This document shows positions 1 to 60,265 of a stretch of DNA of 60,265 nt, one piece after another; the stretch's first letter is position 1, and each line of letters opens with the position of its first letter. The DNA comes from Winogradskyella sp. Its GTDB lineage: Bacteria; Bacteroidota; Bacteroidia; Flavobacteriales; Flavobacteriaceae. The stretch is taken from assembly GCA_013002225.1 (NCBI GenBank), contig JABDKL010000063.1, positions 1 to 60,265 on the forward strand. Direction: 5' to 3'. A program made the translations under genes and the position numbers. The notes under the pieces were generated by a model. That model was given only the letters and a program-made list of their open reading frames with translations, searched no databases and was not told the origin of the DNA.

Positions 1-44
1 ATTAATTGCAGTTTTATCTAAAACTAAACTTTCATCAATCTATT

Positions 45-2513
45 ATGAACTTACGTTCAGTACTTTATTTATTATTTAGCTTAACCAGCATCCTTGCAGT
101 TTCGCAAGAGAATAACGCAATAAAACAAGATAAAAAAACACTCAATATTGAACGTGCTACAGCGGCACCAAAAATTGATGGCGTTTTAGATGATCTAGCT
201 TGGAAAAATGCAAACATTGCCACTGGATTTATCCAATTTAAACCAGATATAGGAAACGTATTACCGAGAGAACAACGAACTGAAGTTAAAATGGCATATG
301 ATAACGAGGCAATTTATGTTGCTGCCTATTTGTATGATGATCCATCTAAAATAATGACTCAGTTTACGTCTCGAGATAATTTTGGACAAAACGATTTCTT
401 TGCTGTTGTTTTAAATCCCAACAATGACGCCCAGAATGACACTCAGTTTTTTGTTTTTAGTTCTGGCCAACAAGCTGATGCCATAGCAAATCCGACAATT
501 GGTGAAGATTTTAGTTGGAATGCCGTATGGGAGAGTGCCGTAAAACATATGGATGATGGTTGGGTGGTAGAAATAAAATTACCGTATCGAACATTACGCT
601 TTACTGATCAGGAGGCACCGACCTGGGGATTACAATTTCACCGACAATTTAGAAGAGAAAGATCTCAATATACTTGGAATCCCATTGATCCCACACAAGG
701 AAATATAGGCCTTTACCATGGTGAACTCAAAGGACTGCAAAATATTAAACCACCGGTTAGACTTAATTTGTATCCTTTTACTACGGGGATTGTAAATAGT
801 TTTGATGGCGAAACTGAAACCGATCTGACCTTTGGCTTGGATTTAAAATATGGAATAACAGATAATTTTACATTAGACGCCACCTTAGTGCCGGATTTTA
901 GCCAGGCAGGTTTTGATAATGTAACGCTCAATTTAGGACCATTTGAACAAACGTTCTCAGAGCAACGTCAATTCTTTACTGAAGGTGTAGAATTATTCTC
1001 TAAAGGTAACTTATTCTTTTCGAGACGAATTGGAAATGCGCCCAGCGGCCAGTTGTCATTAACCGCAGAAGAATCTGCGAATGTGCCAAAAAATGTAAAA
1101 GTGCTTAATGCATTAAAAGTATCTGGAAGAACCAAATCTGGTCTTGGAATCGGTATTTTTAACGCAATTACAGAAAGAACGGTGGCTACAATCACCAACA
1201 CCACAACTGGTGAGCAACGCGATGAAGTTGTTGAGCCATTTGCTAATTATAATATTTTTGTGGTAGACCAACAGTTTAATGGCAACTCCTCTATTAGTTT
1301 GATAAATACAAATGTGACCAGAGAAGGTAGTTTTAGAGACGGGAATGCTACAGCGTTAGTATCTAGCATTCAAAATAAGCGCAATACTTACAGAATTATT
1401 GGTCAAGCAAAAATGAGTAATGTTAATTATCAGTTTGATGATATAGAAACAGGCTATAGCACCTTTTTTTATATTGGAAAGGCGCACGGAAATTTCAGGT
1501 ATAGTTTTGACCACAGTTTTGCAGATACAAAATTCGACATTAACGATCTGGGCTTAAACTTTAGAAATAACTTCAATAATTTTGGTGCAGATGTATCTTA
1601 CCAAATTTTTGAACCTCAAGGAAATTTAAACAATTACAGAATTAACGCATTTGTTAATTACAGAAATTTAGCAAAGCCTGGTGCATTAGGTACATTTACA
1701 GGCACAAATTTTGGTGCAAGTTACAATGCTCAAACCAAGACTCTAAACAGTTATGGCTTTAGATTAAATATAGAACCAGGCAAACAATATGATTATTTTG
1801 AATCTAGAGACGGAAGACCCTTTATCTTTGAAAATGTGGTAAGCTTTGGCGGACGCTATTCATCTAACTATAATAAAAAGTTTGCTTTCGATATTAGACT
1901 CGACCCATTTTTCTTAGTTGAAGAAGGAAGAGATTTATCGGGCTACAATTTTAATTTTAGACCAAGAGTACGACCAAACGATAAATTACTTCTAGTTTAT
2001 AGTTTTGATTTTAGAAGAGCCAACGGACAGAGAGGCTACGCTGCGTTCGTAGATGATCAGCCCATTTTCGGTGAGCGCAACAGACAAACGTTGACAAATA
2101 CAATTTCTGCAAATTACACTTTCGACCCATTTAATACACTTGCTCTAACTTTTAGACATTATTGGGATACAGTAGATTATGACGATGATCTATTTACACT
2201 ATTAGATAATGGTCGGTTAACAACCGATTCAGGCTATAATGTTAATAATATTGGTGGTAGTCCAAATATAAATTTTAGCACATGGAATATTGATTTAAGT
2301 TACTCTTGGCAATTTGCACCGGGAAGCTTTTTGACGGCTCTTTACAGAAATCAGTTATTTAACTTCGATACCATGTCTGATGCTAACTACTCCGAAAGTC
2401 TAGATACATTATTCGATCAGCCAATACAACATACTATTTCTGTTCGTGTTCAATATTTTATAGATTTTAATGGGATTAAATCTGTTTTTGGCAGTAACAA
2501 ATCTACATCCTAG
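45..2513 (+). CDS. DUF5916 outer-membrane protein with N-terminal CBM9-like domain
   Basis: The 822-residue product starts with a signal peptide (MNLRSVLYLLF, cleavage probably after the VSQ at about residue 22), so it is exported. Residues about 35-200 look like the CBM9-type carbohydrate-binding fold that opens DUF5916 proteins (APKIDGVLDDLAWKNA near residue 40). The rest is rich in alternating aromatic and polar residues, as in an outer-membrane beta barrel, and ends in a plausible terminal strand (VRVQYFIDFNG). The reading frame is open upstream to a TTG at position 6, but the ATG at 45 places the signal peptide correctly, so I chose it. The family is common in Bacteroidota and has no settled function; binding or uptake of a glycan or peptide is only a guess. 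A short gap separates it from the ABC ATPase downstream. Confidence 0.85.
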   Translation: MNLRSVLYLLFSLTSILAVSQENNAIKQDKKTLNIERATAAPKIDGVLDDLAWKNANIATGFIQFKPDIGNVLPREQRTEVKMAYDNEAIYVAAYLYDDPSKIMTQFTSRDNFGQNDFFAVVLNPNNDAQNDTQFFVFSSGQQADAIANPTIGEDFSWNAVWESAVKHMDDGWVVEIKLPYRTLRFTDQEAPTWGLQFHRQFRRERSQYTWNPIDPTQGNIGLYHGELKGLQNIKPPVRLNLYPFTTGIVNSFDGETETDLTFGLDLKYGITDNFTLDATLVPDFSQAGFDNVTLNLGPFEQTFSEQRQFFTEGVELFSKGNLFFSRRIGNAPSGQLSLTAEESANVPKNVKVLNALKVSGRTKSGLGIGIFNAITERTVATITNTTTGEQRDEVVEPFANYNIFVVDQQFNGNSSISLINTNVTREGSFRDGNATALVSSIQNKRNTYRIIGQAKMSNVNYQFDDIETGYSTFFYIGKAHGNFRYSFDHSFADTKFDINDLGLNFRNNFNNFGADVSYQIFEPQGNLNNYRINAFVNYRNLAKPGALGTFTGTNFGASYNAQTKTLNSYGFRLNIEPGKQYDYFESRDGRPFIFENVVSFGGRYSSNYNKKFAFDIRLDPFFLVEEGRDLSGYNFNFRPRVRPNDKLLLVYSFDFRRANGQRGYAAFVDDQPIFGERNRQTLTNTISANYTFDPFNTLALTFRHYWDTVDYDDDLFTLLDNGRLTTDSGYNVNNIGGSPNINFSTWNIDLSYSWQFAPGSFLTALYRNQLFNFDTMSDANYSESLDTLFDQPIQHTISVRVQYFIDFNGIKSVFGSNKSTS

Positions 2514-2553
2514 AATTGTAGATTAGTACATTAAGTCTTATTTTCACGCTTGT

Positions 2554-3228
2554 ATGAGTAAACCCATAATTATTGCAAACCACATCCAAAAAGCCTATAA
2601 AGATCTTAAGGTTCTAAAAGGTGTGGACTTAACTATATTAGAAAGCGAGATTATTTCTATAGTTGGTGCTTCTGGTGCCGGTAAAACAACCTTGTTACAT
2701 ATCCTGGGTACACTAGATAAACCAGATTATAAAGACCAAACCGAGTTAACCATTAATGGCCAATATATAAAAGGGCTCAATGAAAAAGCCTTAGCAAAAT
2801 TTAGAAATAATAATATCGGTTTTATTTTTCAGTTTCATCAATTACTTCCAGAGTTTACAGCTTTAGAAAATGTATGTATTCCAGCATTTATTAATAACAC
2901 ACCAAAAGTTGAAGCCGAAAATCGCGCAAAGGATCTATTAGATTATTTAGGATTAAAAGATCGCATACATCATAAGCCTAATAGTTTATCTGGTGGAGAA
3001 CAACAGCGGGTTGCTGTTGCCAGAGCACTAATTAATCAGCCCAAAATCGTTTTTGCAGATGAGCCTTCAGGTAATTTAGATAGTGAATCTGCCGAGCAAT
3101 TACATAACCTCTTTTTTAAACTCAGAGATGAGTTTAAACAGACCTTTGTTATTGTAACCCATAATGAAGAATTAGCAGAAATGGCAGACCGAAAATTAAC
3201 AATGGTAGATGGTAAAATTGTTGGATAA
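2554..3228 (+). CDS. lolD: LolD-like ABC transporter ATP-binding protein
   Basis: A complete 224-residue ABC ATPase. Visible motifs are Walker A GASGAGKT (38-45), Q-loop in [12 protein letters not shown] (Q93, the wording typical of LolD), signature LSGGE (145-149), Walker B IVFADE (165-170) and switch His203. By family it would energise a LolCDE/MacB-type permease, most likely the one that releases lipoproteins from the inner membrane. No permease gene lies beside it, which is usual for Bacteroidota lolD. The LolD assignment rests on motif wording and length; a general MacB/FtsE-like exporter ATPase cannot be excluded. It follows the DUF5916 gene by 40 bases and may be co-transcribed. Confidence 0.85.
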
Positions 3229-3258
3229 GCCAATAATGACTAAATTTTTTAATCAGAC

Positions 3259-3624
3259 TTATAAGATATCTTGAACAAGATAAATAGCATTTTTATTTAA
3301 ATCTAAAAATCCAAATTCGTGCGTTCCCCAAGCTGTGTTCTTTTTCACCTTTTCTTCTGTAATAGTACCTCTCTCCTCAAATTCTTTAATATAGGGATCT
3401 ATATTTTTAACAAATAACTTTATTACAGAACCATAAACTGGATCATCTTCTGTACCATGATGGAACTGCAAATGAACTTCGTGACCATCACGTTGCAATC
3501 CACAATAATTACTGTCTCCAAATACATAATTAAATCCGGTAAACCTATTATGCCATAAGACGTCTCTTTCAATATCCATAGAAGACAATACTGGAATTAT
3601 AGCTAAAGGAGATGGTGTTGACAT
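3259..3624 (-). CDS. VOC-superfamily (glyoxalase/bleomycin-resistance-like) protein
   Basis: A 121-residue single-domain protein with the layout of VOC-fold proteins: an N-terminal segment around IIPVLSSMDIERDVLWH, a central GHEVHLQFHH strand, and a C-terminal GTHEFGFLDLNKNAIYLVQ strand. Proteins of this size are often annotated as glyoxalase or bleomycin-resistance proteins. Substrate and metal dependence cannot be read from the sequence; resistance is not implied. It faces the lolD gene tail to tail with a 30-base gap that holds no evident hairpin terminator. The 268 bases upstream, to the esterase gene, contain no further gene. Confidence 0.75.
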   Translation of the reverse strand: MSTPSPLAIIPVLSSMDIERDVLWHNRFTGFNYVFGDSNYCGLQRDGHEVHLQFHHGTEDDPVYGSVIKLFVKNIDPYIKEFEERGTITEEKVKKNTAWGTHEFGFLDLNKNAIYLVQDIL

Positions 3625-3843
3625 GATACTTTAAGTTTTTTTGAAAATAAAATTAATTCAAGATACATCATTAGTCCCTTAAAATTAAAATTTATTGTCG
3701 ATTAACATCGGCTATAGCACTCAATAATAAGATGTAAATTTAAGAATTACTGAATCTGATTTGCTATATTAGAACTCAATTGTATTTAAACTAAGTGTTA
3801 ACAATTCATAATATATTCGTTAAAACCTGTACTAATAAATCCA

Positions 3844-3872
3844 TTGCATATTGGCATAATATAGTACTTTCG
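3844..3872 (+). promoter_or_regulatory. candidate Bacteroidota-type promoter for the esterase gene
   Basis: A -33-like TTG at 3844-3846 is followed after 18 bases by TACTTTCG (3865-3872), a one-mismatch version of the -7 element TAnnTTTG. It lies 20 bases before the ATG at 3893. The assignment is by consensus match only. Confidence 0.35.
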
Positions 3873-3892
3873 CCGTACCTAAATTTAAAAGA

Positions 3893-4666
3893 ATGACCTT
3901 GACAGATTTTTCACCTATAATACATGTTATTGAAGAAGCATATGAGATTCCCCACCTTAATGCAACTCGAAAAATTTCAGCTCTATTACCACATAATTAT
4001 TACGAAACAGATAAGCATTACCCAGTTTTATATCTTCAGGACGGTCAGAACCTATTTAACCCATTAGCACCTTACGGAGATTGGGCAATTGACAAATCAA
4101 TGGCAAAATTAGCTAAGGAAGGTCATGGTGACTTAATAATTATAGCGGTTGATCATGGAAATGAAGAACGCATTAACGAGTATCTTCCTTATTTTCATCC
4201 TCGTTTTGGTCAAGGAAAAGGTAATTTTTATATTCAATTTATGATTGAAAAACTAATTCCTTACATCAATAAAAAATTTAGAACTTTAACCGATTTTGAA
4301 AATACTGGTATTGGCGGTAGCTCAATGGGTGGCTTAATTAGTCTGCATGCAGGATTGAAAAATCCTAAGGTATTTGGTAAAATGATGATTTTCTCTCCAA
4401 GTCTTTGGATTAGTAAAACAATTTTTAACCATACAGAAACCTTTAAACCTTTAGAGGAGTCTAAGATTTATCTTTATGCTGGCGGTAAAGAAAGTATTGA
4501 GCACCTTCCTAATGCTAATAAATTAGGAAGTATCATAAAGGAAAAAATGGTAAAAGGTTATCATATCGATTTTCATTTTTCTATTAATCAACATGGAAGT
4601 CACTCAGAAGTCCACTGGCGCGAAGAGTTCCCTAAAGCTGTAAAATGGCTTTATTTTAATTCATAA
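3893..4666 (+). CDS. alpha/beta-hydrolase, putative esterase (esterase D / enterochelin-esterase type)
   Basis: The 257-residue protein has an alpha/beta-hydrolase core: PVLYLQDGQNLF near residue 44, the nucleophile elbow GGSSMGG with Ser144, and a C-terminal HSEVHW segment whose His241 is the likely catalytic base. There is no signal peptide, so it is cytoplasmic. The family includes S-formylglutathione hydrolases and siderophore esterases; the true substrate is unknown. Only three bases separate it from the aminopeptidase gene downstream, so the two are probably one transcript. A second esterase of this superfamily starts the facing minus-strand operon (11803-12507). Together with the intervening ligases this suggests that ester or amide chemistry on one product is shared by the whole island. 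Confidence 0.8.
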   Translation: MTLTDFSPIIHVIEEAYEIPHLNATRKISALLPHNYYETDKHYPVLYLQDGQNLFNPLAPYGDWAIDKSMAKLAKEGHGDLIIIAVDHGNEERINEYLPYFHPRFGQGKGNFYIQFMIEKLIPYINKKFRTLTDFENTGIGGSSMGGLISLHAGLKNPKVFGKMMIFSPSLWISKTIFNHTETFKPLEESKIYLYAGGKESIEHLPNANKLGSIIKEKMVKGYHIDFHFSINQHGSHSEVHWREEFPKAVKWLYFNS

Positions 4667-4669
4667 ATC

Positions 4670-6082
4670 ATGGTTTATAACTATAAAAATACATTAGATA
4701 CATCAAAAGATTATATTTTGCCTTGCAGAAAGGATCAACTAGAGGATGTAAAGTCGTTTTTACCTATTGAAAACCCAGATTTTGATGGTAGTTTTTCAAC
4801 CTATCAATTACTTTATGGTAAAGGCGGTAATCGCATTTATTTGTTAGGTATAGGTGAAGACAAGCATAGTGCCCAAATTGAAGCAGCCTTCAGAAAACTC
4901 TGCTTTGATACTAAAAAGTATTGGGGTAAATCCATGCAGGTTTATGCAAATGACTTAAGTAAAGATGAAGTCAGAAAAGCCGTTATAGGATTAGAAATGG
5001 CTCATTATACAATAGGTGAATTTAGATCAAAAAAAGAGAAACAAACCAAACTGTCTGTAACATTCACATCTACCTCTTCATTAAAGATAATATTAGACGA
5101 AGGCAAGTACACAGGTGAAACAATTAATAAAATAAAGGCACTCGTCGATGCCCCTCCTAATATTAAGACGCCAGAATTTTTAGGTAAATGGGCTCAAAAA
5201 TCTGCAGAATCGGCTAAATATAAATGTACCGTTTTAAAACCTGCTGAACTTAAAAAACAAGGATTCGAAGCTGTATTATCGGTTGGCAAGGGCAGTATAA
5301 ACAAACCTGTTGTTATCATTAATGAATACAAGGGTAATAAAAATAAAAAAATAGATGTGTGTCTTGTAGGTAAAGGCATCACATTTGACTCTGGCGGATT
5401 ATCTATTAAACCTTCTACAAACCTTCACTATATGAAAAGTGATATGGGAGGTGCTGCGGTTGTATTAGGTGTTGTAGAATTAATTGCTAAATTAAAATTA
5501 AATATCAATGTTACTGGTATTGTCTGTTCTGCAGAAAATGCGGTAGATGCAGAAAGCTACAGACCTGGAGATGTAATTAATTCTTATTCTGGTAAGACCA
5601 TCGAAATTATTGATACAGATGCAGAAGGTCGTTTAGTACTAGCAGATGGCCTAAGCTATGCAGTAAAAAACATTAAGCCTGAGTATCTTATTGATCTGGC
5701 AACCTTAACTGGTAGTGTAGTGAGAACATTAGGGTATCATGCAGCAGGGATGTTTACAAACAATGCTGACCTGGCAGAGACTACGTCTAAAATTGGTTAT
5801 AAAGTGCATGAGCGTGTATGGCAATTGCCAATGTTTGAAGATTATGAGAGTGATTTACACAGTGATGTTGCTGACATTAGAAACTTTAGTGGCAATCCGC
5901 TTGCAGGAGCAACCAATGCTGCAAAATTCTTAGAGGCATTTACTGAAGACCATGACAAATGGATGCACCTAGACATTGCAGGAGTTTCTTTTGGGTCATC
6001 TTCTTATGCTAAGATGAAAAGCGCTTCAGGTTATGGCATACAGCTTATTACAGAATTAATTAAAGAAAAGACCTTAAAATAA
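4670..6082 (+). CDS. pepA: leucyl aminopeptidase (M17 family)
   Basis: A 470-residue M17 metallopeptidase with all expected ligands: K235 and D240 in GKGITFDSGG, catalytic K247, D258, then D317, E319 and R321 in DTDAEGRL (the usual Asn of NTDAEGR is Asp here). The N-terminal third (1-150) is the divergent regulatory domain. These enzymes remove N-terminal residues from peptides using two divalent metals; M17 relatives also cleave Cys-Gly bonds. It sits between an esterase (3 bases upstream) and an ATP-grasp ligase, and opposite a ligase operon, so it may process or recycle a peptide made there. That is inference; a general housekeeping peptidase role is equally compatible. Confidence 0.9.
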   Translation: MVYNYKNTLDTSKDYILPCRKDQLEDVKSFLPIENPDFDGSFSTYQLLYGKGGNRIYLLGIGEDKHSAQIEAAFRKLCFDTKKYWGKSMQVYANDLSKDEVRKAVIGLEMAHYTIGEFRSKKEKQTKLSVTFTSTSSLKIILDEGKYTGETINKIKALVDAPPNIKTPEFLGKWAQKSAESAKYKCTVLKPAELKKQGFEAVLSVGKGSINKPVVIINEYKGNKNKKIDVCLVGKGITFDSGGLSIKPSTNLHYMKSDMGGAAVVLGVVELIAKLKLNINVTGIVCSAENAVDAESYRPGDVINSYSGKTIEIIDTDAEGRLVLADGLSYAVKNIKPEYLIDLATLTGSVVRTLGYHAAGMFTNNADLAETTSKIGYKVHERVWQLPMFEDYESDLHSDVADIRNFSGNPLAGATNAAKFLEAFTEDHDKWMHLDIAGVSFGSSSYAKMKSASGYGIQLITELIKEKTLK

Positions 6083-6228
6083 TTCTGAGTTTTGTAAATT
6101 GAAATAGCAAAAGCTTTACTAAAAAAACTAGTGCTATATTATAATACAGTTTAAAACACACAGTAATTAACTTTTTTAGTTTTTGAGTGTATAAGCTTGT
6201 CGTTATATTCATTTTAACAAGACTATCC

Positions 6229-7428
6229 ATGGCTAAACAACCTCTTAACTTCCTCTGTATTTGCACCTATTTTAAAGGTGTAGATTTTCTAAAAAGCTGT
6301 AAGGCAGAAGGCAATAATGTTTATTTGCTAACAAAAAAAACACTGGAACACGAAGCTTGGCCTTGGGATAGTATCACAGATACCTTTTATATAGAGAACT
6401 GGAATCAGCACGATGTAACTAAAGGGATCGCATATAAATTTAGAACCATAAAGTTTGACCGATTTGTCGCATTAGATGATTTTGATGTGGAAAAAGTTGC
6501 CCTATTAAGAGAACACTTTAGAAGCCCAGGGATGGGAAGAACTACAGCGCATTATTTTAGAGACAAACTTGCAATGCGTGCTAAGGCTAAAATTGAAGGT
6601 GTCAATGTACCCGAGTTTACAAACCTATTTCACAATGATGATATTAACAATTATGCAGATCGTGTTGGCCCTCCTTGGCTTATAAAACCACGAATGGAGG
6701 CCTCTGCAACCGGTATTAAAAAAATACAGAATAAGGAGGAGTTGTGGCAGGTTATCAATGATTTGGGAGATGAAAGAGATAATTACCTTATAGAAAAATT
6801 TGCTCCAGGTGATGTTTATCATGTCGATGGCTTAAATGTAGATGGCAAAGTTGTTTTCGCCAGAGTAAGTAAATATTTGGACACCCCCTTTGAAGTCGCG
6901 CATAGTGGAGGCATATTTAGATCTGCAAGTTGTAAGGTTGGATCTCAAGTAGAAAAAAGTTTGCAAAAAATGAATGCAGACGTTATGAAGGCCTTTGGTA
7001 TGCAGTTTGGTGCTTCTCACACTGAATTTATACAATCTAAAGCTACAGGAGAGTTGTTTTTTTTAGAAACGTCTTCTCGAGTGGGTGGCGCAAATTTGGC
7101 AGAAATGGTATATTATGCTTCAGGAATTAATTTATGGAAGGAATGGGCAAAAATTGAAGCTGCCAATCTAAGAAGTGAAGTTTACAAACTGCCAAAAGAA
7201 CAAAATAAATACGCAGGAATTGTCGTATCCTTAAGCCGATATGAGCATCCTGACACCTCAAACTTTAAAGATAAAGAAATTGTGTGGAGAATGAATAAAC
7301 CTTGGCATATTGGTTTAATTGTGATATCAGAATCGAGCGACCGTGTTTTAGAACTGTTAAAGTCTTATACCCAACGAATTTCTGAAGAGTTTCACGCAAG
7401 TTTGCCAGCGCCAGATAAATCGCTATAA
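6229..7428 (+). CDS. ATP-grasp carboxylate-amine ligase
   Basis: The 399-residue protein reads as an ATP-grasp enzyme. A short central segment (RDKLAMRAKAKIEGVNVPEF) precedes the nucleotide-binding lysine strands WLIKPRMEASATGI and YLIEKFAPGDVYHVDG. The Mg-binding site is FFLETSSRVGGANL. This wording resembles the carnosine-synthase and L-amino-acid-ligase branch, which joins amino acids or carboxylates through acyl phosphates. The frame is open from a GTG at 6187, but the ATG at 6229 gives a normal beta-strand start (KQPLNFLCICTY). It lies 146 bases after the aminopeptidase gene and converges on a minus-strand operon with a second ATP-grasp ligase, so it probably belongs to the same product pathway. 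The substrate is unknown. Confidence 0.8.
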   Translation: MAKQPLNFLCICTYFKGVDFLKSCKAEGNNVYLLTKKTLEHEAWPWDSITDTFYIENWNQHDVTKGIAYKFRTIKFDRFVALDDFDVEKVALLREHFRSPGMGRTTAHYFRDKLAMRAKAKIEGVNVPEFTNLFHNDDINNYADRVGPPWLIKPRMEASATGIKKIQNKEELWQVINDLGDERDNYLIEKFAPGDVYHVDGLNVDGKVVFARVSKYLDTPFEVAHSGGIFRSASCKVGSQVEKSLQKMNADVMKAFGMQFGASHTEFIQSKATGELFFLETSSRVGGANLAEMVYYASGINLWKEWAKIEAANLRSEVYKLPKEQNKYAGIVVSLSRYEHPDTSNFKDKEIVWRMNKPWHIGLIVISESSDRVLELLKSYTQRISEEFHASLPAPDKSL

Positions 7429-7505
7429 TTAAACTTCTATATTAAACCCAGCCTATTGATGTTTAAACAACATTTTTAGTAGAGAAGTGTGAAGTTATAC
7501 GCTAA

Positions 7506-8708
7506 TTACATTTCAAAATAGCCTGTACTTCCACCAACCCAGGTTTTGTCCTTATTATATTTAACACCTACCATTTCGCCTTTACTCAAACGCACTAGGT
7601 TGCTAACAATTTCAGTTTTTTGTGTCTTAGAATTGTGAAGTAGCATCATTCTAATTTCGCACTTCGCCGGCACATCCATCGTTTCAATAACAGGAGCATA
7701 AGTCACTTTTTCTTGCAATAAAAAATTAGATTTATTTTCAATGGCGTTGATCATGGATTTTGTAACATGAATCTGCACACCTGATCCTGCAAATGAATAC
7801 AACGGTTTTAATACATAATTCTCTAAATCGTCCGGAATTTTCTCTATTTGATCTAAATAAAAAGATTTGGGCACATAATCACCTTTTAATAAAGGCATTG
7901 TATATTTACTAATTCTATAGAACCAATTAGGATGCCCTATCCACTCTGCATCAATTTCATCTAAAAAATCAAACTCTCTTTGTAAGTCGTTACGTTGGTA
8001 CAATTCATCAAAAATTATTCTATTATAAATTTTTAAGACTTCGACCTGTTGCCCTTCATTATCTATATAATAGAGTTTCTTTCCTTTCTTTTTTAATTTA
8101 GAAATACACAACACTTTTATTCCAAGTTGCGCTGCAGTAGCATAAAAATCTATAGCAGTCGCCTGTAAGTCTGGTTCTATCTCTAAAAGTATGACTTGCT
8201 TAGGGTTTGTATTACCAACAATCTCCTCACGTAACAAATCGATATATTCTTGATTGGATATTCCGCTTGAATGTTGCGATAAATGATCTGGAATTGCCTC
8301 TCCGAAATGCGCCTTATACTTTTTACCCAATAAATCTTGAAACAAATACAAGGACGGAAATCCCTGTAGTTCAATTAATTTAGGGATTAACTCACCGTCT
8401 TTATCTTCGCAAACACCAAAATCTAATTGGATAAATTTTGAGCAATCATCTTCGTTGGGCACAATCGTACTCTTATCGAAAAAAGCTCCTTCCGTTAAAG
8501 ATTTAAAATTAGGCTTATTAATTACAGCCATAATATCTTCGCAAGCTTCTACTAGTTTATGCTTTAGTTTTTTAGGGATAAAAATTGGCGTCTCTGCAAT
8601 TTTGAAATTTACCTTACAATTAAAAGTACTATTGATATCTTTTAAGAATTCCAGGTATTTTTCTTCAGAAAAATTAGCGTTGAAGAATTGTCGATACTTG
8701 TTTATCAT
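7506..8708 (-). CDS. uncharacterised protein, probable glutathionylspermidine-synthase-like ATP-grasp ligase
   Basis: This 400-residue product has no family I can name firmly. Residues 109-121 (PKLIELQGFPSLY) resemble the substrate-domain motif of glutathionylspermidine-synthase-like and circularly permuted ATP-grasp proteins. The C-terminal third has an ATP-grasp pattern: YVLKPLYSFAGSGV (K301), FLLQEKV (E333), CEIRMML (E351, R353), then VSNLVRLS and TWVGGSTGYF. I infer a third amide ligase. It is the last gene of the five-gene minus-strand operon, starting six bases after the amidotransferase stop codon, and such tight coupling supports a shared pathway. What would settle it is a profile search against permuted ATP-grasp families. 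The intergenic stretch to the convergent gene (7429-7505) shows no clear terminator. Confidence 0.6.
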   Translation of the reverse strand: MINKYRQFFNANFSEEKYLEFLKDINSTFNCKVNFKIAETPIFIPKKLKHKLVEACEDIMAVINKPNFKSLTEGAFFDKSTIVPNEDDCSKFIQLDFGVCEDKDGELIPKLIELQGFPSLYLFQDLLGKKYKAHFGEAIPDHLSQHSSGISNQEYIDLLREEIVGNTNPKQVILLEIEPDLQATAIDFYATAAQLGIKVLCISKLKKKGKKLYYIDNEGQQVEVLKIYNRIIFDELYQRNDLQREFDFLDEIDAEWIGHPNWFYRISKYTMPLLKGDYVPKSFYLDQIEKIPDDLENYVLKPLYSFAGSGVQIHVTKSMINAIENKSNFLLQEKVTYAPVIETMDVPAKCEIRMMLLHNSKTQKTEIVSNLVRLSKGEMVGVKYNKDKTWVGGSTGYFEM

Positions 8709-8714
8709 TATTAT

Positions 8715-9533
8715 TTATGATAATATGGGTTGCCGAATTTGTTTGATAGCATTTTGTATGAATTTTGGCAGAATTGTTTTATAGGTCATGGTTAGTTTAT
8801 CTGGATCATCCACCCTATCCATCATCTGATTATATTTAGCTTCGCCAAAGCTTTCAATTACAATTTTCTTATTGGCTTCGAGTTTAAAGAATGCTTCCAT
8901 ACTCACTGGCTCTGCTTCTGGATGAAATTGTGTACCTACAAACTCTTCAGAAAAACGAACTGCCATTATAGCTCTTTCTAATTCTACATGCGTACGAATC
9001 TTTTCCAAGCTTAAAATTTTTGCGCCATGCTTTTTAAATACCGTAAGACGAGGCTGCACTAATTGCCAGTCTCTAGAGTCTACGGCATAGAAAGGATCAT
9101 TTAAATCCTGCAAAATTAGATCGTTGTGGCCTTTCTTAGTTTTATGTACTCTTAATATACCAAATGAGGTGCTTTTTCTTTTCTTAATTTCTCCTAACTG
9201 AAAGTAATCACAAATAACTTGAAATGAATAGCAAATAAAAAAAACATGTTTTTTTTGTTCCGTTGCCAATTTATTATAATCCCAAAGCTGTTGCATTAAT
9301 TGTAAATACGGTTTTCTCCAGGCTTCCTGTTCTAAAGGGCTTCCAGGACCTCCACTAGTTATATAAATGTCATATGACGTATCTGGAATTTCTCCTTTGG
9401 CTCTAACATCAAATATTCTGTAAGCCACATCTAGATGAAAGGTACCAACGATTTCTTCGATACAACGAAGACCTTGATTAGGTACACCATTGTTCATATC
9501 TAAAATGGCAAGAGTTACTTTATTATTTATCAT
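8715..9533 (-). CDS. class-I glutamine amidotransferase-like protein
   Basis: A 272-residue GATase1-fold protein. It has an oxyanion strand (DIYITSGGPGSP, 55-66), a nucleophile elbow FFICYSFQ with Cys101 in place of the usual GxCxGxQ wording, and FHPEA with His204 and Glu206, so the Cys-His-Glu triad is complete. Such domains release ammonia from glutamine, or act as gamma-glutamyl hydrolases and peptidases. No synthase domain is fused. In this operon it could supply ammonia to, or hydrolyse gamma-glutamyl products of, the adjacent YbdK-type ligase and ATP-grasp enzymes. It starts 17 bases after the ligase stop codon and ends six bases before the next gene. Confidence 0.8.
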   Translation of the reverse strand: MINNKVTLAILDMNNGVPNQGLRCIEEIVGTFHLDVAYRIFDVRAKGEIPDTSYDIYITSGGPGSPLEQEAWRKPYLQLMQQLWDYNKLATEQKKHVFFICYSFQVICDYFQLGEIKKRKSTSFGILRVHKTKKGHNDLILQDLNDPFYAVDSRDWQLVQPRLTVFKKHGAKILSLEKIRTHVELERAIMAVRFSEEFVGTQFHPEAEPVSMEAFFKLEANKKIVIESFGEAKYNQMMDRVDDPDKLTMTYKTILPKFIQNAIKQIRQPILS

Positions 9534-9550
9534 TATTATATGTAGGTCTG

Positions 9551-10645
9551 TTATATACCTAAAATAGTTTGTTCTGTAATATAGTCTACTACTTTAGTGA
9601 GGTCTTTTGATTTTTCATATACAGCAAGTTGTCTGTCTGCGCCAGTTCCTAACTTGAGCATTTCATTAATATATTCAATTTCTTTTCTTGAGCCTAAGTC
9701 ATCCAGTACATCATCAACAAAATCGAGCAATTCACCCATTAATAGTCGAGTATCAACTTCGCACTCTTTTCCGAAATCAATCATTTTCCCATCAATTCCG
9801 TAACGTCCAGCACGCCATTTATTCTCGTTAATCAATGCTCGGTGGTAGTTCATAAAATTGAGATTCTGACACCTTAATTTATACAATTTTGCAATTATCG
9901 CCTGAATTAGAGCTGCAATACTAACAGTTTCATTTACGGTAAGAGGCACATCACAAATTCTAACCTCTAGTGTTGGAAAATAAGGATGTACTCTAATATC
10001 CCACCAGATTTTTTTCGGATTATCTATACATTTTGTTTTTACTAATAGATTTATATAGTGTTCATACTGAGCATAGTTATCAAAAACACCAGGAATACCT
10101 GTTCTTGGGAATTTATCAAAAACCTTAGACCTAAATGACTTAAACCCCGTATTTCGTCCTTCCCAAAAAGGAGAATTTGTAGACAAGGCATATAAGTGCG
10201 GTAAAAAATAGCGCATCGCATTAACCAAATGGATTGCCATTTGTTTATCTTCCATACCAACGTGAACGTGTAACCCAAAAATTAAGTTAGATCTTGCGGT
10301 ATCCTGTAATTCGTTAACAATCTCGTCGTATCTGGGATTTGGAGTTATTAACTGCGTTTCCCATTTGGAAAATGGATGCGTACCTGCAGCACCAATTTTA
10401 AACCCTAAATCATTCGATATTTCTGATATGGTTCTGCGTAAACCTGTTATTTGTTCTTTTGCATCTGTAATATCATTACAAATATTAGTTCCAACTTCAA
10501 CAACAGCCTGATGCATTTCTGCTTTACATTGTTCTCCAATCTTTTTTGCAGCTTCTGCAACGATTTTTTGATCGTGTGACACTAATTCTCTAGTCTCTGG
10601 ATCAATGACCTGATATTCCTCCTCAATACCTAATGTAAATTTCAT
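9551..10645 (-). CDS. carboxylate-amine ligase of the YbdK / GCS2 family
   Basis: The 364-residue protein opens with the glutamine-synthetase-fold motif LGIEEEYQVIDPETREL (residues 5-21) and carries FGLHVHVGM in the middle, both hallmarks of the GCS2 family (COG2170, Escherichia coli YbdK). YbdK has weak glutamate-cysteine ligase activity in vitro; the natural reaction of most members is unknown. Length matches the family (about 370). It is the central gene of a five-gene operon with an ATP-grasp ligase upstream (34-base gap) and an amidotransferase downstream (17-base gap). I infer that it forms a gamma-glutamyl or other amide bond in a small-molecule product. Classical glutathione synthesis is not supported, because no gshB of standard type is next to it. 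Confidence 0.85.
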   Translation of the reverse strand: MKFTLGIEEEYQVIDPETRELVSHDQKIVAEAAKKIGEQCKAEMHQAVVEVGTNICNDITDAKEQITGLRRTISEISNDLGFKIGAAGTHPFSKWETQLITPNPRYDEIVNELQDTARSNLIFGLHVHVGMEDKQMAIHLVNAMRYFLPHLYALSTNSPFWEGRNTGFKSFRSKVFDKFPRTGIPGVFDNYAQYEHYINLLVKTKCIDNPKKIWWDIRVHPYFPTLEVRICDVPLTVNETVSIAALIQAIIAKLYKLRCQNLNFMNYHRALINENKWRAGRYGIDGKMIDFGKECEVDTRLLMGELLDFVDDVLDDLGSRKEIEYINEMLKLGTGADRQLAVYEKSKDLTKVVDYITEQTILGI

Positions 10646-10679
10646 AGTGTTTTGTTGGTTGGTTAAAATCCTTTAATCA

Positions 10680-11759
10680 TTACTTTTTTGCAGCTGATTT
10701 CTTCGTAGCAGCTTTTTTTGCAGGCGCTTTCTTGACCGCTGTTTTCTTTGCAGAAGCTTTAGTGGTGTTTTTTTTGGATACGGTCCTTTTAGTTGCAGTC
10801 TTTGGAGCAGCAACCTGATCTTTTACAAAGGTTCCCCATGTTAAATTCATTTTGCCTTTTTTGTATTGCTTAGCCTTTGAAATAGCCATATTTGCTGCAT
10901 TCTCTACAATCCAGTCAAAGTTTTCCTGACCAACTGAATTAATATCGGCATCTGGTGCTGGATTACAGAAATCTATCGCATAAGGTATACCATCTCTTAC
11001 TGCAAATTCTACAGTGTTAAAATCATAACCTAAAGCTTTGTTTAACTTAATACAGTATTTTTTAACTAGGTCTAATATTTTTTTATCTACGGGTTCTCCA
11101 TCTAACACATAACGTAAATGATGCGGATTTCTTGGTTCGTATTGCATAATATGAACATTATCTGTTCCTAGTACATAGCACCGAAAGTATTCTTTAAACT
11201 CAATTTCTTCCTGAAGCATCATTACAAGATTTTCAGTTTCACCATGTTTGGCCCAAAGATCTTCAGGGCTTTCAACTCTATATACACTTTTCCAACCACC
11301 ACCATCATGTGGTTTCATATAAGCTGGAAAACCAATCGTATCAAACATTTTTTCCCAATTGAAAGGAAATTTCATGTTTCTGAATGATTTCTCTGTTGTA
11401 TCATGTGGTCGATGAGATGTAGGTAAAATGAAGGTTTTAGGTACTGGTACACCAATAGACTCTGCTAAGGCATTATTAAAAAACTTTTCGTCTGCACTCC
11501 ACCAAAATGGGTTATTAATAACAGCAGTTCCTGTAATTGCAGCATTTTTTAAATAGGCTCTGTAGAAGGGAACATCTTGAGAAATTCTATCAATAATAAC
11601 TGCGTATTCATCAGATTTGGCTTGCTCAACAGTATCTATAGACACAGCTTCGGCCTTCATATCTTTAATTCCTTCAGCTTCAATTTTTTCGTTAACTCTG
11701 TCAATAAATGCCCAAGGAAAAGTGTCTTCTTGTCCAAATAAAATTCCTATTTTTTTCAT
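10680..11759 (-). CDS. ATP-grasp ligase with Lys/Ala-rich histone-H1-like C-terminal tail
   Basis: Residues 1-315 form an ATP-grasp ligase resembling D-Ala-D-Ala ligase and RimK-like enzymes. Visible are an N-terminal Rossmann strand KKIGILFGQED, FPAYMKPHDGGGWKSV for the nucleotide lysine, MMLQEEIEFKEYFRCYVLG, and YAIDFCNPAPDADINS for the metal site. From about residue 318 the protein becomes a roughly 42-residue tail of Lys, Ala and Thr (repeats such as KKAPAKKAATKK), like histone H1 or AlgP. Such tails bind polyanions or serve as modification substrates; what it does here is unknown. Second gene of the minus-strand operon, 43 bases after the esterase gene and 34 before the YbdK-type ligase. 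The tail ends in a clean TAA, so I see no frameshift. Confidence 0.85.
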   Translation of the reverse strand: MKKIGILFGQEDTFPWAFIDRVNEKIEAEGIKDMKAEAVSIDTVEQAKSDEYAVIIDRISQDVPFYRAYLKNAAITGTAVINNPFWWSADEKFFNNALAESIGVPVPKTFILPTSHRPHDTTEKSFRNMKFPFNWEKMFDTIGFPAYMKPHDGGGWKSVYRVESPEDLWAKHGETENLVMMLQEEIEFKEYFRCYVLGTDNVHIMQYEPRNPHHLRYVLDGEPVDKKILDLVKKYCIKLNKALGYDFNTVEFAVRDGIPYAIDFCNPAPDADINSVGQENFDWIVENAANMAISKAKQYKKGKMNLTWGTFVKDQVAAPKTATKRTVSKKNTTKASAKKTAVKKAPAKKAATKKSAAKK

Positions 11760-11802
11760 GATATAATGAATTAGTTGTGGATTAATTAATATTAAATTCT
11801 AC

Positions 11803-12507
11803 TTATAATTTTGATAAATAATGCGGAAACATTTCTCTCCAAATTGGCCAATCGTGCTTCGCCCATTTACGCTCATCATACCAGAACGGAATATTTTTTT
11901 CAGTTAAAATAGCAGCTAATCTTTTATTAGCCTCCAAGCATATATCCCATTCTCCTACGCCCAGAACAATTTTCATATTCCAGAGTTCTGGATGATTAGC
12001 AGAAGGCAAATAATCTACAGGATTGTTAAAATAAACATTATCATCATAATAACCATCGACAAAAGATTTTATATCAAAAGAGCCACTCATACTAAACATA
12101 TGACTTACTTTTTCTGGATGTCTAAACGCAAAATTGGCAGCCTGATAACCGCCAAAACTTGGGCCAGCGACAGCTACTTTGTCTAAACCTTTTTCATGGC
12201 ATATTTTAGTAACAAGCTCATTTAGAATAAACTCATCATACCATGCATGATTTTTTGCTCTTGCAGCTGGATGAATATCCTTATTATACCAACTCAATTC
12301 ATTAATACTATCTGGACAATAAATTTGTACTAAACCTTGTTCTAAAAACCATTTTGCCGATTCAACAAGTTTCATATCCTTACACTCATTATGTTTTCCC
12401 ATTGTAGTGGGAAATAAAATAACAGGATAACCTGCATGTCCAAAAACAAGCATTTCTATATCCTTACTCAGCGTAGGTGAATACCACTTAAAATGTTCTT
12501 CCTTCAA
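11803..12507 (-). CDS. esterase-family alpha/beta-hydrolase
   Basis: A 234-residue cytoplasmic hydrolase of the putative-esterase (esterase D-like) family. It has a strand and loop PVILFPTTMGKHNECKDM, nucleophile elbow VAGPSFGGYQA with the Ser of GPSFGG, and a C-terminal KWAKHDWPIWREMF segment providing the likely catalytic His. It is the first gene of the five-gene operon that runs to 7506. Flavobacterial homologues are often found beside YbdK-type ligases; this is from memory and not checked here. Its role could be hydrolysis of an ester or thioester intermediate. The operon promoter should lie in the 250 bases shared with fumC; I could not pick it with confidence. Confidence 0.8.
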   Translation of the reverse strand: MKEEHFKWYSPTLSKDIEMLVFGHAGYPVILFPTTMGKHNECKDMKLVESAKWFLEQGLVQIYCPDSINELSWYNKDIHPAARAKNHAWYDEFILNELVTKICHEKGLDKVAVAGPSFGGYQAANFAFRHPEKVSHMFSMSGSFDIKSFVDGYYDDNVYFNNPVDYLPSANHPELWNMKIVLGVGEWDICLEANKRLAAILTEKNIPFWYDERKWAKHDWPIWREMFPHYLSKL

Positions 12508-12624
12508 ATTATTAGTTTTTAGTTAGTTAGTCTAATTTTTGAGTAAACAAAATTATAGTATAAGATTGAATCGTAGCATAAATCCGGTTGTAATAAAACA
12601 ATAATTTAACTAAAAATATTAACT

Positions 12625-12634
12625 ATAACGTTAT
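12625..12634. repeat. 10-bp perfect palindrome between divergent esterase operon and fumC
   Basis: ATAACGTTAT sits midway in the 250-base divergent intergenic region 12508-12757, which otherwise contains no gene. It could be an operator for either side, but a palindrome of this length in AT-rich DNA may be chance. Confidence 0.2.
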
Positions 12635-12724
12635 CGAAATAAAAAAATACAGACAATATTTTTGAAATTGAAAGTCTGGTAAAAAGAATGTGTTATTAAA
12701 TCTTATTAAAACTTCTTAAATCTG

Positions 12725-12732
12725 TAATTTTG
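12725..12732 (+). promoter_or_regulatory. -7 element of the fumC promoter
   Basis: TAATTTTG is a perfect match to the Bacteroidota -7 consensus TAnnTTTG and lies 25 bases before the fumC ATG. No good -33 TTG is seen at the expected distance, so the promoter may be weak or activated. Confidence 0.4.
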
Positions 12733-12757
12733 TAATGCTTTAAAAATATTAAAAATC

Positions 12758-14155
12758 ATGACTTACAGAATTGAAAAAGATACCATGGGAGACGTTAAAG
12801 TGCCCTCGGATAAACTATGGGGAGCACAAACAGAACGATCTCGTAAAAATTTTAAAATTGGAGCACCATCATCTATGCCGTTAGAGGTTGTTTATGGCTT
12901 TGCTTATCTCAAGAAGGCTGCTGCATACACTAATTGCGAATTAGAGGTGCTTAGTAAAGAAAAACGTGATTTAATAGCGCAAGTTTGTGACGAAATTTTA
13001 GAAGGAAAACATGATGACCAATTCCCATTGGTCATATGGCAAACAGGATCTGGAACACAAAGCAATATGAATGTAAATGAGGTTATTGCGAACAGAGCGC
13101 ACCAAATTGCTGGTAATACTATTGGTGAAGGCGAAAAAACCATTCAGCCTAATGACGATGTTAATAAATCCCAATCCTCAAACGACACATTCCCTACTGG
13201 GATGCATATCGCAGCTTATAAAAAAGTTGTTGAAACCACAATTCCAGGAATTATTCAATTGCGAAACACCTTGCATAATAAATCTTTAGAATTTAAGGAT
13301 GTTGTGAAAATTGGACGAACACATTTAATGGATGCAACGCCTTTAACATTAGGTCAGGAATTTTCTGGATATGTATCTCAATTAGACCATGGTCTTAAGG
13401 CATTAGAAAACACCTTAGCTCATTTAAGCCAGTTGGCATTAGGAGGCACTGCAGTTGGTACAGGATTAAATACACCTGAAGGTTATGATGTTTTAGTAGC
13501 CAAGTATATTGCAGAATTTACAGGTTTACCGTTTATCACTGCTGAAAATAAGTTTGAAGCCTTAGCGGCACATGATGCAATAGTAGAAACACATGGCGCC
13601 TTAAAACAACTTGCTGTTTCACTAAACAAAATAGCAAATGATATTAGGATGATGGCCTCAGGCCCTCGTTCTGGTATTGGTGAAATCATAATTCCTGCAA
13701 ATGAGCCTGGTAGCTCGATAATGCCAGGTAAAGTTAACCCAACACAGAGCGAAGCCTTAACTATGGTTTGTGCCCAGGTTATGGGTAATGATGTTGCAGT
13801 TACCATTGGTGGCACCCAAGGCCATTACGAGCTCAATGTTTTTAAGCCATTGATGGCGGCTAATATTTTGCAATCTGCGCAACTTCTAGGTGATGCCTGC
13901 GTGAGCTTTGATGAAAATTGCGCAAGAGGCATAGAACCAAATCATGAGGTTATTAAGCAATTGCTAAACAACTCATTAATGTTGGTAACGGCCTTAAATA
14001 CAAAAATTGGCTATTATAAAGCTGCTGAAATCGCCAATACAGCACATAAAAATGGAACTACCTTAAAAGAAGAAGCTGTAAACTTAGGTTACGTGACAGC
14101 AGAAGATTATGACGAATGGGTAAAACCAGGTGATATGGTGGGGAGCTTAAAATAG
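12758..14155 (+). CDS. fumC: fumarate hydratase class II
   Basis: The 465-residue protein matches class II (iron-independent) fumarase in length and motifs: [10 protein letters not shown] (96-105), [10 protein letters not shown] with the active-site His189, and the superfamily signature [10 protein letters not shown] (318-327) with catalytic Ser320. It interconverts fumarate and malate in the citric acid cycle in the cytoplasm as a homotetramer. It forms its own transcription unit, with a candidate promoter just upstream and a strong terminator at 14177. Aspartate ammonia-lyase is the closest alternative, but the wording of the signature ([13 protein letters not shown]) and the context favour fumarase. 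Confidence 0.96.
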
Positions 14156-14176
14156 GTAAGGCTCAACTAATAGTAT

Positions 14177-14211
14177 AAGCGCTAGTCAAATTTCTGATTA
14201 GCGTTTTTTTT
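14177..14211 (+). terminator. intrinsic terminator after fumC
   Basis: CGCTAGTC pairs with GATTAGCG around an 8-base loop (one G-T wobble), followed by eight T. It begins 22 bases after the fumC stop codon. Confidence 0.85.
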
Positions 14212-14251
14212 ATTCTTAAAAAAAAGCAATCTTTACAAAAAGCCAATCCAA

Positions 14252-15487
14252 ATGTCTATACTCATAACTAACATAAAACAATTACTTCAGGTTCGCAAAA
14301 ACAATACAACAATTGTAGTAGGTAAGGATATGAAAACATTACCTTTAATTGAGAATGCTTATATCTATATAGAAAATGATACTATTATTGAATATGGCAG
14401 CATGGAAGATTACGATGTAATTGAAGCTGAAACGATAATAGATGCAACAGACAAAATTGTACTCCCATCCTGGTGCGATTCTCACACCCACACTGTTTAT
14501 GCAGGAGACAGGACCTCTGAGTTTGTTGATAGAATAAATGGCCTTAGCTATGCTGAAATTGCAAATAATGGAGGAGGCATTTTAAATTCTGCAAAATTAC
14601 TACAGGAAACTTCGGAAGAAGAATTGTTTGAGCAATCCATGAAACGTGTAAATGAGCTCATTGCAATGGGAACAGGAGCTATTGAAATCAAAACAGGTTA
14701 TGGATTAACCGTTGAGGCCGAATTAAAAATGCTCCGAGTCATTAAAAGAATAAAGCAAGAATGTTTGGCTAAAATCATTCCTACATTATTAGCCGCACAT
14801 GCTATACCCGATCAGTACAGATCGAATAAATCGGATTATATAAAATTAATAACGGAACAATTAATACCTGAAGCTTCAAAGTTAAATATCGCCCAATATA
14901 TTGATGTGTTTTGCGAGGATGGCTACTTTAGTGTTGAAGAAACAGCAGCAATTTTAAATGCCGGAAAAACTTATAATTTACAACCTAAGATCCATGTAAA
15001 TCAATTTAACATTTTAGGAGGGGTTAGTATTGGCGTTGAGCATAATGCCCTTTCTGTAGATCATTTAGAAGAATTAAATTCTGAAGATATAGACGCCTTA
15101 AAAAATAGTGACACCATTCCTGTAGCGCTTCCTGGCTGTTCCTATTTTTTAAGTATTCCTTATACACCAGCAAGAGCTTTAATTGATGCCGGATTGCCCT
15201 TAGCGATTGCTACAGACTACAATCCAGGATCTGCACCAAGCGGGAATATGAATTTTATTGTTAGTGCGGCATGTGTAAAACTAAAAATGACTCCAGAAGA
15301 GGCTATAAATGCAGCGACTATTAATGGTGCTTATGCTATGGGTATTAGCAATATGTATGGTAGTATAACTCGCGGCAAAAAGGCCAATCTAATTATAACA
15401 AGATCATTAAAACACTACAGAGAAATTCCTTATGCTTTTGCTCATAACCCAGTAGAGCAAATAATTATTAATGGGCAATTACTTTAA
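14252..15487 (+). CDS. hutI: imidazolonepropionase
   Basis: A 411-residue amidohydrolase-superfamily enzyme with the metal-binding SHTHTVYAG motif (His78, His80), a KTGYGL segment, LLAAHAIP and the C-terminal ATDYNPGSAPSGNM metal/acid loop typical of HutI. It hydrolyses imidazolone-5-propionate to N-formimino-glutamate, the third step of histidine degradation in the cytoplasm. The next enzyme of the pathway, HutG, is encoded on the same strand at 17558, but two minus-strand coiled-coil genes intervene. hutH and hutU are not in the window. It ends at a strong shared terminator. Confidence 0.94.
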   Translation: MSILITNIKQLLQVRKNNTTIVVGKDMKTLPLIENAYIYIENDTIIEYGSMEDYDVIEAETIIDATDKIVLPSWCDSHTHTVYAGDRTSEFVDRINGLSYAEIANNGGGILNSAKLLQETSEEELFEQSMKRVNELIAMGTGAIEIKTGYGLTVEAELKMLRVIKRIKQECLAKIIPTLLAAHAIPDQYRSNKSDYIKLITEQLIPEASKLNIAQYIDVFCEDGYFSVEETAAILNAGKTYNLQPKIHVNQFNILGGVSIGVEHNALSVDHLEELNSEDIDALKNSDTIPVALPGCSYFLSIPYTPARALIDAGLPLAIATDYNPGSAPSGNMNFIVSAACVKLKMTPEEAINAATINGAYAMGISNMYGSITRGKKANLIITRSLKHYREIPYAFAHNPVEQIIINGQLL

Positions 15488-15495
15488 GAATTGAG

Positions 15496-15528
15496 AAAAC
15501 CTGCAAGATTTAGTCTTACAGGTTTTTA
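15496..15528. terminator. bidirectional intrinsic terminator between hutI and the coiled-coil gene
   Basis: AAAACCTG pairs with CAGGTTTT, continued inside by AAGA/TCTT after one mismatch, with loop TTTAG. A-rich and T-rich flanks allow it to work for hutI and for the convergent minus-strand gene ending at 15549. Confidence 0.85.
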
Positions 15529-15548
15529 TATATAAAAGTAGTTTGGGA

Positions 15549-16448
15549 CTATTTTAATTCAACTTTATAATTGGTAATTAAGCTTGCTCTATCGAAAATA
15601 TTAACAGTATATGTGCCTTTTTTGAGTTTTTCAGCAGTATCAATAATTACGTATTCACATTCATTTATATTATCATTTTCATAGTCAAATGATGTTGTTG
15701 CTGTATAATTTAATTCTACCTTTTCGTCTTTAAAACGTTTCCATTTTGGGGATACAATTAATTGTCTTGGTCCCACGATTTGAATATATAGGTCTTTAGA
15801 GCCTTCTGACAACAGTGGGTTCTTTGCTATAGTATAGCAAACTTTTATTTTTTCAACTTGTCTTGCTTTATTTGTAAATGCATGTCTTCCAGAAGATCTT
15901 ACTTTTAAGGTTGTCACATTAAAATCTACTAAATTTAAAAAGGACATTTTATCTACTTTTTCGTTAAGTCTCTCCTTCTCCTCCTCTAAAGATAATTTTT
16001 GCTGATTAGCACTTTCTAATAGAGATTTTGTACTCATTAGTTGCTCATTCTTAGTATGTAATGTATGCGTTAACAAACCATTATTTTCTTTTAACTTGTT
16101 ATTTTCCTCTATAAGGCTAGTCATAACATTCTGCATTTCTAATTGTCTTCCTTTAAGTTGCAATAAGGATTTTAAATTAACTGTGTTTGTTTCTAAAGAA
16201 TCGATTAATACATCAATTTTACTTTTGGCCTCTTCTAATGCCTCATTATTTTCGTCACTTTCCTCAAGTAACTGAGCATAAGAGAATGACATATCTTCCA
16301 GCTCTTCAATTAATACAATTTTTTCGCTTTCAATATTTGCGATTGCTTCACTGTCGTCAGATCTAAACGCAAATAGTCCAATTGCAACGGCAAGCGCAAA
16401 TATTGAGGCTGCTAAAATATAGGGACCTCGTTTGTAACTATTTTTCAT
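15549..16448 (-). CDS. membrane-anchored coiled-coil protein (tandem paralogue A)
   Basis: A 299-residue protein with one N-terminal transmembrane helix (YILAASIFALAVAIGLFAF, about residues 8-26). A long coiled coil (about 30-180) follows, rich in Glu, Leu and Asn. The C-terminal domain is beta-rich and contains VEKIKVCYTIAKNPL and VEIKLNY-like strands plus CEYVIID. The C-terminal part probably lies in the periplasm. It is clearly paralogous to the product of 16572-17459: same order of anchor, coil and terminal domain, with shared wording such as KIKVCYTIAKN versus KIKICFTVAKN. I do not recognise a characterised family. The frame is open to 16487, but the ATG at 16448 sits right before the anchor. 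A terminator between the two paralogues implies separate transcription. Confidence 0.75.
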   Translation of the reverse strand: MKNSYKRGPYILAASIFALAVAIGLFAFRSDDSEAIANIESEKIVLIEELEDMSFSYAQLLEESDENNEALEEAKSKIDVLIDSLETNTVNLKSLLQLKGRQLEMQNVMTSLIEENNKLKENNGLLTHTLHTKNEQLMSTKSLLESANQQKLSLEEEKERLNEKVDKMSFLNLVDFNVTTLKVRSSGRHAFTNKARQVEKIKVCYTIAKNPLLSEGSKDLYIQIVGPRQLIVSPKWKRFKDEKVELNYTATTSFDYENDNINECEYVIIDTAEKLKKGTYTVNIFDRASLITNYKVELK

Positions 16449-16506
16449 AATCAATGAATTAAAGGATTTCAGACTTAAGACACCCAACGACCCTTTTACC
16501 CTAAAA

Positions 16507-16538
16507 CAAAAAAAACCGGAAGTTAAACTTCCGGTTTT
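16507..16538 (-). terminator. intrinsic terminator of the second coiled-coil gene
   Basis: A perfect 12-bp stem AAAACCGGAAGT / ACTTCCGGTTTT with a three-base loop is followed, on the minus strand, by a long T run. It ends the gene at 16572-17459 and insulates it from its paralogue. Confidence 0.9.
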
Positions 16539-16571
16539 AGCTATTAATCAACTAACCAATAATATCATCTG

Positions 16572-17459
16572 TTATTCTAAAACAAATTCAGATGATGACA
16601 TTAATTCTTTGTCACTAAATACATTTATTTGATAACGCCCTTTTTCAAAATTAGCGTCTTCAAGTTGAGAGATATACTCACAAATATTTAGGTTTCTGTT
16701 TTCGTAATTGAAACGGCTTATTAAACTATAGTTTAATACTTGATCTTCAAATTGAATTTGATCGTTTGTACCTAAAACATTGTTTTTAGGATCAATTACT
16801 TGTACATATAATTCTTTGTCTCCTGGCTCTGTAAGCTTGTTCTTAGCTACAGTAAAACATATTTTTATTTTATCACTACGTCTTGCACGTTCCGTTGGGA
16901 TTTGCTTTCCACTACTTCTTTCGATTACACCGAATCCTTTTAATCCAACTGTTTGTAATGCTGCTGCATCTTCTACAACACCAGCCAATTCAGTGTTTTG
17001 TACTAACAAAGAATCTGTAAAAACAGTACGCTCTGCTAACTGCACTTGTGTACTATCTAAAGAGGTTGCTAATAATTCGTTTTCTCCTTTTAGTCGGTCA
17101 TTCTCAGCAAGTAAAATGTCCATTTCTTCTTGTAATGCCGAGAATTTCTTTTTGTATCTCCATAAGCTATTTACACTGTTTTGAGATACTTTCAAAGAAT
17201 CCATAAGACCTTGAATACGCTCTCTTGCGGCAACTAAATCTTGATTCTTAACTTCGCTTTCTGCGATAGCAGCATCATATTCTGCAGCCATATTGTTAAG
17301 GTCATTCATAACCTGTTGTTTCTCGGTCATTAATGTATTTTCCGTTTCTTGCTTATCTGTATATAATTTAGAAGCATAAAACGCTGTACCTAAAAATAGT
17401 ACTAATAAGATTCCTAATCCTACTTTTAAGCCTGTACTTGTTTTTTGTGAACTTTCCAT
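16572..17459 (-). CDS. membrane-anchored coiled-coil protein (tandem paralogue B)
   Basis: A 295-residue protein laid out like its neighbour. It has a single transmembrane helix (VGLGILLVLFLGTAFYASKLY, about 13-33), a heptad-like coiled coil (about 35-165), and a C-terminal beta domain with KIKICFTVAKNKL, LYVQVIDPKNN and NICEYISQLE. Related flavobacterial proteins are sometimes auto-labelled chromosome-partitioning proteins (from memory), but nothing here supports a Par role because no nucleotide-binding motif exists. The matching architecture points to a tandem duplication followed by divergence. It is transcribed away from hutG and ends at a strong terminator. Confidence 0.78.
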   Translation of the reverse strand: MESSQKTSTGLKVGLGILLVLFLGTAFYASKLYTDKQETENTLMTEKQQVMNDLNNMAAEYDAAIAESEVKNQDLVAARERIQGLMDSLKVSQNSVNSLWRYKKKFSALQEEMDILLAENDRLKGENELLATSLDSTQVQLAERTVFTDSLLVQNTELAGVVEDAAALQTVGLKGFGVIERSSGKQIPTERARRSDKIKICFTVAKNKLTEPGDKELYVQVIDPKNNVLGTNDQIQFEDQVLNYSLISRFNYENRNLNICEYISQLEDANFEKGRYQINVFSDKELMSSSEFVLE

Positions 17460-17508
17460 AAATTTTGTGTTTTTTAAGTTATTGTTAATTCTTGTTTTTC
17501 TAATTTAG

Positions 17509-17538
17509 TTTGAGTTTAATGTAAAATCTGTACATTTA
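17509..17538 (+). promoter_or_regulatory. candidate promoter of hutG
   Basis: TTTG (17509-17512) and TACATTTA (17531-17538, one mismatch to TAnnTTTG) are separated by 18 bases. The hutG ATG follows 19 bases later. Confidence 0.4.
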
Positions 17539-17557
17539 TTTTAAATAAAAATTCCAA

Positions 17558-18577
17558 ATGAAAAATCTCGTTTTATTCACTTCTAAAGATCGCGATACTT
17601 TATTAAAAGCTCGTAAAGGAGAATCAAAATTTGGAGAACATATTCAGTTAATACCTAACCTCACTTCTATATACGATGACATTTTAAATTTAGACGTTGA
17701 CTATGTTATTTTTGGTATTTCAGAATCTATAGGAATTTATGCTAACCATGGTAAAACAGGGGCCTCAAAGGCGTGGCAAGCTGCAATTAAAATTTTGTTA
17801 AATGCGCAACAAAATGTCCATACAAAAGCTAACCGGGTACTGGTTTTAGGCCATTTAGATTATATTGACGCAGAAAATGAACTAACGTCATTAAACATAA
17901 ATAAAAAGAAGCATATTAATACAATCCGAAACTATGTAGAAGCAATAGATAAAGATGTTACCCATATAGTATGTTCTATTATTAAAGCAGGTAAGACTCC
18001 TATTATTATTGGTGGTGGACACAATAACGCTTATGGCAACATTAAAGGACTGGGCTTAGCAAAGAACGACAGGATCAATGTTATAAATTTTGATGCGCAT
18101 ACAGATTTTAGAGCTGAGGAAGGAAGGCATAGTGGTAATGGTTTTAGCTATGCTTATGCAGAAGGCTTTTTAAAGCGCTACTTTGTTTTTGGAGTGCATG
18201 AAAACTATACTTCGGATAAGTTATTTAAAACCTTAAAAAAAATTAAGGGCATAAAGTATAATACATATGAAGCTATTGAGATTAGAAAAGAATTGGAGTT
18301 TGACGTTCAATTGGACTCCGCTTTAGAGCATATTGAAGACAGAGCTTTTGGAATTGAATTAGATTGTGATGCTATTGAAAATATACCCAGTAGCGCAATG
18401 ACACCCAGTGGATTCAGTGTAAAGCAAGCCAGACAATTTGTGCATTTTTTTGCTAAACATAAAAACGCCTCCTATTTACATATATGTGAAGCTGCACCCA
18501 CGGAAGAAACCGAAACCATTATTGGAAAACTCATCACCTACCTAATAACAGATTTTATCAGAGCTCATGGCAGTTAA
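17558..18577 (+). CDS. hutG: formimidoylglutamase (arginase/ureohydrolase family)
   Basis: A 339-residue ureohydrolase with all manganese ligands visible: GGGHNNAYG (His155), NFDAHTD (Asp179, His181, Asp183) and ELDCDAI (Asp269, Asp271). Arginase, agmatinase and formimidoylglutamase share the fold. I chose formimidoylglutamase because hutI lies 2 kb upstream on the same strand, so together they would convert imidazolonepropionate to glutamate and formamide. The last 11 bases overlap the next gene, indicating translational coupling. Agmatinase or arginase activity cannot be excluded from motifs alone. Confidence 0.82.
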   Translation: MKNLVLFTSKDRDTLLKARKGESKFGEHIQLIPNLTSIYDDILNLDVDYVIFGISESIGIYANHGKTGASKAWQAAIKILLNAQQNVHTKANRVLVLGHLDYIDAENELTSLNINKKKHINTIRNYVEAIDKDVTHIVCSIIKAGKTPIIIGGGHNNAYGNIKGLGLAKNDRINVINFDAHTDFRAEEGRHSGNGFSYAYAEGFLKRYFVFGVHENYTSDKLFKTLKKIKGIKYNTYEAIEIRKELEFDVQLDSALEHIEDRAFGIELDCDAIENIPSSAMTPSGFSVKQARQFVHFFAKHKNASYLHICEAAPTEETETIIGKLITYLITDFIRAHGS

Positions 18578-19031
18578 AATTATAAACTTTAACGACAAAT
18601 ATGCTAAAAACTTTTATAACCTAAATATAGAGTGGTTAAAAAGCTATTTTTTTGTAGAACCGTATGATGAGGAAGTATTAAGCAAACCTAGCCAATACAT
18701 AATACAAAAAGGTGGTTTTATTTTTTTTGCTATTAAGAAAAATAAGGTTGTGGGCACTGTAGCTTTAATGCCCACAGACAAAGAAGGGGTTTTGGAACTT
18801 ACTAAAATGGCTGTGTTGCCAGAAGAAAGAGGACAAAAAATAGGGCAGCAACTTTTACAACATTGTATTGTGTTTGGTAGAACGCAGAAGTTAAAAGCGC
18901 TTCTACTATATTCTAATACCAAATTAGAGAATGCTATTTATTTGTATAGAAAATTTGGTTTTAAGGAATTAAAACTAGAAACTGATAGTCCTTACGTACG
19001 GGCAGATATAAAAATGCTTTTAAAACTATAA
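18567..19031 (+). CDS. GNAT-family N-acetyltransferase
   Basis: A 154-residue single GNAT domain. Motif A is visible as LTKMAVLPEERGQKIGQQLL (about residues 72-91), with the acetyl-CoA-binding R/Q-x-x-G-x-G/A turn as RGQKIGQ; later strands are LLLYSNTKLENAIYLYRKFGF. It overlaps the hutG 3' end by 11 bases and is therefore co-transcribed. The acceptor is unknown. Similar acetyltransferases follow hut genes in other flavobacteria, to my recollection, so a link to histidine degradation or glutamate metabolism is possible but unproven. Confidence 0.82.
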   Translation: MAVKIINFNDKYAKNFYNLNIEWLKSYFFVEPYDEEVLSKPSQYIIQKGGFIFFAIKKNKVVGTVALMPTDKEGVLELTKMAVLPEERGQKIGQQLLQHCIVFGRTQKLKALLLYSNTKLENAIYLYRKFGFKELKLETDSPYVRADIKMLLKL

Positions 19032-19094
19032 TTTTAACAATTAATAGTAAATTCGAAAGTGCACTCAATTATGTACCAAAGGGTCCCAAAAATA

Positions 19095-20789
19095 TTAATT
19101 CTCAGCGGCCTTTAAAGAATCCAATTGGCGTTGGAGCGCTTTAATTCTATCTGAATTATCCTCAACTTTAGGAATTGTTTTTAAAGAATCTAACGAGATT
19201 TCCAAAATATCACCGTCTTGTGGTTGTTCTTGGAAGTAATACCCTATACCTTCACTTGCGCGCCAAGCTTCATTTAATTGCATATATACATTCTCGTCCC
19301 AAGTACTTGGATGTTTTACATCTATCCAAATGACGTCGCGGTACTCACTATCTATTAAAACTAAGTCTGGTGTTGCAGAACCATCAAATTGTTGAGCATC
19401 TGTGGCGCTAATAGAAGAAATAGTCCCTAAGAAAAACATGCGTTTTCTTCCCGCAATATTTTTAATGTAAGGTCTAAATTCAACAGGTGTACTAGCGTTC
19501 CAATCGTACTCCTTACGAGACTCTTTCACCTTTAATGGCATCGCAGATACACCAGCAAATCCTTCCTTTTTAGTGGCATGATCGTAGTAATATAATCTAT
19601 CTCTACCATCTGCGGGAATAAAAACACTGTAACTTAAACTGGTTCGTTCATTACCAACAGGTTCTAAACCAAACCAATGATATAAACCACTGTAGGCATC
19701 AGAATTGCTTCCTGCAAAGTCAAAATCGGTAACATAAGGTTGTTGATTTTGATCCTTTGGCATAAGTGGTATTTTAACTGCTGTTTCCATATTCCATGGT
19801 AAAGGGTCACTAAAACCTCCTAAGAATTTTAAGGATTCTGCCTGTAACCTCGATACCTTTTCAGACAGGGTATTCTGCTTCATCAAGAAAGGATAATTTT
19901 CTATTTCATCGGGATGTATAAAAGTACCTTTGCCTATGGTAATCCGTTCTAAATAATCATTTATATCGTGCTCCCCTTTATCAATAACCATAACTCCACC
20001 AAAAGTTGGATAAGGAAAAAAGAATCCCTTCCATTTTATAAGACTTACAACCTGCACCCATTCTCCAGAATCATTTTTCATATAAAAAGTGTCACTAGGT
20101 TCGTAATTAAACAACATCCAGGGATTAAAACGCTGAACTACCGCATTATAGGTGTTTCTACTAAACTTTAATGACTCACCGATTGAAAAAGTTACTGGTA
20201 TTCTATTCTCATTCGAAAATCTTGGAAATGGTGTTGTACTGCTCACAGAAAACACCTCTTCCGTATTATCGCTTATGCGTTGCATAATATATTTTTCGCT
20301 CGGTTGTATAGCCATGGTCCATTTATTTTCCGTACCAATCCTGACTAAATGAGGTAAAGAAACATCTTTGGTCTCACCAACACTCTCATTGGCCATTGAA
20401 AAAATGTTACGAAGTGGTTGAATTCGCTCGTTTTGCGTTAAGGGTAAATCATTGATTTCGACTTTATTAAGATGATTAAACACATTATAGGTTTTCATAT
20501 AATCATATAAACCAAGATTCCAACCAAAATAATATAGCACACCAAAAAAGACTATTAAAAGCCCAAGTAGCCCAAGCCTACTGCTAGTACTTGCTGTTTT
20601 TCTAAATTTGCGCAAACCTATTACTAGAATCAAAACACATAATAATATTACAAATATGTATTTTCTTAAAAACAGTAAAACTGGCTGGTAGTCGTCTCTA
20701 AAAAAGAATAATAAAATGAGTATTAATAAGCTAACAAATATTGTAATTCGCTTTTGTTTTGCGCCTCGATTCCAGTAGTTCCTAATCAT
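19095..20789 (-). CDS. uncharacterised membrane protein with large soluble domain
   Basis: A 564-residue protein with three predicted N-terminal transmembrane helices (about residues 14-30, 41-57 and 73-90). The 430-residue soluble region that follows is mixed alpha/beta with many aromatic residues, and a short C-terminal coiled coil closes it (DRIKALQRQLDSLKAAEN). No catalytic motif is recognisable. The topology probably places the large domain outside the cytoplasm. It is the last gene of the minus-strand cluster that begins with the coiled-coil protein at 27858 and contains an AAA+ ATPase. The 34-base gap to the upstream small membrane protein suggests joint expression. Function unknown. 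Confidence 0.7.
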   Translation of the reverse strand: MIRNYWNRGAKQKRITIFVSLLILILLFFFRDDYQPVLLFLRKYIFVILLCVLILVIGLRKFRKTASTSSRLGLLGLLIVFFGVLYYFGWNLGLYDYMKTYNVFNHLNKVEINDLPLTQNERIQPLRNIFSMANESVGETKDVSLPHLVRIGTENKWTMAIQPSEKYIMQRISDNTEEVFSVSSTTPFPRFSNENRIPVTFSIGESLKFSRNTYNAVVQRFNPWMLFNYEPSDTFYMKNDSGEWVQVVSLIKWKGFFFPYPTFGGVMVIDKGEHDINDYLERITIGKGTFIHPDEIENYPFLMKQNTLSEKVSRLQAESLKFLGGFSDPLPWNMETAVKIPLMPKDQNQQPYVTDFDFAGSNSDAYSGLYHWFGLEPVGNERTSLSYSVFIPADGRDRLYYYDHATKKEGFAGVSAMPLKVKESRKEYDWNASTPVEFRPYIKNIAGRKRMFFLGTISSISATDAQQFDGSATPDLVLIDSEYRDVIWIDVKHPSTWDENVYMQLNEAWRASEGIGYYFQEQPQDGDILEISLDSLKTIPKVEDNSDRIKALQRQLDSLKAAEN

Positions 20790-20823
20790 TTAGATTTATT
20801 TATAGATTTTATTTGTTTCATTA

Positions 20824-21366
20824 CTACATTAATCCTTTGTCCTTTAGTCGCTCCCTGGCACTTTTCTCTGATTTTTTTTCGTCAGGATTGTTTTTAATTT
20901 CCTGTTTCGCTTCCTCAACAGCTTTATTGTCCTTGTTCTTTATGTCTTTTAAAAAATCCTTTCCTTTTTCTACAACATCATCAAACCTGTCTTCAAGCGA
21001 TTCACTTTGTGTTTCAATCACTTCTGTAGATTTTATTACGAACGCAGCCAAATAGGTTCCAATTAAGGTTCCAACCGCAAAAGACGCAAACATGGAAATT
21101 CCATTATAACTAGAAAACACTGCGAGTGGTGTTAAAAACTCAATAATGACAGCAGCTACTAAAACTAAGGTTGCTACGAACACTAAACGCGGTAAGAAGT
21201 CTTGTTTATAAACAAAGCCTTTAGGGTTATCAGCGCTCATTTGTAATTCCTTACTATTAACTACTTTGTTTAAAAACCTATATGCGCCATTACCATTCGA
21301 TTCTCTCCAATATAGAAATATTCCGAATAAAATGGCTGCTATAAATATGACTAGTTCTATTCCCAT
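20824..21366 (-). CDS. uncharacterised membrane protein with charged C-terminal tail
   Basis: A 180-residue protein with one helix at the N-terminus (IELVIFIAAILFGIFLYW) and two in the middle (around LVFVATLVLVAAVIIEFL and ISMFASFAVGTLIGTYLAAF). A strongly charged Lys/Glu/Asp tail follows (about residues 125-180). The tail is probably cytoplasmic and could dock soluble partners. I do not recognise the family. It lies between a DUF6638-like gene (164-base gap, a possible internal promoter) and the larger membrane protein (34-base gap), inside the AAA+ cluster. Confidence 0.65.
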   Translation of the reverse strand: MGIELVIFIAAILFGIFLYWRESNGNGAYRFLNKVVNSKELQMSADNPKGFVYKQDFLPRLVFVATLVLVAAVIIEFLTPLAVFSSYNGISMFASFAVGTLIGTYLAAFVIKSTEVIETQSESLEDRFDDVVEKGKDFLKDIKNKDNKAVEEAKQEIKNNPDEKKSEKSARERLKDKGLM

Positions 21367-21530
21367 TATGTATCTTTTATAGTTGAATTTCGAATTTCAT
21401 CCTCAATAATAGTTTTTATAAAATTAGTCTAAAATTCTTAAATATTGTTACGAATTTGTTCTATCACCCAATCCTTAAATGAATTATCCCAAGTGCTGTA
21501 ACTCTCATAAAATTGCTCCTTATCATACCA

Positions 21531-22703
21531 TTATAAAAACAAAACATCCTTAGGAGCTATATTGATTAAAAGTCTGTGGATTAAATCGCGATGCTCTGCA
21601 GACAATGACGAGTGTGGTTGATGCAGCGCGAAATACATGGACTTTTCTACCATATCTTCAATTTTATAAGCATTGCTACGCTCTAACCTTTCGAGATATA
21701 GCTCAACACCCATTACACGTTTACGTGCATTAATTTCAATTTTATTTAAATAGCTCTTAAATAAGGTTCTATTCTCAAAAATTTCTTTGATAGGATGTTC
21801 TGGCTTATTTAAAAACTGATATAGTTCAAATTTCTTAATTCTATCATAGCTTGGCGAATCGATTATATTTTCTAAATCGCACTCAATGATAATATGATCT
21901 TTTAATTTGTCTATTAATTCTGGTTGCTCAATATGGTAAATTAATACATCGTGTACTGTATCTTTAATTGCTGCCTTATATATAGCCTTATTTTTAAAAA
22001 TAAGTATTGGTTTTATAAAATCTCTAAGTAAATACACCCCTTCAAAAGCACGCGTATAGAAGGAGTTCGTAGTAAATTGTAATGGATGTAAACTTAGGTC
22101 TCTATCTCTTAAATCACCATAGGCATTTGCCGATTCAAGTAATTGTTTATGAATTTCTTCGTCTATGAAGTTATTGCCACTCTTAAATTTGTCAACAAGT
22201 GCTAATTGTTCCCTTTGTTTATCTTCAAGATGATCTATTAATCGAAATGTAATACTTACGGCCTCATATTTTAAGATGTCTAACGGTTCATAAAACACAT
22301 CTATATTTTGGTCAAAGTCTATGCAGATGGCTGAGTCTCTGGTAATATCACTAATCTTTTGACCATGCGTTCTAAAAATATGTTGCATCATTTCTCTGTC
22401 AAATGAATGAAATGGTAGATAAACAGGCTTACCTTTTTGTAATGGTGAAATAATAATGCCATGTGGATTGGCATCTCCATGGTTAAGGTAATGTACATTA
22501 TTTCGTTCTTCTGCGACCTCTGGACTCCAGCCAACACCATCAATTGAAAATGACCTTAGTTTCGTTTCTTTAAAACCTAAAGTTTTTAAGCATTTGTTAT
22601 ATCGCTCAACGAGCTTACCACTAACTGGAATAAGTTCACTTCTATATAAATTTGCTTGTTTTAGTTTTTGCATATTCATTTCCCATATAAGTGGGAATCT
22701 CAT
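21531..22703 (-). CDS. DUF6638-like uncharacterised protein
   Basis: A soluble protein of about 380-390 residues without signal peptide or membrane helix, rich in charged helices. I place it with DUF6638 from memory of Bacteroidota annotations; this needs a profile search. Three in-frame ATGs are candidates for the start (22703, 22679, 22673). A small perfect inverted repeat, TTCCCA-CTTATA-TGGGAA, lies between the first and second, so the start at 22679 or 22673 is attractive, with the hairpin in the leader. It follows the NUDIX gene and precedes two membrane-protein genes in the AAA+ cluster. No catalytic residues can be proposed. Confidence 0.6.
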   Translation of the reverse strand: MRFPLIWEMNMQKLKQANLYRSELIPVSGKLVERYNKCLKTLGFKETKLRSFSIDGVGWSPEVAEERNNVHYLNHGDANPHGIIISPLQKGKPVYLPFHSFDREMMQHIFRTHGQKISDITRDSAICIDFDQNIDVFYEPLDILKYEAVSITFRLIDHLEDKQREQLALVDKFKSGNNFIDEEIHKQLLESANAYGDLRDRDLSLHPLQFTTNSFYTRAFEGVYLLRDFIKPILIFKNKAIYKAAIKDTVHDVLIYHIEQPELIDKLKDHIIIECDLENIIDSPSYDRIKKFELYQFLNKPEHPIKEIFENRTLFKSYLNKIEINARKRVMGVELYLERLERSNAYKIEDMVEKSMYFALHQPHSSLSAEHRDLIHRLLINIAPKDVLFL

Positions 22704-22768
22704 GTTTTAAACTGGGTTTGACTGAGTTTTACAGAGCACCACAGCATTCTTTTTATTAATTTATTTCC

Positions 22769-22791
22769 TCAGATTCCTGCCTAAGCAGAAA
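22769..22791. repeat. short palindromic repeat at the 3' end of the NUDIX gene
   Basis: On the minus strand TTTCTGC and GCAGGAA form a 7-bp stem (one G-T) around TTAG, and the TAG of the loop is the stop codon of the NUDIX gene. No T tract follows, so it is not a standard terminator. It resembles small REP-like palindromes often seen near gene ends. Confidence 0.35.
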
Positions 22792-23374
22792 CTATGATCT
22801 TATTAATTTGAGCATATTGCAGCAGCAAAATTGTTTTGGCATCTACAATCTCTCCAGATTCAATCATTTTAATAGCCTCGCTAAACGGTATTTCCAATAC
22901 TTCAATATCTTCGTTTTCAACATCTAGGCCTCCACCTTTATTTATTTTCATGGATTCCTTATACTCACCTACATAGCAGGAAAATCGTTCGGTACTTCCA
23001 CCAGGTGTTGCAAATGCATTGTATACTTTAATTAGTTTAGGGATGCTATATCCTGTTTCTTCCAAAATTTCGCGTTTTATAGCCACTTCTGAATCAGGGT
23101 CATTATCCTCAAGCATTCCTGCAGGGACTTCTAATAAAAACCCGGAATCGCTTCCATTCATATATGCAGGTAATCTAAACTGCTTTACGAGTATTATAGT
23201 TTGCTTAACAACATTGTATAATAAAGCCGCAGCTGCATTACCACGTTCTAACACTTCCCAGGTGTTTTCTACCCAATTGCCATTCTCTAATTGGTAATCG
23301 AATTTCACTTCTGTTAATGTGAAATACTTATCCGAAAGCGTTTGTCGGTTTAAATTTTTAATGCGTTGATTCAT
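22781..23374 (-). CDS. NUDIX hydrolase (ADP-ribose / nucleotide-sugar pyrophosphatase type)
   Basis: A 197-residue NUDIX protein. The box reads G-MLEDNDPDSEVAIK-REILEETGY, with the catalytic REILEETG intact and one extra residue before it, as in ADP-ribose and GDP-mannose pyrophosphatases. A preceding FLLEVPAGML strand and a following TPGGSTERFSCYVGEY segment are typical of the NudF/NudK branch. It would hydrolyse a nucleoside diphosphate linked to a sugar. The frame is open to 23416, but the ATG at 23374 begins MNQRIKNLNRQTLS, a normal family start, and lies four bases after the stop codon of the AAA+ gene. Such tight coupling is notable, since NUDIX enzymes clear nucleotides used in signalling. 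Confidence 0.82.
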   Translation of the reverse strand: MNQRIKNLNRQTLSDKYFTLTEVKFDYQLENGNWVENTWEVLERGNAAAALLYNVVKQTIILVKQFRLPAYMNGSDSGFLLEVPAGMLEDNDPDSEVAIKREILEETGYSIPKLIKVYNAFATPGGSTERFSCYVGEYKESMKINKGGGLDVENEDIEVLEIPFSEAIKMIESGEIVDAKTILLLQYAQINKIIVSA

Positions 23375-23378
23375 AGTA

Positions 23379-25337
23379 TTAGTTCTGTCCATACTGCGCT
23401 CTAGCTTCTGTCTCAATATTTAGTTGGTTTACTCTGGCATCTACTTTTCGTTTAAAATCAGTATCAGCGATGGTCGCCACATTATCTAAATACCTAATGA
23501 CTTCTTGTCGCCTTATATCTGAGAAGTTAAGGCCTCTCATATTGGTTTTCATTAAGTCTTGTAGCATACTAAACTTAGTTTCATAGTCCTTATTAAAATA
23601 CTTTTCAGGATTCTCAAACCAATCTTTTTCCAAATCGAAATCTGTTAAACGCAAAGAAATGGCTGATTGAATATTTCGCACATCCCTAGAGGAGAAAAAC
23701 GGAAATATTTTCTGAATTTCTTTAAACAATGTGGCATAGAACATATGGTCATTAGTTTCATGAAGTTGTTCTACACGGTCAAAAGTTTCATGAACGCGTT
23801 CTTCTGAAGGCTTTTCAACTAAGTTGAGGATATCGTCCATACTATTTGCCAATCCTTGATCTGATAGATATTTATACACTTCAGGATCATTCATATTTAC
23901 AAAATCTGGCATTGTATTCTGCAATTTTCTCCACCAGATGTAATCCTGATCTAAGAAATCGTGCGTTGTGCGTGCCCCATCAATTTTAAAACGACCCTGA
24001 ACTCTAGAGATCACTGCCTTATCTAACATTTCTGGTAGATTAGTAAATAAACCTATTGAACTGTTTCCGTAGTTAACTGCATATGCACCTTCAGTATATC
24101 TCAAAAATACTCCAATAACTTCTTTAACACCAGCCGAAACCCCTTGTGATGTTCTTTCCTGTAAATTATTTTCAGCATCATCAATTGGTGCAAATATTAG
24201 TTTTGTAGGATCCTGCAAAGGCTTCATCCACTCCACCATTTTTTCAGCTGACCCTCCCTGAAACGTACTTATTAATGTATCTGGCATTGGGTGAAACAAA
24301 AACGGTATATTGAGGTTGTCCGAATGCTCTTTTAATCGGGTCGCAATAGCAGCAATGAGCATACTCTTTCCAGTTCCAGGAATTCCATAACCCATAAATA
24401 CTGGCATAAACCCTCCTAATTCCTGAAATGGATTCTTTTGCGCTTCAAAATCGTAACTTAATAGACGTTCCGTCAGTCGACGTGCAAAATGCTTGGCGTC
24501 TCTATTACCAACTATCTGCTCAAATTGTATTTTATTAAAATCTACACTCTTTGCCGTCCCCTGAAATACATTTTCCCAACCCGAAACTGCAAAATCTGAA
24601 TTTTCGAGCTTATAGGATCTATCATTAATCGTTTCAGTATACTCTAAATTGCTTTTTCGAAGTTGTATTTCTCCAATTAAGGCTTCAAAATAAACAACTG
24701 TAAAATCTATAACGTCCTTATCGGTTTTAATAATATCTGGATGACTTAAATACTTGTCATAATAAAACATCTGACATGATATACCTTTTAGAGGCGATAA
24801 AAAAGACACTTCTGGTATACCTGCAAATTTCTGATTCATCACCGATAAATCATCTGAAGCATAAGGCTTTAGGTCATGAAGAATCTTATAAGCCGTGGCA
24901 AATAGCATAAAGGCTGTTGCTGTGTGTAATTTACTTTCATACTCGCGTTTACCTATATTATCTAATGCCGATTTATTTTCACTGAGTGATGATAGTCCTG
25001 ATGCATCATAATAACTATCTTTAATCCAAATGCCTAATGTTAAACCTTCTTGTACGGCATAAAGCGTTTGATTTAAAAAAACGGGTAGTGCGACAGATTC
25101 TGGAAGTAATCGCTTTTTCAATGCCAAAATGGTTTTAGAAACAGACGTTATATTAACATTACTACCATTATTTGCTCTCGATAAATATAGAAGAATAGAT
25201 TCGTCCTTAGCATCGTTATCTTTGTTTTTAGCTCTTTGACTCTGTTCCCATTGTATAGATTTAAGATAGGATGTAGCTTCATCGCGGAGCATATCGAGTT
25301 CGTTTTGTTTTATTGGAAAAGTTGAGTTGTGTTCCAT
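23379..25337 (-). CDS. AAA+ ATPase, uncharacterised subfamily
   Basis: A 652-residue protein with a long helical N-terminal region (1-300) and one AAA+ module: Walker A GIPGTGKS (318-325), Walker B LIFAPIDDAEN (Asp386, Asp387), sensor-1-like GLFTNLPEML and an arginine-finger-like AVISRVQGRF. A helical lid and C-terminal extension follow. The large N-domain is unlike FtsH, ClpX, MoxR or Lon; no protease motif is present. I infer a remodelling ATPase acting on a partner from the same cluster. It lies 62 bases downstream of the 348-residue protein gene and is coupled to the NUDIX gene. The family is conserved but unnamed as far as I can tell. Confidence 0.8.
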   Translation of the reverse strand: MEHNSTFPIKQNELDMLRDEATSYLKSIQWEQSQRAKNKDNDAKDESILLYLSRANNGSNVNITSVSKTILALKKRLLPESVALPVFLNQTLYAVQEGLTLGIWIKDSYYDASGLSSLSENKSALDNIGKREYESKLHTATAFMLFATAYKILHDLKPYASDDLSVMNQKFAGIPEVSFLSPLKGISCQMFYYDKYLSHPDIIKTDKDVIDFTVVYFEALIGEIQLRKSNLEYTETINDRSYKLENSDFAVSGWENVFQGTAKSVDFNKIQFEQIVGNRDAKHFARRLTERLLSYDFEAQKNPFQELGGFMPVFMGYGIPGTGKSMLIAAIATRLKEHSDNLNIPFLFHPMPDTLISTFQGGSAEKMVEWMKPLQDPTKLIFAPIDDAENNLQERTSQGVSAGVKEVIGVFLRYTEGAYAVNYGNSSIGLFTNLPEMLDKAVISRVQGRFKIDGARTTHDFLDQDYIWWRKLQNTMPDFVNMNDPEVYKYLSDQGLANSMDDILNLVEKPSEERVHETFDRVEQLHETNDHMFYATLFKEIQKIFPFFSSRDVRNIQSAISLRLTDFDLEKDWFENPEKYFNKDYETKFSMLQDLMKTNMRGLNFSDIRRQEVIRYLDNVATIADTDFKRKVDARVNQLNIETEARAQYGQN

Positions 25338-25399
25338 TATTTAATCTTCAGTTATAAGTTAGAAGTTGGCAGTAAGTTTATTCACTGTATATTCATTTT

Positions 25400-26446
25400 T
25401 TATTCCTTGATGGTTAGTTCTGAAACCTGAATAGGGCTTTGTGCCAACTTGTTCATGACTTCGGGTGTTTTGTTATAAAGCAGTTGTATTATTCTATGCG
25501 GTGCAAAAATTAATTGCTGCTTAAAAATCTTATCCCATCTCTGTAAGGTCTGTTTACTAAAAAAACTGCCGTCTTTAAATTCACCTTTAGAGGTCACTTC
25601 ATCAATTTTAAGATAAACGGCATAAGATTCCAATGGTATGTCTTTATCGGCAATACCTTGTAGGATGGCGTGTGTAATTTTATTTTCATCTTTTGCAAAC
25701 ACATTATGTATTGGCCCTAAATCCACACGCTTTATATATTTAGGCAAAACTTTTGGAAGCCGCTTATCTATAGCGTATGCCATAGTATCGAGGTTCATTT
25801 CTCGGTCCGATGTGTTTTTGAGAGTTGAATAAATTTCGCTTTTATAATCTTGTACATTACTACCGTCGTAATCAAAGTACATATAGCATATAAATGGTCT
25901 GTTATGAGTTACATCATAAAAACTCCAACTTACTAAATGCTCTGCAACAGCTCCTTCTGCAGCCTTAATTATTTTACCCTGTACAAAGCGATTAAAAATA
26001 TATTCCTTCTTAGCAGATTTGTAATACACTATTGATGCAGCTTGAAAAAGTTTGCGTTTAGCTACAGGCTCTTTTTTACGCATTAGCGTATCGAGAAATT
26101 CTTCTTTTAAGGTGTCTGTATCTGTAAGTTTCTCTAAATAGTCTTCACGTAATTCTAGATCATTAAATAAGTAACGAAATTCTAAATAATTTGGAAAGCT
26201 AGAATCGGTTAAATCCACCTTCATATTTTCCTCATCGTCATACATGTATTTTACACGCATAGCTTCAATAGAATACAGTAGTAAGTCGCTATATTGTTTA
26301 AACAAAAGAACTTCTTGCCTATTTAGGATATGCTTATCCTGTACAGCTACAATTAACTCTTTAAGCGTAAAATCTATCATTTTATGATAAAAGACATACT
26401 GCGCTTTGGAGTCTAATTCTGCCGAATCTAAAGGTGTAACTATCAT
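25400..26446 (-). CDS. uncharacterised soluble protein of the AAA+ cluster
   Basis: A 348-residue cytoplasmic protein with no recognisable motif, no signal peptide and no membrane helix. The first 180 residues are mostly helical (for example LLLYSIEAMRVKYMYDDEE); the rest alternates strands and helices with FICYMYFDYDGSNVQDY. It is placed between the coiled-coil gene (71-base gap upstream) and the AAA+ gene (62-base gap downstream), all on the minus strand, so it is probably a dedicated partner. The short gap upstream of the AAA+ gene holds a degenerate AAGTTAGAAGTTGGCAGT stretch of no clear meaning. Confidence 0.65.
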   Translation of the reverse strand: MIVTPLDSAELDSKAQYVFYHKMIDFTLKELIVAVQDKHILNRQEVLLFKQYSDLLLYSIEAMRVKYMYDDEENMKVDLTDSSFPNYLEFRYLFNDLELREDYLEKLTDTDTLKEEFLDTLMRKKEPVAKRKLFQAASIVYYKSAKKEYIFNRFVQGKIIKAAEGAVAEHLVSWSFYDVTHNRPFICYMYFDYDGSNVQDYKSEIYSTLKNTSDREMNLDTMAYAIDKRLPKVLPKYIKRVDLGPIHNVFAKDENKITHAILQGIADKDIPLESYAVYLKIDEVTSKGEFKDGSFFSKQTLQRWDKIFKQQLIFAPHRIIQLLYNKTPEVMNKLAQSPIQVSELTIKE

Positions 26447-26517
26447 TTATTTAGTTAATAAGGTAGTATGCTTATTCAGAATTTTAAAATTTGACTAAGC
26501 TTTACTTTAGACTTATT

Positions 26518-27858
26518 TTAGGATAACAAATCATCATCATTAGCCTCTGGTTTAGGTGCACCTTCTGGTTCACCACCATCACTTGGTGCATTAGGATCTG
26601 CTTTATAGTATTCATCAAAAATCTCCTTCATATCAATTCCATAGCGGTCTGCGAAGTTCTTTTGGATCTCAGCATCTTTAGACCTAATATCCTTTAAGGC
26701 TTCGGCATAACTACCATACACGCCTTGCATTACTTTTTCGTGTACTGGAATATTATCCATCATTTCCTGACGTGCCTTGGCACTTGCGGTGTGCATTGCT
26801 GCTAATGTTTCGCCTATATGCTCATCTGTTTTAACACCCAAGTGCTCCAATATAGCTGCAAATTCCTGATCTGTACGAGCTTTTAATGCGACAACATAAC
26901 CGTCATAATATTTAAGACGTTCGTCTGTGTCACTTTTTAATTTTGCTCTATGTGTTTGTAAATTACTACGTAACGATGTTAAAACTTTTATTGTTAAATT
27001 ATGCTTATGTACAAAACTATCTTTTGAAGCAGCTAAGGTTGTGTAAGCATTTTTTAATCCTTCTAATTCTTCAACTTTTTGCTCAAATTGCGTTACTTTT
27101 TCTAAGGCTTCAGAATACTCAGTAGATTGCTTATCTGCGACTTCTTCTAATGCCTGGCGCGCTTGTTTTAATAATGCATATTGCTCTTCGAGTTTTGCCT
27201 CTACTTCCTTTTTCTTTTGTAGCGCTTTTGTATGATTGTTAGATGCTTCTACGATAGCCGTTTTTAAGCTTTCTTCGACCTCTTTAATTTCAAGCTCTCT
27301 ATCCTTTAAGCGCTTAATAGCCGCTTGACTTTTAAACGATAACTCGTTTAATAAAGTTTGTACATCGGCATTTTCTATACGTTGCTGAAACATAGCTTTT
27401 GCTTTATTGTCTGAGGCATCACGCTCTTTTTGAGCATTTCTCAACTCTTCTTCTGCCTCTCTTATCTTGCTTTTACGCCCCCAAAGATTATTCCACCAGG
27501 TATCTGGTTTGTTCTTTGCGTCTTCAAGCTCAACCTTAGCGCGTTCTAAACGCTTAATCGCATCATCTATAACCTTTTGTTCTGCAGCATTTAGAGCAGA
27601 AAACCCCTCGAACATTATCCCAACCTCGTCTTGATAATCAGTTAAATCTTTGATCGCATCCAAAAGCGTAGATCTATCCTTTTCTGCCATATCTACTACA
27701 TTGTCTAATGTGGCATTTAAAATTTTCTGACGGCTTTCCGGGTCGTCTTCCTGAGCAAGTTTAGACTTCATCTGGTCAATGGCTTTGCCCCAGTTCACGT
27801 CTACTTTATCAGTTTTTTCTTGAGCGTTGGTTTCTAATAAATCAAAATCATCAGACAT
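26518..27858 (-). CDS. long coiled-coil protein heading the AAA+ cluster
   Basis: A 446-residue soluble protein dominated by coiled coil from about residue 85 to 275 (heptad-like Glu/Lys/Ala stretches such as LERAKVELEDAKNKP). A conserved-looking core with WWNNLWGRKSK lies near residue 120, and an acidic, Pro/Gly-rich tail ends in DDDLLS. Related flavobacterial proteins carry an automated microtubule-binding label, which I regard as uninformative; the all-helical layout also recalls TelA-type proteins, but I could not confirm that. It is the promoter-proximal gene of the cluster. Structural scaffold or ATPase substrate are the reasonable guesses. Confidence 0.65.
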   Translation of the reverse strand: MSDDFDLLETNAQEKTDKVDVNWGKAIDQMKSKLAQEDDPESRQKILNATLDNVVDMAEKDRSTLLDAIKDLTDYQDEVGIMFEGFSALNAAEQKVIDDAIKRLERAKVELEDAKNKPDTWWNNLWGRKSKIREAEEELRNAQKERDASDNKAKAMFQQRIENADVQTLLNELSFKSQAAIKRLKDRELEIKEVEESLKTAIVEASNNHTKALQKKKEVEAKLEEQYALLKQARQALEEVADKQSTEYSEALEKVTQFEQKVEELEGLKNAYTTLAASKDSFVHKHNLTIKVLTSLRSNLQTHRAKLKSDTDERLKYYDGYVVALKARTDQEFAAILEHLGVKTDEHIGETLAAMHTASAKARQEMMDNIPVHEKVMQGVYGSYAEALKDIRSKDAEIQKNFADRYGIDMKEIFDEYYKADPNAPSDGGEPEGAPKPEANDDDLLS

Positions 27859-28026
27859 ACTATGTAGTGTTTTTTTTGGTTGAACAATAATCAGATAAGC
27901 AATTTCGGTAAATTATTATGACTTTAAAAGCTTTAACCTTTAAATTATAGGTATGATAAACAAGAAAAATGTTACAATAATTTTATACTATACATCTGTT
28001 TAATATCTTTAATAAAACCTAAGGCT

Positions 28027-28809
28027 ATGAAAAATTTTACACATTCATTTACGATAATTATACTATTAATGATTTTTAGCTGTAAGAACGATTCTACCAT
28101 AAATACAACAAGAGAAGAAACTGCCAAAACTGAAGTAAAAACTAGGATTAATACAGCTTTTGAAGTAATACCCATACAACATGGAACGCTAATTATTGAA
28201 GCCAATTCTGAGGTGATCTATGTAGATCCTACTGGAGGTGCTGATGCATTTTCTGATCAGAAGAATCCCTCGCTCGTTTTAATTACAGATATACATGGTG
28301 ATCATCTAAATATTGAAACACTAGAAGCTTTAAATCTAAATAGTGCAACATTAATAGCTCCTAAAGCCGTAATTAAAAAAATACCAAATACCATTTCTAC
28401 TACCTTAATTACATTAAATAATGGTGAGAACAAACAGTTTAATTCAATACAAATAGAGGCTATTCCAATGTATAATTTACGAGAGGAGGCTTTAAAATTT
28501 CATCCAAAGGGTAGAGGAAATGGTTATGTCCTAAATATTAACAATGAACGAATATATATTTCTGGGGATACAGAGGATATACCCGAGATGCGCAATTTAA
28601 AAAACATAGACATGGCCTTTGTTTGTATGAATTTACCTTACACTATGCCTGTTGAAAATGCAGCGAACGCTGTTTTGGATTTTAAACCGAGTTTAGTGTA
28701 TCCATATCATTATCGCGGCACAGAGGGTTTTAGTGATATTAGCAAGTTTAAATCCTTGGTAAATGATAAAAATGACTCAATTGAGGTTGTTTTCTTAGAT
28801 TGGTATTAA
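28027..28809 (+). CDS. metallo-beta-lactamase-fold lipoprotein (UlaG-like)
   Basis: A 260-residue protein whose N-terminus ends in a lipobox, LMIFSC, with Cys19 as the lipidation site, so it is membrane-anchored outside the cytoplasm. The fold is metallo-beta-lactamase: ITDIHGDHLN (His90, Asp92, His93, where the first His of HxHxDH is Asp88), YISGDTED, and YPYHYRG near the C-terminus. The UlaG-like branch hydrolyses lactones or phosphoesters; a surface location is unusual for it. The substrate is unknown. It is divergent from the AAA+ cluster, with 168 bases between, and seems to be a single-gene unit. Confidence 0.82.
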   Translation: MKNFTHSFTIIILLMIFSCKNDSTINTTREETAKTEVKTRINTAFEVIPIQHGTLIIEANSEVIYVDPTGGADAFSDQKNPSLVLITDIHGDHLNIETLEALNLNSATLIAPKAVIKKIPNTISTTLITLNNGENKQFNSIQIEAIPMYNLREEALKFHPKGRGNGYVLNINNERIYISGDTEDIPEMRNLKNIDMAFVCMNLPYTMPVENAANAVLDFKPSLVYPYHYRGTEGFSDISKFKSLVNDKNDSIEVVFLDWY

Positions 28810-28873
28810 TGAAATTATGTTAAAGTTTAAGTTATTCACAACTTTAAAAATTATGTATTTTGCCGTTAAACAC

Positions 28874-28892
28874 TGCGTTTCAACGCATTTTT
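28874..28892 (+). terminator. weak intrinsic terminator after the MBL lipoprotein gene
   Basis: TGCGT and ACGCA enclose TTCA and are followed by TTTTT, 65 bases after the stop codon. The stem is short, so termination may be partial. Confidence 0.45.
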
Positions 28893-29011
28893 AACACATT
28901 TAATCGATGTTAATGTTAATTTAATTTTCTAAATTATTTAAAATTAAGCACTTATCAATTAGATTTTTTTCTATCTTAGCAACACAGAACCCAAATCTAA
29001 ATAATTAAATC

Positions 29012-29236
29012 ATGTTTAATCACCTGCTTTCTAAGGCTTTAGTAGTGACCACCACACAACTTACAATGATATTAATAGCCGTTGCAACCATATTTCTTGT
29101 GTTCATTATTATTGCAATAATAAAAATGTACAGATTAAAAGCTGAAAATAAGAAGTTAATGGAAACGAATGCGTTTAGAGATGTAGATGAGACTTATAAA
29201 GATTTTACAGGTGGACATCTTTATGGAGATAATTAA
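29012..29236 (+). CDS. small single-pass membrane protein
   Basis: A 74-residue protein with one strong transmembrane helix (MILIAVATIFLVFIIIAIIKMY, about residues 19-40) followed by a short charged tail with RLKAENKKLMETN and a C-terminal GGHLYGDN. It has its own upstream region (200 bases from the lipoprotein gene) and a very good terminator just downstream, so it is a real transcription unit. No known family is evident. The TATCTTAG at 28972-28979 could be its -7 element. Confidence 0.65.
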   Translation: MFNHLLSKALVVTTTQLTMILIAVATIFLVFIIIAIIKMYRLKAENKKLMETNAFRDVDETYKDFTGGHLYGDN

Positions 29237-29257
29237 AAAATAACATTAATATAAATT

Positions 29258-29287
29258 AAAAAAAGCCAGCAGATGCTGGCTTTTTTT
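29258..29287. terminator. bidirectional intrinsic terminator
   Basis: GCCAGC/GCTGGC stem with an AGAT loop, flanked by seven A and seven T. It serves the small membrane-protein gene and the convergent ettA. Confidence 0.92.
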
Positions 29288-29307
29288 ATACGTTGAAATT
29301 TAATAAT

Positions 29308-30999
29308 TTATCGTACAAGCTTCTTATACTTAATACGCTTAGGTATTAAATCACCACCAAGTCGTTTCTTCTTATTCTCTTCATAATCACTGAAGCCACC
29401 CTCAAAGAAATACACCTGACTATTACCTTCAAAGGCCAAAATATGTGTACATATTCGGTCTAAAAACCAACGATCGTGACTAATCACAACGGCACAACCT
29501 GCAAAGTTTTCTAATCCTTCTTCCAGCGCTCGTAATGTGTTGACATCAAGATCATTAGTTGGCTCATCTAAAAGTAGCACATTGCCTTCTTCCTTAAGCG
29601 TCATTGCTAAATGCAAACGGTTTCGCTCTCCACCAGAAAGCAGTTTCACCTTTTTATTCTGTTCACTTCCAGAAAAATTAAAACGACTTAAATAGGCTCT
29701 AGAATTTACTTGCCTACCTCCCATCATCACCAGTTCCTGCTCGTCACTAAAATTTTGCCATATGGATTTTTCGGGATCTATGTTAGAGTGCTTTTGATCT
29801 ACATAAGCAATCTTAGCTGTTTCACCTACTTTAAACTCACCTTTATCAGGTGTTTCTTCACCCATTATCATTCTGAAGATGGTCGTTTTACCTGCGCCAT
29901 TTGGGCCTATAACTCCGACGATACCCGCTTGAGGTAAATTAAAGTTTAAATCATCATACAATAATTTGTCATCATAGCCTTTGGCTACATTAACTGCTTC
30001 AATGACATTGGTACCTAAACGTGGGCCGTTAGGTATATAGATTTCTAATTTCTCGTCAAGTTGTTTTTGATCTTGACTCATCAACTTATCGTAATTCTTC
30101 AAACGCGCTTTCTGCTTGGTTTGTCTACCCTTTGCACCTTGCCTCACCCATTCTAACTCGCGTTCTAATGTTTTTTGGCGCTTAGATGCTGTTTTGCTCT
30201 CTTGTGCCAATCGTTTTGATTTTTGGTCTAACCACGACGAGTAATTTCCCTTCCAAGGGATACCTTCACCTCTATCGAGTTCTAAAATCCAACCCGCTAC
30301 ATTATCTAAGAAATATCTATCGTGTGTTACAGCTATAACCGTTCCTTTGTACTGTGCCAAATGATGCTCTAACCAATGTACAGATTCCGCATCTAAATGG
30401 TTAGTTGGTTCATCTAATAGTAATACATCTGGTTCTTGCAATAATAAACGACATAATGCCACACGACGACGCTCACCACCAGAAAGCACACCTATCTTTT
30501 TATCACCATCTGGTGTTCTTAAGGCATCCATTGCAATTTCTAACTTTGTATCGAGCTCCCAAGCGTTAGCTGCATCGATTTGGTCTTGTAGTTCTGACTG
30601 ACGATTCATCAGTTTTTCCATCTTATCCGGATTGCTGTATACCTCCTCCAGACCAAATTGATCATTAATACTGTTATACTCATCTAGTATGGCAACGGTT
30701 TCAGCAGCACCTTCTCGTACGACTTCCATTACGGTCTTTTCATCATCTAGCTGTGGTTCTTGTTCTAAATAGCCAACTGTGTAGCCTGGCTGAAAAACGA
30801 CATCCCCTTGATAATTCTTATCGACACCTGCTATAATCTTTAATAATGTAGATTTACCAGATCCGTTTAGACCTAGTATACCAATCTTAGCACCATAGAA
30901 AAAGCTTAAGTATATATTTTTTAAAACTGGTGTGTTGGCTCCCTGAAAGGTCTTGGTAAGACCAGACATTGCAAATATTACTTTTTTATCATCACTCAT
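29308..30999 (-). CDS. ettA: energy-dependent translational throttle protein EttA (ABC-F)
   Basis: A 563-residue ABC-F protein with two complete ATPase modules: Walker A GLNGSGKS (43-50) and GPNGAGKT, signatures LSGGERRRVALCR and LSGGERNRLHLAM. The linker between the modules is charged (KRQKTLERELEWVRQGAKG). Length and wording (for example NAWELDTKLEIAMDALR) are those of EttA, which binds the ribosomal E site and gates early elongation by the ATP/ADP ratio. No membrane segments are present. Its start codon lies one base from the stop of the upstream small membrane-protein gene, so the two are an operon. Confidence 0.95.
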   Translation of the reverse strand: MSDDKKVIFAMSGLTKTFQGANTPVLKNIYLSFFYGAKIGILGLNGSGKSTLLKIIAGVDKNYQGDVVFQPGYTVGYLEQEPQLDDEKTVMEVVREGAAETVAILDEYNSINDQFGLEEVYSNPDKMEKLMNRQSELQDQIDAANAWELDTKLEIAMDALRTPDGDKKIGVLSGGERRRVALCRLLLQEPDVLLLDEPTNHLDAESVHWLEHHLAQYKGTVIAVTHDRYFLDNVAGWILELDRGEGIPWKGNYSSWLDQKSKRLAQESKTASKRQKTLERELEWVRQGAKGRQTKQKARLKNYDKLMSQDQKQLDEKLEIYIPNGPRLGTNVIEAVNVAKGYDDKLLYDDLNFNLPQAGIVGVIGPNGAGKTTIFRMIMGEETPDKGEFKVGETAKIAYVDQKHSNIDPEKSIWQNFSDEQELVMMGGRQVNSRAYLSRFNFSGSEQNKKVKLLSGGERNRLHLAMTLKEEGNVLLLDEPTNDLDVNTLRALEEGLENFAGCAVVISHDRWFLDRICTHILAFEGNSQVYFFEGGFSDYEENKKKRLGGDLIPKRIKYKKLVR

Positions 31000-31000
31000 A

Positions 31001-31183
31001 TTACACGCGTCCTTTTAATGCATTAAATACCCATGCGATTGCAAAGAAACCAAATCCTACGGTTGCAAATCCCCATCCAGCAACATCATCATATCTGTAT
31101 GCACCCATTAATATTAGTACTACACCCATTATAATCATAAGCATTGTGGCCCAAGCCAACACTGTATTTTTATTCATTGCCAT
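31001..31183 (-). CDS. small two-helix membrane protein, CAL67264-like
   Basis: A 60-residue product (from the ATG at 31183; the next ATG is at 31177) with two hydrophobic helices, TVLAWATMLMIIMGVVLILM and WGFATVGFGFFAIAWVFN, separated by AYRYDDVAG. Small proteins of this type, named after CAL67264 in flavobacteria, are known to me from annotation but have no assigned function. It ends one base before ettA and shares its transcript. The frame is open to 31222, but that would extend it through upstream leader sequence. Confidence 0.7.
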   Translation of the reverse strand: MAMNKNTVLAWATMLMIIMGVVLILMGAYRYDDVAGWGFATVGFGFFAIAWVFNALKGRV

Positions 31184-31238
31184 AATCGTTATTCTTAAAT
31201 TTAGATAGTTAGTTAAAGACAAATATCGCTATTTTTAA

Positions 31239-31267
31239 TAAAAAAAGCATCACAAATTGTGATGCTT
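31239..31267 (-). terminator. intrinsic terminator after the pirin gene
   Basis: AAGCATCACA/TGTGATGCTT stem with an AAT loop is followed on the minus strand by seven T. It ends the redox operon and lies directly upstream of the small membrane-protein/ettA unit. Confidence 0.88.
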
Positions 31268-31290
31268 CTTAATAATGCATGCCCTAAAAT

Positions 31291-32016
31291 TTATAATTTT
31301 ATCATAGGTACTTCTATAAATAATAACCCACTGTCTTCGGAAGATTTTATACAAAAACTATCGGTTGCAGAAATCCCAACGGCATCTCGAGTTTGTAATT
31401 TTTCTCCTTCAAATTCTAATTCTCCAAAGATTGTCATTACATAAACTCCATGGTTTTTACTTTTTAATTTATATTCAAAAGTTTTACCTGCCGATAAATC
31501 TATTCTTGAAAGTTTTGCATTCTGATGAATTTTTAAGCCCTCGTTTTCATTATCTTCAAATGACGTTACCAATGTTTGAAGTTTATCTTTTCTGTCCTCG
31601 GCACTAAATGTCTTTTGATCATAACGAGGCTCAACATTTCTTTTTTCTGGAATTATCCAGATTTGAAACAAACTTAAATGCTCATCAACAGATCCATTAA
31701 TTTCAGAATGTTGTACTCCAGTACCAGCAGACATTACCTGCACCTCTCCAGGAATTACAGTTTGCCAATCGTCATTCATATTATCGCGATGCTTTAAAAC
31801 TCCTTTTAAGGGAATGGTAATAATCTCCATATTATCGTGCGGATGGGTACCAAAGCCCATTTTAGGAGCAATTACGTCATCATTAAGTACTCTCAATGCA
31901 CCAAAATGTAATTTTTCTGAATTTTGCCAACTCGCAAAACTAAACGAGTGATTTGCCTGCAACCAACCGTGGTTAGCAAACCCTCTACTTTCTGCCTTGT
32001 GTATAACTGTTTCCAT
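31291..32016 (-). CDS. pirin-family protein
   Basis: A 241-residue bicupin with the four pirin metal ligands in place: GTHPHDNMEII (His58, His60) and VQHSE (His103, Glu105). Bacterial pirins bind iron or other metals; some act as quercetin dioxygenases or respond to redox stress. The N-terminal HSFSFASW segment is also typical. It is the last gene of a four-gene operon (FMN reductase, GNAT, MarR, pirin), an arrangement that points to control by redox or electrophile signals through the MarR protein. The gap to marR is 22 bases. Confidence 0.9.
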   Translation of the reverse strand: METVIHKAESRGFANHGWLQANHSFSFASWQNSEKLHFGALRVLNDDVIAPKMGFGTHPHDNMEIITIPLKGVLKHRDNMNDDWQTVIPGEVQVMSAGTGVQHSEINGSVDEHLSLFQIWIIPEKRNVEPRYDQKTFSAEDRKDKLQTLVTSFEDNENEGLKIHQNAKLSRIDLSAGKTFEYKLKSKNHGVYVMTIFGELEFEGEKLQTRDAVGISATDSFCIKSSEDSGLLFIEVPMIKL

Positions 32017-32038
32017 TATAATTATTTCTCAATTTTAT

Positions 32039-32476
32039 TTAACGCATTTTATCAAGTAAATGACTTAACTGTTCAGCGTCTTCTTCTGTTAAATTTTTTA
32101 GTAGATTTTTATTCAGATTATCAGGTATAGCATCTAACAAATTCAGGCCCTCTTTAGTAATTGCTATTTTTACGACACGTCTATCGTTTTTAGATGGTAA
32201 GCGTTCGATTAAATTTTTAGCACAAAGCTTATCCATTAATCGAGTTGCATTTGGTGATCGCTCCAACATTCTGTCTTTTATGGTCTGTACTTTTAAAGGC
32301 TCATTTGCCCCACGTAAAATCCTTAGGATGTTGTACTGTTGTGGCGAAATTCCATAACCTTTAAAAAACTCATTTTGAAAACTAGTGATCCAGTTTGCAG
32401 TATAGACAATGTTAAGTAATGCCTTTATTCTATTGTTAGGAAATGTTGAATTAATTTCTTTAGCAAGGTCCCCCAT
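32039..32476 (-). CDS. MarR-family transcriptional regulator
   Basis: A 145-residue winged-helix regulator. The DNA-binding region is visible as ISPQQYNILRIL, the recognition segment LERSPNATRLMDKLCAKNLI and the wing PSKNDRRVVKIAIT, exactly as in MarR/SlyA proteins, with dimerisation helices at both ends. No cysteine is placed like that of OhrR, so ligand rather than thiol sensing is more likely. It is third in its operon and probably autoregulates: an 18-bp palindrome at 33335-33352 overlaps the operon promoter and is the natural operator candidate. Confidence 0.9.
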   Translation of the reverse strand: MGDLAKEINSTFPNNRIKALLNIVYTANWITSFQNEFFKGYGISPQQYNILRILRGANEPLKVQTIKDRMLERSPNATRLMDKLCAKNLIERLPSKNDRRVVKIAITKEGLNLLDAIPDNLNKNLLKNLTEEDAEQLSHLLDKMR

Positions 32477-32478
32477 AT

Positions 32479-32760
32479 TTAAAATTTTACATCGTTATAC
32501 TCGCTTCGCTTCCTAAAAACAGCATTTGCAAATGGGCATAATGGCATAATTTTTAGGTTATTTTGTCTGGCATAAGTCACGGCTTCTTCAACCAACTTAT
32601 AACCAATTCCCTGACCCTTTAAAGATTCATCTACCTCTGTATGGTCAATTATTATTTTATCGTTGCCAGCTCGACTGTAGGTCATCAATCCCTGTTTTTG
32701 CCCTTCAACTTTAATGAAGAACTCACCTTTATCACCATTGTTTTCGTGTAAAATATTCAT
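32479..32760 (-). CDS. small GNAT-like N-acetyltransferase (COG2388 type)
   Basis: A 93-residue minimal acetyltransferase. The core is MTYSRAGNDKIIIDHTEVDE, then LKGQGIGYKLVEEAVTYARQ with the acetyl-CoA loop GQGIGYKL, then LKIMPLCPFANAVF. This compact family (YjdJ/COG2388) carries a conserved Cys in the CPF segment, present here. The substrate is unknown. It is packed two bases from both its neighbours in the MarR operon. Confidence 0.85.
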   Translation of the reverse strand: MNILHENNGDKGEFFIKVEGQKQGLMTYSRAGNDKIIIDHTEVDESLKGQGIGYKLVEEAVTYARQNNLKIMPLCPFANAVFRKRSEYNDVKF

Positions 32761-32762
32761 TA

Positions 32763-33293
32763 TTAAAGACTTTCTTGAAATTGCTTAACCTCTTTTAATA
32801 AAGCTTCGTTTAACTCCTGATTTATAATTTTTCCGTCCGAAAAATTATCATTGAAAGATGGTAAAGAAAATTTAGCCACAATATGAGCATCGTGTCTTGG
32901 AAAACGATCGGCAGCCATTTGCAAAACGGATTGGCCACCTCTTGTACCAGGAGATGTTGCCATAAGCAACATAGATTTACTCATAAATGTTTTTTGTTCT
33001 ATACGAGACATCCAATCAAATAAATTTTTAAAGACCGATGTGTAAGCACCATTATATTCCGCAAGCGATAGAATAATGCCGTCGGCATTTTTCATTTGGT
33101 CCATAAATTTTACTGCATTTTCTGGGTAGCCCTCTTTTTCTTCTAACTGTTTGCTAAATATGGGAAGCTCAAAATCGTTTAAATCTAAAATGGTCACCTT
33201 AACTTCGTCTACCAAAGTTGATGCATATATAGCTAATTGCTTATTAATTGAATTTTCACTGTTACTGCCAGCAAAGGTTATTATGTGTTTCAT
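32763..33293 (-). CDS. NADPH-dependent FMN reductase family protein
   Basis: A 176-residue flavodoxin-fold reductase with the FMN phosphate loop GSNSENSINKQLA at the N-terminus, and LAEYNGAYTSVFKNLFDWMSR, which binds the isoalloxazine ring. Members reduce flavins, quinones, azo compounds or chromate with NAD(P)H. It is the first gene of the MarR-controlled operon; its start lies 21 bases after a perfect -7 element and 42 bases after the palindromic operator candidate. A role in detoxifying quinones or electrophiles fits the context but is inferred. Confidence 0.9.
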   Translation of the reverse strand: MKHIITFAGSNSENSINKQLAIYASTLVDEVKVTILDLNDFELPIFSKQLEEKEGYPENAVKFMDQMKNADGIILSLAEYNGAYTSVFKNLFDWMSRIEQKTFMSKSMLLMATSPGTRGGQSVLQMAADRFPRHDAHIVAKFSLPSFNDNFSDGKIINQELNEALLKEVKQFQESL

Positions 33294-33313
33294 ATGACTA
33301 CTATTTCTTAATA

Positions 33314-33352
33314 CAAATATATCAAATATATTTTTATATTCCTAGGAATATA
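33314..33352 (-). promoter_or_regulatory. promoter with overlapping palindromic operator (MarR candidate)
   Basis: On the minus strand two tandem perfect -7 elements TATATTTG occur (33330-33323 and 33321-33314). Immediately upstream lies the perfect 18-bp palindrome TATATTCCT/AGGAATATA (33335-33352), which would cover the -33 region. The size and place suit a MarR dimer encoded in the operon. The 179-base region up to 33473 is divergent and holds no other gene. Confidence 0.6.
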
Positions 33353-33472
33353 TTTCCATGTAACCTTATTTAACAAAACATTCACTTTTAATACAAGAAT
33401 TGGTTTTGTAAATTCGTGCAACAGAAACTGACCATTAATAACAAACAGATACCACTTTTGTGGGTAATACCT

Positions 33473-35116
33473 ATGGATATTAAATTCAACAAGAACGAAG
33501 ACCATAATAAACTTCTACTCTCTGATCTAAAAAAACGATTAGCTAAAGTAAAACTAGGAGGTGGCGAAAAAAGTATCGCTAAACATCACAGTAAAGGCAA
33601 AATGACAGCTCGCGAGCGTATAGACTATTTATTGGATTCTAAATCTAAGTCTATTGAAATAGGTGCTTTTGCAGGAGAAGGCATGTATGAGCAATATGGA
33701 GGATGTCCCTCTGGTGGTGTAGTTATAAAGATTGGCTATATAAGCGGTAAGCAGTGTATTGTTGTCGCAAATGATGCTACAGTTAAAGCTGGTGCCTGGT
33801 TTCCTATCACTGGAAAAAAGAATCTGAGAGCTCAGGAAATTGCCATAGAAAACCGTTTACCAATTATATATCTTGTAGATAGTGCTGGAGTATTTTTGCC
33901 TATGCAGGATGAAATTTTTCCAGATAAGGAGCATTTTGGACGGATTTTTAGAAATAATGCTATTATGAGCAGTATGGGAATTACTCAAATCGCTGCGGTA
34001 ATGGGGAGTTGTGTTGCTGGTGGAGCTTACTTGCCTATTATGAGTGATGAGGCTTTAATTGTGGATAAAACAGGAAGCATTTTCTTAGCAGGTAGTTATC
34101 TTGTTAAAGCTGCCATTGGCGAAACTATAGATAATGAATCTTTAGGAGGTGCTACAACGCATTGCGAAATATCTGGAGTTACCGATTATAAAGCTAAAGA
34201 TGATAAAGATGCCTTAGACAAAATAAAAAATATTGTCGATAAAATTGGGGACTATGATAAGGCCGGTTACAACAGAGTTAAATCTGCTAAACCAAAAGAA
34301 AATCCTGATGACATCTATGGTATCTTACCTAAAAGCAGGGCCGACCAATACGACATGAAAGAAATCATTAAGCGTATTGTCGATAATTCTGAATTTGAAG
34401 AGTATAAAGAAGGTTACGGAAAAACGATTATAACCGCATACGCTCGTATCGATGGCTGGGCAGTTGGCATTGTGGCCAATCAGCGTCAATTAGTAAAAAC
34501 CACAGGGTCTAAAACTAAATCGAGTGAAATGCAATTTGGTGGAGTCATCTATAATGATTCAGCAGATAAAGCCACCCGTTTTATTGCGAATTGCAATCAG
34601 AAAAAAATACCGCTTGTTTTCTTACAAGATGTAACAGGTTTTATGGTAGGAAGTAAATCTGAACATTCGGGGATTATTAAAGATGGTGCCAAAATGGTAA
34701 ATGCTGTTAGCAATTCTGTTGTGCCTAAATTCACTATAGTAATTGGTAACAGTTATGGAGCAGGTAATTATGCGATGTGTGGTAAGGCCTACGATCCAAC
34801 CCTTATTGCTGCCTGGCCAAGTGCCGAGTTGGCTGTAATGAGCGGTAATTCTGCAGCAAAAGTATTATTACAAATAGAAACTGCATCACTAAAAAAGAAA
34901 GGTGAGACCATCACTAAAGAAAAGGAAGAAGAACTGTTTAATAAAATAAAATCTAGATACGATGATCAGGTATCACCTTACTATGCTGCCGCAAGGATTT
35001 GGACGGATGGTGTTATTGATCCTTTAGATACAAGAACCTGGATTAGTATGGGTATAGAAGCTGCCAACCATGCACCTATAGAAAAGCCATTTAATATGGG
35101 AGTGTTGCAAGTATAA
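33473..35116 (+). CDS. acyl-CoA carboxylase beta subunit (methylcrotonoyl-CoA carboxylase-like)
   Basis: A 547-residue carboxyltransferase subunit with two crotonase-type halves. The N-half has AKVKLGGGEKSIAKHHSKGKM and the acyl-CoA-binding VMGSCVAGGAYLPIMSDE. The C-half has VTGFMVGSKSE and GNSYGAGNYAMCGKAYDP with AWPSAELAVMSG. The MGSCVAGGAYLP wording is closer to methylcrotonoyl-CoA than to propionyl-CoA carboxylases. It transfers CO2 from biotin to an acyl-CoA; the biotin carboxylase subunit is not next to it. The frame is open to a TTG at 33416, but the ATG at 33473 gives the family-typical N-terminus. The following MFS gene starts at the very next base after the stop codon. Confidence 0.9.
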   Translation: MDIKFNKNEDHNKLLLSDLKKRLAKVKLGGGEKSIAKHHSKGKMTARERIDYLLDSKSKSIEIGAFAGEGMYEQYGGCPSGGVVIKIGYISGKQCIVVANDATVKAGAWFPITGKKNLRAQEIAIENRLPIIYLVDSAGVFLPMQDEIFPDKEHFGRIFRNNAIMSSMGITQIAAVMGSCVAGGAYLPIMSDEALIVDKTGSIFLAGSYLVKAAIGETIDNESLGGATTHCEISGVTDYKAKDDKDALDKIKNIVDKIGDYDKAGYNRVKSAKPKENPDDIYGILPKSRADQYDMKEIIKRIVDNSEFEEYKEGYGKTIITAYARIDGWAVGIVANQRQLVKTTGSKTKSSEMQFGGVIYNDSADKATRFIANCNQKKIPLVFLQDVTGFMVGSKSEHSGIIKDGAKMVNAVSNSVVPKFTIVIGNSYGAGNYAMCGKAYDPTLIAAWPSAELAVMSGNSAAKVLLQIETASLKKKGETITKEKEEELFNKIKSRYDDQVSPYYAAARIWTDGVIDPLDTRTWISMGIEAANHAPIEKPFNMGVLQV

Positions 35117-36394
35117 ATGCCAGAATCGTCAAATAAAAAACAGCCTTTATATGTAATATTATTATTGATATTAGCAGCGGAGGCTGTTTTTATTTTGCCT
35201 TTTGTCCTGCAACGCATCTTTAGAACTACATTTTTAGAGTCTTTTACGATTTCGCAGACCGAACTGGGAAGTTGTTTTTCTGCCTATGGTGTTGTAGCCC
35301 TTGTTTCATATCTCTTTGGTGGTCCTTTGGCAGACAGATTTAAGCCTAACACTTTAATGTCTGTCGCACTAATTTTAACGGCTCTTGGCGGATTTTATCT
35401 CGCTACATATCCAAGCTTATTTTATCTTCATTTTTTATATGGTTTCTGGGGTTTTACAACTATATTTTTGTTTTGGGCAGCCATGATAAAAGCGACTCGG
35501 ATTTGGGGAGGATCTAACAAGCAAGGCATTGCTTTCGGTTTTCTTGATGGTGGTCGTGGTCTTGTAGCAGCATTATTCGGTTCTGTTGGAGTTATTATAT
35601 TTTCATTATTTATTACCAAGGATATAGAGTTAACCTCTATTAATGAGCGTCGGTTAGCCTTTAAGCAAGTTATTACCTATACTTCTATTGCTGTTATGTG
35701 TATTGGTTTAATTGTCTTTTTCTTCTTAAGGTTTGATAATGCACTACCAACAGATACAAAACAAAAGCAAAAGCTACTGACCCTTTCTAATTTTAAAATT
35801 GTAATGAAGTATAAGGCCGTATGGCTTCTTATGATTATTATTTTGTGCGCCTACTACGGTTATAAAATGACCGATCTGTTTAGTCAATACGCGGAACAGG
35901 TTATGGGTTATAACAAAATTGAAGCCGCTAAAGTTGGTACTTATCTACTCTATATGCGACCTGTTATAGGTGTGGTGATAGGATTACTTGCCGATAGAAC
36001 CAGAGCATCATTTTGGATTGTTATAGGATTTCTGTTAATGACAGTAACAAGTATAATTTTTTATTCAGGAATTATTGACGATGGCACGACACTATTATTT
36101 ATCCTTTCAATTGGCACTATGGCTTTAGGTGTTTATTCGGCAAGAGTATTATATTTTGCAACACTCGAAGAAGCTAAAATTCCTTTAGCGGTTACTGGTA
36201 CTGCAGTTGGTTTTATTTCTGTAATAGGTTACACACCAGATATTTTTGCTGGTTTATTAATGGGGTATTTTTTAGATGCTAATGAAGGTGCTATTGGTTT
36301 ACAACATGCCTTTGGAGTTATGGGGCTCTTTACTTTTGTTGGATTAATTGCCTCATATTTGTTTTACAGACTTCAAACTACTAAAACGATATAA
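35117..36394 (+). CDS. MFS transporter
   Basis: A 425-residue major-facilitator protein with about twelve transmembrane helices and the loop 2-3 motif GGPLADRFKPNTLM. The repeat of this motif between helices 8 and 9 is GLLADRTRASF. It resembles the sugar-phosphate or organic-anion permease branches, but the substrate cannot be read. Its ATG directly abuts the TAA of the carboxylase gene, so translation is coupled, suggesting uptake or export of an acid related to the carboxylase (for example a branched-chain acid). That link is inference. Confidence 0.9.
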   Translation: MPESSNKKQPLYVILLLILAAEAVFILPFVLQRIFRTTFLESFTISQTELGSCFSAYGVVALVSYLFGGPLADRFKPNTLMSVALILTALGGFYLATYPSLFYLHFLYGFWGFTTIFLFWAAMIKATRIWGGSNKQGIAFGFLDGGRGLVAALFGSVGVIIFSLFITKDIELTSINERRLAFKQVITYTSIAVMCIGLIVFFFLRFDNALPTDTKQKQKLLTLSNFKIVMKYKAVWLLMIIILCAYYGYKMTDLFSQYAEQVMGYNKIEAAKVGTYLLYMRPVIGVVIGLLADRTRASFWIVIGFLLMTVTSIIFYSGIIDDGTTLLFILSIGTMALGVYSARVLYFATLEEAKIPLAVTGTAVGFISVIGYTPDIFAGLLMGYFLDANEGAIGLQHAFGVMGLFTFVGLIASYLFYRLQTTKTI

Positions 36395-36395
36395 T

Positions 36396-37733
36396 TTAAT
36401 TACCCTGGTGCTCTTTAACCCTAGGAATTGTTAACAGTTTGGTCTGACGGCCATTTACGTATCTAAAACCATTTTCTCCCCAAAATCCGGCTTCTTCGAG
36501 CATAATTCTTATGTCTCGTTTCCACTCTTGTATTGTTACCGTAGTATTTAACTCAATAGCATAAACTGTGTTCTCATGCAGAGGATAATCTCCTGTGACT
36601 GGCACACCTCCTTGAGCATCCCACATTCCTAATGTAGTACCCGAAGAATGCCCATATGTTCCTAATGGATGTGTATAAATTGAAGGTTTTAATCCTTTTA
36701 ATTTCGCTTCTGTAAGGGATTCTGCTAAAATTTTATTTCCGGTTTTACCTGTTTTAAAATTAGAAGTAAAAATGTCTTGAAGGGTATTTCCCTGACCAAG
36801 GGCTTCAACTAAATATTTAGGCGGTTCACTTTCGTTTGGTTTTAAAACATAGGCTAATTCTTGGCAATCTGTATTTAATCTTAAATAAGTTATCCCAAAA
36901 TCACAATGTAATAGATCGCCAGGTAAAATTACCATATCTTCAGGCCTGTTCGAAAAAGCATAGAGGTGATTTCCTAATTCCTCAGCAGATCGCTGTACAT
37001 CTACTGTTGGGTGAAACCACGTTTCTAATCCCAGTCTAGTAACTTTATCACGCATCCACCACTCTACGTCTGTTGTCGTTGTAATGCCTGCCGTAATCAC
37101 CTGCTCAGAAAAAGCTTCTGCAATAATATCGTGAGTGATATCCACCAGTTGATTATAAATTACCATTTCAGTTTCAGTTCTTGTTTCAATCCAACCTATA
37201 GCTAATTTTTCGGCTGACTTTACCTTAGGTTTATAGGGTTCGGGTAAAAAAGACATAAACGCATCATGATCTGTTTTTACCAAGCCGTCTGCAATGTTAA
37301 ATGATTCAGAATAATTCAATCCTATAGATTTTGGGTTTCGTTCTTCTATTATTTCTACTAATCGTTTCCATTGATTTGGTTCCTTGTCTTTATCCCATGC
37401 AGAGACTATATTTTCTCCGAAATTATAACGTGCAACGGCTAGTTTTTCGATGGTGTTTTTATCCTTATTCCTGTAAAAAACTAAAATAGTTCGGCGCCTT
37501 GCATTGAGCCAGGTTGCCGGAAGCATGGTTTTTAATACCGGATCTTCGTTATATTCTCTAGAAATAAGTATCCACATATCAAAACCTGTATCATCCATCA
37601 GTTTTGGTAATAAATTATCAAATCTATCTTTTAAAATATTATCGACTACCTCTGCACGTTGACGCTCGGGTAAAATTTGCTGCGAATACACTGACAAACT
37701 AAGAATACAAATAAGATATTTTAAGAATTTCAT
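36396..37733 (-). CDS. secreted M24-family metallopeptidase (Xaa-Pro aminopeptidase-like)
   Basis: A 445-residue protein with an N-terminal signal peptide (MKFLKYLICILSLSVYSQQ), so it is exported. Residues about 25-170 form the creatinase N-domain; the C-domain is the pita-bread peptidase. The five metal ligands are visible: Asp in HCDFG, Asp in RLNTDCQ, His in TYGHSSG, Glu in AIELNT and Glu in MLEEAGF. Family members cleave Xaa-Pro bonds at N-termini; secreted forms in flavobacteria probably assist peptide nutrition. It converges on the MFS gene with only one base between stop codons and no visible terminator. Confidence 0.88.
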   Translation of the reverse strand: MKFLKYLICILSLSVYSQQILPERQRAEVVDNILKDRFDNLLPKLMDDTGFDMWILISREYNEDPVLKTMLPATWLNARRRTILVFYRNKDKNTIEKLAVARYNFGENIVSAWDKDKEPNQWKRLVEIIEERNPKSIGLNYSESFNIADGLVKTDHDAFMSFLPEPYKPKVKSAEKLAIGWIETRTETEMVIYNQLVDITHDIIAEAFSEQVITAGITTTTDVEWWMRDKVTRLGLETWFHPTVDVQRSAEELGNHLYAFSNRPEDMVILPGDLLHCDFGITYLRLNTDCQELAYVLKPNESEPPKYLVEALGQGNTLQDIFTSNFKTGKTGNKILAESLTEAKLKGLKPSIYTHPLGTYGHSSGTTLGMWDAQGGVPVTGDYPLHENTVYAIELNTTVTIQEWKRDIRIMLEEAGFWGENGFRYVNGRQTKLLTIPRVKEHQGN

Positions 37734-37870
37734 TTATTAAATAATTTTGCTAAAGTTAATAAAAAACATAAGCATTAATCTTTAAAATCATAATTCGACT
37801 ATAACGATGAAATCTTGAAAAAACACAATAAAAAGTGTATTAATGTAGGAATAAGATTAATAAATACGTG

Positions 37871-37903
37871 TTGTTCATCGAAAAACACATAAACCTAAGT
37901 TCG
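37871..37903 (+). promoter_or_regulatory. candidate promoter of the sorting-domain mini-protein
   Basis: TTG at 37871-37873 and TAAGTTCG at 37896-37903 (one mismatch to TAnnTTTG) with 22 bases between; the ATG follows 48 bases later. The spacing is slightly long. Confidence 0.35.
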
Positions 37904-37951
37904 TTTATACCAACTGTTTATATATTTAAAACAACTTAACCTATTAATATT

Positions 37952-38302
37952 ATGAAAAGATCTGCCCACGCCCAAGCAGCACTTATTGTATTATTTGCGT
38001 TTTGCTTTTTATCTAATAATCCCATCTCCTTAGGTAATAGCCTTTTTGCAACTGTTACAAATACAATGAAAACACCAGATGAAAGTGTAATTATTTATAA
38101 TGCTACTGAAGGGTTAAAATCTAACAAACTTCCCAAACATTTAAAACAATTAGACGTCATAAATAAGGTAGGGCGAAAAGTGTTATCGATCAATAAGTTT
38201 AATAATTCAATATATTTAAATACCTTAAAATCTGGAGCATATACTATAAAGGCAAAATCGAATTCAGGTAAACTAGTAAGTTTAAAACTACTGAAATACT
38301 AA
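37952..38302 (+). CDS. small secreted protein with type IX secretion (T9SS) type-A-like sorting domain
   Basis: A 116-residue protein with a signal peptide (ALIVLFAFCFLSNNPISLG, about residues 10-28). Its C-terminal half reads as the Por secretion-system sorting domain: VINKVGRKVLSI, then YLNTLKSGAYTIKAKSNSGK and SLKLLKY at the end, matching the family pattern of a G-R-x-V strand, an L-x-x-G-x-Y turn and a basic end. The intervening cargo is only about 35 residues. T9SS moves such proteins across the outer membrane and attaches or releases them. A very strong terminator follows, so this is a complete gene and not a remnant. Whether the sorting tail is functional cannot be seen. Confidence 0.7.
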   Translation: MKRSAHAQAALIVLFAFCFLSNNPISLGNSLFATVTNTMKTPDESVIIYNATEGLKSNKLPKHLKQLDVINKVGRKVLSINKFNNSIYLNTLKSGAYTIKAKSNSGKLVSLKLLKY

Positions 38303-38320
38303 ATGGATTTAAAATATGGC

Positions 38321-38356
38321 AAAAAAAAAGGAGTGCAAATGCACTCCTTTTTTTAT
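38321..38356. terminator. bidirectional intrinsic terminator
   Basis: GGAGTGC/GCACTCC stem with an AAAT loop between runs of nine A and nine T. It closes the mini-protein gene and the convergent small membrane-protein gene. Confidence 0.93.
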
Positions 38357-38368
38357 ATACTATAAAAT

Positions 38369-38551
38369 TTAATGTGCTGAATCAGCACGCTTAGCTTTCT
38401 TCTCTTCTCTAATTTCTTTGAAACGCTCAATTGCAGAACCAAATACCCAATAAGGAATTACAAAGGTTAAAAGGAAAATCATTAACCAAAACCCAATAGT
38501 CAAAATGGTTAAAAATGCTAAAAATCCTAAATACTGATCAAATTCGAACAT
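38369..38551 (-). CDS. small membrane protein
   Basis: A 60-residue protein with one long hydrophobic stretch (LGFLAFLTILTIGFWLMIFLLTFVIPYWVF, one or two helices, residues about 8-38) and a basic/acidic tail (IERFKEIREEKKAKRADSAH). It ends at the shared terminator and starts 95 bases from the stop of mgsA. Function unknown; the clean boundaries and charge asymmetry support a real gene. Confidence 0.6.
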   Translation of the reverse strand: MFEFDQYLGFLAFLTILTIGFWLMIFLLTFVIPYWVFGSAIERFKEIREEKKAKRADSAH

Positions 38552-38646
38552 AATTGCGTTTCATTTTTATTACAGCCACAAAGATATAACCAAAATATAA
38601 GTATTACAAAATCTAAATAGAGTTTTATTAACACAAAATAAACAGT

Positions 38647-39009
38647 CTAAACTGCTTTGATTAACAACTCTGCAGTCGCAGGATTTGTTGCCAAAGGGAC
38701 ATTATGTACATCGCATAACCTCATTAACATTAAAATATCGGGTTCGTGCGGATGACGATCTAATGGGTCTCTAAAAAATAAAACCATATTGCATTTACCT
38801 TCTGCTACTCTCGCCGCAATTTGAGCATCGCCACCTAGAGGTCCTGATAATAAAGCATTAACTACAAACCCGGCTTTTTTAACTTTCTCACCTGTAGTAC
38901 CTGTAGAAACTAAATTAATTTTCTTTTGATGTAAAATTGCACTGTGTTCATTTAAAAATTGAACCATTTCTGCTTTTTTACCGTCGTGTGCTATAATTGC
39001 AATTTCCAT
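38647..39009 (-). CDS. mgsA: methylglyoxal synthase
   Basis: A 120-residue enzyme, shorter than Escherichia coli MgsA (152) but with the whole active site: His8 (IIAHDGKK), the phosphate loop STGTTGEK (35-42), catalytic Asp61 in GPLGGDAQI, and His88 and Asp91 in HPHEPDIL. It converts dihydroxyacetone phosphate to methylglyoxal plus phosphate, a bypass when glycolysis is phosphate-limited. The sequence is intact; the N- and C-terminal extensions of the enterobacterial enzyme are simply missing. It starts at the base next to the stop codon of the kinase gene and lies with gapA and pfkA, so its context is triose metabolism. Confidence 0.92.
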   Translation of the reverse strand: MEIAIIAHDGKKAEMVQFLNEHSAILHQKKINLVSTGTTGEKVKKAGFVVNALLSGPLGGDAQIAARVAEGKCNMVLFFRDPLDRHPHEPDILMLMRLCDVHNVPLATNPATAELLIKAV

Positions 39010-39870
39010 TTATAAATCGTTTGCATGATAATTCACTAATCCATCTATTGGTCTTCTCACAAAGTTGCCCACCTTTAGATTATACTCTTTGGCGACCTCA
39101 ATAATTTCAGATTGAGCGAAATAGGCAATTGAGCCAGCGAAATGAACTGGGCAGGATTTTAATTCTTCTTTAAACTGAAGAATCATATTTTCCGTGAATA
39201 ATCTTATGCCTTTCTTAATAAGTTCTTTTACATAGTCTGAGTCTTTATTTAAAAACATAAACTCTGCATGGTCGGCAAGATATGCACTGGGATTCCCTTG
39301 CTTATACAAATTGTACTTAATAAAATCGGCTTCTAAATTATGCTTATGCTCAAACGCCACACGTATGGTGTCTGGCATTTTATTAAAATAGTAATCTCTA
39401 ATCAGTTGTTTACCAAAGTAATTACCACTGGCATCATCCATTAAAGAGTAACCCAAACTAAAAACCCGTTGATGCAGGTTTTTGCCATCGTAATAACTAC
39501 AATTAGATCCTGTTCCTAAAATACACACAACGGCAGCCTCATCTTTATCATTTATACACGCTCTAACGGCAGCATAGGTATCCTCTTTTACCTCTATTAG
39601 TGCTTTTGGAAAAAACGCTTCAAGAACCGCTTTTAAAGCTAATCTCGGTTTTTCGGTACCGCAACCTGCTCCATAAAAAAAGACATGTGTAACCTGGCCT
39701 GCCAAATCGACTAACTCAGTACTTTTACGAAGAATTTTTTTTAGCTTTTTTTCTGCTATAATTGCCGGATTTAACCCTTTTGTTCTGATTTTTTCAGCTG
39801 CTTTTTCACCATTTTTATTAATAGCTATCCAGTCGCATTTAGTAGAACCTCCGTCTGTTATTAAAATCAT
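39010..39870 (-). CDS. BadF/BadG-type sugar kinase, N-acetylglucosamine kinase-like
   Basis: A 286-residue member of the ASKHA superfamily. Phosphate-1 loop is LITDGGSTKCDWI (Asp5, Gly6), phosphate-2 is VVCILGTGSNCSYY and the adenosine segment is VHFAGSIAYF. Length and wording fit the Bacteroidota N-acetylglucosamine-kinase-like BadF/BadG family. It would phosphorylate an amino sugar for entry to central metabolism; the exact sugar is not determined. It follows gapA by 86 bases with a terminator between, and abuts mgsA. Confidence 0.82.
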   Translation of the reverse strand: MILITDGGSTKCDWIAINKNGEKAAEKIRTKGLNPAIIAEKKLKKILRKSTELVDLAGQVTHVFFYGAGCGTEKPRLALKAVLEAFFPKALIEVKEDTYAAVRACINDKDEAAVVCILGTGSNCSYYDGKNLHQRVFSLGYSLMDDASGNYFGKQLIRDYYFNKMPDTIRVAFEHKHNLEADFIKYNLYKQGNPSAYLADHAEFMFLNKDSDYVKELIKKGIRLFTENMILQFKEELKSCPVHFAGSIAYFAQSEIIEVAKEYNLKVGNFVRRPIDGLVNYHANDL

Positions 39871-39886
39871 ATCATCTAATGTATAT

Positions 39887-39931
39887 ACTAAAAATTCCGT
39901 AGAAATGAAATGTCACAACTCTACGGAATTT
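39887..39931 (-). terminator. intrinsic terminator after gapA
   Basis: A 12-bp perfect stem AAATTCCGTAGA / TCTACGGAATTT (39892-39903 and 39920-39931) with a 16-base loop, followed on the minus strand by five T. It separates gapA from the kinase gene. Confidence 0.75.
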
Positions 39932-39956
39932 ATATAATTATAGTTATTATAATATC

Positions 39957-40979
<1,023 letters not shown>

Positions 40980-40985
40980 TTATTA

Positions 40986-41972
40986 TTACACTGTCATTAT
41001 ATCCGAAACTCTAAGAAGCTCCTTGTTTATTTTAGATTTGCCTTTAACGGCCAGATCAAATGGTGTCATTTGAATCATATCGTTTTTTAGCCCAACCATA
41101 AAATTGCTATCACCTGCTAAAAGACCTTCTACGGCCTTTACTCCCATTCTGCTCGCCAAGACTCGATCAAAGCACGATGGTGATCCGCCTCTTTGCATAT
41201 GTCCTAAAACTGAAACTCGCACTTCGTATTCCTCCATATTTTCTTCAACATAATCCTTTAGCTCAAATACATTTTTCCCGATTTTATCTCCTTCTGCCAC
41301 CACAACGATACTTGAAGATTTACCAGACTGCTTACTTCGTCTTAAAGATTCTAATAATCTGTCCAGTCCTAAATCTTCTTCGGGAATGAGTATTTCTTCC
41401 GCCCCTGCACCAACACCAACATTTAAGGCTATATGACCAACATCGCGTCCCATAACTTCTACAAAAAACAATCTGTTATGTGAACTTGCTGTATCTCTAA
41501 TTTTATCTATTGCTTCTACCACTGTATTTAATGCCGTATCATAGCCAAGGGTATGTGTTGTCCCAAAAATATCGTTATCAATGGTACCTGGAATACCCAT
41601 CACAGGATAGTTATATTCCTGATTAAAAATCATAGCACCTGTAAAACTTCCATCACCACCAATTACAACTAAAGCATCTATACCTTCATTTATAAGTTGC
41701 TCATGTGCCTGAGCTCTCCCCTCTTTTGTTCTAAACGCTTTAGAACGTGCAGATTTAAGGATAGTACCTCCTTTATTAATGATGCCCTTAACACTACGCG
41801 CATCCATTTTAATAAAATCGCCCTCAATCATTCCTTCATAACCTCTGTAAATACCATAACATTCTATATTATGATAGGCACATGCTCTAACTACAGATCT
41901 TATAGCCGCATTCATTCCTGGAGAATCACCTCCAGATGTCATAACACCTATTTTTTTTATCGTTTTAGACAT
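40986..41972 (-). CDS. pfkA: ATP-dependent 6-phosphofructokinase
   Basis: A 328-residue phosphofructokinase with SGGDSPGMNAAIR (13-25), GGDGSFTGA (105-113; the Gly after GGD marks the ATP- rather than pyrophosphate-dependent form), PGTIDND (128-134, catalytic Asp132) and EVMGRDVGH. It commits fructose 6-phosphate to glycolysis. It is upstream of gapA on the same strand. The 134 bases before it, to the tamB stop codon, hold its promoter; no perfect -7 element was seen. Confidence 0.96.
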   Translation of the reverse strand: MSKTIKKIGVMTSGGDSPGMNAAIRSVVRACAYHNIECYGIYRGYEGMIEGDFIKMDARSVKGIINKGGTILKSARSKAFRTKEGRAQAHEQLINEGIDALVVIGGDGSFTGAMIFNQEYNYPVMGIPGTIDNDIFGTTHTLGYDTALNTVVEAIDKIRDTASSHNRLFFVEVMGRDVGHIALNVGVGAGAEEILIPEEDLGLDRLLESLRRSKQSGKSSSIVVVAEGDKIGKNVFELKDYVEENMEEYEVRVSVLGHMQRGGSPSCFDRVLASRMGVKAVEGLLAGDSNFMVGLKNDMIQMTPFDLAVKGKSKINKELLRVSDIMTV

Positions 41973-42106
41973 TTAAATTCTTTGTTTACAGTAAAATTAA
42001 GAAACTATGGAAACAATAAAGTCCGTATTCACATAAATAAATGTTAACTGTTAAAATTCAAACGTTTTCGTTAATAAGTATTTAAAAAAAGTAATTAAAA
42101 CACTTA

Positions 42107-45100
42107 TTAATCAGACTTAGTTTTAGTCTTTTCTTTTTTCATGGTGATATATTCCGGCTGCATACTCTCAGTTTTAACTTCCTCGTTCTGCTCTGTTTTT
42201 TTTAGCGTATTATCTGTTCTATTTTTGCCGGTAAAAATGATCTGAAGCAATTCTTTAAAAGTATCGAACTCTACATTGTAAGACAACCCTACGCCTTGAG
42301 TATAACCAATTTCTTCACCAAAATTTCTGATGGTATTTTCTCTATTAAAAACCTTTGCTCTTAGCGTACCATCTTCATTTAACAACCAATCGATCTGAAC
42401 ATCGCCAGTAATTGTTGTCTGCTGTGCGCTGCCAAATGGTACACCAACTTTACCATTTACAAGAATTTTATCGCTAATTTTAGTTTGAAGGGTAACTCCA
42501 AAACGATTATTGGTTTGAAGATCTGGTGTATCCTGAGCGAGCTCAAAATCGAAACCTACATCTAAATTACCGTTGCTACCACCAAAAAGGTTATTAATGA
42601 TTCCTGAAAGCCTTTCAGAAATCGTACCTGTAAAGTTTACACCTCTTACACCATTTGAGAAACCACCAGTAGCTAAAAATATTAAAGCCTGATTGTCTCG
42701 CTCTTCTTTTGAGGACAACCTATAGTCTAACTCAGATTTAACGGTTGAGCTAACCCCTGGAAACCTAAAATTAAATTCAGGTTCTGGTTGTTCTAGCTGA
42801 CCAGTTAATCCTATTTCTACTTCAACATCAATGCTTTGACTAATTGGTGTATCTAATAATACAGAAGGGTTGGCGGTACCTTTGTAAATCGCTTTTAAAT
42901 CAATCTCTGCTTTCATAGGGTCACCTTCCCAAACAATACTTCCCTCGTTAACATTAAATTTCTTTTCAACTAAACCGCCGTATTTAAAATTATAAACACC
43001 ATCATAAACTGCAAAATCTCCCCACATATTAAAAGTTCCGTTGGTATTTATTAAAAACACTAAATTACCTTCGCCTCGACCTCTTATTGTACTACCATTT
43101 TCCTTATCTATTACAATTTCTATAATAGCATTCTGCTTTACATTAAGATCAAAATTTAACTCTAGTCCTTTAACTTCAATCTGTTCTACTATCTCACCAT
43201 TTACTCGCGCTAATTTTTCTTCTGGGCTTAAAAAATGTATAAATGAGTTATCACCAAAACTTTCAGAATCATTGAGAGGTATATTAAATATTGTACCATC
43301 GGCAGTGCTGCCATCAAAATCTATCACCAACTGATCTGTTGGACCCTTGATTTCCGCAGTACCATCTACAAATCCATTACCATAGTATAAGGCGTCTTCA
43401 GTTTCAGAAGTATTTAACACCAGCAAACGATCTGTACTTAAGTCTAATCCAAGTTTCCAGTCTGAAAAATTATTGTGTTCTATAAATCCATTTAAATTAG
43501 CCTGAGAGAAAAATTTTGAATCGGTCATCGTCACATCATTAAAGACAAATCGTTGATCCCGAAGGGTTACTTTAGAATCAAAATCGAATCCATAATCTAC
43601 ATTTAGATATGGTATCGCAAGGCCTGCTCTATCTAAAAGTAATTCTCCATCAATGCTAGGTTTTTTGAGACTTCCCGTGACTTTTGCATTCCCAGATACC
43701 AGACCTCTTATATTATTGATTACACCTTCGCCTAGCGGATTAAGTGGGTCCAGTAAAAACTCTTCAAAGGTGATATCCAAATTTATGGTAGGATCATTTT
43801 TTGCGACATCTATACTTCCTATAGCTTCTAAAGACGTTAGATTGTCATTGACTAGGGATACATTGACGTTATAATCTGTTATAGAATTGTCGCCTTCTAT
43901 ATTTGCAGTTAGGTTACCTAAGTCAAAATCATTTACAAATAATTTACTGACCTCAACATTCGATTTAGGTAAATAAACACCATTATTTTGTACTAAATTT
44001 AACTTACCATTGACAATACCTCTTAACGCTAAGCTATCGATACGAGGCGTTATTTTAACCAATTGTACATCCTTAAAATCTATATTTATATTTTTATTTA
44101 AGGAATCTGTTATACTACCAGAAAACGTAATCTCTTCATTTCCCTGATTAATTTCAATTGGATAAACATCAAAAGCTTTAAAACCTCTATCGAATCTGAT
44201 TTTATTAAGTGAATCTTTTTTTGAATTGATAAACCATTCATAATCTTTAAATCTTACATCGGATTTTTTGAAGCCAACTACAGATTTATTCGTATCGTCT
44301 ATTGTATAAAACAAATTTAGATTAAAGGCATCCTGATTATTTTTTCCTCCTTTGAATTCAGATTTTATAAGCAGTGTGTCTCGTTTTGTAACATTTATTA
44401 GGCTAAAATCAGAGGCGTTGTAAACTCCTGCGCTTAAACTATCTACTTCTATATAAGTATTAAACAGCGGATTGCTATTATCAATACTTAAATTGATATT
44501 ATTTGCAAAATAGTCTTTAAACTTAATCTCTGGTGACCTAAAAGTTAATTCAAATCCACGTTCATCCGTTTCTATTCTCCCTTCTATAAAAGTATTCTTT
44601 CCTAGTTCTAAATCTTTATAAAAAACGGCTGCAATTTTGGAGTAAATATTAAACTTAAAATCAATATACTGACCAGGCTCGACATCATTAGGCACGAAAT
44701 TAGTATAAATACTCCCTATGGAATTTTCAACAAGCTTTAAAACGTCTTTCATTTTAAAATTACCAGTAACCTTACCATTAATAATATCTGGTGAGTTTAC
44801 AGTAATAATTCGTTCGTCATTATTAAAATTAGAAACAACATCAAAATCCTGAAACTCATAGGTCGCATTTTGATTTTTATAGGTTGTGTTTTTAATATTA
44901 ATAGTTCCCTGTGCATTATCATAGCTGGAGCCACTAGCTGTGGTTACAATTTCGCCTTTAAATTCGGAAATACTATCTCGGGTAACAAAATTTAAAACAC
45001 TTAAGTTGGCATAATCTACATTTGCCTTAAAATCGAATTTCATTATAGCATCAGACAAATCGGCTAGGCCATCAAAGTCGAGTTGTAAATTGGGATCATT

Positions 45101-46595
45101 AGCTACTAATTTTCCATTAAAAATCTTATTTCCTAAATCACCAGTAGCCGTAATATTTTCATAGGTGTAGTTGTTATAATCTAATGAAAAAATTGAGCCG
45201 GATATTTTTGTTTTGAGATTGTTAACGGTAAATCCTTTTCCGTCTACATCCAAATTAAGCGATGCCTTTTTTAATTTAGAATCTTCAATAAGAGCACCTA
45301 AATCAAACTCATCTAAAACAACATTGCCAATGTAAGCAGCATTATCAATATTGTTAATTTGAGTGAGTTTTAAATCAGAATCAATTAAACCTACATCTGT
45401 ATTAATAATGACGTCTGCATCGATCTGCTTAGAGGTAACGTATGCATTACCTACAATATTAAAATTTCCAACTTTTGATAGAATCGTAGGCATAGCCTTA
45501 CCCAAAATATTGGGTAATAATGCTACTAAGTCATTGTAGTTAGATGCTAAGTTATCAAACCTACCATCTATCGCAAATCCATTATCCTTACTGTTAAATA
45601 AATTTTTAAAGGTAACATCACCAATTATCCTTGTATTGTTGGTTGTACTAGCTCTAAGCTTATTAGCGGATAAATTGTTTAAGGTTCCTGACAACTCTGT
45701 ATTTAAACTTGCTGTTTGATTGACTCCAAATTCATCAAAAAATGCATTTAATTCAGTAAGGTTTATTCTAGAATCTTTAAAGTTTGCAACAACATTTACT
45801 TTATTCGTAAAATCCTGTAGATCTTCGCGTTTGTAATTAAATTGTAAATCTCCCTTTAGTTCGGACTGCCTGGTTTTAATATTTAATCCATCAAAACGCA
45901 TATGGTCTAAAGCGTACTCAAAATCAGCAACCAAATTTTCTACTCTGACGCCCTGGCTGTGATTAAAGTTAAAAGTATTAATACGCATACTAACCTCTGG
46001 ACCATTAATTAGAAAATTTGTTGTATTTGCGTTTAGATCCGTAAACTCCAGTATTTTAGGCGATTCTCTATTCTCATCGGTTAACCTAAATATGCCGTCT
46101 TCGATTGAAACATCACTTGAAGAAAAAAGAAACTCACTTTTTTTTTTGCGAGGATTATCATCATCAAACTTTGCAACGAAAACATCTAAATTTGTATCCT
46201 CTTCGCCTTTATATGTTTTTAGATTAAACACTAAATCTTGAATGTCAATATCACCAAAGTTTAGTTTTGTGTTAATGAGATTTCTGAAACTTATTATTGA
46301 AGTATTTAATTCGCCAATACTAATAAGCGTATCCTTCTTATAATCTCTTATTAAAACTTCCTTAAGTTCGACATCGCCATTTAATTGAAGTCCTACCCGA
46401 CCGATATTTATATCCGTTTTAAAGTCGGTATTCAGTCGATCCGTTGCATACCTTCCAAGCTTAGTTTGTACGGCAGGTATAGAAAGTATTAAAAAAAGAA
46501 TTAAAAAGAGCAGCAGAACGATTCCTGCTATTTTACCTAATATTTTGAGTACCCTTTTGATAGAATTTACGCTTAAGAATTGATGAAATCTTCAT
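42107..46595 (-). CDS. tamB: TamB-like translocation and assembly module protein; 5' end apparently frameshifted
   Basis: A very large protein with the repetitive beta-strand pattern of TamB and the family's C-terminal domain (FNMWGDFAVYDGVYNFKYGG and NVNEGSIVWEGDP). TamB spans the periplasm and works with an Omp85 protein in outer-membrane assembly or lipid transport. The first canonical in-frame start is a GTG at 46231, but the same frame continues upstream to 46591 without a stop. It encodes the expected cytoplasmic lead (SIKRVLKILGKI), one membrane helix (AGIVLLLFLILFLILSIPA) and conserved-looking TamB sequence (VGLQLNGDVELKEV). This stretch has no ATG, GTG or TTG. An ATG at 46595 is one base out of frame; dropping one T of the TTT at 46588-46586 would give MKIHQFLSVNSIKRV joined to the anchor. 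A one-base deletion, sequencing error or a rare start are the options. Confidence 0.8.
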
Positions 46596-46603
46596 TACCT
46601 TTG
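46596..46603 (+). promoter_or_regulatory. -7 element of the tsaD promoter
   Basis: TACCTTTG matches TAnnTTTG perfectly, 76 bases before the tsaD ATG and immediately upstream of the divergent tamB start region. A -33 element is not clear, and the -33 region would fall inside the tamB 5' end. Confidence 0.4.
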
Positions 46604-46679
46604 TCATTACATCACTTTATTAATTGTAGTGTTAGACAATACCTTGTAAAATTAACAATTATTGTGCCTAATATCGACT

Positions 46680-47702
46680 ATGAAAAAAGAAAAAATTTAT
46701 ATCCTGGGAATAGAATCTTCTTGCGATGATACCTCAGCTGCCATACTTTGTAACGCTCAAATTCTGAGTAATGTTGTGGCTGATCAAAAAATACATGCCG
46801 AATATGGTGGTGTAGTACCTGAATTAGCTTCTCGTGCACATCAACAAAATATTGTTCCTGTGGTCCACCAGGCTATCGAAAAATCAGGAATTACTAAGTC
46901 GCAATTAAGTGCGATTGCTTTTACACGAGGACCAGGATTAATGGGTTCTTTATTAGTTGGTACATCCTTTGCTAAATCTTTAGCTTACGGGCTAGACATT
47001 CCATTGATAGATGTAAACCATATGCAAGCCCATATATTAGCTCATTTTATTGAAGAGGATGGCCATAAAAAACCCCCATTTCCATTTTTGGCAATGACCA
47101 TTTCTGGAGGTCATACTCAAATCGTTAAGGTGACCAATTATTTTGAAATGGAAGTCCTTGGTGAAACGATTGATGATGCCGTTGGTGAGGCCTATGATAA
47201 AAGCGGGAAAGTTTTAGGCTTAGGATATCCAGCAGGTCCAGAGATAGATAAACGTGCTCAACTGGGTAATCCAAAAGCTTATAGGTTTACCAAACCTAAG
47301 GTCGATGGTCTAAATTTTAGTTTTTCAGGCTTAAAAACGGCAATACTATATTTTGTACAACGTGAAGTAAAGGCAAACCCAAATTTTGTGGAAGACAACC
47401 TAAATGATATATGTGCTTCCATTCAGTATACCATTATCGGAATATTAATGGACAAGCTAAAACTTGCTGTCAAGCAAACTGGTATAACACATATTGCTAT
47501 AGGTGGTGGAGTATCTGCAAATTCTGGTATACGCAAAGCTTTAAAAGATGCTGAACAAAAACACGGATGGACGACCTATATTCCTAAATTTGAATACACT
47601 ACAGATAATGCCGCAATGATTGCTATTGTTGGCTACTTAAAATATTTACGAAAGGATTTTTCTAATTTTGACGTAATGGCTACAGCACGACTTAAAATAT
47701 AG
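46680..47702 (+). CDS. tsaD: tRNA N6-adenosine threonylcarbamoyltransferase
   Basis: A 340-residue ASKHA-fold enzyme with GIESSCDDT (10-18), the iron-binding HMQAHILAH (His114, His118), FSFSGLKTAI and a C-terminal AIGGGVSANSGIR and TTDNAAMIA. Together with TsaB, TsaE and TsaC it installs t6A37 on ANN-decoding tRNAs. The frame opens at a TTG (46662), but the ATG at 46680 gives the family-typical MKKEKIYILGIESS start. It is the first gene of a tRNA/rRNA-modification run: rsmE follows two bases after its stop. Confidence 0.96.
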   Translation: MKKEKIYILGIESSCDDTSAAILCNAQILSNVVADQKIHAEYGGVVPELASRAHQQNIVPVVHQAIEKSGITKSQLSAIAFTRGPGLMGSLLVGTSFAKSLAYGLDIPLIDVNHMQAHILAHFIEEDGHKKPPFPFLAMTISGGHTQIVKVTNYFEMEVLGETIDDAVGEAYDKSGKVLGLGYPAGPEIDKRAQLGNPKAYRFTKPKVDGLNFSFSGLKTAILYFVQREVKANPNFVEDNLNDICASIQYTIIGILMDKLKLAVKQTGITHIAIGGGVSANSGIRKALKDAEQKHGWTTYIPKFEYTTDNAAMIAIVGYLKYLRKDFSNFDVMATARLKI

Positions 47703-47704
47703 AT

Positions 47705-48409
47705 ATGCAACTTTTCTACAACCCAAATATTTCAAATAGTGATACTACTTTTAGTTTTAATAAGGACGAAAGTCGGCATATTGTTAAAGTATTACGCAAA
47801 AAAGTAGGCGATACGTTGTTTATTACTAATGGTAATGGTTGGCTCTTTGAAGCTGTATTGATCTCAGCCGAGCATAAAAATTGCATCGTAAATATTAAAA
47901 CTCAGCAACTTCAAAAGAAACGAGACTTTAATTTACATTTGGCAGTGGCGCCTACCAAAATGAATGATCGCTATGAATGGTTTCTTGAAAAAGCCACCGA
48001 AATTGGAATTGAAGAAATTACACCAATTATATGCGATAATAGCGAACGTAAAACTGTAAAGTTAGAGCGATTTGAAAGAATTATTCAATCGGCTATGAAA
48101 CAATCCTTACAATGCTACCTTCCTAAATTAAATGCGCCTTTAACATTTCACGAGTTTGTAAATATGCAGAGGTCTGGGCAAAAATTTATAGCACATTGTG
48201 AAGACTCCAATAAGAAATCATTAAAGTCAGAATTAAATGTAAATCAAGATTGCACCCTATTAATTGGTCCTGAAGGTGATTTTAATGTTAAAGAAATTGA
48301 AATAGCCTTGCAGCAAAATTATATTCCGGTAACTTTGGGAGAGACACGATTACGCACAGAAACAGCTGCCATTGCAGCATGTCATTCAGTAGCAATTCTC
48401 AACGAATAG
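47705..48409 (+). CDS. rsmE: 16S rRNA (uracil(1498)-N3)-methyltransferase
   Basis: A 234-residue SPOUT-family methyltransferase. The N-terminal PUA-like domain has DESRHIVKVLRKKVGD. The knot carries LHLAVAPTKMNDRYEWFLEKATEIG, LLIGPEGDFNVKEIE and VTLGETRLRTETAA, all diagnostic of RsmE, which methylates U1498 of 16S rRNA. It follows tsaD by two bases, and its stop precedes the DUF4159 ATG by one base, so the three form a tight operon. Confidence 0.95.
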   Translation: MQLFYNPNISNSDTTFSFNKDESRHIVKVLRKKVGDTLFITNGNGWLFEAVLISAEHKNCIVNIKTQQLQKKRDFNLHLAVAPTKMNDRYEWFLEKATEIGIEEITPIICDNSERKTVKLERFERIIQSAMKQSLQCYLPKLNAPLTFHEFVNMQRSGQKFIAHCEDSNKKSLKSELNVNQDCTLLIGPEGDFNVKEIEIALQQNYIPVTLGETRLRTETAAIAACHSVAILNE

Positions 48410-48410
48410 G

Positions 48411-49052
48411 ATGAAATTAATTTTTTCATTGGTAATAACACTTTTTACTTGGTCCTTAATAGGCCAAGATCTAGCAATCTTAAAATATAAAGGAGGTGGC
48501 GATTGGTATAGTAACCCTACAGCATTACCTAATTTGGTAAAGTACTGTAATGACAATATAAATACTTATATTAATGAAAATATACAATCGGTTGAAGCTG
48601 GAAGCATAGACATTTATCAATATCCATTGTTACACATGACAGGTCATGGTAATGTGTTTTTTAGTGATGAAGAGGCAGAAAATCTGAGAACCTACCTCAT
48701 TTCAGGAGGTTTTTTACATATTGACGATAACTATGGTATGGAACCGTATATAACCAAAGAGCTTAAAAAAGTTTTTCCTAATACTGAATTAACAGAAATT
48801 CCGAAAGATCATCCTATCTTTAATACGGCATTCAACTTTCCTAATGGCCTTCCAAAAATTCACGAACACGACGGCAAAGCCCCAAAAGCAATGGGTATAT
48901 TCTATGAAAGTAGACTTGTTATAATTTTTACATTTGAAAGTGATTTAGGAGATGGCTGGGAAGATCAGGAAGTACATAATGACCCACAAGTCGTTCGTGA
49001 AAAAGCCTTGAAAATGGGTGCTAATATTGTAAAGTATGCGTTTGAAAATTAA
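48411..49052 (+). CDS. DUF4159-family exported protein
   Basis: A 213-residue protein with a cleavable signal peptide (MKLIFSLVITLFTWSLIGQ). The mature part has LAILKYKGGGDWYSNPTALP, PLLHMTGHGNVFFSDEEA and GFLHIDDNYGMEPYI, the wording of DUF4159 domains, which have a flavodoxin-like or ThuA-like fold. Many bacteria carry DUF4159 near MoxR/DUF58 clusters; here it is instead coupled to rsmE (one-base gap). The role is unknown and localisation is periplasmic. Confidence 0.85.
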   Translation: MKLIFSLVITLFTWSLIGQDLAILKYKGGGDWYSNPTALPNLVKYCNDNINTYINENIQSVEAGSIDIYQYPLLHMTGHGNVFFSDEEAENLRTYLISGGFLHIDDNYGMEPYITKELKKVFPNTELTEIPKDHPIFNTAFNFPNGLPKIHEHDGKAPKAMGIFYESRLVIIFTFESDLGDGWEDQEVHNDPQVVREKALKMGANIVKYAFEN

Positions 49053-49105
49053 TCAGTTTTAAACGACTTCGAAGTTTATATAAAAATCTTTAATTTAGTT
49101 TTAAA

Positions 49106-49609
49106 TTGCAGCTATCACATTACAATTCCACATTTAAAAAACAAGAACATCAAATTACCTTAGTGTGTGATAATATTTCTAACGCACCAAATGTTGGTAG
49201 TTTACTTAGACTTGCGGATGCATTTGCAATTGAAAATTTAATATTTTGTGGTGAAAATGTGTCATTAGGTAAACGAATGAAGAAAACATCACGCTCTACC
49301 GAAAATTATGTAAATCACGCTATCAAAGCAGACATTAATGAAGTTATACAAAGTCTTAAAGAAAAAGATTATCACTGTATTGGTTTAGAAATAACTAATA
49401 ACAGTACAGACTTAAGATATTACAAGTTAAATACTGATACACCCATTGCATTAGTTTTAGGTCATGAAAGTCTGGGTATTTCAGAAAATGTCTTAAAATT
49501 AATGGATGCCGTTGTACACATAAATATGTACGGTAACAATAGCAGTATGAATGTTGTGCAAGCTGCAAGTATAACTTTGTACGAACTTACAAAACAACTA
49601 AATTCATAA
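49106..49609 (+). CDS. TrmH/SpoU-family RNA methyltransferase
   Basis: A 167-residue SPOUT methyltransferase with motif 1 SNAPNVGSLLRLADAFAIENL, motif 2 PIALVLGHESLGIS and motif 3 VHINMYGNNSSMNVVQAASI. It would 2'-O-methylate a ribose of tRNA or rRNA; the exact target is unknown. The start is a TTG at 49106: no ATG is available before the first conserved strand, and MQLSHYNSTFKKQ is a normal family start. It follows the DUF4159 gene by 53 bases. Confidence 0.88.
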   Translation: MQLSHYNSTFKKQEHQITLVCDNISNAPNVGSLLRLADAFAIENLIFCGENVSLGKRMKKTSRSTENYVNHAIKADINEVIQSLKEKDYHCIGLEITNNSTDLRYYKLNTDTPIALVLGHESLGISENVLKLMDAVVHINMYGNNSSMNVVQAASITLYELTKQLNS

Positions 49610-49614
49610 TTTAT

Positions 49615-49632
49615 CTGTTAAGATCCTAACAG
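49615..49632. repeat. 18-bp imperfect palindrome before the AI-2E-family gene
   Basis: CTGTTA-AGATCC-TAACAG, one mismatch from a perfect palindrome. It lies between the SpoU stop codon and the permease ATG. It could be an operator or a weak terminator; no long T run follows. Confidence 0.35.
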
Positions 49633-49665
49633 TAAAAATTCGACTTCTTTAACTATATTTATCAA

Positions 49666-50754
49666 ATGAATTCTAAAGTAATTGCAAACGGTATTTTAAG
49701 GGCTTTTGGTGTTATAGTTGGTATAGCATTGTTATTGCTTTTTATATATAAAATTCAAACAGTGATTGTATATTTGGTGGTAGCTGGAGTGTTATCGCTA
49801 ATAGGAAGGCCTGCCATTATATTTTTAATGCGGCGACTTAAATTTAACAACACAGTTTCTGTTTTAGCTGTAATGCTTGCCTTTCTGCTAATTGTTCTTG
49901 GAATTATTTCTATGTTTATCCCTTTGGTTATAGAACAAGGTCAAAATTTATCACTATTAGATGTAGACTTACTTCAAACTAATATAGAAGCTATATATGT
50001 TGAAGTTATTGAAAACCTAGGATTAAACGAGCAGGACGTTGAGACCACCATTAAGGAGTCTAAATACATGTCTGAACTTAATTTTGGGTTTATTCCAGAT
50101 TTTTTAAATGCCTTGGTTACAGGATTTGGTAGCTTTAGTATTGGTTTGTTTTCTGTATTATTTATATTGTTCTTCTTCCTGAAGGATAGTAAACTTTTTT
50201 CCAATGCAGTACTTTCTGCTTTCCCTAAAAAAGAGCATTTAAAATTAAAATCAACTTTTACTGCTATCCGTGAATTACTTTCAAGGTACTTTGGCGGATT
50301 GGTGCTGCAAATACTAATTCTATTTACTATTTATTCTATAACACTATTTATTTTTGGAATAGAAAATGCAATCGTTATTGCCACGTTGTGCGCCCTTTTA
50401 AACATTATACCTTACGTAGGACCTTTGATTAGTGCATTTTTAATTTTGTTATTAACCATTAGCAGTAATCTTGGCCAGGATTTTAGCGCAGTAATTTTAC
50501 CTAAAACCATTTACGTGATGATTGGATTCTTAATCGCTCAACTTGTAGATAATTTTTTCAGTCAGCCTTATATATTTTCAAAAAGTGTAAAATCACATCC
50601 CTTAGAAATATTCTTGATAATTATCGTATTTGGACTACTCTTTGGAATTACTGGATTAATTATTGCCATACCGCTCTACACATCAATTAAAGTAATCGCA
50701 AAAGAATTTTTCAGTGAATACAGAATAGTTAAAGGTTTTACTAAAGACCTGTAG
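49666..50754 (+). CDS. AI-2E family transporter (PerM-type membrane protein)
   Basis: A 362-residue membrane protein with about seven to eight helices arranged as in AI-2E/UPF0118 proteins. There are paired N-terminal helices, a soluble loop (about 95-155), and a C-terminal core with ALLNIIPYVGPLISAFLILLL and the diagnostic PHPLEI-like segment KSHPLEIFLIIIVFGLLFG. Members act as exporters or sodium/proton antiporters; transport of AI-2 itself has been shown for few. The following gene starts six bases after its stop codon. Confidence 0.88.
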   Translation: MNSKVIANGILRAFGVIVGIALLLLFIYKIQTVIVYLVVAGVLSLIGRPAIIFLMRRLKFNNTVSVLAVMLAFLLIVLGIISMFIPLVIEQGQNLSLLDVDLLQTNIEAIYVEVIENLGLNEQDVETTIKESKYMSELNFGFIPDFLNALVTGFGSFSIGLFSVLFILFFFLKDSKLFSNAVLSAFPKKEHLKLKSTFTAIRELLSRYFGGLVLQILILFTIYSITLFIFGIENAIVIATLCALLNIIPYVGPLISAFLILLLTISSNLGQDFSAVILPKTIYVMIGFLIAQLVDNFFSQPYIFSKSVKSHPLEIFLIIIVFGLLFGITGLIIAIPLYTSIKVIAKEFFSEYRIVKGFTKDL

Positions 50755-50760
50755 TACGTA

Positions 50761-51939
50761 GTGAATCTTAAACTTTTAAATACCGACGTTCAAGGCTATA
50801 TCAATAACAATTTAAATGCGGATGTCACCATGCTGCTTCTAAAAGGCATCCCTTTTGATTCTGTTAAGGATAAAGAGGTAATTGAGCAAATTGAAGCTAA
50901 AAAACGTTCAGAAAAAAAACTGCCAACTTGGTTTAATTCAGAGCATATTTATTATCCGAATAAACTTAATATAGAACAAACCTCTTCTGAAAAAACCGCC
51001 AAGTATAAAGCCAACCTGGTCTCAGGCCAATCCCTTATAGATTTAACTGGTGGCTTTGGTGTTGATGCTTATTATTTTTCTAAAAAAATTGATCGAGTAA
51101 CACATTGCGAAATAAACCCAACGCTGTCGGAAATTGTAAAACACAATTATGAAGTCTTGCAAACTTCGAACATTACCAGTATTAACGTTAATGGTTTGGA
51201 CGCATTAAAGCAAGAGAATCAACAATTCGATTGGATTTATATAGATCCCTCTCGCCGAGACGACAGTAAACAAAAGGTGTTTTTACTTTCGGATTGTACT
51301 CCAAATATTAAAACATTTCAAAATTTATTTTTGAAACACGCTAAAAATGTGATGATAAAAACATCACCTTTATTAGATTTATCAGCTACACTTTTAGATT
51401 TAAAATACGTTAAAGAAATTCATATAGTAGCACGAAATAATGAGGTAAAAGAATTACTGTGGATTTTAGAACGTAATTACGAAGGTGAGGTCAAAATAAA
51501 AACTGTAAATCTGCTTAAGGATTCGGTTCAAAATTTCAATTTTATTTTAAGCAATGAAACTATAGCAAATGCAAGTTATAGTGAGCCACTCGCCTATCTA
51601 TACGAACCTAATTCTGCCATATTAAAAGGTGGCGCATTTAATGTGGTTAGTGCACAATTAAATATTCACAAATTACATAAACATTCGCATTTATATACTT
51701 CTAATCAATTAATCGAATACCCTGGAAGACGATTTAAAATCGAAAATATTTTACCATTTAATAAGAAGGCTTTCGCGAAAGAAAAAATCACAAAAGCGAA
51801 TGTAACTACACGAAACTTCCCATTATCTGTTAGTAATATTAGGAAAAAGTTAAAAATTAAAGATGGAGGTTTTATATACCTTTTTTTTACAACTACAATT
51901 AATGACGAAAAGGTGATTATAGTGTGTGTTAAAACCTAA
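50761..51939 (+). CDS. PG_1098-like class I SAM-dependent methyltransferase with THUMP-like domain
   Basis: A 392-residue protein beginning at GTG (no ATG is nearby in frame). The N-terminal region has the ferredoxin-like domain of PG_1098. The Rossmann methyltransferase core shows the SAM loop LIDLTGGFGVDAYYFS and the catalytic-type DWIYIDPSRRD. A C-terminal THUMP-like region ends the protein (SNIRKKLKIKDGGFIYLFF). Its nucleic-acid substrate is not known; RNA methylation is plausible from the THUMP-like part. The last 11 bases overlap the convergent pdeM gene. Confidence 0.85.
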   Translation: MNLKLLNTDVQGYINNNLNADVTMLLLKGIPFDSVKDKEVIEQIEAKKRSEKKLPTWFNSEHIYYPNKLNIEQTSSEKTAKYKANLVSGQSLIDLTGGFGVDAYYFSKKIDRVTHCEINPTLSEIVKHNYEVLQTSNITSINVNGLDALKQENQQFDWIYIDPSRRDDSKQKVFLLSDCTPNIKTFQNLFLKHAKNVMIKTSPLLDLSATLLDLKYVKEIHIVARNNEVKELLWILERNYEGEVKIKTVNLLKDSVQNFNFILSNETIANASYSEPLAYLYEPNSAILKGGAFNVVSAQLNIHKLHKHSHLYTSNQLIEYPGRRFKIENILPFNKKAFAKEKITKANVTTRNFPLSVSNIRKKLKIKDGGFIYLFFTTTINDEKVIIVCVKT

Positions 51940-52576
51940 AAATTGAAGATTCAGTAAAGGCATAACAAATAGCATCATTAGGCGCAGATTTTGTATTAAG
52001 CCCTGTAAATAAACTAAACGCAGGTAAAATCAATTGATTTTTTGTGAGTTGATAGCAAGGTAATTTCAATTTTTGCTTACCCTTACCCTTTAGTAAAACA
52101 CCAGGATGTATGTGGCCAGAAATTGTAAAGTGATTTTCGTGCTTTTTTAATTGCTCATGTACAAATAAAAAAGGCTCAATTTCTAATTCTGTTTCAACTC
52201 TAAAGTTAAAGTCAGCCATCATTTTTTTCGACAGGCGGTCGTGGTTCCCTTTTATCAATACAATCTCAAAATTTTGGAACTGAGTCATCCAGGTTTTAAA
52301 AGTTAACATGTCATTATTTGCTTCAGCATGAAATAAATCACCCACTACTATGAGTTGATTAGCATTAAAATGTTCAATTAGAGCTTTTAATCGGTTCAAA
52401 TCCTTTTGAAGAATAGCATCTGGCATTGGGATACCATGCTTTTTAAAATGACCTGTTTTACCAATATGCAAATCTGACAAAATTAAAGCACTGTTACGAG
52501 GCCAAAATAGGGCGCGCTGATTAGTAAGCGTCACAGATTCGTCACATAGGTTTATGTGTTCTTCAATAATTTCCAT
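51929..52576 (-). CDS. pdeM: ligase-associated DNA damage response endonuclease PdeM
   Basis: A 215-residue calcineurin-fold phosphoesterase with the full metal set: LSDLHIGK (Asp35, His37), VGDLFH (Asp80), KGNHDR (Asn111, His112) and ISGHIHPG. It is the fourth member of the ligase-associated DNA repair set, where the genes for exonuclease, ATP-dependent ligase, DEXH helicase and PdeM occur together. Its start lies directly after the helicase stop codon. It probably trims DNA ends before ligation; direct biochemistry for this set is limited. Confidence 0.92.
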   Translation of the reverse strand: MEIIEEHINLCDESVTLTNQRALFWPRNSALILSDLHIGKTGHFKKHGIPMPDAILQKDLNRLKALIEHFNANQLIVVGDLFHAEANNDMLTFKTWMTQFQNFEIVLIKGNHDRLSKKMMADFNFRVETELEIEPFLFVHEQLKKHENHFTISGHIHPGVLLKGKGKQKLKLPCYQLTKNQLILPAFSLFTGLNTKSAPNDAICYAFTESSIFRF

Positions 52577-55027
52577 TTAATCAATCTTAAAGGCTTGTTC
52601 TTTAATACGCTGTATACGCTTGTCTAAATTCTCATTACTCATAGTGCCTCTTAGGCTATCAACTTTTAAAGGAAAACTCAAAGGAGTAAATGATTTTGCT
52701 CGTTTTAAAATAATTTTACTTTTAGAAATACGATCAAAGGCAGATTGCAACCTTGCTTCTTCTAACTGTTGATTAAAGACTTCAGTATAGGCCTGACGCA
52801 ACAATAAATTTTCTGGTTCATAGTCTTCTAAAACTCTAAATATTAGCCCTGATGAAGATTGCAAACTTTTATTATTTTTTCGTGTACCTGGTTGTGACTG
52901 CACAACTAATCCTGAAATTACAGCTATATCTCTAAATTTTCGTGATGCCATTTCAGAGGCATTTATACTCGCAATCACATCATCCATTAAGTTATCCTTA
53001 CTTAAAAGTTCTTTTATGTTGTCTTCTGTGACAGGAATTGGTTGATCACTTAACAATTCAAATCCATAATCATTCATCGCAATAGTAAAAGTCAGCGGTT
53101 TTAATTTACTTATACGATACGCCATTAGTGCAGAAAACACCTCATGTACCAACCTTCCTTCAAAAGGATACATAAACAAATGCTGGCCATCCCTGGTTTC
53201 AATCAGCTCTACTAAAAACTCATTTGATTTTGGTATGTGAGAGTGTTTGTCTTGTCTGGAAATCAACGGATTTAAAAACCGAAGCTCTTTTTCTAATCGA
53301 CCAGGTTGCAATGCATCGGACAATTTTAATCGCATAAAATGACTTAAATGCGACGTTAAGGGCAAACGACCACCAAGCCAACTCGGTGTTACCGCCTTTT
53401 TTGCTTTACTTCTGCGTACCAGTACTTGCATATCTTTAATATGAACTAATTCTAAAACACGTCCGGCTAAAATAAAACTGTCTCCAGGTTTTAATTTTGA
53501 AATAAAAAATTCTTCAATCATACCAATATAACCACCAGAAAAGAATTTAACCATCAACATAACCTCACTAACAATTGCACCTATATTCATACGATGTAGC
53601 ATGCTAATGCGACGGCTTTTTACTTTATAAAGACCATCTTCATCTTTTACGACCTTATGAAACTCTTCATAAGAATGTAACGTTTTTCCACCTTTGGTTA
53701 TAAAATGAAGACACCACTGCCAATCATCTTCAGTAATATATTGAAATGCATGGGTTTCTTTAATTTGATTATATAATTGAGTAGAATCAAATCCCATCCC
53801 AACAGCATTTGTCACCATAAACTGCACCAATACATCATAGGTTAACACCATCGGGTCTCTGGTTTCAATTTGCTGTTGTTTTACAGCCTCTTTTAAAGCA
53901 GAAACTTCCACCAATTCTAACGAATGTGTAGGAATAAAGTATATTTTAGAACGTTCATAAGGGGAATGACCACTACGCCCAGCACGTTGCATAAATCGTG
54001 CAATGCCCTTTGCAGAACCAATTTGAATGACACAATCTACAGGTTTGAAATCAACACCTAAATCGAGAGAGGATGTACAAACTACCGCTTTTAAATAGCC
54101 ATTAGATATACTATCCTCAATCCAATTCCGTAATTTTTTATCAATCGACCCATGATGAATGGCCAGTAATCCTGCCAGTTCTGGATTTGCAGTGAGTAGG
54201 AGTTGATACCATAGTTCTGATTGACCACGTGTATTTGTAAAAATTAATGTGGTGGTATTATTTTCAATAATAGGAAGAATTTTATCGACCATTTTAGCTC
54301 CCAAATGACCAGCCCATGGCAATACTTCAATTTCGTTTGGCAAAACCGAAATGATATCTATCTTCTTTTTTTGTTTCGCTTTAATTTGGGTGATTTTTAA
54401 ATCTGAATATGGTAACAATACCTTCTTTGCTTCTTCTAAATTACCAATAGTTGCCGTTATTCCCCAAATTCTGAGTTGAGGTGCATAATGTCTTAGCTGA
54501 GAAATTGCCAGTTCAGTAAGTACACCTCTTTTATTTCCTAAAAGCTCGTGCCACTCATCTATAGCCACACATTTTAAATTTTTAAACCATCTCGAGTTCT
54601 TTTTTTGAGAAAACAACAAGTGCATGGTTTCTGGAGTGGTAAGTAAAACATCTGGCATTAGCCGTTCTTGCTTTCGTCTTACCGATGTTGGTGTATCACC
54701 ATTTCGTACTTGTACAGACCAATCTAGACCAATTTCTTCTACAGCCGTTGTCATTGCCTTTGCCAAATCTTTTGCTAATGATCGCAAAGGGCTAATCCAT
54801 AATAATTTTAAGCCTTTTGGATACCTTTCAGGATGATTTAAATAATCTACAACAACAGCAAGAAAGACTGAAAACGTTTTTCCGAATCCCGTTGGCGCTA
54901 CAACCATACCACTATAACCATTAGAATAGCGTTGCCAGGTTTGCGTCTGAAATGGAAAAGGCGCCTGACCTTTTTCTGCCATCCAATTGTTTATAATACG
55001 TAAGCCTTCACTTTCTTTAAAATTCAT
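52577..55027 (-). CDS. ligase-associated DNA damage response DEXH box helicase (Lhr-like)
   Basis: An 816-residue superfamily 2 helicase with Walker A PTGFGKT (45-51), TPETMHLL, the DEWH box (157-160), SAKGIARFMQRAGRSGHS (motif VI) and the Lhr-type C-terminal domains. It unwinds DNA or RNA-DNA duplexes and moves 3' to 5' by analogy with Lhr. The frame is open to 55084, but residues from there (IPKRVRNDRH) are translation of the palindromic repeat at 55033-55058; the ATG at 55027, just outside the repeat, is the credible start. A mobile-looking unit therefore supplies everything upstream of this gene's start codon. Confidence 0.92.
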   Translation of the reverse strand: MNFKESEGLRIINNWMAEKGQAPFPFQTQTWQRYSNGYSGMVVAPTGFGKTFSVFLAVVVDYLNHPERYPKGLKLLWISPLRSLAKDLAKAMTTAVEEIGLDWSVQVRNGDTPTSVRRKQERLMPDVLLTTPETMHLLFSQKKNSRWFKNLKCVAIDEWHELLGNKRGVLTELAISQLRHYAPQLRIWGITATIGNLEEAKKVLLPYSDLKITQIKAKQKKKIDIISVLPNEIEVLPWAGHLGAKMVDKILPIIENNTTTLIFTNTRGQSELWYQLLLTANPELAGLLAIHHGSIDKKLRNWIEDSISNGYLKAVVCTSSLDLGVDFKPVDCVIQIGSAKGIARFMQRAGRSGHSPYERSKIYFIPTHSLELVEVSALKEAVKQQQIETRDPMVLTYDVLVQFMVTNAVGMGFDSTQLYNQIKETHAFQYITEDDWQWCLHFITKGGKTLHSYEEFHKVVKDEDGLYKVKSRRISMLHRMNIGAIVSEVMLMVKFFSGGYIGMIEEFFISKLKPGDSFILAGRVLELVHIKDMQVLVRRSKAKKAVTPSWLGGRLPLTSHLSHFMRLKLSDALQPGRLEKELRFLNPLISRQDKHSHIPKSNEFLVELIETRDGQHLFMYPFEGRLVHEVFSALMAYRISKLKPLTFTIAMNDYGFELLSDQPIPVTEDNIKELLSKDNLMDDVIASINASEMASRKFRDIAVISGLVVQSQPGTRKNNKSLQSSSGLIFRVLEDYEPENLLLRQAYTEVFNQQLEEARLQSAFDRISKSKIILKRAKSFTPLSFPLKVDSLRGTMSNENLDKRIQRIKEQAFKID

Positions 55028-55032
55028 ATGTC

Positions 55033-55058
55033 TGTCATTCCGAACTCGTTTCGGAATC
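55033..55058 (+). repeat. palindromic repeat, left copy (inverted partner at 55397-55422)
   Basis: TGTC, then ATTCCGAA, loop CTCGT, TTCGGAAT, then C. The stem is 8 bp and perfect. TGTC faces outwards, away from the GIY-YIG gene. The right copy aligns over the whole length with compensatory changes in the stem. Confidence 0.8.
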
Positions 55059-55070
55059 AAATTATTAATA

Positions 55071-55382
55071 TTAGATGCTATCACGGTTCAAAGATTTCCA
55101 TAAATTGTTCCAGTTTGGATTATCCTTTTCTATAAGGTTTATTTTCCATTGACGATGCCAATTTTTTAATTGTTTTTCTCTTTTTATAGCATCTTCAACA
55201 AACTGAAATTCTTCAAAATACACTAGCTTCTTCAATTTGTACTTTGACACAAACTTACTGCCTTCTTCATTTAAATGACGTTCCATTCTATCATCTAAAC
55301 CACCTGTTACACCAATGTAAAGTGTTCCTTTTTGCCTATTAGAGAGAATGTATACCCAATAATTATGATATGCTCGTTTCAT
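55071..55382 (-). CDS. small GIY-YIG nuclease family protein
   Basis: A 103-residue stand-alone GIY-YIG domain: WVYILSNR (9-16), LYIGVTGGL (21-29), catalytic-type Arg32 in DDRMERH with His36, YKLKKLVYFEEF, and Glu63 in VEDAIKREKQLKNW, the metal-binding Glu. All catalytic positions are present, so it is probably an active nuclease. Proteins like this (UPF0213/YhbQ-like) have no settled role; homing endonucleases and UvrC share the domain. It stands inside the DNA ligase operon on the same strand, enclosed by two inverted hairpin repeats. I infer that the nuclease acts on, or moves, those repeats. Confidence 0.88.
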   Translation of the reverse strand: MKRAYHNYWVYILSNRQKGTLYIGVTGGLDDRMERHLNEEGSKFVSKYKLKKLVYFEEFQFVEDAIKREKQLKNWHRQWKINLIEKDNPNWNNLWKSLNRDSI

Positions 55383-55396
55383 TTAAATTTTTATGA

Positions 55397-55422
55397 GATG
55401 CTGAAACCAGTTCAGCATGACA
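55397..55422 (-). repeat. palindromic repeat, right copy
   Basis: Read on the minus strand: TGTC, ATGCTGAA, loop CTGGT, TTCAGCAT, C. Same length, stem size (8 bp) and loop size (5) as the left copy; the differing stem bases change on both sides so pairing is kept. The TGA in CATGCTGAAC is the ligase stop codon. Confidence 0.8.
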
Positions 55423-57001
55423 AAATAAGGGATTTCACGGTTTCTAAAGTATCGATTTCTGAGGCTGGTTTATCTTTTCTCCATCTGGCAATTCTGGGAA
55501 ATCGTAAAGCTACGCCAGATTTGTGTCTTTTGCTAAAGGCAATACCTTCAAAAGCAATTTCGAAAACGAGCTCTGGTTTTACGGTACGTACAGGTCCAAA
55601 TTTTTCAATGGCATTTTTATTTACCCAACGTGAGATTTCAGTAATTTCTTTGTCTGTTAATCCCGAATAGGCTTTAGCAACAGTAACCAATCCATCATCT
55701 TTTTTAACAGCAAATGTATAATCTGTGTATTTTGAACTACGCCGACCACTACCTTTCTGCGCATAAATCATAACGGCATCGATAGTTAATGGGTCTACCT
55801 TCCACTTCCACCAATCCCCTTTTTTACGACCTGTATGATATGGTGATGCTTTTTGTTTTAGCATTAATCCTTCACTATTTATAGCTCTGGAATTATCTCG
55901 TATCGCATTAAGCGCTTCCCACTTATTAAATTTTACGATAAATGAAAGTTTTATATGTTCTGGTAATGAAATTGAATTGAAAAGGTTTTCTAAAGTTTGT
56001 CGTCTTGTAGCGAATGGTAAACTTCTAATATCATTACCATTAAATTCTAGTATATCATAAGCATAAAACCCAATAGGCACTTCTTCGAGCAGTTTTTTAT
56101 TTACATTTTTTCGATTCAATCGTTTTTGTAAATCATTAAAAAGTAAAACCGCATTGTCTTTCATAGCCAATATTTCGCCATCTATGACAAAGTCTTCCTT
56201 AAAATTCGTCATGGCTTCTACCAATTCTGGAAATTGCTTTGTCACCAACTCTTCGCCTCGAGACCATATGTAAATTTCATTATTTCGCTTAACGATTTGC
56301 CCTCTAATACCATCCCACTTTTGCTCTACAATCCAATCGTCAGGATCACCAAGTTCTTGTAATTCTTTCTCTAAAGCATATGCCAGACAAAATGGATAAG
56401 GTTTAGAATTGTCGTAGTTAATGTGTGTGCCTTTTATTAATTCTTCGAAAGAAATAGTATCAATATCCCAATTACCAATGATACTATGCATCAACTGATT
56501 AGCATCGATACCTGTTAATTTTGCTAAGGCGTTAACTAAAGTTTTTTTAGAGACACCTATTCTAAAATTACCTCCAATTAATTTATTGAAAATAAGTCGT
56601 TCTTGCTGTTTTAAACCCGACCATGCCGCAAACACAAATTTCTTTTTCTCTTCATCTGATTTTGGTTTTAGAAGTTTCAATTCGTTCATCCATTCGCTTA
56701 GCGTTAAATCTAATTTATGTGTGGGTTTAGGTAATAATAAGGCAATAGTTTCTCCCAAATCACCAACCGTACTATAGCTTTCTAAAAAAAGCCATTCTGG
56801 CAACTCGGTTTTCTCCATACACCACTGTTTCATTAAAGCTGTTTTGATAGGTCGTGGTGGGCGTTTTCCTGTAAAAAGAGCTATTAACCAAAGTTTATCT
56901 TTGCTAGGTGCTGTTTTAAAATAATTGACCAATGCATCAATCTTTGCGTTGGTTTTGTTGGTAATCTCTATAGCACTGATTAAGTCTGAAAACTGCTTCA
57001 T
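55412..57001 (-). CDS. ATP-dependent DNA ligase (ligase-associated set)
   Basis: A 529-residue ATP-dependent ligase: an N-terminal DNA-binding domain (1-200), the nucleotidyltransferase motif EQKWDGIRG with adenylated Lys228, EDFVIDGEILA, GLMLKQKASPY and WWKWK (motif V), and an OB domain with VELVFEIAFEGI-type wording. It seals nicks using ATP, in a set with an exonuclease, helicase and PdeM. The ATG overlaps the exonuclease stop codon by four bases. The C-terminal three residues and the stop codon fall inside a palindromic repeat, so the original end may have been altered by an insertion. Confidence 0.93.
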   Translation of the reverse strand: MKQFSDLISAIEITNKTNAKIDALVNYFKTAPSKDKLWLIALFTGKRPPRPIKTALMKQWCMEKTELPEWLFLESYSTVGDLGETIALLLPKPTHKLDLTLSEWMNELKLLKPKSDEEKKKFVFAAWSGLKQQERLIFNKLIGGNFRIGVSKKTLVNALAKLTGIDANQLMHSIIGNWDIDTISFEELIKGTHINYDNSKPYPFCLAYALEKELQELGDPDDWIVEQKWDGIRGQIVKRNNEIYIWSRGEELVTKQFPELVEAMTNFKEDFVIDGEILAMKDNAVLLFNDLQKRLNRKNVNKKLLEEVPIGFYAYDILEFNGNDIRSLPFATRRQTLENLFNSISLPEHIKLSFIVKFNKWEALNAIRDNSRAINSEGLMLKQKASPYHTGRKKGDWWKWKVDPLTIDAVMIYAQKGSGRRSSKYTDYTFAVKKDDGLVTVAKAYSGLTDKEITEISRWVNKNAIEKFGPVRTVKPELVFEIAFEGIAFSKRHKSGVALRFPRIARWRKDKPASEIDTLETVKSLILSC

Positions 57002-58035
57002 GATGTCTCTAAATTTTCAGATTCATTTTCGGCCTCTATCATTTTATCATCACCATATTCAGTAATTAGTTCATCTGCCTTAATTCCTATTTCATTTAAA
57101 TATTTAGAAAATACGGCTTGTGACCCATGTGTAACGTAGACTTGCTCTGCTTCTGAGGCTCTTACCGCAGAAATTAAACCATTCCAATCGGCATGGTCGC
57201 TTACCGCAAAACCTGCATCTACAGATTGCCAACGTCTGTTTCCTCTTATCTGCATCCAGCCCGAACATATTGCTGTAGCTGCATTTGGAACACGCTTTAA
57301 TAAACGCGAACCTAAAAGGCCTGGTGGCATGATTACAATTTTATTTTGAAGTTCTTTCTTGTCGAAATCTGCAGTTAACAATGTAGTTTTTGGCAATTTT
57401 ATTCCTGAGTTTGAAATGGCATTATTTAAATTATGAATTGCCCTATGTACATAGATATCATCGCAACCATCTAATAAAGACATTAAGCGCTGTGCCTTAC
57501 CTAAAGAGTAACCTAAAAAAACAGAAGTTCTATTATTAGCTTGATTTGTTTTTACCCAGTTTTGAAGTTCTTCTTGAAGTTCCTTTTCGGTTTTCCAGTT
57601 ATAGATTGGTAGTCCAAAAGTACTTTCGGTAATAAAAGTATGGCACTTTACAGATTCGAAGGGTTGAGAAATAAAATCGGGTTGTGTTTTATAATCACCC
57701 GTAAAAACAACAATATATCCTTTGTACTCTAGTCTAATTTGAGCGGAACCAATAACGTGTCCAGCAGGATGAAAACTTACCTTTACACCGTTTATAGTTT
57801 TTGATTTATTATATGGAAGACTATCTATTTTAATGTCTGCTCCTATACGATGCTGTAATATGGCTTTAGAATCGTCCTGGCACAGATAGCGTTTCATTCC
57901 CCAACGTGCATGGTCTGCATGACCATGAGATATTATCGCATACTCCACTGGATACCATGGATCTAAATAAAATTTTCCCTGTGGGCAGTAAATACCTCTT
58001 TTAGTAAATTTAATAAGTTCTTTTTCAGCTTTCAT
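56998..58035 (-). CDS. ligase-associated DNA damage response exonuclease (MBL / beta-CASP-like)
   Basis: A 345-residue metallo-beta-lactamase-fold nuclease of the SNM1/beta-CASP type. The metal site is SHGHADHARWG (His37, His39, Asp41, His42); further elements are FHPAGHVIGSAQI, VFTGDYKTQ, and the C-terminal VSDHADWNGL and VYVTHGSQ. It is the first gene of the ligase-associated operon and is coupled to the ligase by an ATGA overlap. By family it resects or cleans DNA ends prior to ligation. A divergent intergenic region of 349 bases (58036-58384) precedes it and carries the tRNA promoter. Confidence 0.93.
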   Translation of the reverse strand: MKAEKELIKFTKRGIYCPQGKFYLDPWYPVEYAIISHGHADHARWGMKRYLCQDDSKAILQHRIGADIKIDSLPYNKSKTINGVKVSFHPAGHVIGSAQIRLEYKGYIVVFTGDYKTQPDFISQPFESVKCHTFITESTFGLPIYNWKTEKELQEELQNWVKTNQANNRTSVFLGYSLGKAQRLMSLLDGCDDIYVHRAIHNLNNAISNSGIKLPKTTLLTADFDKKELQNKIVIMPPGLLGSRLLKRVPNAATAICSGWMQIRGNRRWQSVDAGFAVSDHADWNGLISAVRASEAEQVYVTHGSQAVFSKYLNEIGIKADELITEYGDDKMIEAENESENLETS

Positions 58036-58315
58036 TGCAAGTGTAAGCTATTAAAAACAGAAAACACTTGGTAACAAATTTGCAATAAATTTTAACTGTT
58101 ACAGAAATTCTATATGCTATTATCAAAAAAATAGATTAAGGTATAGCGTAATACAGATTATGGTAAGAGCACTATTATTTATAATAAACCATGTTAAAAT
58201 GAGAAATTAATTTAAAAATTTTTCATAAAAATTTAGGACTAAAAAACTAAAACATAAGTAAGTAGGGACGCTATACTGTTAATAATAAATTAAGGTCAAA
58301 AAAAACTCTAAAAAA

Positions 58316-58349
58316 TTGTTGCGTTCTTTAATATGAAAAGTTACATTTG
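58316..58349 (+). promoter_or_regulatory. promoter of the tRNA cluster
   Basis: TTG at 58316-58318 (overlapping a second TTG at 58319-58321) and a perfect -7 TACATTTG (58342-58349) with 20 bases between, 36 bases before tRNA-Ser. It is the best promoter in the window. The rest of 58036-58384 is AT-rich and holds no gene that I can see. Confidence 0.75.
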
Positions 58350-58384
58350 CATCCGCATTTTTAAGGAATGTTCTTTTAAATATT

Positions 58385-58468
58385 GGAGAGGTGCCAGAGT
58401 GGTAATGGAGCAGATTGCTAATCTGTCAACGCGTAAGTGTTGCCCGGGTTCGAATCCCGGTCTCTCCG
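58385..58468 (+). tRNA. tRNA-Ser (anticodon GCT)
   Basis: 84 bases with acceptor GGAGAGG/TCTCTCC (last pair G-T), anticodon loop around ATTGCTAAT, a class II long variable arm, and T arm CCGGG-TTCGAAT-CCCGG. Discriminator is G; CCA is not encoded. Reads AGC and AGT codons. Confidence 0.95.
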
Positions 58469-58492
58469 CAATTATTTAAATGATAGCCAATT

Positions 58493-58567
58493 CGGGGTGT
58501 AGCGTAGCCCGGTTATCGCGCCACGTTTGGGACGTGGAGGCCGCAGGTTCGAATCCTGCCACCCCGA
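58493..58567 (+). tRNA. tRNA-Pro (anticodon TGG)
   Basis: 75 bases, acceptor CGGGGTG/CACCCCG, anticodon stem CCACG/CGTGG enclosing TTTGGGA, T arm GCAGG-TTCGAAT-CCTGC, discriminator A. CCA is not encoded. Confidence 0.96.
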
Positions 58568-58582
58568 CAAAAATAGAGTTAC

Positions 58583-58656
58583 GGGCTCGTAGCTCAGCTG
58601 GATAGAGCACCTCCCTTCTAAGGAGGCGGTCATAGGTTCGAATCCTATCGGGCTCA
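58583..58656 (+). tRNA. tRNA-Arg (anticodon TCT)
   Basis: 74 bases, acceptor GGGCTCG/CGGGCTC with two G-T wobble pairs, anticodon stem CTCCC.../GGAG around CTTCTAA, T arm ATAGG-TTCGAAT-CCTAT, discriminator A. The third tRNA of the run; only 15 bases separate it from tRNA-Pro. Confidence 0.94.
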
Positions 58657-58657
58657 C

Positions 58658-58690
58658 AAAAAGTCTTACTAAGAATAGTAAGACTTTTTT
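58658..58690. terminator. bidirectional intrinsic terminator after the tRNA cluster
   Basis: AAGTCTTACT/AGTAAGACTT stem with loop AAGAAT and T/A flanks. It terminates the tRNAs and the convergent HD-domain gene, whose stop codon lies three bases on. Confidence 0.9.
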
Positions 58691-58693
58691 GTT

Positions 58694-60265
58694 TTATTCA
58701 GGGTACTCGATTCTTAGGTGATAAATATTGGCAAGTTTATGTTTCAAAACTTTCTTAATAGATTGTATTTCTTTAAACGTAATATCTGCATTTAGGAATT
58801 GACCACTTTCCATTTGTTTATTAATTATACTCTCCACAAATTCATTAATTTTAGTACTAGTTGGTTCTTTTAAACTTTTAGATGCTGCCTCAACACTGTC
58901 ACACATCATTAAAATTGCAGTTTCCTTACTAAAAGGTTTTGGTCCTGGATAAGTAAAATCTTCAATCTTTACATTTTCATTATTTGCTTTTTCTTTCATA
59001 TAAAAGAAATAAACCACGCTCGTTCCATGATGCGTTCGTATAAAATCGATGACACGATCAGGTAAATTATTCTTTTTGGCTATTTCTATTCCCTTTATGG
59101 TATGATCTATAATTACCTTGGCACTTTCGGTACTTGACAATTCTTCATGAGGATTAATCCCTGTACTCTGGTTTTCTGTAAAATACGTAGGATTAAACAT
59201 TTTACCAATATCGTGATATAATGCACCTACTCTAATTAACATGGTATTTGCACCTATCTCATTTGCCGCAGCTTCTGCAAGATTTGCTACATTTAAAGAA
59301 TGATGAAATGTCCCCGGAGCTCTATTAGAAAGCTCTTTAAGTAACTTTGAATTAGTATCTGACAATTCTAATAGAGACACATCAGAGACCAGCCCAAATA
59401 TTTTTTCGTACATATAAATTAATGGCTGAACAAAAAGGGTCGCCAAACCACATAGAACAAACAAACCAAAAGTTTCCCACTTAAGTCCAGTGAGCTGACC
59501 TTCATGAATAACGAAAAAAGCAAAATATGCAATTATATAAATAAAGGTGATTTGTCCAACAGATATAAATAGATTCGCTCGCTTATATAATTCCGAAACA
59601 GTAAGAATGGTTACAATACCAGCAATGATTTGAAGAAACATATATTCGTAACTATTTGGCACTATGAATCCTAGTAGTAATACTGTTAAAACATGTGCAA
59701 ATAGGCCCAACCTCGCATCAAAAAAAGCTTTCAATACCAGTGGAAGAATACATAAGGGCACAACATAAATAAATTGTGAATTATAATTAATAACCAAAGT
59801 GGTTAGAAAAATCATCAAAGCAATGTTAAAAAATATAAAAGTAACCTTGGTATTATTAAGAAAAACACTCATTCGATATTTTCTAAGAAATAACAAGAGC
59901 ATAAGTAATGCTAAAGCCACTAATAAGGTGTAGGCTATTAGAACCCAGTTATAGTTAGCAGTATTCCATACCTGAGATTCATATTCAGATTTTAAAGAAT
60001 TAAGGATTTTATACTCTTCGTCTTCTATAACCTGACCTTTAGAAATTATAAGCTGTTCCTTCTCTATGCTACCACGAGTTTGCGAGATCTGAAGTAAATT
60101 TTCTTCTAAGTTTTTTTGAGTTAAACTTTCATTAATTGCAACATTAGGTTTTACAATATCAAAAAATAAGGATATCATTTTATTTCTAATATCATCAGAG
60201 ATTGAATTTTTATAAAAATCTTCTATTTGCTTTCTTAATTCGCTAATTTCTATTAATTCGCCATA
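58694..60265 (-). CDS. HD-domain membrane protein, PgpH-like cyclic-di-AMP phosphodiesterase (5' truncated by window)
   Basis: The reading frame runs off the right edge, so the N-terminus is missing. What is visible is the end of an extracytoplasmic 7TMR-HDED-type domain, then about seven transmembrane helices (from NYNWVLIAYTLLVALALL). After them comes the HD phosphohydrolase domain: GTFHHSLNVANLAEAA, ALYHDIGKMFNP, HEELSSTESAKVIIDH and RTHHGTSVVYFFY. That order is diagnostic of PgpH, which degrades cyclic di-AMP. An internal ATG at 60178 exists, but the frame upstream is fully open with plausible residues, so I treat the gene as partial. Signalling substrate is by family only. Confidence 0.88.
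   Translation of the reverse strand, partial: YGELIEISELRKQIEDFYKNSISDDIRNKMISLFFDIVKPNVAINESLTQKNLEENLLQISQTRGSIEKEQLIISKGQVIEDEEYKILNSLKSEYESQVWNTANYNWVLIAYTLLVALALLMLLLFLRKYRMSVFLNNTKVTFIFFNIALMIFLTTLVINYNSQFIYVVPLCILPLVLKAFFDARLGLFAHVLTVLLLGFIVPNSYEYMFLQIIAGIVTILTVSELYKRANLFISVGQITFIYIIAYFAFFVIHEGQLTGLKWETFGLFVLCGLATLFVQPLIYMYEKIFGLVSDVSLLELSDTNSKLLKELSNRAPGTFHHSLNVANLAEAAANEIGANTMLIRVGALYHDIGKMFNPTYFTENQSTGINPHEELSSTESAKVIIDHTIKGIEIAKKNNLPDRVIDFIRTHHGTSVVYFFYMKEKANNENVKIEDFTYPGPKPFSKETAILMMCDSVEAASKSLKEPTSTKINEFVESIINKQMESGQFLNADITFKEIQSIKKVLKHKLANIYHLRIEYPE

What the first reader, a model, noticed from the sequence alone, without database searches (positions are those of the whole stretch)
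55033..55422. GIY-YIG nuclease gene bracketed by inverted palindromic repeats inside the ligase operon
A 103-residue GIY-YIG protein gene is flanked by two 26-bp copies of one repeat in inverted orientation, both with TGTC outermost, an 8-bp perfect stem and a 5-base loop. The stems differ at several bases but always in a compensated way, so pairing is under selection or needed for movement. The unit interrupts a gene set that is usually contiguous. The layout recalls REP/RAYT elements, where a nuclease mobilises short palindromes, but here with a GIY-YIG enzyme. I know of no described family of this kind.
Basis: partly seen in the sequence, partly recalled or inferred. Interest (0 to 1): 0.8.

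Follow-up and report, generated by a model that had tools for sequence, protein, structure and literature searches.

The report
Palindrome-bracketed GIY-YIG nuclease element
A tiny DNA-cutting enzyme gene sits between two copies of a short hairpin repeat; relatives of the enzyme in other bacteria sit beside matching repeats of their own kind, so it may be the missing partner of a class of repeats reported to have none.

Summary
The window holds a 103-aa GIY-YIG nuclease gene (55071-55382, -) between two inverted 26-bp palindromes with TGTC outermost, at the DNA-ligase/helicase junction. Of 30 such junctions examined in the genus, 23 are empty, 4 carry the bracketed gene, 1 a repeat pair without the gene and 2 another insert. 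Of 101 related GIY-YIG genes, 89 have such a repeat upstream, 75 downstream and 51 outward-facing on both sides; for 256 control ORFs the counts are 12, 16 and 0. Repeat sequence follows the enzyme's clade rather than the host genome. One Erythrobacter genome holds seven long copies of a unit, 92.6-97.5% alike, at different places. The repeats fit the published CGTC/TGTC-tagged REPs, which "apparently lack a dedicated transposase" (Di Nocera 2013, PMC3733652). Best reading: GIY-YIG is the nuclease partner of these REPs and spreads them, working like REP/RAYT but with an unrelated enzyme. Association, specificity and multiple copies are shown; cleavage and the route of movement are inferred. 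Ten literature searches listed no earlier report of the link.

The parts
55397..55422 (-). REP copy upstream of the gene: TGTC tag, 8-bp stem, 5-base loop; supplies the end and stop codon of the ligase reading frame
   Evidence: sequence; ORF end
55071..55382 (-). GIY-YIG nuclease gene, 103 aa; Y11, Y22, G24, R32, H36, E69 invariant in the 50 aligned sequences
   Evidence: AlphaFold model mean pLDDT 88.1
55033..55058 (+). REP copy downstream of the gene, inverted relative to the other copy, TGTC outermost
55412..57001 (-). flanking gene, not part of the element: ATP-dependent DNA ligase (TIGR04120)
52577..55027 (-). flanking gene, not part of the element: ligase-associated DEXH helicase (TIGR04121), start taken at the first ATG after the repeat
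   Evidence: start choice is inference

Best explanation
The unit 55033-55422 is a small mobile element: an outward-facing pair of TGTC/CGTC-type REPs with a gene for a GIY-YIG nuclease between them. The nuclease recognises its own type of REP hairpin and nicks or cuts it, and the lesion is repaired or replicated so that REP pairs, with or without the gene, are copied to new places. SHOWN: frequent bracketing in outward orientation, enzyme-repeat specificity, gene-less pairs, empty sites, near-identical copies of a unit in one genome, conserved catalytic residues, low dN/dS. INFERRED: that the protein binds and cuts the REP, and that cutting drives spread. UNKNOWN: the strand-joining step; a GIY-YIG enzyme hydrolyses DNA (recalled), so host repair or replication would have to do the joining.
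For: Bracketing: of 101 GIY loci with full flanks, 51 have outward REPs on both sides, against 0 of 256 control ORFs and 0 of 2,020 mononucleotide-shuffled flank pairs. Specificity: REP type changes 12 times on a tree of the GIY proteins (120 typed genes; shuffled mean 31, minimum 27), the CGTC/TGTC tag 3 times (99 genes; shuffled mean 24.5, minimum 15). Paralogs under 60% identity in one genome have different REPs (median core distance 0.47, 35 pairs), while genes of 60% or more in other genomes have similar ones (0.21, 75 pairs). Co-occurrence over 149 genera: 43 of 63 genomes with a close GIY gene have 3 or more REPs of one type, against 12 of 86 without. Insertion: 23 of 30 junctions empty; gene-less orthologous sites in Azospirillum and Sphingobium. 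Multi-copy: seven long copies in one genome, pairwise 92.6-97.5% identical. Catalytic residues invariant in 50; dN/dS 0.05-0.17 over 6 pairs of copies at the ligase site. Nearest solved folds: UPF0213 BH0048, then Slx1, a branched-DNA nuclease.
Against: No cleavage or movement has been observed. 50 of 101 loci are not fully bracketed by my strict motif, and 22 of 101 have inward-facing repeats on both sides. In the PF01541 census only 3 of the 10 genes of this type that were not already in my first set have like palindromes on both sides. Ten genomes have 5 or more REPs without a close GIY gene. Gene-less neighbouring repeats are as often tags-in (75) as tags-out (72). No clear target-site duplication was seen: junctions have diverged. 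The seven Erythrobacter copies share about 20-45 bp outside the REPs, so the moved unit may be larger than REP-gene-REP. The ligase-site copies may simply be inherited within part of one genus, so the unit in the window is not evidently active.
Confidence: 0.7

Rival explanations
1. Homing reading: the REPs came first and are the homing site. The GIY-YIG gene is a free-standing homing endonuclease that cuts REP palindromes and is copied between REP arms by gene conversion, so it ends up bracketed. Here the REPs are targets, not the element's own ends.
For: Two places carry one palindrome with tags at both ends exactly where a unit sits in sister copies (Erythrobacter contig C23 and Sphingobium TomTYG64), as an uncut target would look; 2 such two-tag palindromes were found against 251 one-tag ones in the fetched loci. 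REP-rich genomes without a close GIY gene exist. GIY-YIG is a known homing-endonuclease fold (recalled).
Against: The same two-tag form also results from simple deletion between the two REPs. Repeat type follows enzyme clade even among paralogs in one genome, and gene-less tags-out pairs with a median 26.5-bp spacer look like miniature versions of the unit.
Confidence: 0.2
2. Housekeeping reading: the protein is a host structure-specific nuclease (Slx1-like) that removes or restrains REP cruciforms; the flanking REPs serve autoregulation, not movement.
For: Fold similarity to UPF0213 and Slx1; low dN/dS at the ligase site.
Against: Presence/absence at orthologous junctions, several paralogs per genome with different REPs, seven long copies in one genome, copies with stops inside or cut short.
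Confidence: 0.07
3. Hotspot reading: REPs are insertion hotspots or clusters, and GIY-YIG genes are incidental passengers.
For: In REP-rich loci many repeats lie close together in all orientations.
Against: Other GIY-YIG types lack the arrangement: like palindromes on both sides in 9 of 18 genes of this type (3 of the 10 not already in my first set) but 0 of 20 UPF0213/YhbQ-type, 0 of 10 other small and 0 of 11 large ones; for 9 of the 11 large ones the downstream flank was cut off. Ordinary genes with intergenic gaps in the same loci: 0 of 16 bracketed, a small number. Clade-specific repeat types are not expected of a passenger.
Confidence: 0.03

Closest known systems
CGTC-tagged REPs (Di Nocera, De Gregorio, Rocco 2013, PMC3733652; abstract, passages and section 16 read)
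   Same: CGTC or TGTC tag at one end, 8-9 bp stem, 4-5 base loop, pairs said to be mostly tags-outside ('HH'); Bacteroidetes, Neisseria (dRS3) and alphaproteobacteria among the hosts
   Different: That paper found no associated transposase gene; here a GIY-YIG gene is the partner. The CCA tail it reports for most repeats is not seen in the window's type.
REP/RAYT 'REPtrons' and REPINs (PMC2817692, PMC3116915: search listing only; REPtrons as described in section 16 of PMC3733652)
   Same: Nuclease gene flanked by inverted palindromes that also occur without the gene; repeat-specific enzymes
   Different: RAYTs are HUH/tyrosine transposases with GTAG-tagged REPs; here the enzyme is GIY-YIG and the tag CGTC/TGTC, with no strand-transfer chemistry known to me (recalled)
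Free-standing GIY-YIG homing endonucleases (recalled)
   Same: Small GIY-YIG nuclease that may spread its own gene
   Different: No intron or intein seen, no conserved coding target; bracketed by palindromes
UPF0213 / YhbQ-type small GIY-YIG proteins, and Slx1
   Same: Nearest solved folds
   Different: UPF0213/YhbQ-type genes had like palindromes on both sides in 0 of 20 loci

Membership tests
CGTC/TGTC-tagged REP superfamily | CGTC (or TGTC) at one end outside the stem | tested here: met
   Both window copies TGTC; 45 of 48 genes with a tagged repeat on each side have the same tag on both
[quoted passage not shown]
   Window stems 8 bp beginning A-T, T-A; loops 5
CGTC/TGTC-tagged REP superfamily | Unpaired tail fitting CCA (said of most, not all) | tested here: not met
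   Window tails CAA and CTC; tails of this type mostly CTNN; tails starting CC occur in other clades
CGTC/TGTC-tagged REP superfamily | Pairs mainly with tags outside | tested here: inconclusive
   Across the gene 38 of 59 nearest pairs are tags-out; among gene-less neighbours 72 tags-out against 75 tags-in
REP/RAYT REPtron | HUH/tyrosine transposase | tested here: not met
   The only Pfam match at E <= 0.001 is PF01541 GIY-YIG
REP/RAYT REPtron | GTAG tag | tested here: not met
   Tag is TGTC
REP/RAYT REPtron | Enzyme gene flanked by REPs that also occur without it, with enzyme-specific repeat types | tested here: met
GIY-YIG homing endonuclease | GIY-YIG domain with catalytic residues | tested here: met
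GIY-YIG homing endonuclease | Cuts the allele that lacks the gene and is copied into it | not testable with these tools
   Needs a biochemical or genetic test; the two-tag palindromes are only a hint
MITE / classical transposon | Target-site duplication | tested here: inconclusive
   Junctions too diverged
UPF0213 / YhbQ | UPF0213-type sequence (KYTRA/KYTRS-like motif, seen) | tested here: not met
   Motif absent from the window protein; the distinction rests on a simple pattern, not on a tree

The most novel reading that the evidence does not exclude
A phylum-spanning class of minimal mobile elements moved by a roughly 100-residue GIY-YIG nuclease alone. The enzyme cuts its cognate palindrome and lets host replication or repair copy the unit. 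It generates the CGTC/TGTC REPs of bacteria (including dRS3 of Neisseria) and, through sister clades, several longer GTCA-starting repeats. This would be DNA mobility without any transposase, recombinase or reverse transcriptase of its own.
Probability: 0.5. Interest if true: 0.95.

Novelty: new variant of a known kind. Interest (0 to 1): 0.85.

Why it matters
The 2013 paper that defined CGTC REPs concluded that they apparently lack a dedicated transposase and left their mobiliser open. This gives a concrete, testable candidate, with enzyme-repeat pairs from many hosts ready to assay. If right, one of the two REP superfamilies of that paper has a partner unrelated to RAYTs, so palindromic repeats acquired nuclease partners at least twice, and a tiny hydrolytic nuclease may be enough to spread DNA. 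It would also give a meaning to genes now annotated only as 'GIY-YIG nuclease family protein' or 'excinuclease ABC subunit C' (such names).

Tried and rejected
Rfam search of 54900-55600 gave no match at gathering thresholds. NCBIfam has no match for the 103-aa protein at E <= 0.001. Phage records gave only 2 weak, partial matches, so I dropped a phage origin. I looked for target-site duplications at three loci and could not define the edges; the seven Erythrobacter copies did not settle it. I considered the two-tag palindrome as proof of a homing target and rejected that, because deletion between two REPs gives the same product.

Weak controls: the 256 control ORFs include overlapping mechanical ORFs, which under-samples intergenic DNA. 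A stricter control (non-overlapping ORFs with at least 60 bp of gap on both sides, the 129 direct neighbours of the GIY gene left out) leaves only 16 genes: 2 with a repeat on one side, 2 on the other, 0 bracketed. The other-GIY control types proteins by simple patterns; one UPF0213-type locus (L253) was misplaced among 'other small', and 8 of the 18 genes of our type, 6 of the 9 with like palindromes, were already in my first set. New ones alone: 3 of 10 against 0 of 41 (Fisher 0.006). The REP-type labels mis-scored the tag letter, so types ignore the tag; it was tested apart. The locus sample is the best-scoring part: 80 of 147, the 30 loci delivered.

Full report
WHAT IS THERE. The window carries a 103-codon GIY-YIG gene at 55071-55382 on the - strand. 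It lies between two inverted copies of one palindrome, TGTCATNNNGAACNNGTTTCNNNATC, at 55033-55058 (+) and 55397-55422 (-), with TGTC outermost at both ends. Chance expectation is 0.07 matches per window, and 0 of 100 shuffles reach two. The unit separates the ligase-associated DNA-damage genes: exonuclease TIGR04122 and ligase TIGR04120 on one side, helicase TIGR04121 and PdeM TIGR04123 on the other. The ligase frame ends inside the repeat. The own genome (214 contigs) has three GIY-YIG matches; the other two lie in open frames of 610 and 455 aa, and I take the former to be UvrC (inference). The pattern with up to 3 mismatches has 9 matches in the own genome, two of them the window's, against 3 for the reversed control pattern. 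One further match is exact (C76); two more are of a related type and, read by eye, sit in outward-facing pairs. So the repeat is present elsewhere but in low copy.

THE JUNCTION IN RELATIVES. The ligase C-terminus was found in 31 of 68 genomes of the genus. I examined the 30 delivered as loci. In 23 the helicase frame begins at the ligase stop. In 4 (own, L125, L127, L128) the GIY-YIG gene is there with REPs on both sides. In L146 a repeat pair without the gene, one copy decayed, sits at the same place. In L147 and L148 another insert is present. From matching sequences I infer that the genus is Winogradskyella. Between the four gene copies dN/dS is 0.05-0.17 over 6 pairs, with dS 0.8-1.8, near saturation; one copy is cut to 70 codons.

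HOW GENERAL IT IS. 104 of 149 genera of the family have a match to the protein at E <= 0.001, often several per genome; weak matches may be other GIY-YIG proteins. From I had 110 loci, the best-scoring part of what was found; 105 are distinct and 101 have 200 bp on both sides. A YGTC palindrome lies upstream in 89, downstream in 75, outward-facing on both sides in 51 and inward-facing on both sides in 22. The nearest upstream copy faces outward in 69 of 89, the nearest downstream in 49 of 75. Control ORFs in the same loci: upstream 12, downstream 16, bracketed 0 of 256. Shuffled flanks: bracketed 0 of 2,020. A stricter gene control is small: 0 of 16 bracketed. Hosts with such repeats beside the gene include Bacteroidota, alpha-, beta- and gammaproteobacteria, Ignavibacteriaceae and candidate phyla, the last as metagenome bins. 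A tblastn of the plasmid collection gave 33 records, among them Sphingobium, Shinella, Sinorhizobium, Rhizobium, Azospirillum, Aeromonas and Neisseria. Of 12 regions fetched, 7 have the nearest pair outward-facing and of one type (L193, L197, L198, L199, L202, L203, L204; L193 and L203 are the same site), for example CGTCACCCCGGGCTTGACCCGGGGT on both sides in Sphingobium. L196, L200 and L201 have repeats of one type on both sides in other arrangements. Rhizobium K1/93 (L194) and Planktothrix (L195) have none by this motif.

ENZYME-REPEAT SPECIFICITY. The types need 12 changes, against a shuffled mean of 31 and minimum of 27. The tag letter needs 3 changes (99 genes; 3 with mixed tags left out) against a mean of 24.5. 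Host relatedness alone does not explain this. Paralogs under 60% identity in one genome have a median repeat-core distance of 0.47 (35 pairs), while genes of 60% or more in other genomes have 0.21 (75 pairs), p 6e-8, with pairs not independent. The Mantel correlation is 0.50, with 0 of 500 permutations reaching it. Stem positions covary strongly (402 sites).

OTHER GIY-YIG TYPES AS CONTROL. PF01541 searches of 10 genomes and of 39 genomes of one phylum gave 59 loci that I examined; not all matches were fetched, and the 10 genomes were chosen because they hold loci of my first set. Like palindromes on both sides: 9 of 18 genes of this protein type, 0 of 20 UPF0213/YhbQ-type, 0 of 10 other small, 0 of 11 large (for 9 of these the downstream flank was cut off). 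Eight of the 18 were already in the first set; of the 10 new ones 3 have the arrangement, against 0 of 41 others (Fisher 0.006). Some of the 'other small' genes are flanked by longer repeats that this test does not count.

SIGNS OF MOVEMENT. Across 149 genera, 43 of 63 genomes with a close GIY-YIG gene have 3 or more REPs of one type, against 12 of 86 others (Fisher 1e-11). Part of this is the gene's own flanks; at 5 or more REPs it is 38 of 63 against 10 of 86. Ten genomes have 5 or more REPs without a close gene. The genome of Erythrobacter sanguineus (through L097) holds seven long copies of a unit (21 pairs, 92.6-97.5% identical), three with early stops, plus fragments, with unrelated outer flanks. 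Similarity extends about 20-45 bp beyond the REPs. Azospirillum lipoferum has the gene between sufB and sufC, while three relatives (94.7-96.3% identical in the matched flanks) do not. In Sphingobium the fnrL site is filled in L193 and L208 and lacks the gene in L205, L206, L207 and L209; L205 and L206 hold a single collapsed palindrome. Two palindromes with tags at both ends were found against 251 with one tag, and both lie where a unit sits in sister copies; this may be an empty target or a deletion scar. Gene-less tags-out pairs have a median spacer of 26.5 bp (72 pairs); tags-in neighbours are as many (75).

THE PROTEIN. Y11, Y22, G24, R32, H36 and E69 are invariant in 50 aligned sequences, as in active GIY-YIG nucleases (recalled). 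The AlphaFold model (42 sequences) has mean pLDDT 88.1. The only solved structure with Foldseek E <= 0.001 is UPF0213 BH0048 (1zg2); next come Slx1 chains (E 0.02 and up), a nuclease for branched DNA. This fits, but does not prove, an action on hairpins or cruciforms.

MECHANISM. Most likely the nuclease recognises its own REP and cuts it, and host replication or repair copies the REP pair, with or without the gene, elsewhere. The sequence evidence shows association, specificity and multiple copies. Cutting and the joining route are inferred. The main rival is homing into pre-existing REPs.

WHAT IS KNOWN. Di Nocera et al. 2013 (abstract, passages, section 16; [quoted passage not shown] They state that these repeats are not associated with transposase genes; 'giy' does not occur in their main text. 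Ten paper searches listed no paper whose title or abstract start links GIY-YIG genes to these repeats; three returned no paper at all, others were capped lists. The one paper holding both 'GIY-YIG' and 'repetitive extragenic palindrom' names them apart, in a table and a reference (passages). A 2018 paper on HUH nucleases cites the 2013 paper and has no 'GIY' (passages). The library holds openly licensed PMC papers only, so an unseen report is possible. By enzyme and tag the unit is not a RAYT REPtron, although it may work like one.

Noticed in passing
L157, L158, L178, L184, L189, L192 (also L229, L242): Another group of small GIY-YIG genes lies among longer repeats of the kind GTCATTGCGAG...GCAATCT or close variants, so the enzyme-repeat link may extend beyond the short REPs.
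   Followed up: partly
L216, L217, L219, L225: A third GIY-YIG type lies beside repeats containing CTTCGAC...CTCAG or close variants.
   Followed up: no
L147, L148: At the same ligase/helicase junction two species of the genus carry a different insert of about 700 bp beginning with a small ORF (MGRQSISFTKPNDEWLKA); I guess a toxin-antitoxin pair.
   Followed up: no
L167, L167b, L172, L186: One well supported GIY-YIG clade has CCTGCG-N-AGGCAGG-like palindromes without the GTC tag, so the tag is not universal.
   Followed up: partly
L195 (Planktothrix plasmid p1): A GIY-YIG gene of this type lies between a type IIL restriction-modification gene and DISARM drmA.
   Followed up: no
L304 (Erythrobacter contig C23): A single palindrome with CGTC tags at both ends sits between outer flanks that elsewhere enclose the whole unit.
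   Followed up: partly
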